A DNA stretch of 64,000 bases from Spinellus fusiger (taxonomy: Eukaryota > Mucoromycota > Mucoromycetes > Mucorales > Phycomycetaceae). A program made the translations under genes and the position numbers. A model generated the notes under the pieces. That model was not told the origin of the DNA, made no database searches, and saw nothing but the letters and a program-made list of their open reading frames with translations. The stretch lies in contig JALLLS010000056.1 in assembly GCA_025094145.1 (NCBI GenBank), positions 1-64,000 on the forward strand. The letters are read 5' to 3'. Shown here in pieces: positions 1 through 64,000 of this stretch; the stretch's first letter is position 1; each line of letters starts with the position of its first letter.

Positions 1-365
1 AATGCCTGTATGTGTATCCTTTTGGTTGGTTGGCTGTCTGGCCATTTGTCTGTCTGGTTGTTCGTCTGTCTGGTCGTTCGTCTGCTATCCTGGTCGTTCG
101 TCTGTCCTTGTGGTTGGTTGGTTGGTAGTCTGGCTGTTCGTTCGTCTGCTCTCCTGGTCGTCCGTCTGTTCTCCTGGTCGTCCGTCTGTCCTTGTGGTTG
201 GTTGGTTGGTAGTATAGTCATCATTTGGCTGTACGACGGTTCGTTCGTCTGCTCTCCTGGTCGTTCGTCTGTCCCTGTGGTTGGTTGGTTGGTAGTCTGG
301 CTGTTCGTTCGTCTGCTCTCCTGGTCGTTCGTCTGTCCTTGTGGTTGGTTGGTTGGTTGGTAGTA
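1..365. repeat. GT/TC-rich minisatellite
   Basis: Imperfect tandem repeat built from short words such as TGGTTGGTTGGTTGGTAG, TCGTTCGTCTG and CTCTCCTGG. The GGTTGGTTGG block recurs near 111, 194, 277 and 341, giving spacings of about 83, 83 and 64 bp. Both strands are open in several frames only because the repeat lacks stop codons, so those ORFs are not genes. The array runs off the left edge of the window. Confidence 0.85.
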
Positions 366-2510
366 TGGTCATTATCTGGCCATAAGACTGTTCGTCTGGC
401 TGTTTTTTTTACTTGCCTGACAGTGAATGTCCACGTTTATGGGTCTAACTGTTGTGTCAATATGCGTCTATCTAATCTATGACTATTCATCTGTCTGCAC
501 GCACTTGACTTTGTTTGTTGGTTTTATTTATTCATTTATTTACAATTACTTATACTTTATTTAAATTAACTAAAGATGAATGAATATATTTTTATTAGAT
601 ATAATAATAATATCATTATTCATATATTCTGTTTGTTTCAATCATTTGACTATTCTTTAAGATTTTCTGCTATCTTTACTATTACTTTTTATCTGATACT
701 ATTATAGAGATCAAGACTATATATTTTCTATCCTTAGACTTCAAAGCTACACATCTAGATATTTACTATATTTAAAAAAGGGTGGCTATATTATTAATTT
801 ATTCTACGTAATATAGAGTAAATCAAATTCGTAGTGCAATTATATTACTCGATCCATCTATAACTCGATTACTTATGATTGAGATCGTTTTTCATTGGCA
901 TTAATATCATCTGGTGATGTATAGTGGTATTGATTCTGTAGCATGCACACCGAGAAGAATGTATAAGAGAATGAGAGAGACAGAGAGAATAAATAGGTCG
1001 GAGAATGTCCGGAAAAGGTTGTGTGGGAGCTGAGAGAAAAGATAACCAAAAGGGGGATAGGTCGAATAAACCATATGAATTAGTGTAGCAATAGTGTAAG
1101 TGTAAGAGATAATTATCTGCACACAGGTGATATTCTCCCATCATCTGGATTACCCGTGGTTTCTGGAACTCTATCCTACTATGCTTCAAGGGAAAAGATG
1201 GGATGTCTATATAATATTAAATGATAACTATGTATAGACATCCCATTGATGAACGTTTACTCTTTTGAAAAACAAAACATAGTATTCTATATATAAATGT
1301 TCACAATTATAATATTATTATTTTTACAATAATTGAATTTTGTTATATATTCTCAAGTCCATAATGTCTTTTTTATAGATCTTATATATGGGTAGTTATG
1401 TAACGGTATTATATTTATAAACAACTGTATTTTATGTGTCTATTATTTCTTTTATAAACATTAATATACATAAGATTTATTAATATATATTATATATTAT
1501 ATATTATATGTATTGCGAGTGCCCCTGATTGTCAATAATACAGAAAGAAAGATAGTTACAGTCTATGACTATTGACCATATATTCTTAAATGTACGCTGT
1601 GGACTTGATAGGCTAAAGTGCAATACTTTATAATTTCAACAGATATATTTCCGACTATATATGCTTTATGTTATATTAAATTTTATCGGATTTTATTTAA
1701 TGCTTATAGCAATAGTGAATAAAAGAAAAGGTGTAGAATAAGTGTGTGTGTTTATACCTATTTGAATATGACAGACAATGAACATCTGTGACTTAATTAT
1801 GACTGCTGAGTGAATCACGGGATCGCTGGTTGAGAATTACGATGGCTATGAGTAACTGCTATATGGGTAGAATCAAGAGAAAAAATTATCTGCTTCTTTC
1901 TGCTAATTGGCCTGTTACTATGACTTGGAATAATGTGTATTATTCTATTTCTACAGTGATAAGTGTGCTTTTTTTTATTGAATAAAAGACTTTTATGCCA
2001 CTAGAAAGAGGCATTGGCATAGGAAGGGTCTGTTCTGTAGGTACATTGAATGTATTTTCTCTTTTGTATTTCTTTCTTAGCCATCTCAGCACTATCAGAG
2101 CATTGTGTGTGTGTGCATTGATGGAGCAAGACGAGTACCGTAAATCGAATATCACGATTCAATCAAATAAGCCTCTCGATTTTATTACCCGACAACTCTT
2201 TCTCGCTCTAAACGTCACTGTCTTATTGTGTCCTATTTCTTTATTTATTTCCTATCATTGACAATTAAGGTGATCGACAGTGAGTATGATATTATCTGAT
2301 TCATAGTAATTTTATCAAAGCATATATATTTATAAATATACTCTGCGATAAAATAGAAACATGGTAACGGGATATAGAGGAGAAAGAACAGTAGAATACT
2401 TAGATTGTGAGGTTCACTTTTTATTTTCCGGTATGCTTCTGTAATAGTGTTGAGAATGTTGAGGAATTTGACGCGCACATTCCAAGAGACATTGCTATTG
2501 TATAGATTAT
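366..2510. other. AT-rich intergenic DNA without recognisable genes
   Basis: Strongly AT-rich stretch with simple TA runs (for example around 1480-1512). The only discrete structure is a hairpin at 1198-1246. Short ORFs here (such as 869-1189 on the minus strand) show no family resemblance, no start context and no splice continuation. Confidence 0.6.
1198..1246. repeat. Perfect 14-bp inverted repeat (hairpin)
   Basis: Arm 1198-1211 (ATGGGATGTCTATA) pairs perfectly with 1233-1246, leaving a 21-nt loop. No gene ends next to it. It may be a small foldback element or the relic of a transposon end. Confidence 0.6.
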
Positions 2511-2514
2511 ATTA

Positions 2515-2650
2515 ATATAACATGGTCTGAAAATTATATAAGTAGTTGTAATTGTTGTAGTATTGAACTTTGAGAAATACAACTCTTTTTATTACCAAAC
2601 ACACCTCTTGTTTCTGGTCGTTTCTGAACAATAGAAAGTACTTATTACTT
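2515..2650 (+). pseudogene. Fanzor-related fragment E
   Basis: The block from about 2537 to 2650 aligns by eye with the minus-strand block near 22880-22960 and with 15210-15320 (minus). All three share TTGAGAAATA or a close variant, then about 20-25 nt later CACACCTCTTGTT. In copy C (22607-23220) the second word reads TPLV and leads into a Fanzor RuvC/zinc-ribbon motif. Here the reading frame breaks at once. A Tc1 element follows at about 2690. Only a fragment remains, and the assignment rests on similarity to copy C. Confidence 0.4.
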
Positions 2651-2753
2651 GTCATAAAAACACACATTAAGCATACAGTAAATAACTGAAAATTGGATGA
2701 GGTATAAAAAAGGTCAACAGGATAATAGATACAAGTTTATTGGGTGGAAACCC

Positions 2754-3834
2754 TTAGTATTTGGTGCTTCTATTCTTGGCCTCAATGACAGCCCTACATA
2801 TCCACCCCATGCTGGCAATGAGGGTGTCTGTGGTGTCCTTGGGATTATTCTCCCATTCCTCCAACAAGAGTACCTCCAAATCTTGAAGAGTACTTGTTGG
2901 GGTTATTCTCTTTATGATAGCTCTATCCAGCTCTTTCCATAAATGCTCTATGGGGTTGAGGTCGGGGCTTTGTGAGGGCCACCCCTCCATAGTGACAATG
3001 CTCTCTTGTGCCTTCCACAACCTGGACTCTTTACTCTTGTGGCAGCTGGAATTGTCCTCTTGAAGAACACAACATACCTCTGGATTCATTACTGAGAGAC
3101 AAGCCAGCTCAGGGCAGTATTTTTCCTTTAAGATATCAATGTATTTTATAATGTCTATACTGCCCTTCACAGTCACCAACCTTCCAACACCTTCACCAGA
3201 GAAAGAACCCCACACCATCATGCTATCGCCACTAAACTTTCTAGTGGGATTGACATTATTTGAGAGCAGCCCTTCCTTCTTTCCTAGTACTACACTGGTG
3301 CGGTTATTGGTCCTCATCAGTTGATACTTTGACTCATCGAACCAGATGACTGTCTTTCAGTCTTCCTCAGTCCAATGGAGGTGGGCCTTAGCCCAAGCAA
3401 GCCTCAACTTCTTGTGCTTGTTGGTGAGGGAAGGTTTCTTAATCAACCTACAAGAAAACAGTCCAAGCTTCTTTATCATTTTTCTAAAAGTGTTCATGGA
3501 CATTTTGGTGGTCATTTGCTTGTGAAGCTGAGCTATTGTCTGGAATGAATCTCTTTCTGATGTATGTCCAACCTTTCTCTCGTATCTCTCATTAAGAATG
3601 GGATTACTCTCTGTGCTTCTTTTGGCCTTGAAGCAACCAGTTTCTTTGTATCTCTTTACGATACGGGAGATAGACTGCTTACTAACTCCAAACCTAGCAG
3701 AAATGGCAACATGAGTGGTCTCATTGACAGTGGCCTCTTGAGCAATGAGACAATGATTATAGTCTTCACTATTTATTTTTCCTGTTTCCGAGAGGTTTTT
3801 TGGTATGTTCCGTGGTGTTAGATGTGGTAGACAT
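2754..3834 (-). pseudogene. Tc1/mariner transposase, nearly intact, two stop codons
   Basis: The minus strand encodes a full-length DDE transposase of the Tc1 type, about 345 residues. It begins at the ATG at 3834 with a basic N-terminus and a helix-turn-helix region (VSKQSISRIVKRYKE), followed by a Tc1_3-like second helical domain. The three catalytic positions are visible: WFDESKYQL, then LQEDNSSCH, then SPDLNPIEHLW (D, D, E). Two in-frame stops interrupt it: TAG shortly after the start (near 3768-3772) and TGA at 3357-3359 in EED*KTVIWFDES, probably a former Trp codon. Downstream the frame is open to 2754. I could not identify convincing terminal inverted repeats. The copy is inactive as read but recently so, given how few lesions it has. 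Confidence 0.85.
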
Positions 3835-4044
3835 TAGAGTGAAAAGGCGATAAATGAAGAATGTGTAGAATAGGCGGTGGTAAAGCACCTATTCACATGG
3901 ATGGCTGTGGCTAAGTGGGAAATAGTGAAGTTGCTAAAAAGGCTAGAAGTGAAGAAAGGTTTCAGATAGAAACAGTATAAAATAGCTAATTCTACGTTTG
4001 CAAATAAAGAAGAGATCATCTTATACCTTGGACTCAGAATACGG

Positions 4045-5940
4045 GTAGTTTAGGCCCAAGGTCAAATATAGTTGTTGGTTCTTATTCTGTTCCTGTTTGT
4101 CCGTTTCATTGGTTCTCCGTTAGGAAGGTTGCCTTTCTCTGTCTTCTCGTGCTCCTCTAGATTTGCTCTCAGACCACCTCTTCCAGACCCACCAAACCAT
4201 AGTTCTCGCATCTGTAAAGAATCGAGTTCCCCACCGTTCATTTACAAGCCCTTCTAACGCATACATATACAAGAGCAGCCAGCTTTTCCCCGAGGTCCTG
4301 CGTGTCTCAATAATTTACCCTTTGCCCAAACGTACAAATGTTTAATTTTTTTTTTTCAAAGGTAAAATTATGGTCTGAATTTGATATCTTCCTTATTATT
4401 TTGAAAGTCACTGTATTAGAAACATCGGAAGCTCTTTCGTGTAATCAATATTACCCCAAAAGAGTAAAAATACAAATCGCAAAACTCAACATAAGTAACA
4501 TCCATCCATCAGCAACAATCCCTATCTACCCACATATAGTACACAGTACACATTGGATACACCAACTAAGGATCCTGGCCAACCACCAACCATCAAGCAG
4601 CCTCCTGTACCAGCGCCTGTCAGACCCTTTGTGTCTGAGGCCACCACTGCCACCACCATTCCTAACTCAGACAGCAGAAAACCCAGACTACTTACCAAAC
4701 GCACTCGTGCAAATACTTACGAGTATCAAATGACTGAGGTAGAAAAGTCTGATACCTTTACCCAGCAGATGATGGCATTTCTGTCAGATATTCAGAGACA
4801 AATGGCAACAATTGGACTCGGCATCCAGGAATTGGAAGCATAAGTCAAGGTCAAAGATGACCTTATTACATCCCTCCAGGCTCAGATCAATACCAAGAGT
4901 GCAGATAATGCACCCAAATCACCTCCCGCCCCTACTCCCACACCCATCCACACAGTGAAACCCACAGATGCCATAGAAAAGGCTACTGTCACTTATGCCA
5001 ATATGGCTAAAAAGAACGCCTCCCCGCCAAAGAAGACAGCAAAGGCCAGAGCAGTGCTTAGAGCACAAACAGTTCGGGCCTTACAAGAGCCTACTGGGCC
5101 CTCAGTATACGACTTTGTATACTTGCCCTGTTGCCGCTACCTCAAGTACGGCCAGATCCGCAAGATGTTGGGATCACTGAAGATCCAACAGTCACGGATC
5201 ATAGACATCCACTTCCCAGCAAGGGGTACAATTGCACTGCTTGTACACGGTAGCTTCAAGCAAGAACTCGAGGAGAAACTTGAGAAATCAAAGATCAAGC
5301 CACAGGCAAGCTTTGATCCAGTAGCTACAACGGTGATTGCAGACCCTAAGCTCCAGCAGGAGTCAGATAGCACCAAGGCTGTAATGGCCCAAAAACTCTT
5401 TGAGCAAAGAGTGTCCAACAATTGTCTTCGTGCCCCCACTCATTTAGGGTACAGCATTGCTCGCCACTCTGGCTCAAGCATTGCCACACCCCGTCTATTC
5501 ACCATTGCCTTTGAGAAGCTCTTGGCAGACTTCAAGGCCACAGTCACCAGCCCTCCCGCCACCCTTGAAAAAGAAGCCCTCCAGGCATTTGGGTCTGACT
5601 CAGCCATAGAAGGAGTCGAGGGAGACAATCAACACACCCAACAAGACTTGTAAATAGACCCATCTTTGGTCTATTGAAAGCTTGTGGGATTAGGCTCAAA
5701 CTAATGTCTATGTCTGCATTGTCATTTTCTCTCATTTCTCATATTTCTCTTCATTTTTTCCCTCATTTCGAGGTTTTATATACTCATATCTTCTGTTTCT
5801 TTTTTCCTTGCATTTATTCTTTCCACTTTTGTATTTGAAAGTGTTTATATGTATATCTTAATTGTTCAAAAGTTCTCATAGGGTGGCTAACATGCCCAAT
5901 GTGCGAATAGCAACCAACACCCAAAAATAAAAATACTTTA
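4045..5940 (+). mobile_element. LINE (non-LTR retrotransposon) carrying ORF1 only
   Basis: The unit comprises a 5' region, an ORF1-type coding sequence (4553-5653) and a 3' tail. The tail (about 5845-5935) recurs on the minus strand at 8085-8200, which marks it as a repeated 3' end. No reverse-transcriptase ORF2 lies between ORF1 and the tail. The 5' boundary is approximate: GTTTAGGCCCAAGG near 4047 also occurs near 24856, and a block around 4277-4301 resembles 24360-24393. This is either an internally deleted LINE or a non-autonomous ORF1-only family. Confidence 0.65.
4553..5653 (+). pseudogene. LINE ORF1 (nucleic-acid-binding protein), interrupted
   Basis: The N-terminal part (96 residues, Pro/Thr-rich then a short coiled-coil-like stretch) stops at TAA 4841-4843. 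The frame then continues open and in register to 5653. The second part contains the conserved ORF1 core of Mucorales LINEs as I remember it: a basic Ala/Lys linker (YANMAKKNASPPKK), then VYDFVYLPCCRYLKYGQIRK, RIIDIHFPARGTIALLVH and an Asp-Pro segment (IADPKLQQ). These proteins bind the element RNA and help target-primed reverse transcription. Removing the single stop would give about 366 residues, so the copy looks recently inactivated. The family assignment is from memory. Confidence 0.65.
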
Positions 5941-5941
5941 A

Positions 5942-6207
5942 ACTGTATTAGAAACAATACTTTGTAATCATTAAGTACTATTGTTAATACCAGTTACAAT
6001 AGCATAGTTACTGAAGTGATTATGAATACTGAGTCAATGAATGGCTATACAGTTCTTAATATAGTTGCATTTGGTTCTATTTTATGGATAATTACTATTA
6101 GTTAATTCCGTGTGAGTCCTATAATAAATAAATTTTAAACATTGTAATGCTGCAAATGCTGTGAGTTTATGGATAGCACATGTTAAACAATAAATTCAGT
6201 GACTGAG
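5942..6207 (+). repeat. Dispersed repeat R1, copy 1
   Basis: This 265-bp block is clearly similar to the reverse complement of 24583-24858. Shared words include TTAATACCAGTTACAAT, TTAATTCCGTGTGAGTCCTA and TTATGGATAGCACATGTTAA. Both copies can be read as a related peptide containing NTSYN and YTVLNI and ending NSV-stop; this copy has extra stops and shifts. It may be a coding fragment of an unidentified transposon. I do not recognise the family. Confidence 0.7.
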
Positions 6208-6262
6208 TTTTTTTTTGTATTCTTTATTGACTAGGCCGACGCATTATGACGTGCGGCACCTT
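6207..6262 (-). mobile_element. Tiny 5'-truncated LINE tail
   Basis: Read on the minus strand, the block ends GGCCTAGTCAATAAAGAATA, then C and a run of A. This matches the 34-bp insertion at 22322-22355 and resembles the tail of the LINE ending at 26232. It interrupts the end of repeat R1: copy 2 continues TGATTGAGTTGCAATG, and here similar sequence (CTTGAGTTGTAGTA) resumes at about 6263. The far boundary is approximate. Confidence 0.5.
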
Positions 6263-7104
6263 GAGTTGTAGTATTAAGTGGATCCTGGCTCTATCTCTTG
6301 TCTTTACAATCAAAAAGTATAGAATTGGTTGTAAAGTCAATAATCATTGCTAGAATAAGCAATAAAGTTTAAAATAGTTCATTTAGGCATCGAAAAAACC
6401 TTTTTAAACACATTAGCCAATCACAAGAAAATTGCGATTTTATTCTCAAGATATTTCTTTATATATTCCGAAAATCTTCTGGTGTATAGTAAAAAAATTA
6501 AGTTTTTAGTTTGCCTTTTTTGACTTCCATATATGGTATATGAAGTTTCTCAAATATCAACCCTTTTATGATTAAAGGCAGTGTAAGACCTAAGAGGTAC
6601 GTAGGTCTCGAGAGAGAGCCGCTACTAACACAAAGACCGCACACAAAAGAGGGAATTGGGGGATGTTCTTAATGGAGTAGCCTTTCTGCTAATTCAGAAA
6701 GACAGATGCCGAAGACGAAAGAGTGTTCACCAACAATAGTGACAGAGACCAAAAAGAGGGTATGTAACCTACAGTGTTACAGAGAAAGAAAGGAGATTGT
6801 GGTAAAATAAAGAAGAGGTGAAAGAATAGGAAGCACTGTTCGTTTCGATATTTAGAGCGACATGGCTCCACAATACGATTCAGAAAATACCAAGGAAAAT
6901 CGATGTTTATTAAAGAGGTCTATCCCAAGGTATAGATACACACTATCGTCAGTGAAATGCGAGCTCTATGTATTTGGCTATTTCGATAGATATTAAACAA
7001 CGTCTCAGTAACTTCCGAGCCAACAGATAGACATTCTTGCCTATCATTACACTTCTATTATTTATCATCAACACAAACCCCGACACTATAGCAGTCAGAG
7101 GGTA
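6263..7104. other. AT-rich intergenic DNA, nothing recognised
   Basis: No ORF with family resemblance, no splice-supported gene, and no repeat shared with the rest of the window that I could see. Confidence 0.5.
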
Positions 7105-7807
7105 CACTATTTCCAAAGATTAATGTCAAGTTTCATAAAAATCTATAATACAACATATACGCAGATGCAACATTACTTTTCGGAAATAGTTTATTTATTT
7201 TCTGGTCTAGATGTTTATATCCTATTTCTTACTTTGCTTGCCAGAAATGGCCTTTGTGTGCATTGGTTGTCGTGATATATAAGAAGGTGAAATGTAAGGC
7301 TTCAACTCTCTACAAAAATAAATCAGATAAGGCCATAGAATAAATACTTTTAACTATAAACAATCAGTCGTTTATTATTTCTCCTTGATGTAGCTATATT
7401 TACAACTCTGAATTTTTTAGATAGAGGCTAACTTCTCAATCAGTAGAGAAAAGCATTTTTTTTTCCTTTATATTATTAATATTCTGTCTATTCATCCTTA
7501 AGGGCTATTTTAGTCTAATATCTTCATCATACACTGGCAATAAGGATGCTAGTAAATTCTTTAGTCGATTATCTTTTTTAAATCAATAAAACGATCTCTA
7601 GAAATAGTCAGATATAATATATTAATATATTGTTTTAAAAAGCCATTTCTTGAATCAGTTCGATAATGTTTAGTTCTATTTAAACCTAGCTTTTGGGATG
7701 ACCAACTTGATTTTTCCATAGACTATTTCCGAAAAGTAATGTTGCATCTGCGTATATGTTGTATTATAGATTTTTATGAAACTTGACATTAATCTTTGGA
7801 AATAGTG
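7105..7807. mobile_element. 703-bp element with 86-bp terminal inverted repeats and TA target duplication
   Basis: Arm 7105-7190 and arm 7722-7807 are near-perfect reverse complements: CACTATTTCCAAAGATTAAT at the left outer end and the reverse complement at the right. The element is flanked by TA on both sides (7103-7104 and 7808-7809), the duplication made by Tc1/mariner-type transposases. Each arm also ends with the short inverted word ACTATTTCC/GGAAATAGT, so each arm looks like a mini-element itself. The roughly 530-bp interior has no transposase. It is best read as a non-autonomous, MITE-like Tc1/mariner derivative. Confidence 0.8.
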
Positions 7808-8069
7808 TAAGTAATAATAATATTAGGCTAAGTTTAAATAAGGAGAAAGCTAAAAGCTAAAAATATCTATTTCAGCTATAAACGTAATAATCAACTTGAC
7901 CAAAAACTTGGTACGAACCATAGTTCTTTTACATTTTTTATTGAATAGATCAATACTTTATGACTTATAGTATTTTGAAAATATAAATTAAAATAATAAA
8001 TATTGAAGAATAAAGCATTAAACAGAAAAATACACTTAAAGTCACCATTATTTACAGGCACCATCAAAG

Positions 8070-8222
8070 AAGATGGTTTACTGGCTACAGTTCAAATTAT
8101 TTTTATTTTTAATTTTGGGTGTTTAGTTGCTATTCGTGCATTGAGCATGTTGGCCACCCCATTAGAACTTTTAAAAAATTATGATAAACATACAAACACT
8201 CTAAATACTCAAGTGAAAAGAT
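8070..8222 (-). mobile_element. 5'-truncated LINE 3' end
   Basis: On the minus strand this block matches 5845-5940 of the ORF1-bearing LINE: GAGTGTTTGTATG, AAAGTTCTAATGGGGTGGCC, ATAGCAACTAAACACCCAAA. It ends in an A-rich tail of the form AAAATTAAAAATAAAAATAA. Only the last 110-150 bp of the element inserted here. Confidence 0.65.
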
Positions 8223-9055
8223 AAATAAATGTTTTACTGACCATAACACCGGGAAGAAAGAATGTAAGAGCACAATCCACAGTAAAAAAACAAGTTTTGT
8301 TAAACATTGATTATCAGTAACACCAAAATGCTAAAACCTGAACTTCTCTTACAATTATAGAATCGGTAGTCATTTACTTGAACAATAACTAAGTTGTTAA
8401 TTAAATAGTGTTCAATGCGTCTCTATTTTACTCTATTTTATTATCATCTCTCCCTTCTCTACAGTGGTGTGTCTTCTATTCATTGAATTATACCATCGAG
8501 TTTCATCTGATGGAGTGTCTAGACAAATGGCTTGTGTTGTGCCCTCTTTATTTACATTTATTTTCCCTTATTTTAAATTGACTTTAATCTATTCTAAATA
8601 TCACATATACAGAAAAGCACCCATGATTTCATAAAAATAATATATATTAGAGCAATGTACAGTAGTGGTGTATACCTTGTAGTGACATTAATAGATTGAA
8701 TAATAAACCAGAAGAACTAAATAAACTTCAAACCTTACCAAGTAGTTAAATGACTCACTAATCTTTATCAGATTTAAACCAAACAGTACTATTATAATAT
8801 GTTCTTAAAACTTCCAATACCTTAAATTCTATATCTTGACTAACTGAAATAGGCAATGAGTATATTAAAGAATGCATGTTTTATTTTAGTGTAGTATATT
8901 ATGCAGAACAGATTACAAACAAGTGTTTTATTGCTTTTTAGAATACACAGTGTATCCAATTTTGATACATGTTATGAAGTATCACAAAAAAAAGTATTTA
9001 AACCTTCTAATCTGACTCAACAATTGACACTACAATCTACTGCTCCTTTATCACA
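8223..9055. other. Upstream region of the fatty-alcohol oxidase
   Basis: AT-rich with no gene seen. A weak TATA-like run (AAAGTATTTAAACC near 8991) lies about 55 bp before the ATG, preceding CTACTGCTCCTTTATCACA, which would suit a transcription start region. Confidence 0.35.
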
Positions 9056-11456
9056 ATGACTCAAACTACTCTTCCCACTCAGCCCCAAGCTAGAGTCTAT
9101 GATATTAATCGTTTCCGTGATGCTCCTTTCATTGACTTTAATGACGAGCAAAAAAAAGTTGTCGAGGCACTCTTGGAAACATTGGTTCCTTGTCTATCCC
9201 AGAAAGAAGAAGAAGAACTTGTGGCCAAGCTATGCTATTCCCCCAACTCTCCTTATGCTGAAGAGAGCGTAAGAAAATTTGCACATGTTTCTGGTAACAC
9301 TCCCGAGTCTATTGAGGCCTTTAAGCATACCATCTTTCGTGCGGTTTCTCCCGATAAACACTCAGAGGTGCTTGGTCTTTTGTCTCATCTGTCGACACCA
9401 CAGGGTACCCAGTTTTTATCGGGTCGCAACGAAGCCTTTTATGATTTGAACCGAGAAGAGCGTGAAAGGATTCTGTTGGAATGGAAAAAATCCCCTGTCT
9501 CCCAACAGAGATCAATCCATAGCACTCTTTCGACAATTGGATTAACAGCCGTCTACTCAGTTGATAGTAAACTTTGTTCTATTCTTGGATTGGAAACTAT
9601 AGATGAGAAGAAAGAAGAACCTTGGGAGCCCAAGAGAGAGAATCTGAAGCGTTTCCCTCTCATTGACCCACCAAAGGAGGCATTGCATTACGATGCCATT
9701 GTTGTTGGCAGTGGTGGAGGAGGAGGTAAATAAAAAGGTTTATTTTTCCTATTCTTAAAGAATAACAATAAATGAGCTAATCTATTCTCTTTAGGCGTTA
9801 CTGCTGCCAAATTAGCGGAAGGTGGCAAGTCAGTACTGGTGATTGAAAAGGGAAAATACTTCCATGAAGATGACTTTGTACGCAATGAAAGTGTAGCCTA
9901 CAGTTCACTCTATGAATCAGGAGGATTCACATCTTCTCGTGATGGTTCTATTTCTATTGCTTCTGGTAGTGTTATTGGTGGTGGAACGACTGTCAATTGG
10001 TCCATATCACTTAAGGTATGGGGTTTTACAGGCATGATTATGAAAACAAACGACTAATGCTATACATCTAGACTCAACATTTCGTGCGTGAAGAATGGGC
10101 TAGACAAGGTCTCGATCACTTCGTCAGTCCAAAAGTATGATATTGTTAGCGTGTGAGATTTACTAATACATATAGTTTGCTGAGGATCTTGAAAAGGTCT
10201 GTCAACGTATTGGTGCCTCTACTGAGGGAATTCGACACAATGTACCTAACCAGATCATGATTGACGGCTGCAAGTATGTATTATTTGACATACTCTTTCT
10301 AAAGTAGTAGGAATCTTGGCTACCCTATTGAGCCCCTCCCACAAAACACAGGTGGAAAGCCTCATGAGTGTGCATACTGTTTCTGTGGATGTCAGGCAGG
10401 CATAAAGAATGGAACAATGAGAACATGGCTTCGTGATGCCATTGATCACAATGCCAAGTTCCTTACAGAAACCAAAGTGATGCGTGTATTAATGAAGGAC
10501 AATAAGGCTATTGGTGTTGAGTGCAGATTAAAAAACGGCGAACTTGTCAAGGTCTATGCTGATACTGTTGTTGTATCTGCTGGGTCTCTCAGTACACCTG
10601 GTGTACTTTTGAGAAGTGGTTTGACAAACAAGCACATTGGCCAAAATCTTTATCTTCATCCAGCTGCTGCACTTTTTGGTGCGTTTGATCAAACCATTGA
10701 TTGTCACATTGGGTCTATTTCCACAACTGTAAGTATTATCCATAGATCATTCCTCTAACCATCACAGCTGAGCAATGTAGCCGAGAATATTGATGGCGAA
10801 GGCTACGGTGTTAAATTAGAAATACCTACAACTCATTTAACCAGCTATTCTACTCTTAATACATGGAGAGGTGCTGTTGCTCACAAGGAGATTATGATGA
10901 AATACCGTAATGCTTCACCTATCGTTGTTCTTGTACGTGACAAGCATCCCAAGGCATGTGTAAAATACGATGAAAAGGACAACTATCTGTTTGAATACGA
11001 GTTATCCAAGCACGATGAAAAATCTACAGTGATTGGAGTCATGCATTCATGTAAGGTTCTAGTTGCAGCTGGTGCCCGTTCTATCATGGTGAGCCAAGGC
11101 AACATCGATCCATTTGTCTTCAATGATGATGAGGAGTCTCGCGTAGACAATCCACGCTTTAAAGAGTGGTTGGATGCCATGGTGAAGTTTGGTTATCCCA
11201 CTGACAGCAGCGCCATAATCAGTGCACATCAGATGGGTACTTGGTAAGTTGATTTTGATAGACTATTACTTATATCTGTAGCCGTATGGGTATATCTCCT
11301 GATGTATCTGTTACCAAACCCACTGGAGAAACGTGGGAAGTCAAGAATCTGTATGTGGCTGATGCCTCTCTTTTTCCAACATCTTCTGGTGTCAACCCTA
11401 TGGTGACTGTTGAGGCTATTGCTTTGCATGTTGCAGACTCTATCTTGTCCGCTTGA
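9056..11456 (+). CDS. Long-chain fatty alcohol oxidase (GMC flavoprotein)
   Basis: Seven exons: 9056-9725, 9795-10015, 10072-10134, 10176-10273, 10311-10728, 10768-11243, 11282-11456. All junctions are GT-AG and in phase, giving 706 residues, normal for this family. It should oxidise long-chain fatty alcohols to aldehydes with O2, giving H2O2, probably in peroxisomal or ER membranes as in other fungi. The FAD-binding Rossmann motif (AIVVGSGGGGGVTAAKLAEG) is formed across the first intron. GSVIGGGTTVNWSIS is the substrate/FAD-proximal segment. A Cys-rich stretch (ECAYCFCGCQAG) follows. The C-terminal GMC block reads LYVADASLFPTSSGVNPMVT. The N-terminal 200 residues match the helical extension that separates FAO from ordinary GMC oxidases. 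It is convergent with the phosphatidylserine synthase. Confidence 0.9.
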
Positions 11457-11865
11457 TTAGTCTAATATAACCATAACTCTTTACATCATTATATTAGAAC
11501 TATTATTAATATAAAATTCAGAGTTATTATTTATCTATATGCCTATCAGGATAGTTATATTTCAAGTTTTTATATAGCTATGATTCACCCAAGCAATCTG
11601 AAACACAAATCATCAGTATGAAAGATAAATACAAGATCGTATTCAAATAAACTTAAGCTGTGCGCCAGAAATTTAATGATAGAGCTAAATTCACAAAGCT
11701 GAGCCTAGACGGAGGAATGCAAAAACAACTAAGTCTAATGTGTAAAAAGTATTCAGAGTATAGATTGTTCATAATGCTTCTTCTTCTTTGAAGGAAAGAG
11801 ATGGAAAAAGATAATTATTTATTAATACAATATTAAATGCTTTCTATATCCAAAATACAATGTAC
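11457..11865. other. Convergent intergenic gap
   Basis: Shared 3' region of the oxidase and the phosphatidylserine synthase. AT-rich; no gene or repeat recognised. Confidence 0.5.
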
Positions 11866-13553
11866 TCAATCTTTCTTTTGATGAGGATGAATGATAAACT
11901 TCCACACTGGGAATACTGCCAAGATAAGTGTAAATATAATAGACCATGCTACTTTGACTACTACGGGGGCTGGTGCTGTGAACTCATTCTCAGAAAACTT
12001 TAAACAGATCAAGGTTTCTGTCATAATGTTGAATATGATAAGCCATGCGTGTGCTCCTACTCGTTTGGCACTGCTGTCTGAGATATACTGATACACCTCT
12101 CTTGCTGCCGGCAATGCAAAAAAGAAGAGTAGGATGAGACGGTATGTATTCAGAATGTGTTCTGGAGGAACCCAAAGGAGATACTTGAGATAGAAGCAGT
12201 TTAACTCGCATTGTAGAAACTAGAGAGAGAGAGAGAGTTAGTAGAAAGTAAAATAAAATAAAATAAAATAACAATCTCTTGGTCTTTTATCTTAAATACA
12301 TACCACAAAGATCACACCAACAAGGGCAAAGTAGTTCCTTGCACTGCTTGTAGCCTTCCATTCAAACTGAGTCCAGTCATGAGGAGTAAACTGCTGTACT
12401 GCTCTTTTAGCCTTTCCTCTGAGTGTTTTGATTTGACGAAAGCCAGCCCATGAGTATTGCTAACAAAAATATATGAGGCATATTCTAACCTATTCTAATG
12501 TTACCTTCATTTCGTAGTATTGACATGTCTTCATCCCCAAATAGATGCCTGCCCAATTGCATACCAATACATCAAGAATCCACTAGTATTGTATTATTAA
12601 CCAGATAGCATGGATGAACTAGAATGGTATATCTTACATGATCCCACCAGCATTCAGAGAAATTGTTCAGATGATGTTCAAGGGAATATTCGAGTAATTC
12701 AAATGTAATGGATAGAATCCAACAGCACCATACATCGCGTAGAATAAGTGCTTTAGCAAACCATCCAACAGTATGGGCCACCACAAAAATATCCATTTGA
12801 CTCTAATAAAATAGACACATACACACATAGACACATACACATATATATATAGATAGATAGAAAGAAAAATACAGAGAAAATGATCCCTACCTATATTAAT
12901 ATAGAGCCAAAATCAACATCTCAATGCCATTCAAAGTAACAAGAAAGAAAGAGAGAATTACCATAATGTTTTCCTGTGTCAGGGAGCAGTCTTCAGCATA
13001 AGAACGCTCTGGCAGGAGCTGTCCAAGATTAACATCATAATATTTCAAGAACTGGCGTGCGTCGTCTTTGTTCTACAACCCAAATTAGTATCCAAAGAAT
13101 ATACAACCTGTCCTATCTTACCAGAAACAGCAGAAATACCAGGAATATTTGATAGAGTACACTTAGACTCAATACACCTCTCCAAAAAGGAACACTGGGT
13201 CTAAGAAAAGGACCATCCCGGAATTGCAGCATGCCAATAAACACAAAGCAACAGATGGCTGCTAACAGTCCAAATCGAACACTCATTTCTGTATTTTCAT
13301 TGTTGGTTCGTAGTGCTGCATAAAATAGCCAGGCCAAGAGAACACAGAGAACAGTGATAGTGTGGGGGTGAACTACATAACATTCAATATAAATCCATTC
13401 ATTCATATATACTCCTTATAGTCTGGAGAATAGGTTCTTTTGTAGGAGTGGTGCTTAAAGAAGATCATTTACATAGTGCTTCTTCAGGTGCCTGTTGCTT
13501 TTCATGCTTACGGACGGTATCCAACACTACCGCTTTTTCGTCCGTTTTCATTC
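11866..13553 (-). CDS. Phosphatidylserine synthase (PSS1/PTDSS type)
   Basis: Seven exons on the minus strand: 13553-13514, 13414-13122, 13072-12962, 12802-12638, 12582-12505, 12459-12304, 12219-11866, giving 398 residues. All introns are GT-AG and in phase. The first exon is only 40 nt; joining it at CC|GTAAGC to CTATAAG|GA restores an open frame into VYMNEWIYIECYVVHPHT. Family marks include PHTITVLCVL, LQFRDGPFLRPSVPFWRG, LSVLYQIFLVFLLF, FAKALILRDVWCCWILSIT, FSECWWDHWILDVLVCN and FTPHDWTQFEW. It is a polytopic ER membrane enzyme that exchanges serine for the head group of PC or PE. This is the animal/plant base-exchange type, not the CDP-diacylglycerol type of yeast Cho1, which matters for the lipid metabolism of this fungus. 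The short N-terminus and missing long C-terminal tail are unremarkable. Confidence 0.9.
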
Positions 13554-14012
13554 TATACAGAACAGGACAGTCGGGATAAACAGATAAAAAATAAAATAAA
13601 AAAGTATGTGTTTGTATGTGTTTGTTTCTTGAGGTAACTTTGTTGATTGAATAGAGATATTCCAGTCACTTGACAAGGAAGGAAAAAGGGACGTCTTGTC
13701 AAGTGAGTTGGATCATATCCTCTTTCGTTTTCTCTTTTCTGTGACTGGTTTATAGAATGAAAGCCATCCACTGGACATAAAAGGAAATCATTTTTATCTT
13801 CCTAAAAAAGACACCAAGCTATCTTTCGGAATATTTTATTGGTCACATGTTGTGAACAGACATAAGATTGGAGATACACCAGTTTTATTAAAATAAAAGA
13901 GACGAATTGTGAATTGGATTTGAGACCAAATAAATAGAGTATTTGGACAATTTACCAGTATACACTACTATCAGCATAAATAATGGTGACATTCACCTTG
14001 GAGGTTCAAATT
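13554..14012. other. Upstream region of the phosphatidylserine synthase
   Basis: No gene seen. Minus-strand promoter region of the synthase, followed by AT-rich DNA that leads into Fanzor relic A. Confidence 0.4.
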
Positions 14013-14640
14013 TCATTCATATACACTTGTTATGGCTCTGTTTTTATCGTTATTTCTTAAGATGTCGTATAATATGTTGGTCAATCCAATACGCTCTCCT
14101 ATGAACTTGCAATATCCTTTTCTTTCTTTCATTTCCTTCCTATACCAATAGCCATCACAGGTAGAGGGGGATGAGTCATATCTGAACTTTCTTCCAATAG
14201 CAATGTTTTTTATAGGCTTATGATTGAATCTTCTATAGCTGTCTCTTGTCTTTTGTACCAACAACAAAGCCCTCCATTGCAGTGATCTCCACACGCATTC
14301 AATATAAGGTATAGGTCGCTGAACACTTTTATTTTTGTAGACAAATGCCATAATGATTTGTAAACAATCAACGAATATTTTAATATTTTACCTGTACTAT
14401 GAGTGTCCTGCAGCAATAAATGAGGAGGAAGAGTGCTTGGTGTAATAAAATAAAAGCTATATTTATCAATTGCTCATTTGTATATCTTTTCCTCTTGGGT
14501 GTCAGGGGTAGCTTCTCTTGTATATGATCTTTGTATCTGATGCTTAGGTAGTCTATTATAGTGCGTTCTCATTGAAACAAGGCCTGTCTTTGTATCTACT
14601 TTCCAATACCAGCCTTGTTAAAAGACCTGCTTCTGTTTGA
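14013..14640 (-). pseudogene. Fanzor relic A (middle part, frameshifted)
   Basis: Minus-strand reading gives GWYWKVDTKTGLVS, MRTHYNRLPKHQIQRSY, TREATPDTQEEKIYK-stop and ITPSTLPPH. After a probable intron it gives RKFRYDSSPST, then in a shifted frame PVMAIGIGRK, and then FIGERIGLTNILYDI. The order and spacing of the last pieces match copy C (YDPTKLPVIAYGTGIKVKD, then FKGHRIGLTRILY). In Fanzor/TnpB proteins this is the segment before the conserved DEF.TS..C motif. At least one stop and two frame changes are present and no C-terminal part follows, so it is dead. The assignment rests on similarity to copy C and on remembered family motifs. Confidence 0.55.
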
Positions 14641-15075
14641 TTTGTTTTATGAGAGTGGAGTATATATTTCTACCCAATATAGATTTGCTAGATGTCTTTA
14701 CAGTTAAAGAGATGATACGTGGAATAAATTGTTATCAGTAGACATGGTAAGAGAAAAAGGTTGCATGTCAACGTTATGTTCCTAAAAAAACAAAGATCTC
14801 ATTAATGATAGCCTTTGATTTATGTCTTACATGAAGGAAGCTTATCAATGCACTGGATTCAGCTGAGTACTATTAATATTAGGATGATTCTAGAGTGGAC
14901 AATTAGATACATAATAAAAATATAATGTTGCACTTTTAGTCTGCCTTTATCTACACATCATTTTAACATATGTCCAAAAAGTGTTGATATTCATAAAAGT
15001 CATTTCTAATTAGAATGATAGCTTTTTCGGGTTATATTTCAATAACTAATAAACTGAAAAGGAGATACCATCGAA
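14641..15075. other. AT-rich DNA between Fanzor relics
   Basis: No ORF or repeat identified. Confidence 0.4.
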
Positions 15076-15320
15076 TATCAAAGGATACTATTGTCATAGC
15101 ACTTGATAGTATACCTTTAAAGTTATGTTTTTTATTCTTTATTGAATCAGCTGATAATTTATAAGACTCTTGAAGCTAATACTACTGGGAAAGTAGTGTT
15201 AGAAAACCTAAAAAAAAACAAGAGGTGTGTTTTGTTGAATGAAAAGAATCTATTTCTCACTGTTTAACTATAATTCTTGCTGTCGGAGAAACAAATACTT
15301 TTCTAAACATCTTCCCATCT
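15076..15320 (-). pseudogene. Fanzor-related fragment F with 3' hairpin
   Basis: On the minus strand, CAGTGAGAAATA and, 22 nt later, CACACCTCTTGTT (15236-15218) match the start of the TPLV exon of copy C. About 100 nt further lies a hairpin (15118-15080). In copy C the coding block for the DEF.TS motif and zinc ribbon sits between these two landmarks; here it is missing. This copy therefore looks like an internal-deletion derivative that keeps the ends. Confidence 0.45.
15080..15118 (-). repeat. Hairpin, element F
   Basis: Minus-strand AAAGGTATACTAT pairs with ATAGTATCCTTT with one bulged base; the loop is 14 nt. It resembles the hairpin at 22537-22596 in both length and stem sequence. Confidence 0.55.
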
Positions 15321-16000
15321 TAGAGTTTAATACTTTAGTCATCTTATTTAGGTATCACTGTATTTTCTGTCTATTGAGTACAATTAGTTTATCATATTTC
15401 TAAATATAGTGCCAAGTCATGTACTTTCAAAATGCATTACACTTGAGCCAAGTTATCTCATATTTCTATGGTCTTTAATATCATACAAGAATGAGAAAGA
15501 AATGAAATGATTTGGCAAACCATTTTATCTTGATTAAGCAAAATACAACAGTTAAAAATAACAGACAGGAAAAAAGGTTTAAATAAATATAAGATCCATG
15601 TACTCTTTGCCTTGAGTTGGCTAAGAAATAACCTTATTTTCTTTTCATTCTATACTTTATTGTAATTTAACTATTGAAACAACAACAAAAAGAGTTTATT
15701 TCTTATTTTATACACTGTTCTCTTAGTATGAACACTCATTTATATGAGGCCATCAGACTTCCACTCATCAGAGCATCAGCAGCAGCAGAGCAAACACACC
15801 TATCTGTATGTCCAATCTTCTATTTATCCATTCAGACACTACTGAAATGTGACTGAAATAAAGATGAATGCCATAAGAGTTGTAATAGAAATAAATAAAA
15901 ACTATAAACAGAAGCCTTTTTATAGTCAATAGACAAGTGTGTCCATCCCCTCTTTGATTCATTCATGGGATACCTAGCAAAGTGGTTAGCAGCAGATCAT
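15321..16000. other. AT-rich DNA, nothing recognised
   Basis: Short ORFs on both strands (for example 15674-15856) show no resemblance to any family and no splice continuation. Confidence 0.4.
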
Positions 16001-16004
16001 CATT

Positions 16005-16112
16005 CAGTAGATTATACTAGATATTATAATGTCTTCTGTATGACAAGATCCAACAAGACACACTTCATTATTATTCTTTAGATAGTCTACCTGTATCACG
16101 GGTTTCCATCAG
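16005..16112 (-). ncRNA. Candidate Fanzor guide-RNA scaffold / right end (element B)
   Basis: Conserved non-coding block directly after the ancestral stop codon. It shares with 40545-40650 the words GGAAACCC.TGATACAGGTA, ACTATCTAAA, ATGAAGTGT.TCTT, TTGTCATACA and ATTATAAT. Conservation beyond the stop codon, up to the element end, is where TnpB/Fanzor systems encode their guide RNA. This is inferred from position only; transcription is unknown. Confidence 0.4.
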
Positions 16113-16545
16113 TTAGTTAACCGAGGCTCCAGTGATAATGAGAGAGAAGGATGAAGATGAACCAGAAGGCTTGGACATTTTCCTGGTTCAGAAAGAATAG
16201 ACAGAAATACAATAAGAAAGAGAAAAATAAACAGCCTTTAATAACATTGCATAGTATCAGCTACTATTTATTATGTGTTGATGTGATAGTGTCTTTAATA
16301 GCTCCTTAGGTCCAAAAGTATTTGTTTAGTTAACGTAAGATTCACTCTGCTCTTTTTTATTTATTTAACTTGTATGTTATTCTTTTATTCTATTCTAATG
16401 ATTATTACAGATAGAAGAACTTCAAGGAAATCACCACCAAAAGACAAACATTCTGATGCAGGCTATTGTACTCTTATACTATCTCTAAAAGATCTACACT
16501 GTATTAAATACGCTACGACTTATCATAGATGCTTGATTCAATACC
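16005..16545 (-). mobile_element. Fanzor element B, internally deleted
   Basis: Read on the minus strand, 16545 to about 16182 follows the 5' region of element D (39550-39892) almost base by base. Shared words include CTTTTGGTGGTGATTT, ACGTTAACTAAAC, TTTTGGACCTAAG and TAGCTGATACTAT. It then jumps directly to the C-terminal tail of the Fanzor reading frame (MSKPSGSSSS ... GASVN-stop, stop at 16115-16113). The conserved 3' block follows, to about 16005. The 580 bp holding zinc ribbon and RuvC-III in element D are absent. This is a non-autonomous derivative. Confidence 0.65.
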
Positions 16546-17912
16546 ATTGATTCTGTAGCTGTTTTTTACAAACTGCTAACTGTTCGTTTCTCGTTTTTTA
16601 GTGTATAAAACCCAAGGTAACATCATCCTGTATACCACTCAATATATCTCTTCTCGGTGTGTCTTGGTTATGCCATACATATAAATGAAAGTGATTTATT
16701 TTTCTGTTTGGTATCTATCATTAATTATTTGGTCAGTTACAATGACTTTTGTAAAAATGACCAAATGTACAACAGCTTGTATATCTATTTTGAAGAGGGT
16801 TCATTAAAAAATTAATGGGGTATATAATTAGGATTGTACTTTTTCATGTACTGTTGTAGTTTATTAGTGTTCTATTTAAATATACTACTGCCATTAATGT
16901 CACCAAAACAAAGGACAAACTACTATCGGATAGTCTTCTAAAAGAGTTTCTCGCTTCTCTACTCTATTTGGTGTAATGATCATTTACTCTCTTCTTTAGT
17001 ATCTATTTTCTTTTATAATTAACAGTAGAAGGAATAAATGATAAACGGCTCTACGGGTTATTCATTTCTTTATAGTTATTTCTCGTGATTAGGAGACATC
17101 TACTTATGAATGACATCCACCTACTATAAATAAGAGACAAATCACATCTCTCATGAGTATGAGTGTTATTATGAGTATGATGATTAAAAATATCAACAAA
17201 AGACTATTATTACCTTTTTAATGTTAGTCTTTATAATACTGATGTGTTGGCTCCTTGTTTTGCTAATTATGTGAAATATAGGGTGGATAAATCTATTGTG
17301 ATTAAAGTAGTTGATGGAATGCTTCTAGAATAACAAGAACATTTACAAATACCAGGAAGAAATAGATGACTCTATAATCTTCAATTACGTATAATTAACA
17401 GTAAATACCATACTCCATAATATACTAGTGCCTGAAAATTCAATCTTCTTATAGTAAAAGGAGATTTTCTATACTCTTTCATACTAAACCTACCAACAAA
17501 CAAAATAGAAAACAGTTTTAATTAATGTTTGTTTCAAAGATTGATTTCCACTAGAAAGAAGTGCCAAGTATATTCTTTCTTTCTCTTCCTTTTCTTCCTA
17601 CTGTTGTTATATATATAAATATATATTCATTATTATTATCTTTCACTTTAGGTAGAGTCAAGAGTCAGTCTGCTTAAAACGAGTAGTGACCTCATGTAGC
17701 GCCAGTACGCTTCATTTAAGAAGAGTCACGGTACAGCCCTCTTTTAGAACCCTTCGCAGTGTTAACAGCACATTGCTTTGAATTCTAATGTACGTCATCA
17801 TGCTAACATAGTTTCTCATTCTATGGTTGTGTGTCTTTAACTAACCCATGTATTTCTATCAAACTATCTCTACATGTCTATATAAAGTGAATTTGCATAC
17901 GCTTTATTATCA
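16546..17912. promoter_or_regulatory. Upstream region of the SAC3/THP3 gene, otherwise featureless
   Basis: AT-rich with no gene seen. A good TATA box (CTATATAAAG, about 17877-17886) lies roughly 30 bp before the start codon at 17913, so the 5' UTR must be very short or transcription starts close to the ATG. Confidence 0.45.
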
Positions 17913-20165
17913 ATGGGAAAAAGAAAGACGTTAAAGAAAGTAATGGCTGCTTTAGGCACCGACTCAGAACAAGCTGACTGGCCAGAAGGGTTGAGGTAAT
18001 GACACACCTTATTCAATGTGTAGTGTAGTGATATAGTCAATATAGGTGCTATGTAGCCTCTGCATTGGGACGTTGTTTAATACACAACCATGCAGTGTTG
18101 ACAGAGCAACTGAAGAGTGTTATAAAAAAGACCAGGAAAGATGGCACCCTGCACGTAAATTGGGACGACTTTATCCTGCCACCGTAAGAAAGAAAGAACA
18201 CGAGAGAAAACATGAGAGAAAACATGAGAGAAAACATAAGACTGAACTTATATCTACACTTCTACACCTCCATACATGCCTACTTGTCTCTTTATTGAAA
18301 TGACATAGTGCTTGTAGCAATAGGATAAATCCTAGAGCTACAGGCAGTCATATATCCTCCAATGAAGTTGTTTCCAAGGAAAGTTCATACAGAGAGAACC
18401 TTATCAGAGAAAATCTATTCAGGGAAGACTTCGGGTATAATCCTACTAGAGAAAGATCTAACAAGGAAGGCTCTGGTAAGGAAGGCTCTGGTAAGAACGC
18501 CTTTCCCATGGAATACTCTTCCACGGAAATATCCCTCAAAAAAAGCTCGACTGGAGACAGCTCTTTCAAGGAACACTCTGTGAGAGAACACTTTGTGAGA
18601 GAACACTCTGTGAGAGAACACTCTGTTAGAGTCCGCTCTGCCAGGGGAAGTTCTCTCAGAGATACCTCTGTTAGTGTCCACTCTGTCAGGGAAAGTCTGA
18701 TGAAGGGTGCTGTGGTGAAAGATGCTATAAAGGAGATCGTGGTGAAAGACATTATAATGAAGGACGTTTCGGGAAAAGATAGTAATGGGAAGCCGTAAGC
18801 ATTATCTATAGTATGCTAGTGCTTATTCATTATACTTTCTTTTTCTTTTTCTTTACACGTCTTTTGTTTATATTCTCATCTCCAGTATAAAGAGAATATT
18901 ATCAATGGATGAGATTGAAGAAACACCAGACGAGAAGCGACGCCGTAAATCGAGAGCCGAAAGGTTCAAGAATGATAAGGCCGTTTCTGCAGATGACACC
19001 ATAGAACAAAGAATTCACGTAAGCTCAATGATGCCAGTCATCCATTAGACTAAAACACTGTTTATCTTTTATCTAGCTTGGTGAAGACGGTTGGGTTGGC
19101 ATTCCTATTGTTGGTACATGTCAAGATATTGAGAAGCCCTACTTCCGCCTAACCTCGGTAAATATTAGAATACCATTTTATTTCATTCTACCATGTTGTC
19201 TTATCATGAATATTTAGGCAGCAAGGCCAGGCTCTGTTAGACCATTGGATGTATTAAGGTTGTCATTCAAACATATCATAAAACAATGGGAACGGTACAG
19301 AGACTACGCCTATGTATCTGAGCAGATGAAGTCATTACGACAGGATCTTATGGTATAATCTATTCTCTCTATGAATCTTAACAAAATGGAATAGGTCCAA
19401 GGTATCCGTAATGACTTTACTGCTAGAGTTTATAAAGCAAATGCTAGAATTGCTTTGGAAAAGGTAACCTCAACCAAGATTATGTCTAATCATCATGTTT
19501 AGGGTGATCTTGGCGAATTTAATCAATGTCAAACCCAGCTAAAGATACTGTATTCATCTTATAAATACGAGAACTATGCAGAATTCCTGGCCTACAGAAT
19601 CCTTTATCTTTTATTCCAAGAAAACAATACTGGTAAACTACATGTTTATTTAATGATAGTGATTGATATCTTATGGAAAGGATCAGTATATATCTAATGT
19701 TCTTATTATAGAAATGGCGAATCTTCTGCAGGAGCTTCAGGATAAGCAAGTGAGCATGAAGCCAGAAGTAAAGCATGCAATGATGGTTCGTTCTGCCCTT
19801 TCGGTCAAGAATTACTGTGTGTTCTTCCGTCTGTACCTTATAACACCTAACATGGGAGGATATCTCATGGATACGTTTATAACAAGAGTACGGAAAGATG
19901 CTCTGTCAGTGATATGCAAAGCGTAAGTGTTTTATATAAACAAGACAAATATTACACCCAGACTCATCTTTCTTTTATTAAAACAAAACAAAATATGTAT
20001 AGGTATAAGCCATCCATCTCAATTGATTATTTAAGTCATTTAATGGCATTTGCATCAGTGGAAGAATGCAGGTTATTCTTGCAAGAACAGGGAATGAAGC
20101 CAGATATGTTCACTTTAAACGGAACACATCTTGCTACAAAGGCTAATTCACAGGTTCTACTGTAA
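17913..20165 (+). CDS. SAC3/GANP/THP3 (LENG8-like) family protein
   Basis: Ten exons: 17913-17995, 18046-18183, 18309-18794, 18886-19018, 19077-19157, 19218-19352, 19395-19463, 19503-19632, 19712-19922, 20003-20165, giving 542 residues, all in phase. The C-terminal half is the SAC3/GANP helical domain of the THP3/LENG8 branch: [57 protein letters not shown] and [11 protein letters not shown]. In yeast, Thp3 works with Csn12 in transcription elongation, splicing and mRNP formation in the nucleus. The N-terminus ([15 protein letters not shown]) resembles the start of this family. Exon 3 (162 codons) is odd: a low-complexity Arg/Glu/Lys/Ser run with repeated SVREH units that I know of in no homologue, and both strands are open through it. 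The real acceptor could also be 8 nt later, in phase only if another codon choice is used. Confidence 0.85.
18550..18680 (+). repeat. Intragenic 24-nt tandem repeat (REHSV units)
   Basis: Four tandem copies of an AGAGAACACTCTGTG-type unit at about 18575-18635, with weaker related units before and after. It encodes the repeated SVREH/VREHF segment inside exon 3 of the SAC3/THP3 gene. Confidence 0.7.
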
Positions 20166-20535
20166 AAGTAATGTCATTTCCCTAACAAGTAATCGTTCAT
20201 GTTTAATTCTTAACTAATGTTCTGTTGGTATATGGTATATTAGAGGTTTTTATAAAACAAATGCAGGTCTTGATACTGTTTCTTGGACATCTTTCAACAT
20301 TCAAACATTTAAACATTTAGGCAGGGGATTTTTGACACTTGATACTTCAAGCTTATTTTCATAGGCTATATGAGCAATTATTTCATTTTCATTTTGCTCA
20401 TACTCTGTATTTATAAAATGGCCCGACAAAAGTAATAGAATCTTTTTTTTTTAAAAAAATTCCGGGATATTTCTATATTAAAAGATAATATACACTCTTT
20501 CTTTATTTTCTTTTTCATAATACTTTTTCTCTTAT
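20166..20535. other. Intergenic DNA 3' of the SAC3/THP3 gene
   Basis: AT-rich; nothing recognised. Confidence 0.4.
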
Positions 20536-21760
20536 ATTGTCTGACTTATCCAACACTGTGAACATCTTCACTAAGATCCCCGAGATGTATGGGAAATAGA
20601 CCAGCCTCGAGATTCACTCAGCCATCTTCCACCAGGTACTGAACATGAACACTACCCAAGCCGATGCATCTCGTACGCTCAATGTGCTTCCTAACACTGT
20701 ATGGAATATCGTGAAGCACTACAAGGCAATAGGCTTGATGGTGCCTTCTCCCAAGAGTGGCTGACAAAGAGAGTCGTACGACAGGGGCCTCCAGTGGTTG
20801 AGAAGAACACTAATGAGCAGCTTTCACTAGACCAAAGTGGTCATCATGGCAAGCATGGCCATTAAAGTCTCAGAAAAGACTTTGAGGAATTACCTTGACT
20901 AAATGAGCTTTCATTCATTTAGTATAGTAGTCAAGCCTCTTTTGACAAAGAATAGCATAAAGGTAAGACCCCAGTGGGCCCATGAGCACGTTAGTTGGAC
21001 TCATGAGCAGTGGTGTGAGGTCGTCTGGTCTAATGGGTTCAGGGTCAAACTTATGAGCCTTAACAGGAGATTCAAAGTCATCAGGCAGTGTGGTACGGCC
21101 TTTGAGCCTAAGAATGTCCTGGAAACAAGGAAGTTTGGAAGTAGTGGGGTGATAGTATGTATTGTATTAGTGGAGAGGGCATTGGTGGATTACTTATAGT
21201 GAAGGGTAGGGTATACTCCAACAAGTACATTGATGTCTTGGGAGATGTCTACTGCCATAAATTCAATTAATTCTCTCTATCCTAAACCCTGGAATCAGTT
21301 GCTGCCTACAAAAGGACAATGATAGACTCCATAAAAACAAGGCAACTCAATTAGAGAGTAGCAAAAGGGTATAGTAATGACTCTTTAATGGTCATCATAT
21401 AATCTTGATCTCAATACAACTGAGCATCTGTGGGCTTATCCCAAGAAGACCACTAGGAAAGGCAGAGGGTTATATTCTATCAAACAAAAGTTAGAGACTA
21501 CTCCAATGTTGGAATGAGGTAAGATATCTTAAGAAGTGACAGATATCTTCATTGCCAACATGGGGCAGAGATACTAGATTGTCAATGATGGCAAATAATA
21601 ATAATGGCTACTAAGCAGTCTTGTAATAAAAACCACTGTTATGTATTTTTAAACACTATTCTATGTATCTATTGAAGATGGCATATCTTTATCTAATGGA
21701 TTCATAAGGTTATAACACTATTAAGATAAACTACAAAACTAAAAATGGAGATCTATATTT
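20536..21760 (+). pseudogene. Tc1/mariner relic G
   Basis: Degraded transposase. A helix-turn-helix part (20560-20765) is followed by a readable stretch with KPLLTKNSIKVRPQWA, SWTHEQWCEVVWSNGF (first catalytic Asp replaced by Asn), VLETRKFGSSGV, and later DLNTTEHLWAYPK, the third catalytic region. Many stops and shifts make it non-functional. The part 21023-21760 is almost identical to 37173-37910. Confidence 0.75.
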
Positions 21761-22306
21761 GAAAATATTCTATTAGTTTTGTCAGGTCACTCTATATTTA
21801 TCATTTCCATTGAACTAGTAACTCGTATAAAATTTGTTGCATCAATGGCCAGAACCAATATCAAAATTACACAATCCTTATTACATTATAACAACTATGC
21901 CCAATTTATAAAAAATCATTTTATTAATGAATTCTATGGAGTAAATTATTCATTCTTTTTATGCCTTCACTTATACCTAATCCACTCTTATGACCTTCTA
22001 TAGATCTATAAAATAATGTCCCACTTTAAACCCTCTCAAATAGCATAAATATTGATACTTATTATGGAGGCCACTAGTATTTCCTGATAAAATACCAAAT
22101 CTATTTCCCATTCTCATTTTAACTTAAGAACCATGTTATTATAAGGGAAATCATAAATCATAGCGAGAAGATAGACTTGACGCAGATATACCAATGAAGG
22201 CTCACAGAAAGGATTCACCGCATAGCTATGTGACTTGACTCTTGCCTTTGACAGGTGCGGAATTCATAATATTTTTTTCACTAAGTCTGCTACACACCAG
22301 GAGATC
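21761..22306. other. AT-rich DNA, nothing recognised
   Basis: A 74-codon ORF at 21779-22003 is AT-rich and resembles nothing I know. No repeat match was seen. Confidence 0.4.
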
Positions 22307-22321
22307 TTTAGGATATAAAAG

Positions 22322-22355
22322 TTTTTTTTTGTATTCTTTATTGAGTGGGCCGACA
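22322..22355 (-). mobile_element. 34-bp LINE tail insertion with 15-bp target-site duplication
   Basis: The insertion is flanked by perfect 15-bp direct repeats TTTAGGATATAAAAG (22307-22321 and 22356-22370). On the minus strand it reads TGTCGGCCCACTCAATAAAG followed by AATAC and a run of A, the same tail as at 6207-6242. The poly(A) end and long duplication are the signature of target-primed reverse transcription aborted after about 25 nt. Confidence 0.85.
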
Positions 22356-22536
22356 TTTAGGATATAAAAGGAAATAGTCGAAATACAATTGTTTAGAAAT
22401 GACATCGATTTGAAGAGGGAAAATAAAGTGAGATGTATTCATGTTAGTTTTTAAACAAATAAAGATTATTATGTAGATTTACCTGTAAATATCTGAATCC
22501 CGAAGGAAACCACTTTCGATGTGGCGATATATGATA

Positions 22537-22596
22537 TGAATGCATCAAAGAATATCTATTCTTATGTGACTGTATAGATACCCTTTGATGCATTCA
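22537..22596 (-). repeat. Hairpin 3' of Fanzor relic C
   Basis: Outer arms TGAATGCATCAAAG (22537-22550) and its exact complement (22583-22596) are extended inward to a stem of about 23 pairs if two G-U pairs are allowed when read on the minus strand. The loop is about 14 nt. It begins 11 bp after the last readable Fanzor codon (22607). Confidence 0.65.
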
Positions 22597-22606
22597 CATC
22601 TCTGTT

Positions 22607-23220
22607 CTAAACAATTCTGCAACTTTGGCAAGCGCGGATATTGTTGAAATTCACTAATACCTCAGTGAGGATGTTTGTGTTATAAGTGTGGCAGATCTTG
22701 AGAACAAAAAAAGAAAACAAAACAGAGTAACTGTTAAAAGAGCTTTTCATATTGGGTAAGAGGTCAATCATGCTTACCCTCGATGTAAAGAACTCATCGA
22801 CATCAACCAGAAGAAGATCACCATCTTTTTGTCTCTTTTTCAGTGATTGATATTGTTCAAAAGCCCAAAAAACAAGAGGTGTGTTAAGTTGGCAAAAGGT
22901 ATATTTCTCAAAGACTTAATTCTTCAAAATCCAAAGACTACTTATACACTTCTTCTAAGGTATGTCTGACACAAGACTAATTTTCAATAGCATTCTCTAT
23001 AAAAAATGCACGGACAATAATCTTCCCTTCTCTAGCTTCTAGGGACATAATCTTTCCTTATTTGTAACAATATAATATTCTTGTCAAACCAATACGATGG
23101 CCTTTAAATTTGACAGCATCTTTTACTTTTATTCCTGTGCCATAAGCAATTACAGGCAGTTTGGTAGGATCATACTCCAATCTTTTTAGGTTCCAATACC
23201 CCTTTTCACTAATAAAGCAG
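22607..23220 (-). pseudogene. Fanzor relic C (C-terminal half)
   Basis: Minus-strand pieces in order: KGYWNLKRLEYDPTKL, PVIAYGTGIKVKDAV, FKGHRIGLTRILYCYK-stop (about 23211-23066); TPLVFWAFEQYQSLKKRQ, KDGDLLLVDVDEFFTSR (22883-22778); a GTAAGC intron; then ICHTYNTN ... RACQSCRIV-stop (22696-22607). DVDEFFTSRIC is the family motif (hydrophobic strand, Asp-Glu-Phe, Thr-Ser, first zinc-ribbon Cys) and CQSC the second Cys pair. RuvC-III should follow but is cut off by the stop and the hairpin. A stop between the first two pieces also shows decay. The protein would have been an RNA-guided nuclease of the TnpB-like Fanzor group. Confidence 0.65.
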
Positions 23221-24582
23221 TAAAAATAATGAGTTCAAGATCTATCAACGTAATCTAGGTGTGTGTCGTATTACCCTTGCACTGGCACCTTGCCTTTGTA
23301 ACGGATTCACTGGGTTTACTATAGTAAAAAAATATACAATAGAAACTGACTAACATGTCATACATAATAAACATACACATACACTTACCAGATCACAACT
23401 GTTGGTTTATATGCCAGACAAGGGCAAACAAAATAAAGAGGGTAGAAGTTATGAAGAACAACAGACAGTGTAATTAGCAGGTATTTATATCCGAACAGAA
23501 GAGAACAAAACTAAACTTCACAAGTCATTTGCTTAGTCAGAACCACCAAAGTAATGCAGACTACAACAACATTTTAGAAAGGAAAAGAATTGCTTAAAGA
23601 ACAGTTGCCTAGTTACCCATTATGCTCAAATTGTGTGTTGTGTTCCTGTTCATGTATCCTCTTTGATTTCCCTAGACCAGCCTTTGTATCCAAACCTCTA
23701 TTTTTTTGTCTCTTCTAGAGACTGAGCTACTACCAATTCATCTCTCTAGTGGTCCTGTTGATAACTTTAATGCCCTTTATTACAGAATAAAGGATATATT
23801 TTACAAAGTTATATAGTATAGATCTTGAGGCTACTTTTATATATTTTTAAGCTATAAGGATCAAAGCTATACGATAATAACATCTCTGTAAATTCAACGA
23901 TGGATCTCATTCTCTTGTCCTATGTATGTTTCAGGGAAGAGATAAACTTTATTTACAATAAAATCACTTTATTGAATTCTATGGACTTGAAATACAGGAC
24001 CAAGATTATACACACTGTAGGATAGGGCAGCCACCTTTCCCAGTCTGCTTGGATGTTCTATGAAAGCCATAGCTATTAATTGAAAATAGCAAAATAGTCA
24101 AATTCATAGTCAAATTCATAGTAAAAGAAATGCCAAACTAATATAAAAAGTGTAATTGTCTACATTCTTAATAAAATAGACTTTAATCCAAACAGCTTCC
24201 TAGAGTATAAACAAGATAAGCTTTAAGGACTTGGACAACTGACTGTTTCTTATTCTCGACTTTTTTCTTTCTGTATTTTCATAGGGTACCATTATTATTA
24301 CAACCATTAGTTTGCCTTCTGTCATCTCATATCCTTCTCTTTTCTGTCAATCTCCGTATGAGTAGCCAGCCTTACGAGGTCCTGTGTGTCTCCTGTCTCA
24401 TAGCAACAGAATATTTCTGGGATATAAAGGGAAATATACGAACAATAAAATTATGTTATTTCTTTGGTTGGCTAATGTGTTTGAGAAGAGCCTTTTCACT
24501 GTCTGTCTGTCTTGGCATTGACTATGGACTGTGTAATTAAACACTATAAAGTTGGATAGAAGGAAGAAGTAAACCTGACATT
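23221..24582. other. AT-rich region upstream of Fanzor relic C
   Basis: It may contain the decayed 5' part and promoter of relic C: on the minus strand GATATAAATA near 23492, then a possible GTAAGTG...CTATAG intron at 23399-23315. No readable protein was found. A block near 24360-24393 resembles 4277-4301 of the LINE 5' region. Confidence 0.35.
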
Positions 24583-24858
24583 GCAACTCAATCACTGCAT
24601 TTAATGTTTAACATGTGCTATCCATAAGCCCATACTTTTTGCAGTATGACACTGCTTAAGAAAAAATTATTGTAGGACTCACACGGAATTAACTCTGGTG
24701 GTCATTGTCCAGAAAAGAGAACCAAACTTACTTATATTAAGAACAGTGTATTTATTTATTGAATCAATATCTATAATCACCTCAACTGTCTCATTGTAAC
24801 TGGTATTAACAGTGATGCTTAATAATAACAAGGTATTGTTTCTAATAATGGACTTTAG
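24583..24858 (-). repeat. Dispersed repeat R1, copy 2
   Basis: Reverse-complement match to 5942-6207. This copy is the better preserved one: 24864-24679 reads as 61 codons with NTSYNETVEVIIDIDSINKY and YTVLNISKFGSLFW, ending NSV-stop. That peptide is conserved between the copies, but I cannot assign it to a family; an N-terminal transposon-protein fragment is possible. Confidence 0.65.
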
Positions 24859-25051
24859 GCCCAAGGCAAATAGAGTGTTAATTGTTTGACTTGTGAATTT
24901 GACTTGTGAATTTTGACTTGTGAATTTTATGAGTGGAGGCTAGTGTACACATTACCAGAATAGAGAAAGAAGAATAATTTGTTTTGATATTCCCCTCCCT
25001 TTGTTATTTCACACACTGCATATACAACTTAACACTCAAGTACTCGTCAAG

Positions 25052-25340
25052 ATGAGCATAACTGAGCAAGGTAATGTGCCATTATTAACAAAGAGAAACA
25101 ATAGGAGGTGATAGACACTACCAAAGACTATTCTGAAAGTAAAAAAGGTAAGCAGTGTCTTCATCTGGGCTATGGCTTATTCTAATCCACAAGACACTCA
25201 ATGTATTGTCATTAGGCAAGTCAAGACTCCTTTCAGGTCAGTATCAGGTGGTCTTCTATACTGTCTAAGTTCTCTAGAATATACTCCTAAGCATAGTTAT
25301 CTATCACACAAGGATAAAGCACAAGGCCTTTAGGGTATAG
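25052..25340 (+). CDS. Candidate small four-exon gene (34 residues)
   Basis: The ATG at 25052 opens a short chain of perfectly phased mini-exons: 25052-25070, 25127-25147, 25216-25236, 25297-25340. All have GT-AG ends and all introns are in phase 1. The predicted peptide begins MSITEQDYSESKKGKSRLLS and ends with a basic IKHKAFRV. A CT-rich promoter-like stretch precedes the ATG. I recognise no family. It could be a decayed 5' end of a larger gene cut by later insertions, or chance. Reading through the third intron gives another short end. Confidence 0.25.
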
Positions 25341-25615
25341 ATTCTATTGCTATGAGGGAGTGTAATTAGTCATTCTCTATAGTCATAATATAGTGTTAGC
25401 TATATTATTATAATAAACAATGCTATTCATAAACAATATATTTTACTGATAATACAGTTTGATAGTGAGGTATCCACAAAAGGAAACAATTATTTAGATA
25501 CTTGCAAACCTTTTGATTTTAAACACAGATCCATGAAAGGGATTTTTTATTATGACGTAAAAGGAAGGATGTATTATCGCCTAAAAGCCAGAAAAATCTC
25601 CTGGTGTGTAGTTAG

Positions 25616-26244
25616 AACTCGAAGACTGCCTGTTGCATGGCAAACTGTCCTCCTCGTCACTCCTACACCACATTATGCCAACCATCGTCCTGTCTCCCTC
25701 TTGCCGCCTATGCTCTCACCCTTGACACAGTCCCGAACATTTCTTAGTGACTTGTCCAAGGGTTTGGCCTGTCTGGATGTCCGTTTTGCCATATTGGCTC
25801 AACATATACACTCCTTTGCAAGCAGATACTATCCGACATTTAAATTCCTTTTCTCTTCCTCCAAATGGACCTCTGACTAGCAGTCAGGTCTTTGGTGCAG
25901 TTCTCCAGGCAATTTGGCATGGCTACTGGGCCAGCCACTTCCACAACTCTCCTTTCCTCACCTCCACCGTCTCTGAACGTGCCCGATCCCTTCTTACCAC
26001 CCTTACCCGCGAAAACGAAAACATGTCATAGTCTAGTGTTTATTTTAACTTTATGCCCTTTTCTCCTATATACTCCTTTTGTTTAGCTAGTTTTTTTTTC
26101 TTTCTTTTTCTGTTATTTTAATTTTCTGCAAGTGACTTGTGTCCAATATGCTTTCCCAGTCAGACCTCTCAGTGCGATGTGTGACTGTGTAAAGACGCTC
26201 AATAAAAAGTGTCTTATACAAAAAAAAAAAAAAACTCGAAGACT
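25616..26244 (+). mobile_element. 5'-truncated LINE with poly(A) and 12-bp target-site duplication
   Basis: Direct repeats AACTCGAAGACT flank the insertion (25616-25627 and 26233-26244). The body ends in GACGCTCAATAAAAAGTG and then a run of about 15 A. It carries the C-terminal part of ORF2: EHFLVTCPRVWPVWMSVLPY (the zinc-finger-like C..LC...HFL..C region after the reverse transcriptase), GPLTSSQVFGAVLQAIWHGY and a stop at 26029-26031. The reading frame is shifted once before EHFL. The element lies in the same orientation as the TRM3 gene, whose ATG is 20 bp downstream. Confidence 0.85.
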
Positions 26245-26263
26245 TCATTGATCGATCAACACC

Positions 26264-29200
26264 ATGGATTTTGCTTCTGTGCCTCTCCAGGCACTATTTA
26301 CGCACAATGCTAGTACCGATCAACTCATAGTATTTCTTGAAAGTCTCTATGGGCATTTCAGTGAGACAGTTGATGAAAAAGATCGTTTTGGGACACTACA
26401 GATTCTTCTGCCAACTCTTAAAGCTCACCTCATGCGCCTTCATAACCAGACAAAAGAAGAAGACTGTTTAAATTCAATCGTGAGACCTTTAATAATTTCC
26501 AGTTTTTCTCAAGACTCAGTAGTATCTACGGAGAGTGTCCATTTGTTAAGTAATGCAGTGGCACACTTTATGGCTTGGTCTCTTCTTGAATTGGGAGCAC
26601 AGGAAGAAGAAACACAGTCCATTGATAATGGAGACAAAGACGATAAAGACTCAAAGCCCAAAGATATATTCCAAGATGAGTTGATCAAAAATACAGAACA
26701 AAGCGAACATTCTGTACAGCTCTTTGGCCATTCCTCATTGATACTTTTGTTGGGACAATTACTACTGATTATGGAAAATGAACCTGATTTTGTTGATCTC
26801 CAGCCTTTGAAATTCATAGAGTTGTGCGTAGAAGATGATAATGAGAAGACTACATCTGATAAACAGGCTAAAGTGTGCTCTGAGTGGGACGAGTTGAAAG
26901 CCTATGTCTGTGCCCACCGGAAAAAGACAGACTATTATAGAACTCACTCTTCTCTACTCCATGAAGATGAAGATGATAATGATAATGAAAGTGTTCATAG
27001 TACTGCGACTTTTAATACAGCGGCAACCTCAGCTAGTGATAAGACTACAGCAGGAACACTTGATCTTGAATGTTGTTTGGATGTTATTAGTCGCTTTGTG
27101 CAGCAATTGTATGAAAGTAATGATATTAAGTGCCGCAAAGCAAATGATCAAGCAAACAATAGACTCTATCGGTGGATGGATTTGATAATGATCATTGCTA
27201 TAGCCATGTTGCCATGCACTGATTCAGCTGTCCGTTCAAAACTCACCAATGGACTTATACCCAATTTACTTCGTTGGCAATACCAGTATATGTGTACTCA
27301 TCTTGGTGAACAAATCTTTTTAGAAAAAAGAAAGCATTGGTGTCAGGTAATAGATGGATACATTATCCTCAATGCTTTAGAATAAGCAATAATGATTCAT
27401 GTCTACAGCTTCTTTGGAAACGAACACTCGGAATATATGGTTTACCTGCAACAAATCTCTTAAGAACAGAGAGTTATGGTTTAATATCCAAGTTCTTTGA
27501 TTTCTACCTTGGTCTAGACAGTGTGGAAAAAGAATTGGAGGCAGTGCATATCTCTTTGGACCTGCGATTTAATGAACAGTTTTTCCAAATTCTTCAGGTA
27601 AGGCTATCTGCATTAGACAATATTCCCAATGAATACTTATATTTATGAACAAAAAAATATACACAATATAATTATTTTATAGAGCGGTCTTCGTAGCAAT
27701 GATTCTACTGCTCGTAAATATGCTTCTTATATCTTGAAGCGTATTATCGATTTCACTACAAAACATCCCAACACAACAGAATCTTTATCTGACAAACCAT
27801 GGACAAAATACTTTGTATGGTCTTCTGATAAGGCACAGAAATACTCTGAGCTTTGGGACGACTGGTTTCTGCTGTACGATATTATGCATGAATCTGTTAT
27901 TCACCTTGTAGACCCTATTTTACCCCGCTTCGAAATGCTATTGACAGATAGTGATACACGCTTAGATGCTACATGGTGGATTCTTCTTTTATACCGTGGT
28001 TTCCAGAATGACACTTTATCTGTTAAAAAGAATATATTGGAATACATCTTCAAATTGCAGAACAAAAAGTCGCTTAATAGACTGGGCACTCAACACGAAT
28101 TTATCTTTACAGCACTTTTAAAAACAGTAGATGTGGCTTCTCTGTATGGTGTGCCTACTCAGGGTGCTCTTGTAAGTCCATTTGGTGAAGCATTTCGTTT
28201 CTTCTTAAGGAATCTTGTCAGTTCATTTGAGCAAGAAGAGGAAAAGGTAAGTTTGTGTGTGTTTGTGTGTGTGTGTGTGTTTCTTTTTCTTTAGTACAGC
28301 AGTTTCTTTTTATTTTCGTCATTTTTCTCTTTCTTTTATTTTATATTTCAAACTCTTTATTAGCTAAAGGCACATATAAAAGTAGTAAAGAGATATTAAA
28401 AAGAGCTCACTCCATTGTATAACTATATTAGATTCGATTTTTACGTCAATTGATTCATCATATGGCACATGTATCAGGATGTTATCTTTTGATTCTGTAT
28501 ATTATGGAGGCACTTACTGAAATAGAACCTCTGGCTGCTTGGGGTTCAGAAGAACTAAAAGCACTGCGATATCTAGTCGACCGACATCGTAATTTCCAGT
28601 ATGTACTCTATGGTTTAATTAACCAAAGACCATTTCCTACGTCTTTGCTCTACTCACCTACGATAATATATATTATTAAAAAGGATTGTAAAGACAAAAC
28701 TTTATCTACGCAAACTGTGTATCTCTGTGTTAGTAAGACTTTCTAAGCATTCGGTACTCACATTTTCTGATGTGGCAAAGTATGTATCTACAGCTAGTTG
28801 TTGTTTTGTTTTGTATTTTATTGATTTGTTCAATTCTTTTTCTTTTTTCTTTAGAACTGTTTCTTCGCTCATCACAGATGTTCCTTTGCATCCAAAGTCA
28901 GTAGAATATATTGCTATTCATAAATGGCTTCGTAATCACACCTCAAACAACAAAGTAAGACATTAAGACTTGTTACTTGAGAGAAAAGATACTCATCAAA
29001 GTTCAAGAGTGTTGCGGACAACCTTAAAGAAAGAACCGACTTGTATGTTCAAGACACAATGCCCGATGGTAGGATAATACGTGTTAGACTATTTACTTGT
29101 AACAAACCCTTTATTAATATTATTTTGATGTATTAGACATTCCAGTGACAGTATTGAGGAGCCAAACTAATGTTTTAGCAAGAATGTCTATCTTTGTTGT

Positions 29201-32200
29201 TGTGAATGAAGAAGGAAATATACAGACTGACCGTATTGTTCAATTATTTGACTTGCTAGCAAAGAAAATCACAATTTCTTCAGGGTAAGCACAAGTTATT
29301 CATCGTTATGATGCATTGGATGTCTAGTTTTGAATGAAGGTCATTCATTCCTTTTATTTTCTTTTTTGTAGTTCTGTTCATCTTTTTAACCGCCACCTAG
29401 TCTTACTAGACTCTGTATGGGATATGTTTGATCATTGCTTTGGAAGCATTAATGGTATTTTCTTTTTTTTTCAATATATCAGATAATATGTGCTTATATT
29501 CTCAATGAACTGTGTATTTTCATATTTAGATTTACTGTCTGTGTTAAGATTGAGTGAAGAGACCAAAATACGTCTACTAAAAAGAATGGATGACCAGTAC
29601 TTGGATTCAGATCAGGAGACTGTCACTGGTAATTATAAACTATCTGACAAAAAGACGTACAAACTGAGGCTTATATCTATAGATGACAATCTTATTCATT
29701 TTTTATTGTCTATTACTCGTCATTTACTTGAGAGCCCAATGGAACTTTCTGATGAAACCCGTACTCAGATAATTAAAGCCTATACAGATCATTGTGTTGC
29801 ACTTCTTCGTACTCGTAGTTCAAGTAAGTACTAGTACCCCCCCTTTTATATGTATATATACTTTTACTTTAATAAGTATCTTTCTGTATACTTACTTATG
29901 TTCTATGTAGGTGTTGAATGGAGCAAAGAAATGTCAAAGCCCAACTATTTGAAGCTTATGAGAGTGGTTTATGATGCTGCAACTATTCACTCTTGTTTTG
30001 TTCTTCCTTGTGATAAAACCTTGACATCTTTGATTTGTGGAATGCAAATCAAAAAGACAATAGATGCTCTTCGCACCAGGCAAGTTTTTATTTTATATTT
30101 ATATATAAAATCGAGAAAAAGCATAGCATTGATTTATCAACATTGACTAACCTTGTTCTATTCTAAAGAACCTGGGGAGATGTCTTGTCTACCTTTATTC
30201 GATTTAAATGGGAAGCTATTGAGGGTATCTTAAACTACACTACAAAGGTAATTAACTATACAGTATTAAATGGAAAGAGATAAACATTAAATGTAATGTA
30301 TTGATATTGACTTGCTAATACCTTTCTTTATTATTAATTTATTAGGCTGTAAATGCCAAGGCAGATATCGCTGCCTCTGTTTTTGATCCCATGGACCTTT
30401 GTGAGCAAGCAGTAGAGCAGCTAGAATCTGCTAATGAATTATGTGCTGAGGCTATTCTAAATGCTTTAAAGCCTTTACTTGCATTCCCTTGGGATAAAAA
30501 TGTTGAAATGGTAAATCTATTGTTCTATAGATTCATAGATATACCTACCTAGCTACCTACCCGTAGTTCAATGGACTCACTGTACACTTAATTCTGTTAG
30601 CTTGAACTTTTTGTAAACTATGCTTCGGAACTGCTTAAGGAAAACTTGACACAGTCCAAGACATTCCCACCCATGATGCGTGCCATGATCTCTACTATCT
30701 TTCAGCCAGAAATATTGTCTCGCCCCGAGCTCAATGAAAATAATGGACCTGTCAAAAAGGTAATACACTGCCTAACCAATCATATTATCGTTATCATTAC
30801 TATCATTATAAAACTTATATAAATATGTTTCCTAGGCATTAGCAACTGTTCTAGGAGTTGGTGAAATCAAGCTGTACTTTGTTACTCAGTGTGCTGAGCT
30901 GTTATATAAGTATTGGTCTACTTATACAGATGCTGCCAACCAGTCTATGATTCAGTATAGTTCAGAAATTATCAGTTTGCTCTTGTTTGGACCTATGAGA
31001 GATAGAGAAGACCAGAAAATCGACGCTGCCATCTCTGTCAAATTACAAGATGCAGAGACAGTCAAAGAAGCAGAGGGGTATGTACATTTAGAGAAACAAA
31101 TTGATCTAACAATTGATACCAAGTACTGTAGAGCTTGTATTCAGCCAAAACGATTATGTTGTTCGTGTGATGATGAACGATCTACTCTTACGTCTTGACC
31201 CAAAGAATGAACAGCACATTGTTTTTGCCAATATACTTTTGGACGAATTGTTACAATTAAGTTCGCAAGACAACTTGTTTGCTTTTATGTATACTTCCAC
31301 AATTGAACATCGCACCAAGGTAAATAGTGTGATACAATAATATAGGGTGTTGAGTATAGTATCTTACTTTTGGTGTGAATGGATCAGATAAGAATTATGT
31401 GCTCTGTAATGCTGTTGCTTGATTTTGTGCAGCCAGACAGAGTAGATACATGCATTGAAAAACTCTTCTTCCTTATGAAGAAAGAGACAGTGACCTCGGT
31501 TCGATGTTACATGGAGGTAAGATAACACTTGCAAAGTGTAGGTCGCAAATGATTGATTATTTGACTGTAAATTCTAGTGGGCCATGATCCGTCTATTCTA
31601 CAAGTTTCCTGATAGATTAGATGTACTTTACGAAAAACTTGCCGATCCCAACACAAAACCACATAACATTATTTCAATTTTAACGGTGACATTTGGCCTT
31701 GGAGATCTTTTGCCCAATGAGTTTGCTAAGAAATACTTTGATAAGGTAACAATGACTAGGCACTTTATTGTTATTCCATTCTTATTTTATCTTCTCTCTT
31801 TACTTTACAATAGATATTCCGTTGTCTTGTTCCATGGCTGGTCACAAGTCATTTCACTATTCGATTGTATGCTTACTGTGCTTGGTCACGTAATTGGACA
31901 TATTGTAGAAAAAGGTATATACTTTTTGCTTCCCATTCATCTATTTACTATTTATTCACAAATATTTATTCTTTCTTTTTATTATTATTCTTTCTTTAGA
32001 GGTCTTAACCCAGAAGTTGAAAAGAATGAATACCTCAATTCTCTTGACAGCTTCTTAGAACAGTACTCTGACTGCGTCAAATTTTATGAAAAAATCAAAA
32101 CACAGTTTTACCTTACAGAATTTGATGGTGTCAAGGATTTCAATGTCGAGTTTATTTTCCGTCAACTTATGACCATCTTTGAAGTAATTGACAACGAGAA

Positions 32201-33387
32201 GATTGCTTCGGTGAGTATGCTTACATATTTGAGTAATTGAAGAACAAAAAAAAATACTGGCAATTAATAGCTACTGTTGTTTGTTTGTATATTTATATAT
32301 TTATAAATGTAGAAAGCATTCATGAAACTGAATCCTAAGCCTGTGGAACGCTGTCCCTTCGTAAATCCACAAAGAACATCTGCATATACGGCAGCAGATC
32401 CATCCGAGCTGGTTGGTATTGAGAGCCAAGCAGCCACCAAAGAGAGCAGCGTCTCTAATACCAATAATGACGAGGTCTCATACCAGAAAAAAATTATGCC
32501 TTGGGAAATGATGCTGGAGACAGATGCTGACTTGACAAAAACATTAGTTCAAAAGAAAGTAAGTATTCTTATAGTAATATAAAATTGTAAGCAAATATCT
32601 ATATGGAAGTTTAATCGATATTATTAAATAGCGTCGTCGTAATGATCTGATTGTAGTGGCAAGCTTAGTTGATAGAATACCTAACCTTGCTGGTATGTAT
32701 TGTTATAACTTCTCTTGAGGCCTGCATTTTGATTTTCCTAAACCAAAGCACTAATATCTACATTCATCTTTTAGGTTTGTGTCGAACATGTGAAATATTC
32801 AATGCCTCACAACTGGCTGTCTATAGCTTAAAGGTATGTTGTTTATGCTATATAAGATTAGAAAACCTTTTCTCTTCTTCTAAACACTATTAACATACAT
32901 ACATACGTATGTATAAATATATTTAAGATTAAAGAAGATCCCGCATTTGTTAACATTAGTGTTGCTTCAGAGGTAAGACACAATATACACCCACAGAAAC
33001 TGTGATTAATATTTTGCTGAAATGTCTAACAAAATATTAAAGAAATGGATGCCAATGATTGAAGTTCCTGAAGATAATGTTGCTGCCTTTTTGAAATCCA
33101 AAAAAGACGAGGGCTATGTCCTATGTGGCCTTGAGCAAACAACCACAAGTGCTACTTTAGGTGAATTTGAGTTTCCTGAAAAGTGTGTACTTCTTTTGGG
33201 TAAAGAAAGACAGGGTGTTCCTGCCAATCTTTTACAGTTATTGGATCAAACCATTGAGATTCCTCAGTATGGTATCACACGTTCATTGAATGTTCATGTC
33301 AGTGGTGCCATTTGTATTTACGAATACACAAAGCAGATGCAATGGAGGCAGCAAATTCCAACAGGAGCTATGCTAGCATCACCTTAA
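26264..33387 (+). CDS. tRNA (guanosine-2'-O)-methyltransferase, TRM3/TARBP1 type
   Basis: Large SpoU-class gene with about 24 exons; exon 1 is 26264-27346, the last 33043-33387. The first 1,300 or so residues are helical-repeat-like with no clear motif, as in Trm3/TARBP1 (yeast Trm3 is about 1,440 residues). The C-terminus is the SPOUT methylase: RRNDLIVVASLVDRIPNLAG and LCRTCEIFNASQLAVYSLK (motif 1), CVLLLGKERQGVPANLLQLL (motif 2) and IEIPQYGITRSLNVHVSGAI (motif 3), the knotted AdoMet site. It methylates the 2'-OH of G18 in tRNAs in the cytoplasm. A micro-exon (28738-28779) is needed to keep frame (LSKHSVLTFSDVAK). Introns were placed by consensus and phase; a few in the middle (for example near 31080-31150 and 28246-28430) are uncertain. 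The start is the first ATG after the LINE insertion and has a good fungal context. Confidence 0.88.
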
Positions 33388-33819
33388 ACTGTTAAACTTA
33401 ATACCATATATGATATTTATTTCAAAGTATTTTATTATCTTTTTCAAACTTTATACATGTATATTTTTATAAAAGGTTTATTACTTGATAAACATTAAAT
33501 TCCTGGATACTAAGTTTGATTTTATTTTCACCGGTGTAATTCATTAAAAATCATGTTTCCTTTTATTTAATGAAAGACAAAGGCTCTTGTCACAAAAAGT
33601 ATAACTTAGTAAACTATTGTTTGAGTAGTAGTGTCTTGTTGCAATGATAGGCTGAGTACATTATTTCCAGATGAGTTGATTATTATTTATTGTCTATTGT
33701 GTTTATGTTTTTTTTATTATTATTATTGACAGAAATTTACTGGCATATAATTTTTTTTTAAAATAGACGCGATACTGTTAACATAGACAGTATCAATCTT
33801 CAAATACAGTTTATACCAT
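33388..33819. other. Convergent intergenic gap
   Basis: Shared 3' region of the TRM3 and Mei2-like genes. AT-rich, with a poly(T)/TTA run at 33705-33760; nothing else seen. Confidence 0.5.
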
Positions 33820-36800
33820 CTAATGACGTGTACTACGGCTATCATAGTAGAAAGATGTAGCACTATTATTTTGTTTAGTACGCATAGGTTGTGACTGTAG
33901 CTGCTGTGTTTGTTGTGTTTGTTGTGTTTGTTGTGTTTGTTGTGTTTGTTGCGCTTGTTGCGCTTGTTGTGTTTGCTTCAATAGCTGGGCTAATTGTTCT
34001 AAAGCAAGAGAGGTATTTACATTAGCAGACATTTGAGGCTGTTGGATCTGGGGCTGTTGCATTTGAGGTTGTTGCATTTGAGGTTGTTGGATCTGAGGTT
34101 GTTGAATCTGATGCTGTTGGATCTGAGACTGCTGCAAATTCTGCTCATTCTTTTTTTGTTGCATTGCTTGACCCTTGAATGATTTGTGATTCCATTTAAT
34201 GCCCCTTTTCTTTTTGTATTTTAAGTATTTAACCTACCAATAAACCTAGTAACTGGTGTAGCTGCTCAGCTGCTGGAACAGAGGGAAGTGGAGGAACCGA
34301 TTGTAAAGGTAGATTCTGGCCAGAGAAATTACCATGAGATTCATAAGATTGAACTTGCGGGGGTTGTATACTTTGGATAGCCTGTGTTTGGGCAAGCATT
34401 GATAGCACCTAAAACAATTGCTTAGTTTTTCTCATATCAAATGATATCTCTATATTCTAATAATGACATACTTGTTGTGCCTTTTGAGCTTGTTCAAGTC
34501 GTTCTTGGTTACCCTTTATATGGAATATAATGTTAAAGACCATTGTATTTTCTATTAGTATTTTTACTTGCTAAAATGTGTCAGTGTATGACTTACATCT
34601 GTTATAAAAGGTGCACTCATGGAAGGCGCTCCTGTAGAAAGTACTCCCGTAGAAGATGCACCCATAGAGGATGTTACTGGATCATACATGGCATTTGAGC
34701 GACCGTTAGAGCTATGAGTGTCTGGATTGTATCCACCAAAATTATGTGAGGACTTATGGTGCATGCTATTGGATTCATAAGACTCCTCTCTGCGGTGTCC
34801 TTTTCTTTTCTCTCCACGATGGTGTCTACCCATGTGGTGCCCATCACTCTTTTTCAATTCTCCTGGTTGTTCTTTTCTGGCAGCAATTGCTTCTGTTCGC
34901 TCTCTGTCATAATAATATTAGAAAATATTTAGACATCTATTTACCAAAGTAAACATACTTGAATGAATGATCCCAAAAAAAGGAAATATCCCATCGGCCT
35001 CCTTTGTAGGTCTTCTCATGGCACCCATCAAAAGCAGATACACAAGCACGAGAATCATAAAACTCAATAATACGCTGTCTATAATGTTGAATCCATTTAG
35101 CATATGTAAACTTTTTTTTTGTTTTCCCAGTCTATCCACCAACCACCATCTATTTCTATGACTGTGTACCTAAGTTCTGTATTAATCCGATGTGTCTTAA
35201 AGTGAGGTGTGCGAATAACTTTGATTTCTCCGTAATGTTGGAAATAAGTACGAAGTTCAACATCATGGAGTGTGTTATCAGTGTCCTTTAGAGTAAGCAG
35301 CAATGTACCCTACAATACAGATGACTTGTTAAGCTACATACTTTATATATATATCTACCAAATAGTAATAGTAGTAGTAGTAATAATAATAATCTTGCCT
35401 GATTCTTGGTTCTATCACACCGTGCTTCTTCTTCTTCCTGTTTTGGCAGAGAATAGTGTACGTCTAACAATCGATTCTTTAACATGGCTCCCTGCATAGC
35501 CACTTTGGCAGCTTCAGCATCACGAATATCATACTTATAGATGCATAGACAATTCTAGTTTTGGTGATTGCATTCTATATGGAATAGTATGTGCCTTACA
35601 TAGGTAATGAATGCCATGCCTCTGCCTTCAATCAAATCAAAGACTTCCTTGATTTCACCAAACTTCTCAAATGTATCTCTAATTTCGCTAGCTTGAATAG
35701 TATACTAGAAACAGTAGGGGAAGGTTGATAAGGATCAGTAGACATCCTCCCCTTGTGTCCAATCGGCAGTCCATTTATAAACCTCAAGTATGCTTTACCT
35801 GCACATTTCTTACAAACAAAGTTCTGCATGGACGTTCCATAGCCGCCCTTGTCTCTAGTTGGGCTGAATTGCGTGCTTTTGGAGGCGGGTGGGATGGAGC
35901 CCTATGACCTGAAGCCATAAAGAATTCATACAACAAGAAAAACAAAGAAGATTACTATGGCTGTTACTCAATTGAACCACTCGCAAAAAAAAGACATCCA
36001 GGTGTTATAACAGATAAAAGGTGAAAAATGGCAGGGGACATTTTGGGTTGATAGTTGTCCTTCCATTCTTATAAGCTTTCTTTTTTCTTTCTTTTTTCTT
36101 TTTTCTTTCGTCTCTTTTTTTTAGTTCCTTTCTTCTCATGTCCAGTCTTATGCTTGTCATTGTTTCTCTTTAAGACTTTTTCATGTTCTTTGGGATGTTG
36201 AAGGCTGCTGTTTCGTAGGTCATCTCAGTGGAATTTGATGAAGAGCCATGAAAACGATTGGACTCTCAAAGAAATTAACGAAAAGGGCAATGGCAATGAT
36301 GAACAAGGCAAAAGAAAGAAAAAAGCAATACTTTTTTTTCTTTCTATGCGCGTCTTTTTGCCTTTGTTTTCGCCCTTTTCTCCTAATCAAATAGGAGAAG
36401 AAGAGAAGGAAAAGAAGAGAAAAATGCACCAGGATACCCTTAATCTTACCATAAGAATCGTCTTGCCAAGGCTCAGAATGAAAATCCTGCCCATTGCCTG
36501 AAGGTCCCATATCATAGGCAGGCATAAACGATGAAGGAGGATGTGCAGGAGGTGGACATGCGTAATAATCTTGTTCGTTGGATCTGGAAGCACTATTGTC
36601 ATCCATTCTACCATGCTTACTACGATTCCGAAAAGGCTTAGAAGCACCTCTTGGACGTGAGCCTCCTCTTCCTATTCCTGAACCTCCTCGGTGTGGCGCA
36701 TGAGCATGAGCACTTTCGTGGTGAGGTTGTACAACAGGGCGGTGATGATTGTCCTGTCTGGAGGGATCTCGAGAATAAGGTGAGAATCGATGTGTATTGT

Positions 36801-36822
36801 GATGCATAGAGTTAGAATCCAT
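33820..36822 (-). CDS. Mei2-like RNA-binding protein with two RRMs and a Gln-rich tail
   Basis: The minus-strand start ATG at 36822 (MDSNSMHH) opens a low-complexity His/Gly/Arg/Pro N-terminus (about 140 residues). Next come RRM1 (RTLFVRNVQ at the end of one exon, RNP1-like GRGMAFITYYDIRDAEAAK), AMQGAMLKNRLLDVHYSLPK, and RRM2 (GTLLLTLKDTDNTLHDVEL, YGEIKVIRTP, IIEFYDSRACVSAFDG). The paired RRMs and the IHYS/VHYSLPK link are typical of Mei2-like proteins, which bind non-coding and meiotic RNAs. The last exons encode Ser/His-rich and then Gln-rich repeats (QIQQPQ units and QQTQQT runs). The third, Mei2-defining C-terminal RRM is not visible. The exact junction before the final exon (near 34200-34245) is uncertain; one reading gives an implausible 28-bp intron. 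Confidence 0.75.
33890..34160 (-). repeat. Trinucleotide and hexanucleotide repeats coding for poly-Gln
   Basis: On the plus strand TGTGTTTGT recurs at 33905-33975 and TTGTTGCATTTGAGG-type units at 34035-34130. They encode the QQTQQT and QIQQPQMQQPQ runs of the Mei2-like protein, a region prone to length change. Confidence 0.75.
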
Positions 36823-36984
36823 TTCCTTTTTTGGCGTCTTTTGCTTGTCCAGAGGCAGCACTGCTAAAGGGACACAACTGAAGAGATTTTCAGCTGTCTT
36901 GCTAAAGTATAGCTGAATGACGTCTCTATTTGTGACGTCAATGGGCGGGGGTCATTAGAGTATTCAATGAATAATGCCGTAGTT

Positions 36985-37910
36985 GGCACCGAAATATTTA
37001 TAAACTCCTACTTAACACGTATAAAGCACAGTGTACATTTTCTTATGCTAACTCATCTAACACTGCAAACATTTTCGTCAAACCTCCTGAAATCTATAGA
37101 AAAAGATAATAGTATTGAGAATCTCTCATCAATCATTCATCAGGTGCTGAAAATAAACAATAGCAGAAGATAGTCTGGTCTAATGGGTTCAGGGTCAAAC
37201 TTATGAGCCTTAACAGGAGATTCAAAGTCATCAGGCAGTGTGGTACGGCCTTTGAGCCTAAGAATGTCCTGGAAACAAGGAAGTTTGGAAGTAGTGGGGT
37301 GATAGTATGTATTGTATTAGTGGGGAGGGCATTGGTGGATTACTTATAGTGAAGGGTAGGGTATACTCCAACAAGTACATTGATGTCTTGGGAGATGTCT
37401 ACTGCCATAAACTCAATTAATTCTCTCTATCCTAAACCCTGGAATCAGTTGCTGCCTACAAAAGGACAATGATAGACTCCATAAGAACAAGGCAACTCAA
37501 TTAGAGAGTAGCAAAAGGGTATAGTAATGACTCTTTAATGGTCATCATATAATCTTGATCTCAATACAACTGAGCATCTGTGGGCTTATCCCAAGAAGAC
37601 CACTAGGAAAGGCAGAGGGTTATATTCTATCAAACAAAAGTTAGAGACTACTCCAATGTTGGAATGAGGTAAGATATCTTAAGAAGTGACAGATATCTTC
37701 ATTGCCAACATGGGGCAGAGATACTAGATTGTCAATGATGGCAAATAATAATAATGGCTACTAAGCAGTCTTGTAATAAAAACCACTGTTATGTATTTTT
37801 AAACACTATTCTATGTATCTATTGAAGATGGCATATCTTTATCTAATGGATTCATAAGGTTATAACACTATTAAGATAAACTACAAAACTAAAAATGGAG
37901 ATCTATATTT
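36985..37910 (+). pseudogene. Tc1/mariner relic H, chimeric copy
   Basis: 37173-37910 matches 21023-21760 with only about three differences in 738 bp. The upstream part (37020-37172) is only loosely similar to 20536-20665 and lacks the rest of the helix-turn-helix region. It carries the same disabling stops as copy G. Confidence 0.75.
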
Positions 37911-38290
37911 AAACCCGTCGATTACATTCTTTTAGTCACTTTATGTAATAACAAATAGTAGATAATAAACATAATAAACATAAACATAACAAACATAACA
38001 AACATAATAAACAATACATAAAAGATAAACTCTTTATAGCTCTCTATTTATATGATGAGATAGATAATATCTTGAGCTAACCATCACACTTGTTATCAGC
38101 TTTAGCTAAGAATGCATAGCATCACTAACATAAAAATAAAACACTCTATATCCTGATATATTAATAATAAATTATCTTGGGATTTGTAGATCTTTTCTAT
38201 TATTAATTTCGTGGGTTCTTTATCTATATATGATTCATTCAATAATCACACTAACAAGTAATATATTGCATTTAGAGAGTCATTTAAACC
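37911..38290. other. AT-rich DNA with AAACATA microsatellite
   Basis: AACATAATAAACATA-type short repeats at 37968-38012. No gene seen. Confidence 0.5.
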
Positions 38291-38299
38291 CCTAAAAAG

Positions 38300-39125
38300 T
38301 GAATGAGATGGATTCAAGACACCTGGAAAGATGTTATTAGAAAGGATACATTTGCCTCATACAATCAACTGACATTTTGAATATTGAAGTTTGAGGTGGA
38401 TGCATATAGAGACACCCTTATCAGCTACTGTAATCAGTTAGAGTATGTATCCTTTTCTGTAGACCACAAGCCAGCCTTCACTGAAAAACACACAAAGAGA
38501 AACAGCTTTGTTGGGCTAAGGAACATGCCAGTTGAACAAGTGATTAGTGGAGAGGTATCATTTAGTCTGATGAGTCAACATACATTATGAAGAAGAGCAA
38601 TAGAGATGCCTGTGTCATTAAAATAGTTAGAGAAAGATATAATTATAACCCTATTGTTCCAACAATGTAGTTTGGTGGCTATGGTGTGATGCTTTAGAGC
38701 TGCCATTAGGCTAATGGATTTGGCTCATTAGTCTTTGTTGATGGCACTGTAAACCAAGACGAATACATCAGAATTTTGGCTGTTGAGTTCCATCCTTGGT
38801 TCATGAAATTGTATCAGAAAGAAAACAGATAGTTTCTGTTACAAGAAGATGGTGCTAGCTGTCATTGGGTCCTATGCTAGATGGTGAAAAGAGACACATC
38901 AAATTAGGGACTTTGAGTACTGGCCCGCACAAATTCCTGACTTGAACTCAATTGAACATGTCTGATACGCCTTGAAAATATGAATCGAAGAAAGAAGGGT
39001 ATCTATTATCAATTTAGAAAGTTGGTGTTGAACTTGCACAACGATGAGTTCAGAGTATAACAGATAGATACCATACAGTCATTGATGCCAAAGGAGGCCA
39101 TACAAAATACTAACTGTATTAACTG
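38300..39125 (+). pseudogene. Tc1/mariner relic I, a third family
   Basis: Degraded transposase. Readable pieces in order: AFTEKHTKRNSFVGLRN, LVFVDGTVNQDEYIRILAVE, FLLQEDGASCHW (second catalytic Asp) and EYWPAQIPDLNSIEHV (third catalytic region). Several stops interrupt it (for example GTC TGA where Trp is expected). It differs from the elements at 2754-3834 and 20536-21760. Confidence 0.75.
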
Positions 39126-39344
39126 TATTATCTTTTTATTTTCGATAAATAAATATGTTGAGCTTTGGTATGTTTGAGTGTGAAGCTTCTAGGTCAGATG
39201 TAAAATGTTTTATGTAATGAACATGTTCTATCCGTTTCATCCTGATATTTATATTCAAAGGTATTCAATTCAATTGAGTATGGCTGTATTCACACTTTCT
39301 TGAACAAGTATGTTTATCCTAATTATATACTTAATAAATTTTCT

Positions 39345-39435
39345 TTAGTAAACCATCGTCAAAATAGATGTACAGGCTGTTATAATTATGGCTATTTGCG
39401 CAAAAGTCATTACAATTGTCCAAATAATGATAGAT
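39345..39435 (+). pseudogene. Possible zinc-knuckle relic
   Basis: The plus strand reads CTGCYNYGYLRKSHYNCPNN, close to a CCHC zinc knuckle (C-X2-C-X4-H-X4-C) with one Cys replaced by Tyr. Such knuckles occur in transposon and retroelement proteins. Only about 30 codons are legible. Confidence 0.3.
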
Positions 39436-39991
39436 ACCAAACAGAAAGTAGAGACATTGTGATATGACCAAGAAATGGTAGCATACTGCAAAGAATGAGT
39501 AAAATGAATCAGTCATACAATCCTATGAGATATGTACTTCTTCTTCCTATAGAATAAGCTGTAGTATATTTGAATAAAGTGTATTGATCTTTCAGAGATA
39601 ATATAAAAGTACAACAGCCTGCATTAGAATGTATGCCTTTTGGTGGTGATTTATGCCAAGTTTTTATATTTGTAGTAATCATTAAAGTATAAAAGAATAA
39701 CAAACAATTTGAATAAATAAGAGCAAAGTTAATTGTACGTTAACTAAACCAAATACCTTTGGACCTAAGAAGCCATTGAAAACACCATAAAATCAATGGA
39801 TGATAAATAATAGCTGATACTATTCAATGTTGCTAATACAATAACTATTTATTTCCTCTTTCTTATTGTATTTCTATCTATTCTTTCTGAACTAAAGATG
39901 TATGCAGCCAACAAGATGTTAATGAAGTAAAAAAAATACAATATGCTTATAGATTCGACCTAGGGTTTTTACATGTACTTAATTTTTATAG

Positions 39992-40544
39992 GAGACTGAT
40001 GAGAAGCCTGTAGCAAGTTATCCAGGTGATAATACTACCAGAAGAATGACAATAAAGGGAAAAGTCATGCGGAGGATGTTGAAGAAAGAAGGATTCAGAT
40101 TCTATCTTATCAATGAATTCAAAACATCGAGCCTGTGTCCTGAGTGCAAGTACTCATCTTTGGAAACATTTAAACATGTCAAGAACCCCAGGCCCTATCA
40201 ACGAACAAAAATGCCCAAAGTTAAATGTCATGGTCTTCTCAGGTCATTTCTTCTTAATTCTATATCAAAAAAAGAAACTCATATTTCTCCCTTCAAATAG
40301 GTGTTCAAACCAGTATTGTATGAAAGACAAGACATTGAGACTTTGGAACTGTGATCTAGTTGTTATATTGAACTTTGGACATAGTCTAATGTCTCCAAGG
40401 GAAAATGGTACCCTCTCATAGTACTTTTGTAGATAGAACAAAAGAAAGCATGACTCCAAAGATACACCTAGAACCAATAAAAGGTCCAAGCCTTCTGGTT
40501 TATCATTCTCCTCCCCAGTGATCGCTGCAGCCTCGGTTGACTAA
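39992..40544 (+). pseudogene. Fanzor nuclease C-terminal domain (zinc ribbon and RuvC-III)
   Basis: Exon 39992-40242 reads ETDEKPVASYPGDNTTRRM ... KVMRRMLKKEGFRFYLINEF, then KTSSLCPEC and VKCHGLL. A 58-bp GT-AG intron (40243-40300) is followed by RCSNQYC and LWNCDLVVILNFGH, then SLMSPRENG. CPEC and CSNQYC form the four-Cys zinc ribbon. NCDLVVILN corresponds to the RuvC-III NRDLNAA-type motif with its Asp kept. INEFKTSSLC is the family's DEF.TS..C motif with Asp changed to Asn. The frame stops at 40421, but the family's Ser-rich tail (KRSKPSGLSFSS ... ASVD) is legible in another frame to the stop at 40542-40544. This is the best-preserved Fanzor part in the window; the rest of the protein is gone. 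Confidence 0.75.
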
Positions 40545-40650
40545 CTGAAGGAAACCCATGATACAGGTAAACTATCTAAAAACATAATGAAGTGTATCTT
40601 ATTCGATTTTGTCATACAAAAAGATATTATAATGAATAGTATTATAATGA
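40545..40650 (+). ncRNA. Candidate Fanzor guide-RNA scaffold / right end (element D)
   Basis: Non-coding block after the tail stop, conserved with element B. A small stem ATTATAAT (loop GAATAGT) ATTATAAT sits at its end, about 40629-40651. Known Fanzor guide RNAs overlap the 3' end of the gene and the element's right end, which fits this position. No evidence of transcription is available. Confidence 0.4.
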
Positions 40651-40870
40651 CTGGAGCAGTGATTAAATGCTAAATTCGGGTGTAACAAAGATAGATGGAG
40701 ATAGCAGAAAGAAACAAAGGACAAGACATCTGTGACGTGTATTAGAAGAACACCTTTAAATACTGTACAAAATAACGACATTATGGACTCACCAAAAAGT
40801 ACCTTTTTTCAGGAATCCATTCCAACAATATCTATAATATTCTATTCAAAAGGATTTTTTCAAAGTAACC
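40651..40870 (+). promoter_or_regulatory. Upstream region of RMI1
   Basis: Short AT-rich interval between the Fanzor element and the RMI1 start. It must contain the RMI1 promoter. No clear TATA box. Confidence 0.3.
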
Positions 40871-43159
40871 ATGTCAAGTCATGAAGTTCATTCAGCAAAG
40901 ATCATGGAATGGCTTGAGGATCGAGCAGGAATTCGTCTAAAACCTGAATACTTTTCGAAATGGTTCGATACATGGTCTTCATCCCAAGGCGACACTATTC
41001 ACCATAACTCTGAAGTAGTTTATAAAGCAGCGTATGAAGCTTTTCTTAGACAAAGCATTGAGAAGTCCTCGAGACCGGTTATTCCTAGCAATTACGCAGA
41101 CAATAGTACCAAACTATTCCCTCCCCTCGGATTCGAACGAGGAGGTGGTGTAATACTTCAAATTATGGATTGTCATGATATTACTCGTCCTTTACACTCC
41201 ATGCTGACAGTCATGACAGATAAAAGCAGAAAGCCAGGTGTCATTAACTTTGACGAGAATACAGGATATACAGAAAATAGTTCCAAAAGAGTGCTGCGGT
41301 GGGTTCTATCAGATGGTACTCATCAGATACCAGCATTGGAGAAAAAGAGAATAGCTGGTATTGATATGTTTACACCTTTTGGCTGCAAGGTAAAATGGGG
41401 AAAGAGAAGGATCAGTCAATTCTGTTTAATTCTATATGTAAAAGTTTCCATCTTTTTATTTATTTATTTATTTGTATCGGTATTCATTAATACTGCTCTT
41501 TTATAGTTATTAATATCAAAATGCGATGTATCTCTTGGTATTCTCTTTCTCAAGCCAAGCAATACAAAAGTCTTGGGTGGATGTGTCCCTAGGCTATACA
41601 AAGGAAACATGATGAAAGAATTAATAAACAGATTTCAACAACGACTCATGTAAATGTTCATTTTGAAGACACCTTTTTTTTGTCTCTCTGGGCTTATTTT
41701 ACTTACCATTTGCTTATTATTTACAGAATATATAACTCCAAAGCAGTGAATAATCAAAACATACACCATGAGCAAATCTCCGAAGAAGTAGATGAATACA
41801 GTGACCTGGATGAGGCAGATCTGAACAGAATAAATGAAATGGAAGCGGAACTGTCGAAACCATCAACATCTTATTCATCTGAGGCGTCATTGAATAGAAC
41901 GTAAGTCTAATTTCTTCTGAACAGAGACAAACAAAACAAAAAGAAAAGTGCATTCTTTTGATATGTTCATGTCTATGTATGTACTTCTTTTCATTTTCAG
42001 GTTTTATCTTCTTATGACTACCGTTATGAATTTCTTGAACTTTGTAAAGAATATCCTTCTTGTCCATCCATAATTATAACACTAGGAGTCTATTATTATT
42101 TCTTGAAGACTTGATCAAGAAGAGTTCATGCAATGGTAGTCATAAGAAGATGAAGCCTGAAAATGAAAAGAAAAACAACAACTGAATATATAAGACACGC
42201 CCTATTCTCTTGTCTTATTAGTATAGTACATTGACTAAACATTCCAATCACCATAGATTCGTAGCTTCAGATGCCTCACCTGTCCAAGCACCGCCTCCTC
42301 AAGAAGTCTTACTGCCACAAAAGAGACCACCACCAACGGACAAACTGGAATCGGTATCTAAACGCGCAACACCCTACACTTCACCGTTCTTCTCTGCACC
42401 GCCTTCCAACCCTATTCCTCAACCTACCTCATCCGAACCCAAAGACTCACATCAGTCTGGTTGGCTTGAAGAGAATATATCCATTACCATAGATGATGAA
42501 GTTGTTGAGATCAAGCAAGAGAAAACAAAACCCACTGAGGATGAACCCATCGATAGTGTGAACCGACTACACAAGTTATTGACTTTTATTCAAGACGGTA
42601 AAAATGTTCACTACCCTGACCAAGTTATTATGGAGGCAAGTCAAAGAAGAGAGGCATCACCAATAATGAGATCGCTGACCTATTGTTATTTCTATTACAG
42701 TGCAAGGCCAGTAAGCTTTCAAAGTTAAAGATTACTTCTTCAAAAGGCTATTACCTTATAGTACACATCATTGAGCCCGACTCTTTCAATAGCATGGAGG
42801 TGGCTGTTGTATTTGGAAACGAGGTAGCTTATCAATGGACTTAATAATGATGAGTATATTTCTCTTATTTTCTGTCTTGTAGATTATTTCGGGATTACTT
42901 GGAGTATCCCATAAAGAAGTGATCAGATTAAGTAAGGAAGCGGGATCTGATGATATATTGAAAAAAGTGAGTATACAATAGAGCTTCTATTCCATCTGCT
43001 GCTACTTATTCTTTTGATGATTTTATATGTTAGATTATTAGACAATTACATGAGAAACTTCTCAGCTCAAGGGCTAATGTTGAATTAGACCTTTCTTTAA
43101 TGGTCAATGATGCCAGTGGATTCCCAACGCCCAGAGTTCTTCATTATCTGATTCAATAA
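40871..43159 (+). CDS. RMI1: RecQ-mediated genome instability protein 1
   Basis: Seven exons: 40871-41389, 41507-41649, 41727-41900, 42257-42635, 42701-42823, 42883-42966, 43034-43159, giving 515 residues. RMI1 is the OB-fold partner of topoisomerase III and the BLM/Sgs1 helicase, and dissolves double Holliday junctions in the nucleus. The N-terminal helical part (MEWLEDRAGIRLKPEYFSKW) precedes the OB fold: VILQIMDCHDITRP, MFTPFGCKLLISKCDVSLGI, LFLKPSNTKVLGGCVPRLY. A Pro/Ser-rich acidic linker follows (ITIDDEVVEIKQEK resembles a SUMO-interacting stretch). The C-terminus (SKGYYLIVHIIEP ... ISGLLGVSHKEV) matches the RMI1 C-terminal OB domain. Intron 4 has a GC-AG donor (GAG|GCAAGT), required to keep frame. 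Intron 3 carries a 50-bp inverted repeat. Confidence 0.87.
41988..42170. repeat. Inverted repeat inside RMI1 intron 3
   Basis: 41988-42030 (CTTTTCATTTTCAGG, then TCTTCTTATGACTACC) and the reverse complement of 42128-42170 match at nearly every base over about 42 nt. The left arm includes a decoy acceptor (TTTTCAG|G) that would lead to an early stop. The pair can form a stem around a loop of about 100 nt. Confidence 0.75.
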
Positions 43160-43472
43160 GCCTATCTCTCTCTCTCTTATGCATTCTTTCCTTTTCTTTT
43201 TTCTTTTTTCTTTTTTTTTTTTAAAAAAAAATTGCTTGTACTTATAATTCTGCATTTACACTTGAATGATCATTCATAAAATAATAATAATAATTTATCA
43301 TCCAGTCATCATCCTGCTGCTGTACATAGCTTGCTATTCACCAGATTTATTATTTTGTTTAGAAAATAGCTAATGAAAAAAAAAACTACTATATAAGTAA
43401 AGTGATATAGTTCAGCTCATAGAAGAACTCAAAAGTATTTACTGTATTGTATAGTACTTTGTAGCCTACTGT
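43160..43472. other. Convergent gap between RMI1 and UGGT
   Basis: CTTT-rich tract followed by poly(A)/(T) at 43190-43232 and AT-rich DNA. Nothing else recognised. Confidence 0.5.
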
Positions 43473-46400
43473 CTATAATTCATCTCGCTTTGGACTAGCA
43501 ACGAGAGGTGGGTCTTCCAATACATCAATAATATCCTCAAAGTCTCCTCCTACTGTCTGATCTAGAATACTTTCTAGAATACCGGTAACATGAGTGCTAG
43601 CGCATGCTGCTGTAGTAGCAGTAGTAGTAGTAGCAGCAGTGGTAGCAGCGGTAGAAGTTATCTGAGATGATATAGAAGCAATCTTTTTCTTCAAATCCGA
43701 AACCTTCTGGTCATAGACTGTCCATTCAGGCAACTGTCGACGTGCACGATCAAGCTTGGGTTCTTTTGTCAGAGGATTGTTACACTGTAAGAATACATAA
43801 TGAATGAGTATTATTATTAAGAGACTTAATAGATTACCAAATCAATTGTCTTGGCTGTCTTGAGACTTTCATCACTACACCATGTCTCGCACCACAACCA
43901 TTCCTGGGGTAAAGAATGGATGGGTACTACATGTTGCATGTTGTTAGGTAAATCCTGATCAAGATTAGCAAGTGAGTTGGGATCTGCACTCAATTGCTGG
44001 TATTGAGCACGCAGACGATCACCGGCTGCTAATTGACGGAAACGAACAAGATCCACAACATAGAGAGCACTGAAAGAAAGAAAGAAAAAAGAAAAAAGAA
44101 AAAAAAGAAAAAAAGGGGGGAGGGGTAAATTCTCATGAATATTATCCATGAAAATGATTTACCTGATGTGATAAGGAAGTTCTGCCAAATGTTCTTTCCA
44201 ATAGCCTTTTGTCCAGAATCTAAAACCATCCATCTCTGTGCGATCACTGCAGAAGGGTGTATAGCCGTAGGGTGCACCCTTCAAGTCCAGATCCACAAGC
44301 TCTTTCATATCTGTACGGACAACCTAATTTACAGCATGAGATAAAGGAGTGCACTCTCTTCTATTATATATCAATCTACCTGATCTGCGTCAACAAATAT
44401 CACCTTGTCAAGATTAAGAGGAAAAAGAACATCCAAGAAAAGAATCTTATAACTAATGATAATTTGGATAATGTTAGAACCTTTGTTATTCTTGCCATGA
44501 ATTACCCCCAAATAGTTCTCTGTTTTTCCTTTTGTCCCCTAAGCCATGAAGGCCACTTGTATGTCACCATTTCGTATTCAAAGTTATGTTCTTTGGCCAT
44601 TTCTGGTAAGAATTTCTGCAAAAATAAAAAATAAAAAGCATTATGGTTAGATAGAGTCATATTCAAATATATACATTGAACACTGCAACTTACCTTGAAA
44701 GAAGGTGATAGGAAGTTCTCAATAAACCAGAATTTAACAGTACTCTCTGTGTGTTCCAGAACAGAAAGAATCATAATAGACATGAATCGTTCATACAGCT
44801 GTCCAGAAGCGACAGAGAAAATATTGATTTCAGCTTGCTTGGGTTTGTTTTGTACTTGTGTGTCTTTTTTGGACTCTTCATCCTTGAAAAATCTATAAAG
44901 GTCGTATTTGTGATCAGACGTGTATCTATGGAGTCCATAAATGTCACACTACTTACTTGCTAGTGAATAAAGACCACAGACTGTTTTTGATTCCACCCGA
45001 CTGAGAAGATGGACGGTGCGTTTCATCCTCTTCCAGGATCTCTTTCTTTTCCATGCCTGGATTCTTCTTCACTTGAGGAAATACAGTAAGTCCTTCAAAT
45101 GAAGTCAAGGGAAGATTGACATGGGTAATATTGGTGCTTTCATGTGAATTCTTTTTCCATTCTCCATAATCAACTCTTTCAAGATGATACACCTCACTGG
45201 AGCGACCTTCTCTGAGCTCAAGTCTCCATACACCAGGTTGTGCTTTTAATTGGAAATAGCCCAAGTTGGCCATGACAGTGGTATCTGTGGTAGCTGGGTT
45301 CTTCTCAGTGCCAAGAACAAACTGGAGTGATCGAGGAGGTCCACGTGTAACACTGTCAATGCAGTGACCTTCTAGCAATATGTATTCCAGCTCATAGACG
45401 GCAGATACAGAGGATTGGTGTGTGCTCAATGAGCTCAATTGTATGTTATCCAGATCCATATTGGCATCCTTTACAGTAACATGCCATGCTCTGATGACAT
45501 CTGTACTTAATGTGTAGAGGCTGTCCTTGGGCAAATCAGAGAAGTAAGCTGCACTCACATCCAGGTCGCCTGAGGTAGGGTCAAAGTGAAGTTCCTTGTT
45601 GAATACATAGCGATAGAACCGTTTGATAGGAATTTCTGACAGCATTGACCTAGGGTTCATATAGATCTTGATATAAACATCCTTCAATTCAGATACTGTT
45701 TTCAATATCTCAGATAGTTTCTGAGCTGTCTCACTTAGAGGGTCAAGGAGAACAGCTATCTCAAGGAAGGCAGTCTCTTTATCACCAAGGGTAATGCTGG
45801 TGTAGTCTCCCTTAATATTTTCATAAGGGCGATGACGCTCAGAGGGTGCCACTTGCTCAAAAGTATGACCTTTTGTATTGACTTTGTCTACACCTAGGAT
45901 AGTATTGATAGTAGAAACAGTATCTGCAAGAGATGATGGCTTCAAATTGTCTTGAACTTTCTCGAGTGTGTCCAAGAGTGGCTGGGTCCTCTTCTGGAGC
46001 TCAAACTTTGTCAATGCTTCAAAGTTTTCTTTTATGAATTCAGTATCTTGTGAAAATGGGCCAATCACCTAGTGAACAAGTTAGTTATATTCTTATGCAA
46101 TAGTCGCTTTCAAGAGACAGTACTGACTTACTCTGCCATTGACTATGATGCCCGTGAAGGTGTCTTCCATTTCAAGTTGTTTTAAAACATCACATACGTA
46201 TTTCACATCTTTGGATTCTTCTCCTGTGAACATACGAACAATGGAAGTTCCAGGAGCAAAGGCCTTGATCTTTTCAACAAACTTGAGATTCGACTCATTC
46301 TCTTGCTTTTGGCTTTCAATAGCAGCAGAAATAATATCTTTGACCTTGGAAATATCGGTTATTTTACCATGGATCTGGCTATACCACACATCAGAGAAGG

Positions 46401-49287
46401 ATGCCTTGTCTGATGTATCTTCTATATAGAGACCGTTTTTGTTGAGTTGTGCATCAGGGTTGTGGATCAGAGAAACACGTGTATGGCTGTTTGTTTCCTA
46501 TTCTCAATGTTCATAACATGGTCTCTTATGCGTAGAGATGCTCTACTTACCACAAACTTAAGAGCCTCCATGGCCATTTGTAGACCTTGAACACTGTTTA
46601 GATTTGCTACCACCCACATATTGGTGTTGACATTGGATGCATCCTCATCTATAAAGAAGAAAGAGAAAGAGAGATACACAAATGAACATGGATACGACTG
46701 TCATGCAAAAGATCTACTTACTGCTTTGAAGATAGTGAAGACTATCAAAGGCACCATAGTTCTTATGCAGAGGAAGGAAGCGCAGAGGCTTAGTTTTAGA
46801 CACAGTAATGTAAGGATTACGAGAGGCCTCTACACTAGGCAAGGTGACCAAGTATTCATAGACATTCACATCTGCTGTCATTTTGCCATAGTAAACCTAA
46901 CAGTAGGTTTATATCTTGGTTATTGTTGTTGCTTAAAGAATAAGGAATAAAGAATAAAACACGACTTACATGAGAAGCAATCATTCGCGTCTGTTCTGAT
47001 ATGGCATTTGATACAACATGTGGCCATGGCTGTAATATAAGTATTCAGAGGGGTCAGTATGTGTAGCTCTAGTCTACACGAATCCATGTACCTCCTCCTC
47101 ATTGTATTCCAAGTATTTTCCATTCAAAAATACAACATTTTCATTCTCTTTTCCAACACCCAGTCTCTTTGAGAAACTGTTGACATTCTGAATGTAGGCT
47201 TGCTCTTCCTCCATTATCTGCTCCAATGTTTTGTCCTGATTTTTTTTGGAGCTCTTTTCTGTAGCGATTGTCAACAAGAAAGCCTCTTCAATGATTTCAG
47301 AAGAAGCTTCAGATTGATTCTTTGCTTCCAACTTGTCATGGATCTAAGAAAAAGAAAGAAAGAAAAAGAAAACAGAGAGTGAATAATGCCCACGTAAACA
47401 CTATTACCTTTGTTAAGAACTCGATTGCTTGGTCTCTTCCATACTCCTTTGTAATGTAGTGAATCAATTTGGCAGCCATAGTAGCTTTTATAAAGCAAAA
47501 GGTAGATGAGAAAGACAATAGTACGATAGAATACTTACATGGAGCCTTGCTATCATTTATATTCACAATAGGCAATACACCAAAGCAGATAGGAGTTCCA
47601 CGCTTCACCATGTCTTGCACATCATGTTTGATACGTTTAAGAGAGTGAATTGAGGCAATATTCTCCACCATAAATAAGTTATATATATTCTTTCGAATAG
47701 GTCTTAATTGACCAGAATAAGCATGTCTAACAATCTATTTTTTTTGTGTATTATTTTATGTCAGGCATTAGCAGTGGGATGATCGCATTGCAGATAACTT
47801 ACATCCATCAGATTATCACTCCATCCTTTGTAGCGACTGTCTTTCTCGATATTATTCCACCACACCACCACCTCTTTCTCATCACGAACATCATAGACTC
47901 CCTTGATTGAGTTGCTATCCTCTCTTTCGTCTGAGGCGAGTAAAGGAGAAGTAATGAATTCAATTGTCTGTCTTGAAGTAAAACCCAAAGACTTGAAGCT
48001 ATTCATAAGCTCACGCTCACGCTTCAATGCACGTAAGATGCTAGACAATAGACCATTAGAAAAAGGAGGATGAGGGGTAATTCACGGTCAACTTACTAAA
48101 AGGCATCCACTTGTTCTGTTTCTACGAATAAACCGTTGAACCAAATAGCATTGCCACCTTCTTGCATTGTAGATGCTTGGTTATCCATGATTTCCTGTAC
48201 AGAATGATCATCTACAACGACTTGGCTGATGCTCTTGGCATACTTGGGGAAGTCTTGAGACAGTTGACTCAAAGCCAGCAATGGATTCTCAGAAGATACA
48301 ATAAAATGAGTTGCCTTGATACCCAATTCATGGACCTCTTCTGCTGTAAGGGGCTCTAGTTTTGCCTCGTTGCTCTCAAACAATGCCTGGCTCACTTTTC
48401 TTCCCAACGAGGATAATGTGCCTCCCAGTTGGCTCTGTCTATTCTCTGTCTCTACTGAGTAGAGTGCTTACAAGGAGATGCCTACCTTCTGTTGCCTTGT
48501 CATCAATGACCAAGTAATCTGTATTCTTCAGATCCAAGCCTACACCATAGCCTGTCAAATAGAGTGGTGTTTTGGACACAGTGGAAGATGGCTTGTATCG
48601 GAGTACATACGATAGGCTGTACTCTTCTACAGCCTTCACTAAGAATGTATGCAGCTCCTCAAACATGGTGGAGAACTCGGATGTGTACAATACTACAGTG
48701 TTCCCTGTGCTTTGTTTAGGATGCAGTGTATGATCGAATGGAAAGATGGGGATCTCCTCGGACAGATCCTCACTCTTTCCTAATGTCTTCAACGCGTGTT
48801 GCAATTCTTCAAGTGTGCATAGTTGGCGATCTTTCAATTGAACCCACACTTTGCACTCTGGGTCATAATTAGCTAGTTTTGGCAGTGTGGATTGATACAG
48901 TTGATAATGGGCCTCAATACGCGGAGTAGCTGTGTGCAGTGAGAGAGACAATTGAATGTAATCGATCACCTGGGGTGAAAGGCCTTGTTCAGTCAGTGCC
49001 TGCATACACTTCTGGTACTGCTGCTGAGGAGTGAGGAGAGGTTGCTGAGATAGGTGGGAGAGAAGCGAGAAGTATGCGGTGGTGTTTTCCATAGCCACTG
49101 TCTCTCTAATCATAGTTCAATAAATGCATAATAGCCACACTACTTACGCTATTTCGATGCTGAGATGAGGCGCGCTCCATGGCGCAACAAGTGTTAGTTC
49201 AACAGGAGGAGAATCTGCTACTGCTAGTCCCAAACACCAAGTGCTTATGACAGCTAAGCTTAGGAAATGTTTGAACTTCCTTTGCAT
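43473..49287 (-). CDS. UDP-glucose:glycoprotein glucosyltransferase (UGGT)
   Basis: Multi-exon minus-strand gene, start ATG 49287, stop near 43473, roughly 1,450-1,500 residues, normal for UGGT. The N-terminus is a signal peptide ([20 protein letters not shown]). A long folding-sensor region follows (thioredoxin-like and beta-sandwich modules; [15 protein letters not shown] is the conserved beta strand set). The GT24 catalytic domain contains [20 protein letters not shown] then DADQ (the DxD metal site, about 44390-44402), [55 protein letters not shown] and [11 protein letters not shown]. The protein ends in RDEL, an ER retrieval signal. It re-glucosylates misfolded N-glycoproteins in the ER lumen for the calnexin cycle. 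An Ala/Thr run (AATTAATTTTATTAACA) lies near the C-terminus. Some exon borders (for example 47330-47700) were not resolved. Confidence 0.9.
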
Positions 49288-51309
49288 TGATATATCTTGC
49301 TTTTCTTTTCTTTTTTCTTTTTCTTTTTCTTTTTGAAAATAGAGAAAAGAGAATATCAGAAAGAGAAAAAGGAAAAAGGAAAATGCAAAAGACAGGAATC
49401 ACTTTCTACGTTAAATCACTCCAAGGTGACGTTTTCCCCAAAGTAGGAAAGAAGGAGAAAGTGGAGGTCGGGAACAACATGGTGTTTTAAATATCAAGAG
49501 GAGCTCACAGAGCCAAGGAATAAAGGAGTCCACTACATTGTAATAGACACCATGCTACTGAGGAACATGTATAGTCTTCATGTAGGTAGCACTTTGTTGT
49601 GTTTGGGATCTCATTGAACAGACTGTATTGATTTTGAGATGAAAAGATCATTTATGTCTTTGATGGAATAAATAAAAGTATGAACATAGTCTGTTCTATC
49701 GTAATAAGTAATATGGAGGTTAACAGCTGTAACAAACCTCGACTTGTATCTCTGCACTACACAAAGTTATTTACAAGTAGAGTCATTCCACTTTTGATAT
49801 TTATACAAATGAACACTGATGTTGGAGTAAAACAATATTGAAGAGCATAAAGACACTTTTATTGTCAGTAGGGTACAGAGATACAAGACTGATGATTGTT
49901 AAGGGTGGGTCCTATACACTATTATAAAATGCTGTTTTCTTTATTCAGAGTATAAAGTGTCTGGTCAAGAAACTCATTAAAAAAAGGTGTATTATAAGTG
50001 GGGATGTTGGGTTGAATTGTCACTAAGAATTTGAATTTGTTGCATTCTTTTTCTTCTTCTTTGTCTTCTTCTCTCGTGGTTTAGAGATTGAAACTATAAA
50101 GCCACTGAGACATAGGTATTACAGATCATTATCTTTTATTTGTCAAGGCATGAATGTAAAGAATATTCTGAAGGCTATTCAACATCTCTTTAGGAAGATG
50201 AATTTATAAGAATCTTTGGCCAAGAAGAAAGGTGAAGCCATTCATATCATCTGAGAAGTATTAATATTGCTAGTATCTATGATATCTATGGTTGTTTGTA
50301 TCTATTAACTCAATAGTTATATTGACATTACCTATAAAAATTATCTTTTTATACACCTTTGCACAATTACCTTTAATCCTGTCTATTCAAAAAACCCACA
50401 ATCACATTATATGTATTGGTTATTACCAGTGTTATTTTATTTTACTTTTTCATGAGACTACTCTGTGATGCATTTTGTATAAATATTTTAATGTCATCTT
50501 TTAACAAGATATTGATATCCATACCTGTTTTTTTTACAAGTTTAAAATCAACAATAGTACTGTATGTGGTATGTTTATTCTTTCTTATAGTAATTATCTT
50601 GGTACATGTGTTTATAAAAGAGAATAAGGGTAAATGCTGAATTAGTCTTTTGTTTTTTTAATGGCATTATTATTCTGAATACTCTGTTGAAAGATGGTGT
50701 GTAGTTTGAACAAGTAGAAAATGTTGGATTTACACTGGTATAAATAGAATGAATAGTAGCACCATTGAACATAACACATTAACTATTAGCAGACAATTCA
50801 TACCAACTAAAACCAGTAGTTATTTTAAACACTAATGCATCTAGACATCAACAATGTCTTTATTATATATCATTGTTATATAGTTTTACCGTGGTTTCTT
50901 CTGTCAGCTACTTTATCTTATATCGATCTATTTACATTTTATAAATAAATAAATAAATAAATAAAAAAAGAGAGATCTTATTCTCCTGGTATTTCTATAT
51001 GAGACAGCAAATAAAACCATCCATAGTTTATATATAAACTCCATTCATTGCTCACTGCTGTCTGATAGAGCATAGTGTGTGTATGCATGTGTATGTGTTT
51101 ATTTTTTAAAAAAGATAAAACAAGCAAAGAGAATGTCGGAAATTATATTATCTTTATGTGGATTGGATTTCACAGCATAAAACAAAGCAGACACTCACTG
51201 AACGGATCCTGAAGAGTGTCGGAGTCCGAAGATGAATAAATTTGAGCTACTCCCATGAGTTGCTTCCTTGTTCCCTTTTTTTCTTCTTTCATTGCGTACC
51301 ATTGTCATC
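49288..51309. other. Divergent intergenic region between UGGT and the ArfGAP gene
   Basis: Starts with a (T)nC tract at 49297-49335 close to the UGGT start. The remainder is AT-rich with an (AAAT)n run at 50939-50970. A 74-codon hydrophobic ORF at 50416-50640 lies in AT-rich DNA and resembles no family. No gene is supported. Confidence 0.5.
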
Positions 51310-52739
51310 ATGTCCACCCGACACGCCAGAACAGCCGACAAAAGCTTAAATGAGAAGCACGCCCGTATTCTTAAAGAACTGCTACAGAAACCAGCCAACA
51401 AATACTGTGCAGACTGTAAACGCAAAGGTAAACACCAGTGCCTGTACCAGTGACTCATAGCACCAAGACCAAAACTAACTTTTCCTATGTCTCTGTCACT
51501 CCAAAGACACACGATGGGCTTCTTGGAATCTGGGATTGTTTGTCTGTATAAGGTGCTCGGGTGTTCATCGTTCTATGGGCACTCATATCAGCAAAGGTAA
51601 CTTGCCACCTTGGCCAGTAGCTGTGACTGACACGTAGCAGTCAAATCGGTGGATCTAGACACTTGGATACCAGAGCAAGTTGAGAATATGATCAAGTGGG
51701 GAAATGAAAGAGCCAATCTGTAAGTGGATCTGTTTCATCTTTTATTTGCCAATGAATGATCCATCTTAGTTACTGGGAGGCTCATTTGAGTGACAAGCAA
51801 CCTCAGGAAGGCAACATTGATATGTGGATTCGTACCAAATACGAACAAAAGAAATGGGCTATGAAGGGTCCAATGCCTGATCCCAGTACTTTGGGAGGAG
51901 TCCAAGAGGTAGATGTGTAGGTCAAGTAAGAGACTTATAGTGTGTTGGTTGGCATGACAATAGACATCTACTGCTGCTGGTCCTGTTGCTGGTGCTGCTG
52001 CTGGTGCTGCTGGTGCTGCTGGTGCTGCCATGGCTACAAAGACAGTCACCCACACTTCAAGCCCACCTGTCAATGAAAAAAAGTCAGCCTCTTCAGAGTT
52101 CGCTAATTTTGATGTGTTTTTCAATGCCACCCATGCTCCTTTACAGAAATCCAATTCTGCCATAGCCCAACTCCAGGGTGCTGACTTTTTTACCTCTGCT
52201 CCCAAGGCACCCACCGCAGATTCAAGCACAACCACAAGCCCCTACCATGACACACTCAAGTCTTCCATTCTGTCTCTCTATGGCAAACCTCCAGTCCATA
52301 CATCCCACATGCCACTGGCTCACCCTTCCTATCAGCAGTCCACCATGATGGCCCCACAGTCTGCCTTTCCCCAGACACAGCCTGACTTATTCTCTCAGGG
52401 GTGGGGGTCCTTGGCCACACCACCTGTCATCCAACAGCACCACCACCAAGGACAAGCACCCTCCCACTCACTGCCTCAGGGAAGTGGCTTTTTTTCCATG
52501 CCACCCACCACCACCACCACCACCAATACTACCAACACTACCAACACCAAGAACCCCGCCTACGAGTAAGTTGATTCAATGTGACTGTGACTCACCCTAC
52601 ATCTGCTGAATTGTATGTTGTGTCTATTGTCTATTGTCTATTGTACTGTACTGTATTGTGCCTTTCTTTTTTTCTTTTTTTTCTTTTCTTTTTTCTTTTT
52701 TCTTTTCTTTATAGTGTGTTTGCAGACCTATTAAAGTAG
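51310..52739 (+). CDS. ArfGAP domain protein (SMAP/Age2-like)
   Basis: Six exons: 51310-51427, 51507-51596, 51641-51719, 51770-51908, 51964-52565, 52715-52739, giving 350 residues. The ArfGAP zinc finger is complete: [20 protein letters not shown], then [20 protein letters not shown] and [19 protein letters not shown], with the C-X2-C-X16-C-X2-C spacing and the following catalytic Arg in the HRSMG segment. NERANLYWEAHL is also conserved. It stimulates GTP hydrolysis on Arf GTPases at Golgi or endosomal membranes. The tail is low-complexity (Ala/Gly run, then Ser/Pro/Gln/His, [14 protein letters not shown]) with SGWG- and NPAY-like adaptor-type motifs. The last exon adds only DVFADLLK. Confidence 0.88.
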
Positions 52740-52821
52740 AATCTAATTCTCCCCCTTCCCTTCTATCAATCTATAAAAAAGAACAGTCCATTCTTCCCTT
52801 TAGTGTGACGTGTTTCCTGTT

Positions 52822-53103
52822 ATGAGAGTGCATGTCAAGTCATGGACCATGGCTGCCTACTGGTCATGGGAGAACACCCATTCCGATACCTGTGGCATAT
52901 GTCAGCTGGCCTTTGACGCCTGCTGTCCACAGTGCACAGTGCCCGGCGATGACTGTCCTCTGTTGTGGGGAGAATGCTCCCATGTCTTCCACATGCACTG
53001 TATTATGAAGTGGTTAAGCACAACCCCCCACGAAGCCCACTGCCCACTTGACAGACTTCCCTGGAAAAACAAGCCAAAGCCAGCATCATTCGAATGTCCA
53101 TAG
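52822..53103 (+). CDS. APC11: Anaphase-promoting complex subunit 11 (RING-H2)
   Basis: Single exon, 93 residues, starting at MRVHVKSWTMAAYWSW, which matches the APC11 N-terminus. The RING-H2 core reads CGICQLAFDACCPQC, PGDDCPLLWGECSHVFHMHC and IMKWLSTTPHEAHCPLDR. It is the catalytic RING of the APC/C ubiquitin ligase that recruits the E2 for cyclin B and securin. The last zinc-ligand pair reads CPLD where metazoan and yeast proteins have CPMC; an Asp may serve as ligand. It starts only 82 bp after the ArfGAP stop codon and stops 64 bp before the uL5 stop codon on the other strand. Confidence 0.9.
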   Translation: MRVHVKSWTMAAYWSWENTHSDTCGICQLAFDACCPQCTVPGDDCPLLWGECSHVFHMHCIMKWLSTTPHEAHCPLDRLPWKNKPKPASFECP

Positions 53104-53167
53104 TAACCATCAAGTTTCATTCAATAAACAACACGGCCTTGTTTTTATTATTTATTTATTATGATAA

Positions 53168-53794
53168 TTATTTGTTGTTGACGACACCATCGAAACGAGT
53201 CTTGAACCATTCAATGGACTCATCCTTCTTGATGCGGTGGGTGCTACCCACCTTGGCCTTGCAGTGCTTGCGGCGGGACACGCGGTTACCGGGACGACCC
53301 ATCACAACGTAGTAGTCCATACCGTAAATACCAATGGAAGGATCGTATTTGATGCCCAAGTCAATGTGCTCATCAATACCGAAACCAAAGTTACCAGTCT
53401 CGGAGAAGTTACGAGCACGCAACTCGTACTCCTTGACCTTGAGACCACGCTCAAGAATCTCCTCAGCCTTGGCACCACGGACAGTGACGTGGACGGAGAT
53501 CTTTTCGTTACGACGGATACCAAAGGTACGCACGGTGTAGCGAGCCTTGGAGTAGACAGGGGTTTGACCAGTCAATTGTTCGAGCACCTTGGCAGCACGA
53601 GTAAGTCTGTCACCGGATTCACCCACACAAATGTTCAACACAAGCTTCTCAATGTGAAGATTCTTCATCTTGTTGACGGCGACAGTCTTTTCAGCACTCT
53701 AAAACAAGGGTTATTGATATCATCCAATCAAGAGATGCATCCATCCTTCTGACAGTGCATCCAACAGAGGCAATGATAATGGAATGCGTACCAT
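53168..53794 (-). CDS. RPL11: 60S ribosomal protein L11 (uL5)
   Basis: Two coding exons: 53794-53792 (the ATG alone) and 53698-53168, giving 177 residues. The intron starts GTACGC directly after the start codon and ends TTTTAG. The protein reads [20 protein letters not shown] then [40 protein letters not shown] and [20 protein letters not shown]. It binds 5S rRNA in the central protuberance of the large ribosomal subunit. Codon use is markedly GC-rich compared with neighbours (mostly NNC and NNG), as expected of a highly expressed gene. Confidence 0.95.
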
Positions 53795-54608
53795 GTTGGC
53801 TATGATATGGAAGCAGAAGAGGAAGGACAGTCTGTGGATGGTCAACCCACTCTCCTGTGGTCCTCGCTGGATTCTATCTCCGACCGCACCTGTGGATTGA
53901 ACACCGCTTGTCAGGGAAAGAAAAAAAAATTAGACCCAAGGTGAGAGGGCTTTTTTTTTTCTTTCTTTTTCCTTTATAAACAGAAAGTCCGACGTATGCT
54001 TATTCTGTCTTTTCTTTTTCTTTTTTTTCTTTTTTTTCTTTTTTTTTCTTTTTACATAAGACTACATGAGCGACTTCTATTATGTACTGGAGAGAGATGG
54101 ATTTTTCGTAGTGGATAAAAAGAAGGAGGAAGAGGCTCCATACTATTGTCGTGTCTCTTTTGGTGGATTTCTTGGGAAAGTACAGCAGCATAAAGTCCTG
54201 GAGATGTTTATCAAGGTAAGTGGCATCTGCATGTTGGACAGCATGGGCTTGACGGCACAAGGGACAGTCCAGCAGTCTCTGGCGGTGGGCCTTGATAATG
54301 CAACGTACACAAAACACATGACTGCACTCGAGTCGAATGGGTCTCCAGGCAATAGCTATGAACATTCTTTTCAGCACTGCAGTAGGATACAGAAGAAAAG
54401 GTCTAGAGAGAAGAGAAATCTTACCAAAACAGACTGGACACAGATAATCATCGGGTTGAGGGACAATGGTCAGTAGTTGAGTATGGACAGCAGCCAAAAG
54501 AAGGGTAGAAAGATTCTCCACACACAGAAGGGTCTTTTCGGCAAACCGAGAAAAGGCAATAGTAGCACTGTAAAATACAAACACAAAGATGGAGAGAGTG
54601 TGTGAGGG

Positions 54609-54656
54609 ATTCTGTGATTCTGTGATTCTGTGATTCTGTGATTCTGTGATTCTCTG
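54609..54656. repeat. 10-nt tandem repeat in an SPX-RING intron
   Basis: TGATTCTG-type unit (GATTCTGTGATTCTGTGATT) repeated about five times. Confidence 0.85.
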
Positions 54657-54825
54657 TACCTTAGCCCACTACGCTTGTCATGTTTCTTGAGAATCTTTGT
54701 CATGGCCATATGATTGAGGGATTGGAAGTGTACAAGATGCAGCAGTATCAAATTAATATCATAGAATTGGCAGAGGGCTGCTTTGGATTGTGGCATGGTA
54801 AAGTTCTTATCCTATATAAAATATA

Positions 54826-54868
54826 CATAGATACATAGATACATAGATACATAGATACATAGATACAT
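54826..54868. repeat. ATACATAG microsatellite
   Basis: Five to six copies of ATACATAG inside an SPX-RING intron. Confidence 0.85.
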
Positions 54869-55684
54869 CCTTTCTTAGTGAGCGGATCAAGACAACACTT
54901 TGCAAGGACTTACTGCCATGAGACGAGTGACATCTGCTTGAAATTGCTCAAAGCGTACTTTTGCTGAATGGTATGTCTTTAGGTGCACCGATGCTGCCTT
55001 GCCAAAGACAGCTGCCTCCATGTAGAGTTTGAAAATGGCCCTCCACACATACAAGTCTTTCTTGTAGGGAGAAGCCTAACAGAGAGACAGATCAATAGAC
55101 AAACCTCAGTGTAGATGTGTGGTGTCTTACTGCAGCGGTGAGTTGTTGGGCAAGCCCCTCAACAGTAGCACCAAATCGCCTTTACTCTGTCTCATAGAGT
55201 ACAGAGGCATGGGAGAGCTCTTCCAATAGCAAATGAATAAATTCAGAATCCTTCATCAGTTCAATTTTCAGCTCAAGTGAATCTGTGACTGGATTCCTGG
55301 GCATCCTCTTCTCGAGGCCAAGGAGTAGATCGGCCTGCAAAGATGCATTGGCTGTCAATACACCTGGATCGTGGAGTGTGATATGTAAACAAGAACTGGG
55401 ATCCTCTCTATCTCCTGTACACAAGGTGGCTTTGCATTCAACATTGGGCAAGGCTCTCTCATCACACCATAATAATAAAGAAGGGACTTGCCATTATAAA
55501 CATAAGCAAGCTTCACACTGTCTTTGGAATGATTGGCCAATAACTGGGAAGAAATGCCTTTGTCTTCTAATTCATAAACAACGTGATGAATTGACTTTTT
55601 TAGTTTCTTATAACAAATAAGGTGTGGACGCCATTCTGTAGGAAGATCACATGCAGCTGATTCTATTTGTTTAGCAAACTTCAT

Positions 55685-56841
55685 AGTAAAAAGGCAGTAA
55701 AGGCATAGAAAACAGGAACAAGCAAAAGTAGGAAATCAATGGTTTTATTCCTTCTTTTGTCTTTTGATCCTCCGATAGCCAACCATACACCTCATTCTAG
55801 GGTGTCGTGAGGTGCCTAGTCAGGAAGGCTCTTTTTCTTGTTTATTTTTTCTTGTCCTTCTGCAGAAACAAAAGATGCTGATTGGACACTGTAGCATCTG
55901 TCAATGATTTCTTTTTTTTTCTTTTTTTCTTTTTCTAAAAATGTCATCTCCACTGTTCTACTATTGAAATTCCGACATCTCCTTTATTAAGAACCTGTTT
56001 TCTCTTTAAAATGAGTCTGCATTTATGCAAAATGAATGGGTGTGTCGTGTATAGACTGGGTTTATTTATTTTGTTCATTGGCCAGTGGTTCCTCAAGTCT
56101 ATTTTTATATGTTTCTAGATTGATAAGTCATGCAGAGTCATGGTATTGGAGAAACAGCAACAAAGAAAGAAAGAGAAAGAAAGAAAGATGGAGACAAAAC
56201 AGTCCTACATATCACGTGGATGTGTTCTTTAACAGGAAATGCATGAATTTTTATTCACAGAGCAAATCCCAAACACAGTCCAAACACAGTCCAAAGACAA
56301 CCAAAGTATTGCTGTATGTCTCCCTTTATTTTCTATTTTTGTGGGTGAGGAGGATTAGGAGAAAATAGAAAAGTGTTTATTTTCTCCCTTTTCAGTCATC
56401 AACAGTAGGTTTGAGAATGAGTTTCTTTTTTTTTACACTAATATTTCTTTGCTTTTTATGCCTTTTGTTTTCTAGAGTCAGAAACCTACACAGCCCAGCC
56501 CAGCCCAGCCTAGCCCAGCCCAACATCTTTCTCTGTAGCAATTCTCTTCTTCTATACCACACGTAGTAGTGTAGATATGGCTGTAGAGAGAACCCAAATA
56601 ACAAAGAAAGAAGAAGATGTGCTACGTCACTTTATGAATAACACACTTCCAACAGAACCACAGAAGCAGAAACAGAAAGAAAGAAGAAAAAAAAGAAAAA
56701 AAAACTCACTAATTTAGTATTCTTTTTTTTTTCTGTTTTTCTTTTTGAGGGTGTACATTTTATCTTTATCAGGTTGTCTTTCTTTTTCTTTTATCTTTTT
56801 TTTTTCTGATTCTGATTCTCTATAGAGTATAAGTACTTTGT
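55685..56841. other. Intergenic region between the SPX-RING and OPY2-like genes
   Basis: Contains polypyrimidine runs (55905-55935, 56727-56810) and a short CAGCC repeat (56490-56520). No supported gene; the 110-codon ORF at 56036-56368 shows no family resemblance. Confidence 0.5.
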
Positions 56842-58867
56842 ATGGCCACTATTGGTGAGTCATTTATAAAGTGTAGGTAGTGTAAAGTGTAGGTAGAGTG
56901 GATTTGTTAGGGTATAATTCATAGACAAGAACAATGGAAATGGCAGCAGAAATAGATGGGGTGTGTCCATGCCTCTTTCTCTATGGATCTGCTTTTATCT
57001 TATGATTTGAGTGTATCTATCATTATAGATGTATTTTCATAGTATATCTATCATTCACAAGCCCACATATCTACACATCTACACATCTACACATCTACCT
57101 ACCTACCTACATTTTACTATTTCTCTTTCTTTGTTATTGCATGAGAATAAAAATGAATCTAATCTTTATCTAATTTTCCTCCAAAGAAACAACCAAATGC
57201 AAACCTCCTCCATGCAAACCTCTGTGCCATCCTGTATGTTCTTCTCAGCAGTCGTGTGTTCTCAAAACCATGGTGATCTGTGGACAGTGTCCCGAGTCCC
57301 AATGTGTGGATCTTTCGTACCTAGGCATCCCTAGTATGTCGAGCACTTCTTCAGCTTCTTCTGCCTCTACACCACCCGAGAGAGTAGGATTGATTGCAGG
57401 ACTCACTACAGGCCTAGTAGCTATGACCTTGATGGTGATTACCTTGGTTGGATTTGTATACTATAGGCGGCGACAGACACCACACACTTCATCTAACCAG
57501 CATCTCTCCTGTTTAAGACCGGAATTATCTCTCTTGCCAACAGTAGCCACACCATTACCCGTAGAGCATTGTCCTCAGGTAAAGATCAAGCCACTTGCTG
57601 CCCACCCCCCTTTTTTTATTTGTTTGTTTTGTTATTAGTATATTACTACTATTAGTATATTATTAGTATATTATTAGTATATTACTACTATTAGTATATT
57701 ACTAGTATATTACTAGTATATTATTAGTATATCGTTAATAGTTGAATGAGAAAAGAACCAAAAAGAGGAAATGCAAGTGACAGGGTGTGCCTCTTATTAT
57801 TATATATATACATTTTTATTCATACAGGGCAGACGCCTTTTTCATTAGGTCCTGTCTATGGTGAGGCCAATCCAATGCTGTTGACCGGCACCTTTTCCTT
57901 GGACATTCCTCCCTCTGATATCTCACCCCTGCCTACAGAACCACTCCACCCAACATTACAAGAAAGAAGAAGAGACAGAGAAGACAGTCCTCCTCTCTCA
58001 AGCATCATTCGTCGATCCCTCACCATTTCACCCACCCACTCACCACCCACCGTCCTTCGTTCTGCCTCTGTGAAGGTATCCAAATACGACAATGTCAGCT
58101 CAGTCACACCACAACCAGCCTTCTCCTCTGACACAAATCCCTTTGATGATTTGGAAGATGACAGCCAAATCAAAGTGCGGAGGGCAGTGTCCATACGAAA
58201 GGCATCCGACACTTCTCAACGTACCCAACATTTCCTCACCCCTCGCCCCCTGTCACTGGTCATGGCAGCCACGCCCACGCCCACGCCCACGCCCACAGCC
58301 ACACCCACAGCCACACCCACCACCCACGCACGCCAGGAATACACATTGCCTGCTATTAAAGTAGTGTGTGCAAAACCAACAATGATACGTATCAACACCA
58401 TTACCCATCAACAGGGCGATGTCACAAGGAAGCGGTCTGTGCGTACTGTTCTTTCTCAGGAAGAGCAGGCATTGCATGGGACAGGAGGGCATCGGAAGCG
58501 TCTATCCCATCTTTCTCCTCTCATGTCCACAGCACCAGCTCACCATGCACCTGAGAGGCCTCCTTCTGTCTTTGAAAGTGAGGTGTCAGTGCTATGGGAT
58601 ACATTAACACCGGTGTCTTCTCTAGTGGATGGCACAAAAGAAGCCAAGGGTCCAAAGAAAGAGGCTCTTTCCAGCACCTCCCATAGTTCTAGTCATAGTT
58701 CTAGTCATAGTTCTAGTCATAGTTCTAGTCATAGTTCTAGTCATAGTTCTAGTCATAGTTCTAGTCATAGTTCTAGTCATAGCCCTAGTCATAGCCCTAG
58801 TCATAGCCCTAGTCATAGCCCTAGTCATAGCCCTCACCTCAACGATAACGACAACGATACCCTTTGA
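56842..58867 (+). CDS. OPY2-like membrane anchor protein
   Basis: Three exons: 56842-56854, 57187-57578, 57833-58867, giving 479 residues. The first exon has 13 nt (MATI plus one base); joining it restores the Cys-rich ectodomain MATIETTKCKPPPCKPLCHP, VCSSQQSCVLKTMVICGQCP, ESQCVDLSYLG. This spacing of Cys pairs is that of the Opy2 N-terminal domain. A Ser/Pro linker and one transmembrane segment follow (VGLIAGLTTGLVAMTLMVIT, LVGFVYYRRR). The long cytoplasmic tail holds basic and phosphorylatable patches (IIRRSLTIS, VRRAVSIRKASD, GHRKRLSHLS) and simple repeats. In yeast, Opy2 anchors the Ste50 adaptor at the plasma membrane for the osmotic-stress and filamentous-growth MAPK pathways. The assignment rests on the Cys-rich domain plus topology; the tail is not alignable by eye. 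Confidence 0.7.
57636..57736. repeat. TATTAGTATAT microsatellite-like repeat
   Basis: About nine units of ATTAGTATATT and ACTAGTATATT fill most of the second OPY2-like intron. Confidence 0.85.
58263..58325 (+). repeat. CCCACG / CCCACAGCCA repeat coding for TPTPTPTATPT
   Basis: Hexanucleotide-based repeat within the OPY2-like tail. Confidence 0.8.
58678..58836 (+). repeat. 12-nt coding minisatellite (HSSS and HSPS units)
   Basis: CATAGTTCTAGT repeated about eight times, then CATAGCCCTAGT about five times, ending the OPY2-like protein in a Ser/His tail before LNDNDNDTL. The step from one homogeneous sub-array to another shows recent expansion. Confidence 0.9.
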
Positions 58868-59023
58868 CTTTGTGACTTTGTGACTTTTGATTTTCATATG
58901 GAGAAGAGGGAGAAAGAAAAAGAGAAAGAGAAAGAGAAAGAGAGAGAACGGGGCGGGGAGGAGGGGGAAAGAGCACCTTTGTTATACTCTTCTTATTGAC
59001 TTGCTCCATGCCATCCTTCCTTC

Positions 59024-60512
59024 ATGACGACAGAGCCTAAGAATGTACGAGAACTATATACTAAGGGCAGGCGTGCCAATGACCTGAATTATTATTGATT
59101 GATTGATTGGTTGATTTTGCAAACTAGATAAAGTACCGTTTCCAAAGTGAAATCCAACAAATGATGTTTGTGTTTGGGGAAGTTGCGGGTCCAATTCCTG
59201 AAACGACATTACTTGTAGAAGACATTGTTCGCTCTCAAGTCATTGAGATTGTAAGCAGAGAACTCTAGAGTGAGTCTGCTCACAGACCCCACTGACATTA
59301 TGTACCGTCTAGCTTATCCAGGCAGCTGCACAGGCCTCACGACGCAACTCACGCTACTTGAGTGCAGAAGACCTCATTTTCCTTATGCGTCATGACCGTG
59401 CAAGAGTCAACCGTCTACGCTCTTTTCTTAGCTGGAAAGATGTGCGTAAAAATGCAAAAGATGCTTCGAGTGACCAGGTGGATGAAATTGTAGAAGAAGC
59501 CACTTCTGGTAATCCCACTGCTCTTTCTTTCTTTCCTTTCTTTTTCTTTCCTTTTTCTTCTTTATTTTAATATATATATATATATATATTCAATGGCTTA
59601 GGTAAACTGTACCGTAGCATCATCAAACTGCCTTGGGAACTTGTCAACCAATTCATCGATGCCCTTGTCAAACCCAGCAATCCAGAAGAAGAATCAGACG
59701 ATGAGGATGATTTGGAGGCCTACATGGATTCAGTCCAGCGACTCAAGGATGCAGATGAAATCACTCGTGCCATGACGCGTGAGGAATATGTGCACTACTC
59801 AGAGTGTCGACAGGCATCCTTTACGTATCGCAAAGGAAAGAGGTTCAGAGAGTGGTCCAACATGAGTTCTTTTGTGGATGTCAGGCCCAATGATGATATT
59901 GTGGACAGTTTGGGGTTCTTGGCGTATGAGATGGTGTCGCGGTTGACACGCACTGCTATACAGATCAAGCAGGATCTATCACAGAAGGGTGTGCTGAAGA
60001 AGGAAGAGGACATGGTGCCAGGGACAAAGCGGAAGAGAGAAGTGGAGGAGGAGGGAGGGGAGGGAGGAGCAGAACATAAGCATGAAGAAGGCATTAGTAC
60101 TGTGCAAAGTCACATTAATGGTAGTCATCCTCAACATCATACTACTATTTCTGCTGCCACTGCTAACACTGCTGCTGCCACTACTACTACTGCTGCCACT
60201 ACTACTGCTGCCACTACTGTCACTACAGCAACAACAACAACTGCAACAACTGCCACTACTACTACAGCCACTACCACAGGGAGTGCAGGGAGTGTGGGCA
60301 GTGGATCCTTGGGCCATGAGAAGGATTCTCTTTCCTCCTCCAGTCCAGCAAGTGATCATGAAGGCACTGGATTATTCCTACAGCCAAGCTCAGAACCCAC
60401 TCCTTTACAGCCAGAACACATTCACGAGGCCTTTCGACGCATGCAGCAGACAATACAGCCACTGAGGCACTTTAGAGGAGGACTTAATAGAACAAGACTG
60501 CTGCTAATCTAA
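59024..60512 (+). CDS. SPT3: SAGA complex subunit SPT3
   Basis: Four exons: 59024-59044, 59128-59250, 59313-59508, 59602-60512, giving 416 residues. The first exon encodes only MTTEPKN. The histone-fold pair follows the SPT3 pattern: IKYRFQSEIQQMMFVFGEVA, PETTLLVEDIVRSQVIEILI, YLSAEDLIFLMRHDRARVNR and LRSFLSWKDVRKNAKD, then IKLPWEL, ITRAMTREEYVHYSECRQAS, FTYRKGKRFREW and VDSLGFLAYEMVSRLT. SPT3 helps SAGA deliver TBP to promoters in the nucleus. The C-terminus carries a Thr/Ala run encoded by ACT/GCT repeats (60140-60280) before the conserved end PEHIHEAFRRMQQ, GGLNRTRLLLI. It is convergent with the NAD synthetase, 210 bp apart. Confidence 0.93.
60140..60285 (+). repeat. ACT/GCC trinucleotide repeats coding for a Thr/Ala run
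   Basis: Interrupted ACTACTACT, GCTGCCACT and ACAACA units inside SPT3; expected to be length-variable. Confidence 0.8.
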
Positions 60513-60722
60513 GAAGGAGCAGGCCATTGTTAGTGAAGGATTGAGTTTATTGTGAACAGGGGCTGTCTTTTCACTGGTGTTGTCTCCTCACTGGATGAGG
60601 TTTCCTTTACCAATAAATATATATATAAAACACACTCATGTCGATACAGGCCTATTGAGATTCTTTATATCTTTATATCTTTACATCTTTATATCTTTAT
60701 AGCTATAGAGATGCATTGGTAT

Positions 60723-63655
60723 TTATTGAGGCTCTTCCATGGCTCTGGCAGCACGGTCCATCTTGTTGAATTGCCAGTGCCATCCTGCATTGTATAAAAA
60801 GGGTCTCAAGTCAAATCGATTGTCATCTGGACTATAGGCCTCAGCATGGTAAGAAGGCGTCAAGGTGGTCATCTTGTGTCGGTTGATGGAGTAATAAAAG
60901 AAGAACCGTTTGACCTTGGCTGCTACCTGTGAAGGGGTGAAATGGGAGTCAATGCACTACAGTGTCAGCCATACTTTCTATTCACAAGCGACACACATCA
61001 ATGGATAGAAGGAATAGAGAAGATCCTCCTCCTCCTCCTCCTTCTCTTCCTCCTCCCATTTACCTCTGTAGGACGCAAGGTCTCTCCCCAGGCATGCACT
61101 AGCTTGTAGAACATGGAAAAGGGACCACACCGCTCTACTTTACGCAGACGACCATACTCTGACAGTTCATCATAGGTCATCCCCATGTCCACTTCATCTG
61201 ACTGTGTATAGGTCTCTGTGGTAGGCTCAAGCTCAGCAGTAGGCACAGCATCCAAAAACCCCTCAAGCACCTCCATACCAAAGGCACCCTTTGCATAGGC
61301 AATGAACCGCTTCAGATCTGTTTTGGAAATCCCCCCAATGGGATTCACATCTGCACTGCTGCAGTCGTACTTTGTCATGTAGCCTCTCAAGCTCTCATCG
61401 ACATTCGCACTGCCAAGAACAAGCAAGGCCCCCTCTCTCGACCGCACCCACGGCAGCATCTGAGCAAACAAGTAAGCCAGCAGCATACGAAGCCGGGCCT
61501 GGATGTTCTGCAGGGCAAGGTTCTCTGCAGGGCTGCCTCCATGCACACGGTAGCGGGGTGTCTTTCCTGTGACGAGGGCAAACAAGCCGTGGATGGAGGA
61601 GACAATAGAGTCCATGTTGAGGTCTGTGTGGTAGCTGCCAATGACATGAGCAAGGTCCTTTGCCCGTTGACGTGTGGCCTGGCTGGAGTGTTCTGTGCCC
61701 ATGTAGCAGGTGTAGAAGATGTGGCTGGCAAACTCACGAGGATCCGAGGGAATGTAGTCTGTGTCCTGCTTTCCTGCCAAACGACGTGCATCTGCAATGA
61801 CCTGTGGGTTGCCCCTTTGTGCGTCTTTGATGACGAGACGACACATGGAGGCAACAAGGGTGGCTGTGGCACAGCTGTCAATGCCACCACTCAGGGGGAG
61901 GAAGTAGCCTGCTGTTTTTGAGCGACGGAGATAGTCCCACAACCAGCAGGCAGGTCCGTAGGCAATTTCTTCTTCAGGAGAAAGGTAGATGGGGGCCTGC
62001 TTGGGTGTGGGTTTGAGGTGGATGTCCATGTCCATGTCCGAGTGTGAGAGGGAAAGAGGGATGTGTTCTCTGTGGTAGGCAGTGGATTGAGATGCCTGTA
62101 TTCCTCTGCTGGCCATTCTTGAGCGATATGACCGTACATCCTCAAGATCAAGTGTGGCAGTGACGACCTCCTATGAAGCAGCAATGCATGGTGAGCCCTT
62201 TTCTTTCTCTCTCTCTCTAAGTATATCTATATAAATATATAGATATACTTATAGATATACTCATCCTACATACCACATCCTCCAAAGAAAACTGAGATCC
62301 TTGAGCCACAATCTCTCCATTCACAAGAATCATTGCACATCCATCATAATAAAGACGGTCTCCATCACATCCTTGTTGGTTGGCATAGAGATAGACACCT
62401 CCTGCCTATCCGTCCATGGCCTTCTATAAGAGAAAGAAAACACACCCATCCCACCCCCATTCAATTCCTACCTTGAGTGTAGCTGCCCTCATCAAGTCAA
62501 TGCGAGTGTTGAGCTTACGTAGCTCATGATGACTACCACTGCTGTTGGTAAATATCTCCACACCATCAAGACCCATGCCAATATGAGGACTGTTTCCATG
62601 GTATCAGTAAACACACACATACACACACATACACACACACACACTAATATTATATATCTATTATATATATATCTACCTGTCAGGTGTAAAGAGCTCCTCA
62701 CATGTCTCACAGCCAATGCATGTGTCCAGTGTACTAATCACAGCATCTCCTATAGGCACAGTGACCTTGTTGGTTTTAAATCTATATCTATTCCTTCATC
62801 CTACTTACTTGCTGGGTTATCTTCTGGATCATACGGGGCAGGTAGTGGTCTTCTACTTTCCTGGGCATCCAAGGAGAGAAGAATCTCAGTTCACGGTAAT
62901 TGCCATCATTGGCCAAGAACATCTTGGGTCGTATCAATACAATCTTCCCATCAGCAAGAATCACTCTGCAGTTGTATTTGACTGTTTTATGCATCACAGG
63001 CCTTTGTTTTATAGGGTAGAGAGGTTAGACAGTGGAGGGGTGTTATTATTACTACTCTATAGATTGGCAGAATAACAGTAAAATACAGTGAACTACACTA
63101 TAGAAATCTCTCTCACTACCTCTCAATACCTCTACCTCTACCTCTCATTCACTCACATGCCAATATCCAGCACCATATCCTTTGCTTCTTCACTTTGCAG
63201 AATAGCAGCCAGTACCTCCCAAGCATGTAGATAAGTATCACCTATAATTCAGTCTCAGACAGTGAGGATCAATGCATTTCTATTTCTTTGGCTATGTAAG
63301 ATGATTTACTTTCTAAGAAATGGTCCTGACACCCATAGCCGCTGATATTTAGTAGAACACCGAACACCGAACAGAGCATGTCATTAGAAGAACAAAAAAA
63401 AACAAAAAACAAAGAATAAACACAGCCAATGGATAGGCCTTACGTGATTTCTAGTTCAGGGCCTACTCTCAGCTTGGCACCCTTTTCTTTTGCTATACGA
63501 ATACTCTCCAGAATACGCTTTAGATTCCCTTCAAAGTCAAGTGCCCACTGGTTAAGGGAACACGTGGCTACTGTGATTCTATTGAGTCCATCCTACAGAT
63601 AAGAAACAAAGACACTTGATTCTATTTCAACATGTACACCTTACAAGTGGCCCAT
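60723..63655 (-). CDS. QNS1: Glutamine-dependent NAD(+) synthetase
   Basis: Ten exons, minus strand: 63655-63645, 63578-63444, 63341-63310, 63241-63157, 63001-62809, 62765-62677, 62589-62472, 62405-62274, 62170-61064, 60926-60723, giving 701 residues, all in phase. The nitrilase-type glutaminase half starts [20 protein letters not shown], with [15 protein letters not shown] (Glu), [19 protein letters not shown] (Lys region) and [13 protein letters not shown] (nucleophile Cys). The synthetase half has [20 protein letters not shown] (P-loop of the ATP pyrophosphatase), [20 protein letters not shown] and [20 protein letters not shown]. It converts nicotinate adenine dinucleotide, ATP and glutamine to NAD. 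The first exon is 11 nt. The acceptor of exon 8 must be the second AG (GGATAG|GCA), because using the first brings in a stop. It ends [18 protein letters not shown]. Confidence 0.93.
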
Positions 63656-64000
63656 GGTACTGCAGTGTAAAAATAAACAAGAAAAACCCTCTCGTCCCGC
63701 CCCGCCCCGCCTCGTTCATCTCTCTTATTCTCCTTCTTTCTTATTCTCTCTCTCTCTCTCTTCTCGTCCTAGGGTTAGGACACGGAAATACGCAGTCCCA
63801 TCGGATGCCATTTATAGAGAAAAGAAAGAGTAGAGGATGTTTTATAGGACCTATCAGAAGAGAGAACAAGGAACAATGAAGGATGGAGGATGCAGGGGTT
63901 CTTTATTACTGTGGACTGTTGTTATTGTTCCTCTATTTATACGCCGTAGAAAGAGAAAAGGGAAACTCAATGTCACTACGAACAGAGGAGAACGATCAAG
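63656..64000. other. Region upstream of the NAD synthetase; nothing certain
   Basis: GC-rich CCCCGCC repeats (63694-63712), possibly the QNS1 promoter, then a CT run (63720-63765). From about 63890 the composition resembles a gene 3' end, but no coding frame could be assigned before the window ends. Confidence 0.4.

Follow-up and report, generated by a model that had tools for sequence, protein, structure and literature searches.

Two decayed copies of a Fanzor-carrying transposon, here called elements B and D, lie in the window (the whole stretch of 64,000 nucleotides of Spinellus fusiger DNA that was analysed), and they keep matching each other beyond the stop codon of a Fanzor remnant. The question raised by this locus is whether the non-coding block behind the stop is the scaffold of a Fanzor guide RNA (omegaRNA) or only the terminus of a transposon. 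In our main reading, to which we give a probability of roughly 0.6, the block is the 3′ end of a high-copy Fanzor1 transposon, likely a Helitron, and would serve as omegaRNA scaffold, with the guide predicted to start at the element end. The kind is already known, since Fanzor1 genes have been published in Helitrons, in Mariner elements and in the MuDR-like elements of Rhizopus, Phycomyces and Mucor (PMC3627910; this and the other papers are cited from excerpts); the family described here is a new, large member. The features on which the argument is built are the following.

38264..40641, plus strand: element D, a 5′-truncated copy of the Fanzor-carrying transposon; family matches start at 38264
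38300..39130, plus strand: decayed Tc1/mariner-like transposase block in D, recognised by eye from translated frames
40001..40273, plus strand: remnant of the C-terminal half of Fanzor1 with the zinc-finger CPEC (tblastn with the frame of copy C110, 61% identity)
40302..40544, plus strand: last-exon remnant with CSNQYC, WNCD replacing WNRD, a Ser-rich tail and the stop TAA at 40542-40544
40545..40641, plus strand: 97-nt non-coding 3′ block, candidate omegaRNA scaffold and element 3′ terminus
40622..40637, plus strand: family terminal hairpin AGAYAT-TATA-ATRTCT, with GAAT replacing RTCT in D
40636..40639, plus strand: family terminal CTAG, ATAG in D; by the Helitron rule this is the element end and the following TA is target
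40642..40661, plus strand: unique DNA, putative guide source; ACT begins at flank position 9
16015..16846, minus strand: element B, an internally deleted copy without the Fanzor core
16015..16112, minus strand: 3′ block of B, 98 nt after the stop at 16115-16113, with the hairpin at 16034-16019 and CTAG at 16020-16017

D is truncated at 38264: 37 of the 39 other full rows begin at query position 315, which corresponds to 38264, and upstream sequence common to other copies is missing from D. Its Tc1/mariner-like block is absent from some copies, for example C110, and the frame of its last exon is broken by a frameshift. B carries a junction near position −171 that is common to other non-autonomous copies. 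The terminal stem of D is weakened, since two of its bases are changed, and in the terminal hairpin of B (16034-16019) one pair is broken. Neither B nor D codes for a working Fanzor, and RNA made from them could act only in trans. Apart from these elements, the window contains a 741-bp direct repeat (21023-21763 and 37173-37913, 99.5% identical) and other dispersed repeats that are about 78-81% identical (24585-24847, 5946-6209, 8086-8226 and 5812-5947); the latter are perhaps what had earlier been called elements A and C.

Comparison of the window with itself by BLAST aligned D 40471-40645 with B 16189-16011 on the minus strand (80.6%, 2.8e-39), together with pieces further upstream. The alignment continues past the TAA stops (40542-40544 in D, 16115-16113 on the minus strand in B) and then ceases; the shared sequence closes with ...CTAGTA, so that the block ends at position 40641 in D and 16015 in B. 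The sequence-only reading had described a match of about 100 nt beyond the stop followed by abrupt divergence, and this description stands, although the ends given there, 40650 and 16005, lie 9-10 nt too far out. It had also assigned the stop correctly to the Ser-rich tail, as the last exon is open to an identical ...GASVD stop at four loci. These are L014, L016, L023 and L026, out of 22 loci evaluated; the stop-codon survey covered 29 loci, seven of which lack the exon-start motif.

The same end recurs throughout the genome (38.1 Mb in 197 contigs). A 230-bp query gave 355 candidates, of which 40 were scored; all 40 matches begin at the first base of the query and, with the window's own copy set apart, they end at query positions 162-195, 32 of the 39 at 171-177. 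In an alignment of 29 copies the mean pairwise identity drops from 0.92-0.93 across the final 100 nt to 0.31 over the 20 nt beyond, where it has to be considered that these copies were picked by similarity to the block, which favours identity within it. The terminal 20-mer, AGAYATTATAATRTCTAGTA, has 284 genome matches with at most one mismatch, and its reversed control has none. Since perfect 24-nt palindromes are counted on both strands (12 such places in 100 listed rows), we estimate that the 20-mer is present at roughly 250 places rather than 284. An element boundary had been postulated where B and D diverge, and the aligned copies indeed have one fixed end genome-wide. The block is the 3′ end of a transposon with hundreds of copies in the genome. 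Locus L022, which ends in ACAGTA and in which the end motif could not be located, is not part of the 3′-end set.

The Fanzor frame of copy C110 (loci L071 and L002) has 663 amino acids. Among solved proteins, PpFz1 from Parasitella (PDB 9cf0-9cf3) is the closest relative (534 bits, 4.1e-159), and SpuFz1 matches with 150 bits (7.1e-43); no other solved protein matched the frame at E ≤ 1, and Pfam gave no family for the C110 Fanzor fragment at 1e-3. PpFz1 has 93 residues between the two aligned stretches where the query has 15, so the RuvC insertion (FRI) domain appears to be absent or short here. The top homologue is 49% identical across 93% of the query, and the 78 proteins listed from 7997 scored candidates show 24-52% identity; most of the named Fanzor homologues belong to Mucorales (Pilaira, Rhizopus, Parasitella, Gilbertella, Mucor), in agreement with a host of this kind, and Coemansia appears lower in the list. 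The published Fanzor motif, D-X(125-275)-[TS][TS]XX-C4 zinc finger-X(5-50)-RD (PMC3627910), is present: the C110 frame contains DPGRRD, 196 residues and TSSLCPEC, and the last exon belonging to it (L002) has CSNQNC...WNRD. By motif and kinship, the encoded gene is a PpFz1-like Fanzor1. The family still contains long open Fanzor frames as well as open last exons. A tRNA-like sequence, recognised by eye, lies near and upstream of the C110 Fanzor copy (L071, C110:about 852380-852455).

Other Fanzor-like families are present in the genome. One of them, the second high-copy family, has a CQSCGIVWNRDVNASKNI zinc-finger/RuvC end (L031-L060, e.g. C141:37095-37217); a genome search with PF07282 gave 457 candidates, and the C110 Fanzor protein had no match among the 30 loci L031-L060. 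A further Fanzor1 subfamily (L158-L163, L168-L171) has a tail rich in Ser and Lys and ends differently, in ...CTTTAGGTGTGTA, of which an inverted copy lies beside L160, so that this subfamily is possibly flanked by terminal inverted repeats (TIRs). Both were considered as an aid to aligning the block and discarded, since their 3′ ends differ from that of the block.

What kind of transposon ends in this way? The right end is formed by AGAYATTATAATRTCT, which overlaps the CT of CTAG, and is followed by T. CTAG followed by T was found in 27 of 29 copies that had been chosen without the end motif (the exceptions are L022 and L028) and in 67 of 69 aligned rows, D having ATAG. CTAG matches the Helitron 3′ end CTRR. 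In the textbook Helitron the hairpin sits farther upstream of the CTRR end; the family hairpin abuts CTAG and is thus closer than the textbook spacing. Full-length copies begin at about TATAATTACTGAAAAATCAC. Their 5′ end starts with TATAATTACTGA, that is, with TA and not TC; Helitron1 elements have TC at the 5′ end, and Helitron2 elements have T with asymmetric inverted repeats (PMC3627910). Seventeen left ends were fetched, and 16 could be scored with TATAATT or variants as element start: an A stands before the 5′ end in 15 of them, and TA directly precedes it in 12. The seventeenth, from C143 (L117), has a different first stretch and lies within about 20 nt of the CTAG end of another element. 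Of 12 copies examined for a target-site duplication (TSD), 11 have left and right flanks that resemble each other no more than mismatched pairs do; in the exception, C182, 16 nt are common to both flanks. A search for empty sites by means of repeated flanks (L009, L029) gave no clean site. The element thus inserts between A and T and in general duplicates nothing. This, the terminal hairpin with CTAG|T and the Rep relic described below make it look like a Helitron, which we consider likely; the TA at its 5′ end and the hairpin that abuts CTAG count against this.

The 3′ end is retained in copies that lack the gene. Among 40 copies selected by the terminal motif, 26 match the full copy beyond −200, near the fetched edge, and the others break at −165 to −176 (nine), −114 (two), near −72 (two) and −22 (one); the breaks at −165 to −176 are of the B type, most with one common junction as seen by eye. 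At least the last 68 nt are kept in 39 of the 40, L145 having only the last 22 nt. Much the same is described for CRe-1, -2 and -3 of Chlamydomonas, which are non-autonomous Helitron2 elements with Fanzor1: they have a 3′-terminal hairpin, a T-rich left flank and no TSD at full-length ends, and many copies are truncated at the 5′ end or internally deleted but preserve their 3′ end (PMC3627910). They differ in host and Fanzor lineage, and the family described here is set apart from them by its CTAG|T end, an internal Rep-start relic and ACT in the 3′ flank.

The Rep relic came from a genome profile search with Helitron_like_N, whose 27 matches correspond, when merged by eye, to 21 places. Among the matches listed, at least 11 of these places lie within or just upstream of the Fanzor family on the same strand: at 10 places a Fanzor match of this family lies no more than about 4 kb downstream, in the same orientation, and C124:141687 is about 0.5 kb inside the 5′ end of the family. 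Two of the eleven (C2 and C101) are strong RepHel matches, with Helitron_like_N in both and PIF1 in C2; the remaining nine score weakly, and eight of these contain internal stops. The nine weak matches are a relic of the Rep start of the Fanzor element itself. The Rep start of C110, IEQGCLNYIRHNQDTLRRDILSGVQDAV, has counterparts before the Fanzor frame in each of the four long copies, and the Rep piece of L003 matches Pfam Helitron_like_N with 1.4e-5, which is under the curated cut-off.

Only this N-terminal Rep relic lies inside the Fanzor element; RepHel is carried by a separate element that is nested in or adjoins some copies. RepHel as part of the Fanzor element was considered and rejected, since the 40 places scored with a junction query comprised two that span the junction (C2 and C101), six with RepHel only, which stop at or just before query position 1000, and 32 with Fanzor only. 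The RepHel elements also end in CTAG before T, but in a different 3′ sequence. The C2 and C101 composites are about 90-95% alike over RepHel and the 3′ half of the Fanzor; no more than 15 nt from the right end they begin to differ, as seen over 29-57 nt fetched past the end and with a BLAST overrun of 15 nt. This pattern would fit an end that terminates a rolling-circle product; another history is possible. In L173 (about C2:406190-409898) and L174 (C101), the RepHel Helitron end TTGCTAG|T precedes Fanzor-element sequence, which at this place reads GACA|TTGTGATATG without interruption in D; RepHel was therefore likely inserted there between A and T. L145 was considered as an autonomous partner and rejected: as seen by eye, the 3.4 kb upstream of it show no Rep-like frame and only an apparent host metabolic gene.

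If the block is the 3′ end of the element, is it also a scaffold? It had been argued that Fanzor guide RNAs come from exactly this place, and those of SpuFz1 and of the SfAV Fanzor1 do lie there. SpuFz1 transcripts consist of a 75-nt conserved scaffold and a guide of 14-15 nt at the right end of the element (PMC10432273), and the SfAV Fanzor1 reRNA extends about 15 nt beyond the TSD, with TIR and TSD within the scaffold (PMC10711439). The SpuFz1 elements of Spizellomyces likewise comprise full copies and many gene-less ones, the 'ghost' loci, that keep the right end, and their scaffold lies between stop and element end; they differ in having 30-nt inverted repeats at both ends, of which none were found here (PMC10432273). 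The omegaRNA of PpFz1, the closest solved relative, has 75 nt and two stem loops (PMC11423790), a size that would fit the end of the block.

The structure of the putative RNA is less clear-cut. The terminal hairpin (6 bp) is paired in 98.4% of the cells of the alignment, from which L145 was left out, and has one variable pair, 58-67 (UG 25, CG 23, UA 12, other 1); its covariation score was reached by 6 of 500 shuffles. Much the same fit is given by a 7-bp helix incompatible with the terminal hairpin (94.6% of cells paired), with one covarying pair, 12 two-sided changes and 12 breaks, and two further candidate helices (5′ stems) are paired in 79% of cells. Fisher tests on variable pairs gave p = 0.01 and 0.003, with relatedness ignored. 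For a 7-bp SL1 as in the Fz1 RNAs of Gt, Spu and Pp there are three candidate helices with 79-94.6% of cells paired, one of which excludes the terminal hairpin. RNAalifold predicted no pairs on the block alignment, minimum free energies of five sequences showed no excess stability over shuffles (z −0.24 to +0.22), the terminal hairpin was missing from the best single-sequence folds of both window copies, and Rfam gave no match up to E = 5. The covariation check that had been suggested for the block is thus weak: there is one variable pair per candidate helix, and none of the four helices counted is convincing.

Conservation in decayed copies had been put forward as a sign of function, and this argument did not hold. 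Identity to L002, measured over 37 copies including B and D, is 0.882 in the coding tail, 0.870 in the upper block and 0.853 from −58 to −21 (five copies with shorter homology, L121, L148, L128, L143 and L145, were excluded); the 3′ part of the block is slightly less conserved than the coding tail (p = 0.019). Since the coding tail is equally conserved, persistence of the block in B and D is no evidence of function, and because the non-coding block and the dead coding tail diverge alike, shared recent descent is sufficient to explain it. Taken together, position, kinship to Fanzor1 and unique flanks speak for the scaffold proposed by the sequence-only reading, which we consider likely; conservation, covariation and fold energy do not, and the hairpin is almost always paired in the alignment but missing from the best folds of B and D.

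It is possible, although we are inclined to doubt it, that the block is a 3′ terminus read only as DNA, with the palindrome as rolling-circle terminator and no guide RNA, the Fanzor being dead or its guide being encoded elsewhere. Because the stretch looks like a Helitron 3′ terminus, hairpin and CTAG can be explained without any RNA, and the lack of a conservation excess and the weak RNA structure would be expected. L145, one of the 40 motif-selected copies, has kept just the last 22 nt, and the C2 and C101 composites are alike until the right end and then differ. This explanation is less easily reconciled with the persistence of open Fanzor frames and last exons, or with the retention of at least 68 nt in 39 of 40 copies, though deletion breakpoints so far to the right are rarely to be expected anyway; in addition, the located Fanzor1 guide RNAs (SpuFz1 and SfAV, from the papers excerpted above) sit at the corresponding place.

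Less probable is that the element is moved not in the Helitron mode but by a Tc1/mariner transposase with TA as target, or by a site-specific recombinase. D and many other copies do contain a decayed Tc1-like transposase, TA lies before 12 of 16 left ends and after CTAG in 65 of 69 aligned right ends, and the flank motif AGTA-N5..7-TACT resembles the inverted half-sites of a tyrosine or serine recombinase, a reading that was left as a rival when the Helitron Rep relic appeared. Tc1/mariner TIRs are flanked by TA; here TA is mostly there, but terminal inverted repeats were not found when three left ends were compared with the right end. The best inverted match, an exact 11-mer given by one of the three left ends, lies inside the element, 15 nt from its 5′ end and 56 nt before its 3′ end, and the scores of the other two were within those of shuffles; moreover, some copies do without the Tc1 block. 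Improbable is the view that nothing in the block is functional, B and D being two recent copies among hundreds in which the whole element matches: it accounts for the similarity of B and D, both of which are decayed, and for the uniform divergence over coding tail and block, but leaves the fixed end, the palindrome and the separate deletion junctions that retain the 3′ end unexplained.

According to our main reading, the Helitron-borne scaffold would work as follows. Where a working Fanzor is made, the 3′ block would be transcribed as omegaRNA scaffold, and the guide is predicted to start at the element end, in the unique right-hand flank. A Helitron Rep/helicase acting in trans would rely on the terminal hairpin to nick at CTAG|T, and Fanzor would bind this hairpin in its transcribed form. 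Because the guide corresponds to the right-hand flank, Fanzor would cut the unoccupied site, where the left flank supplies a TAM with (T)TA at its end; the element would then be copied back during repair. The published TAM of PpFz1 is ATN, whereas most left flanks are NTA, which counts against the proposed reading.

The right flanks themselves would provide the guides. All 75 that were collected (28 by similarity, 40 by terminal motif, five further ends and the two of the window) differ from one another. In 42 of the 75, ACT begins at flank positions 7-9; in the similarity and motif sets taken apart these are 18 of 28 and 18 of 40, with 0-5 and 1-5 in shifted windows. Within positions 4-12, ACT occurs in 46 of 75 flanks (shuffle mean 12.1, maximum 23 in 2000). 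A preference at insertion likely writes this common motif into the predicted guides, so that the seed region of the guide would carry it, provided that the guide starts after CTAGTA. No description of a shared ACT guide motif was met in the excerpts of the Fanzor and Helitron literature, which were not selected for this motif.

It is tempting to speculate, and we put this forward only tentatively, that one hairpin has two jobs, as rolling-circle terminator of the Helitron and as last stem of the omegaRNA, and that guides stamped with ACT form a library shared in trans. Nick by the HUH nuclease and guide start would then coincide by construction, because one hairpin serves both. A target preference A^TA-N6..8-ACT would stamp ACT into the guides at positions 7-9, and the roughly 250 right ends, gene-less copies included, would be the guide library for a few working Fanzors.

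What a transposon gains from its Fanzor is an open question. For bacteria, it is believed to be answered by an HUH transposase and an RNA-guided nuclease that share the right end. IS200/IS605 TnpA-TnpB combines an HUH nuclease with an RNA-guided nuclease whose guide starts at the right end (PMC10432273), as proposed here; the family described here has a Helitron Rep relic instead of Y1 TnpA, and a Fanzor1 with a likely intron. A PpFz1-like Fanzor in a Helitron-type element with hundreds of copies, many of them gene-less, would be a eukaryotic counterpart in which this model can be tested, and predicted guides, target sites and the TAM side can be read from each copy. At two loci, L003 (C182) and L004 (C195), the right flanks, GTATAATTACTRA, resemble the left end of the element itself.
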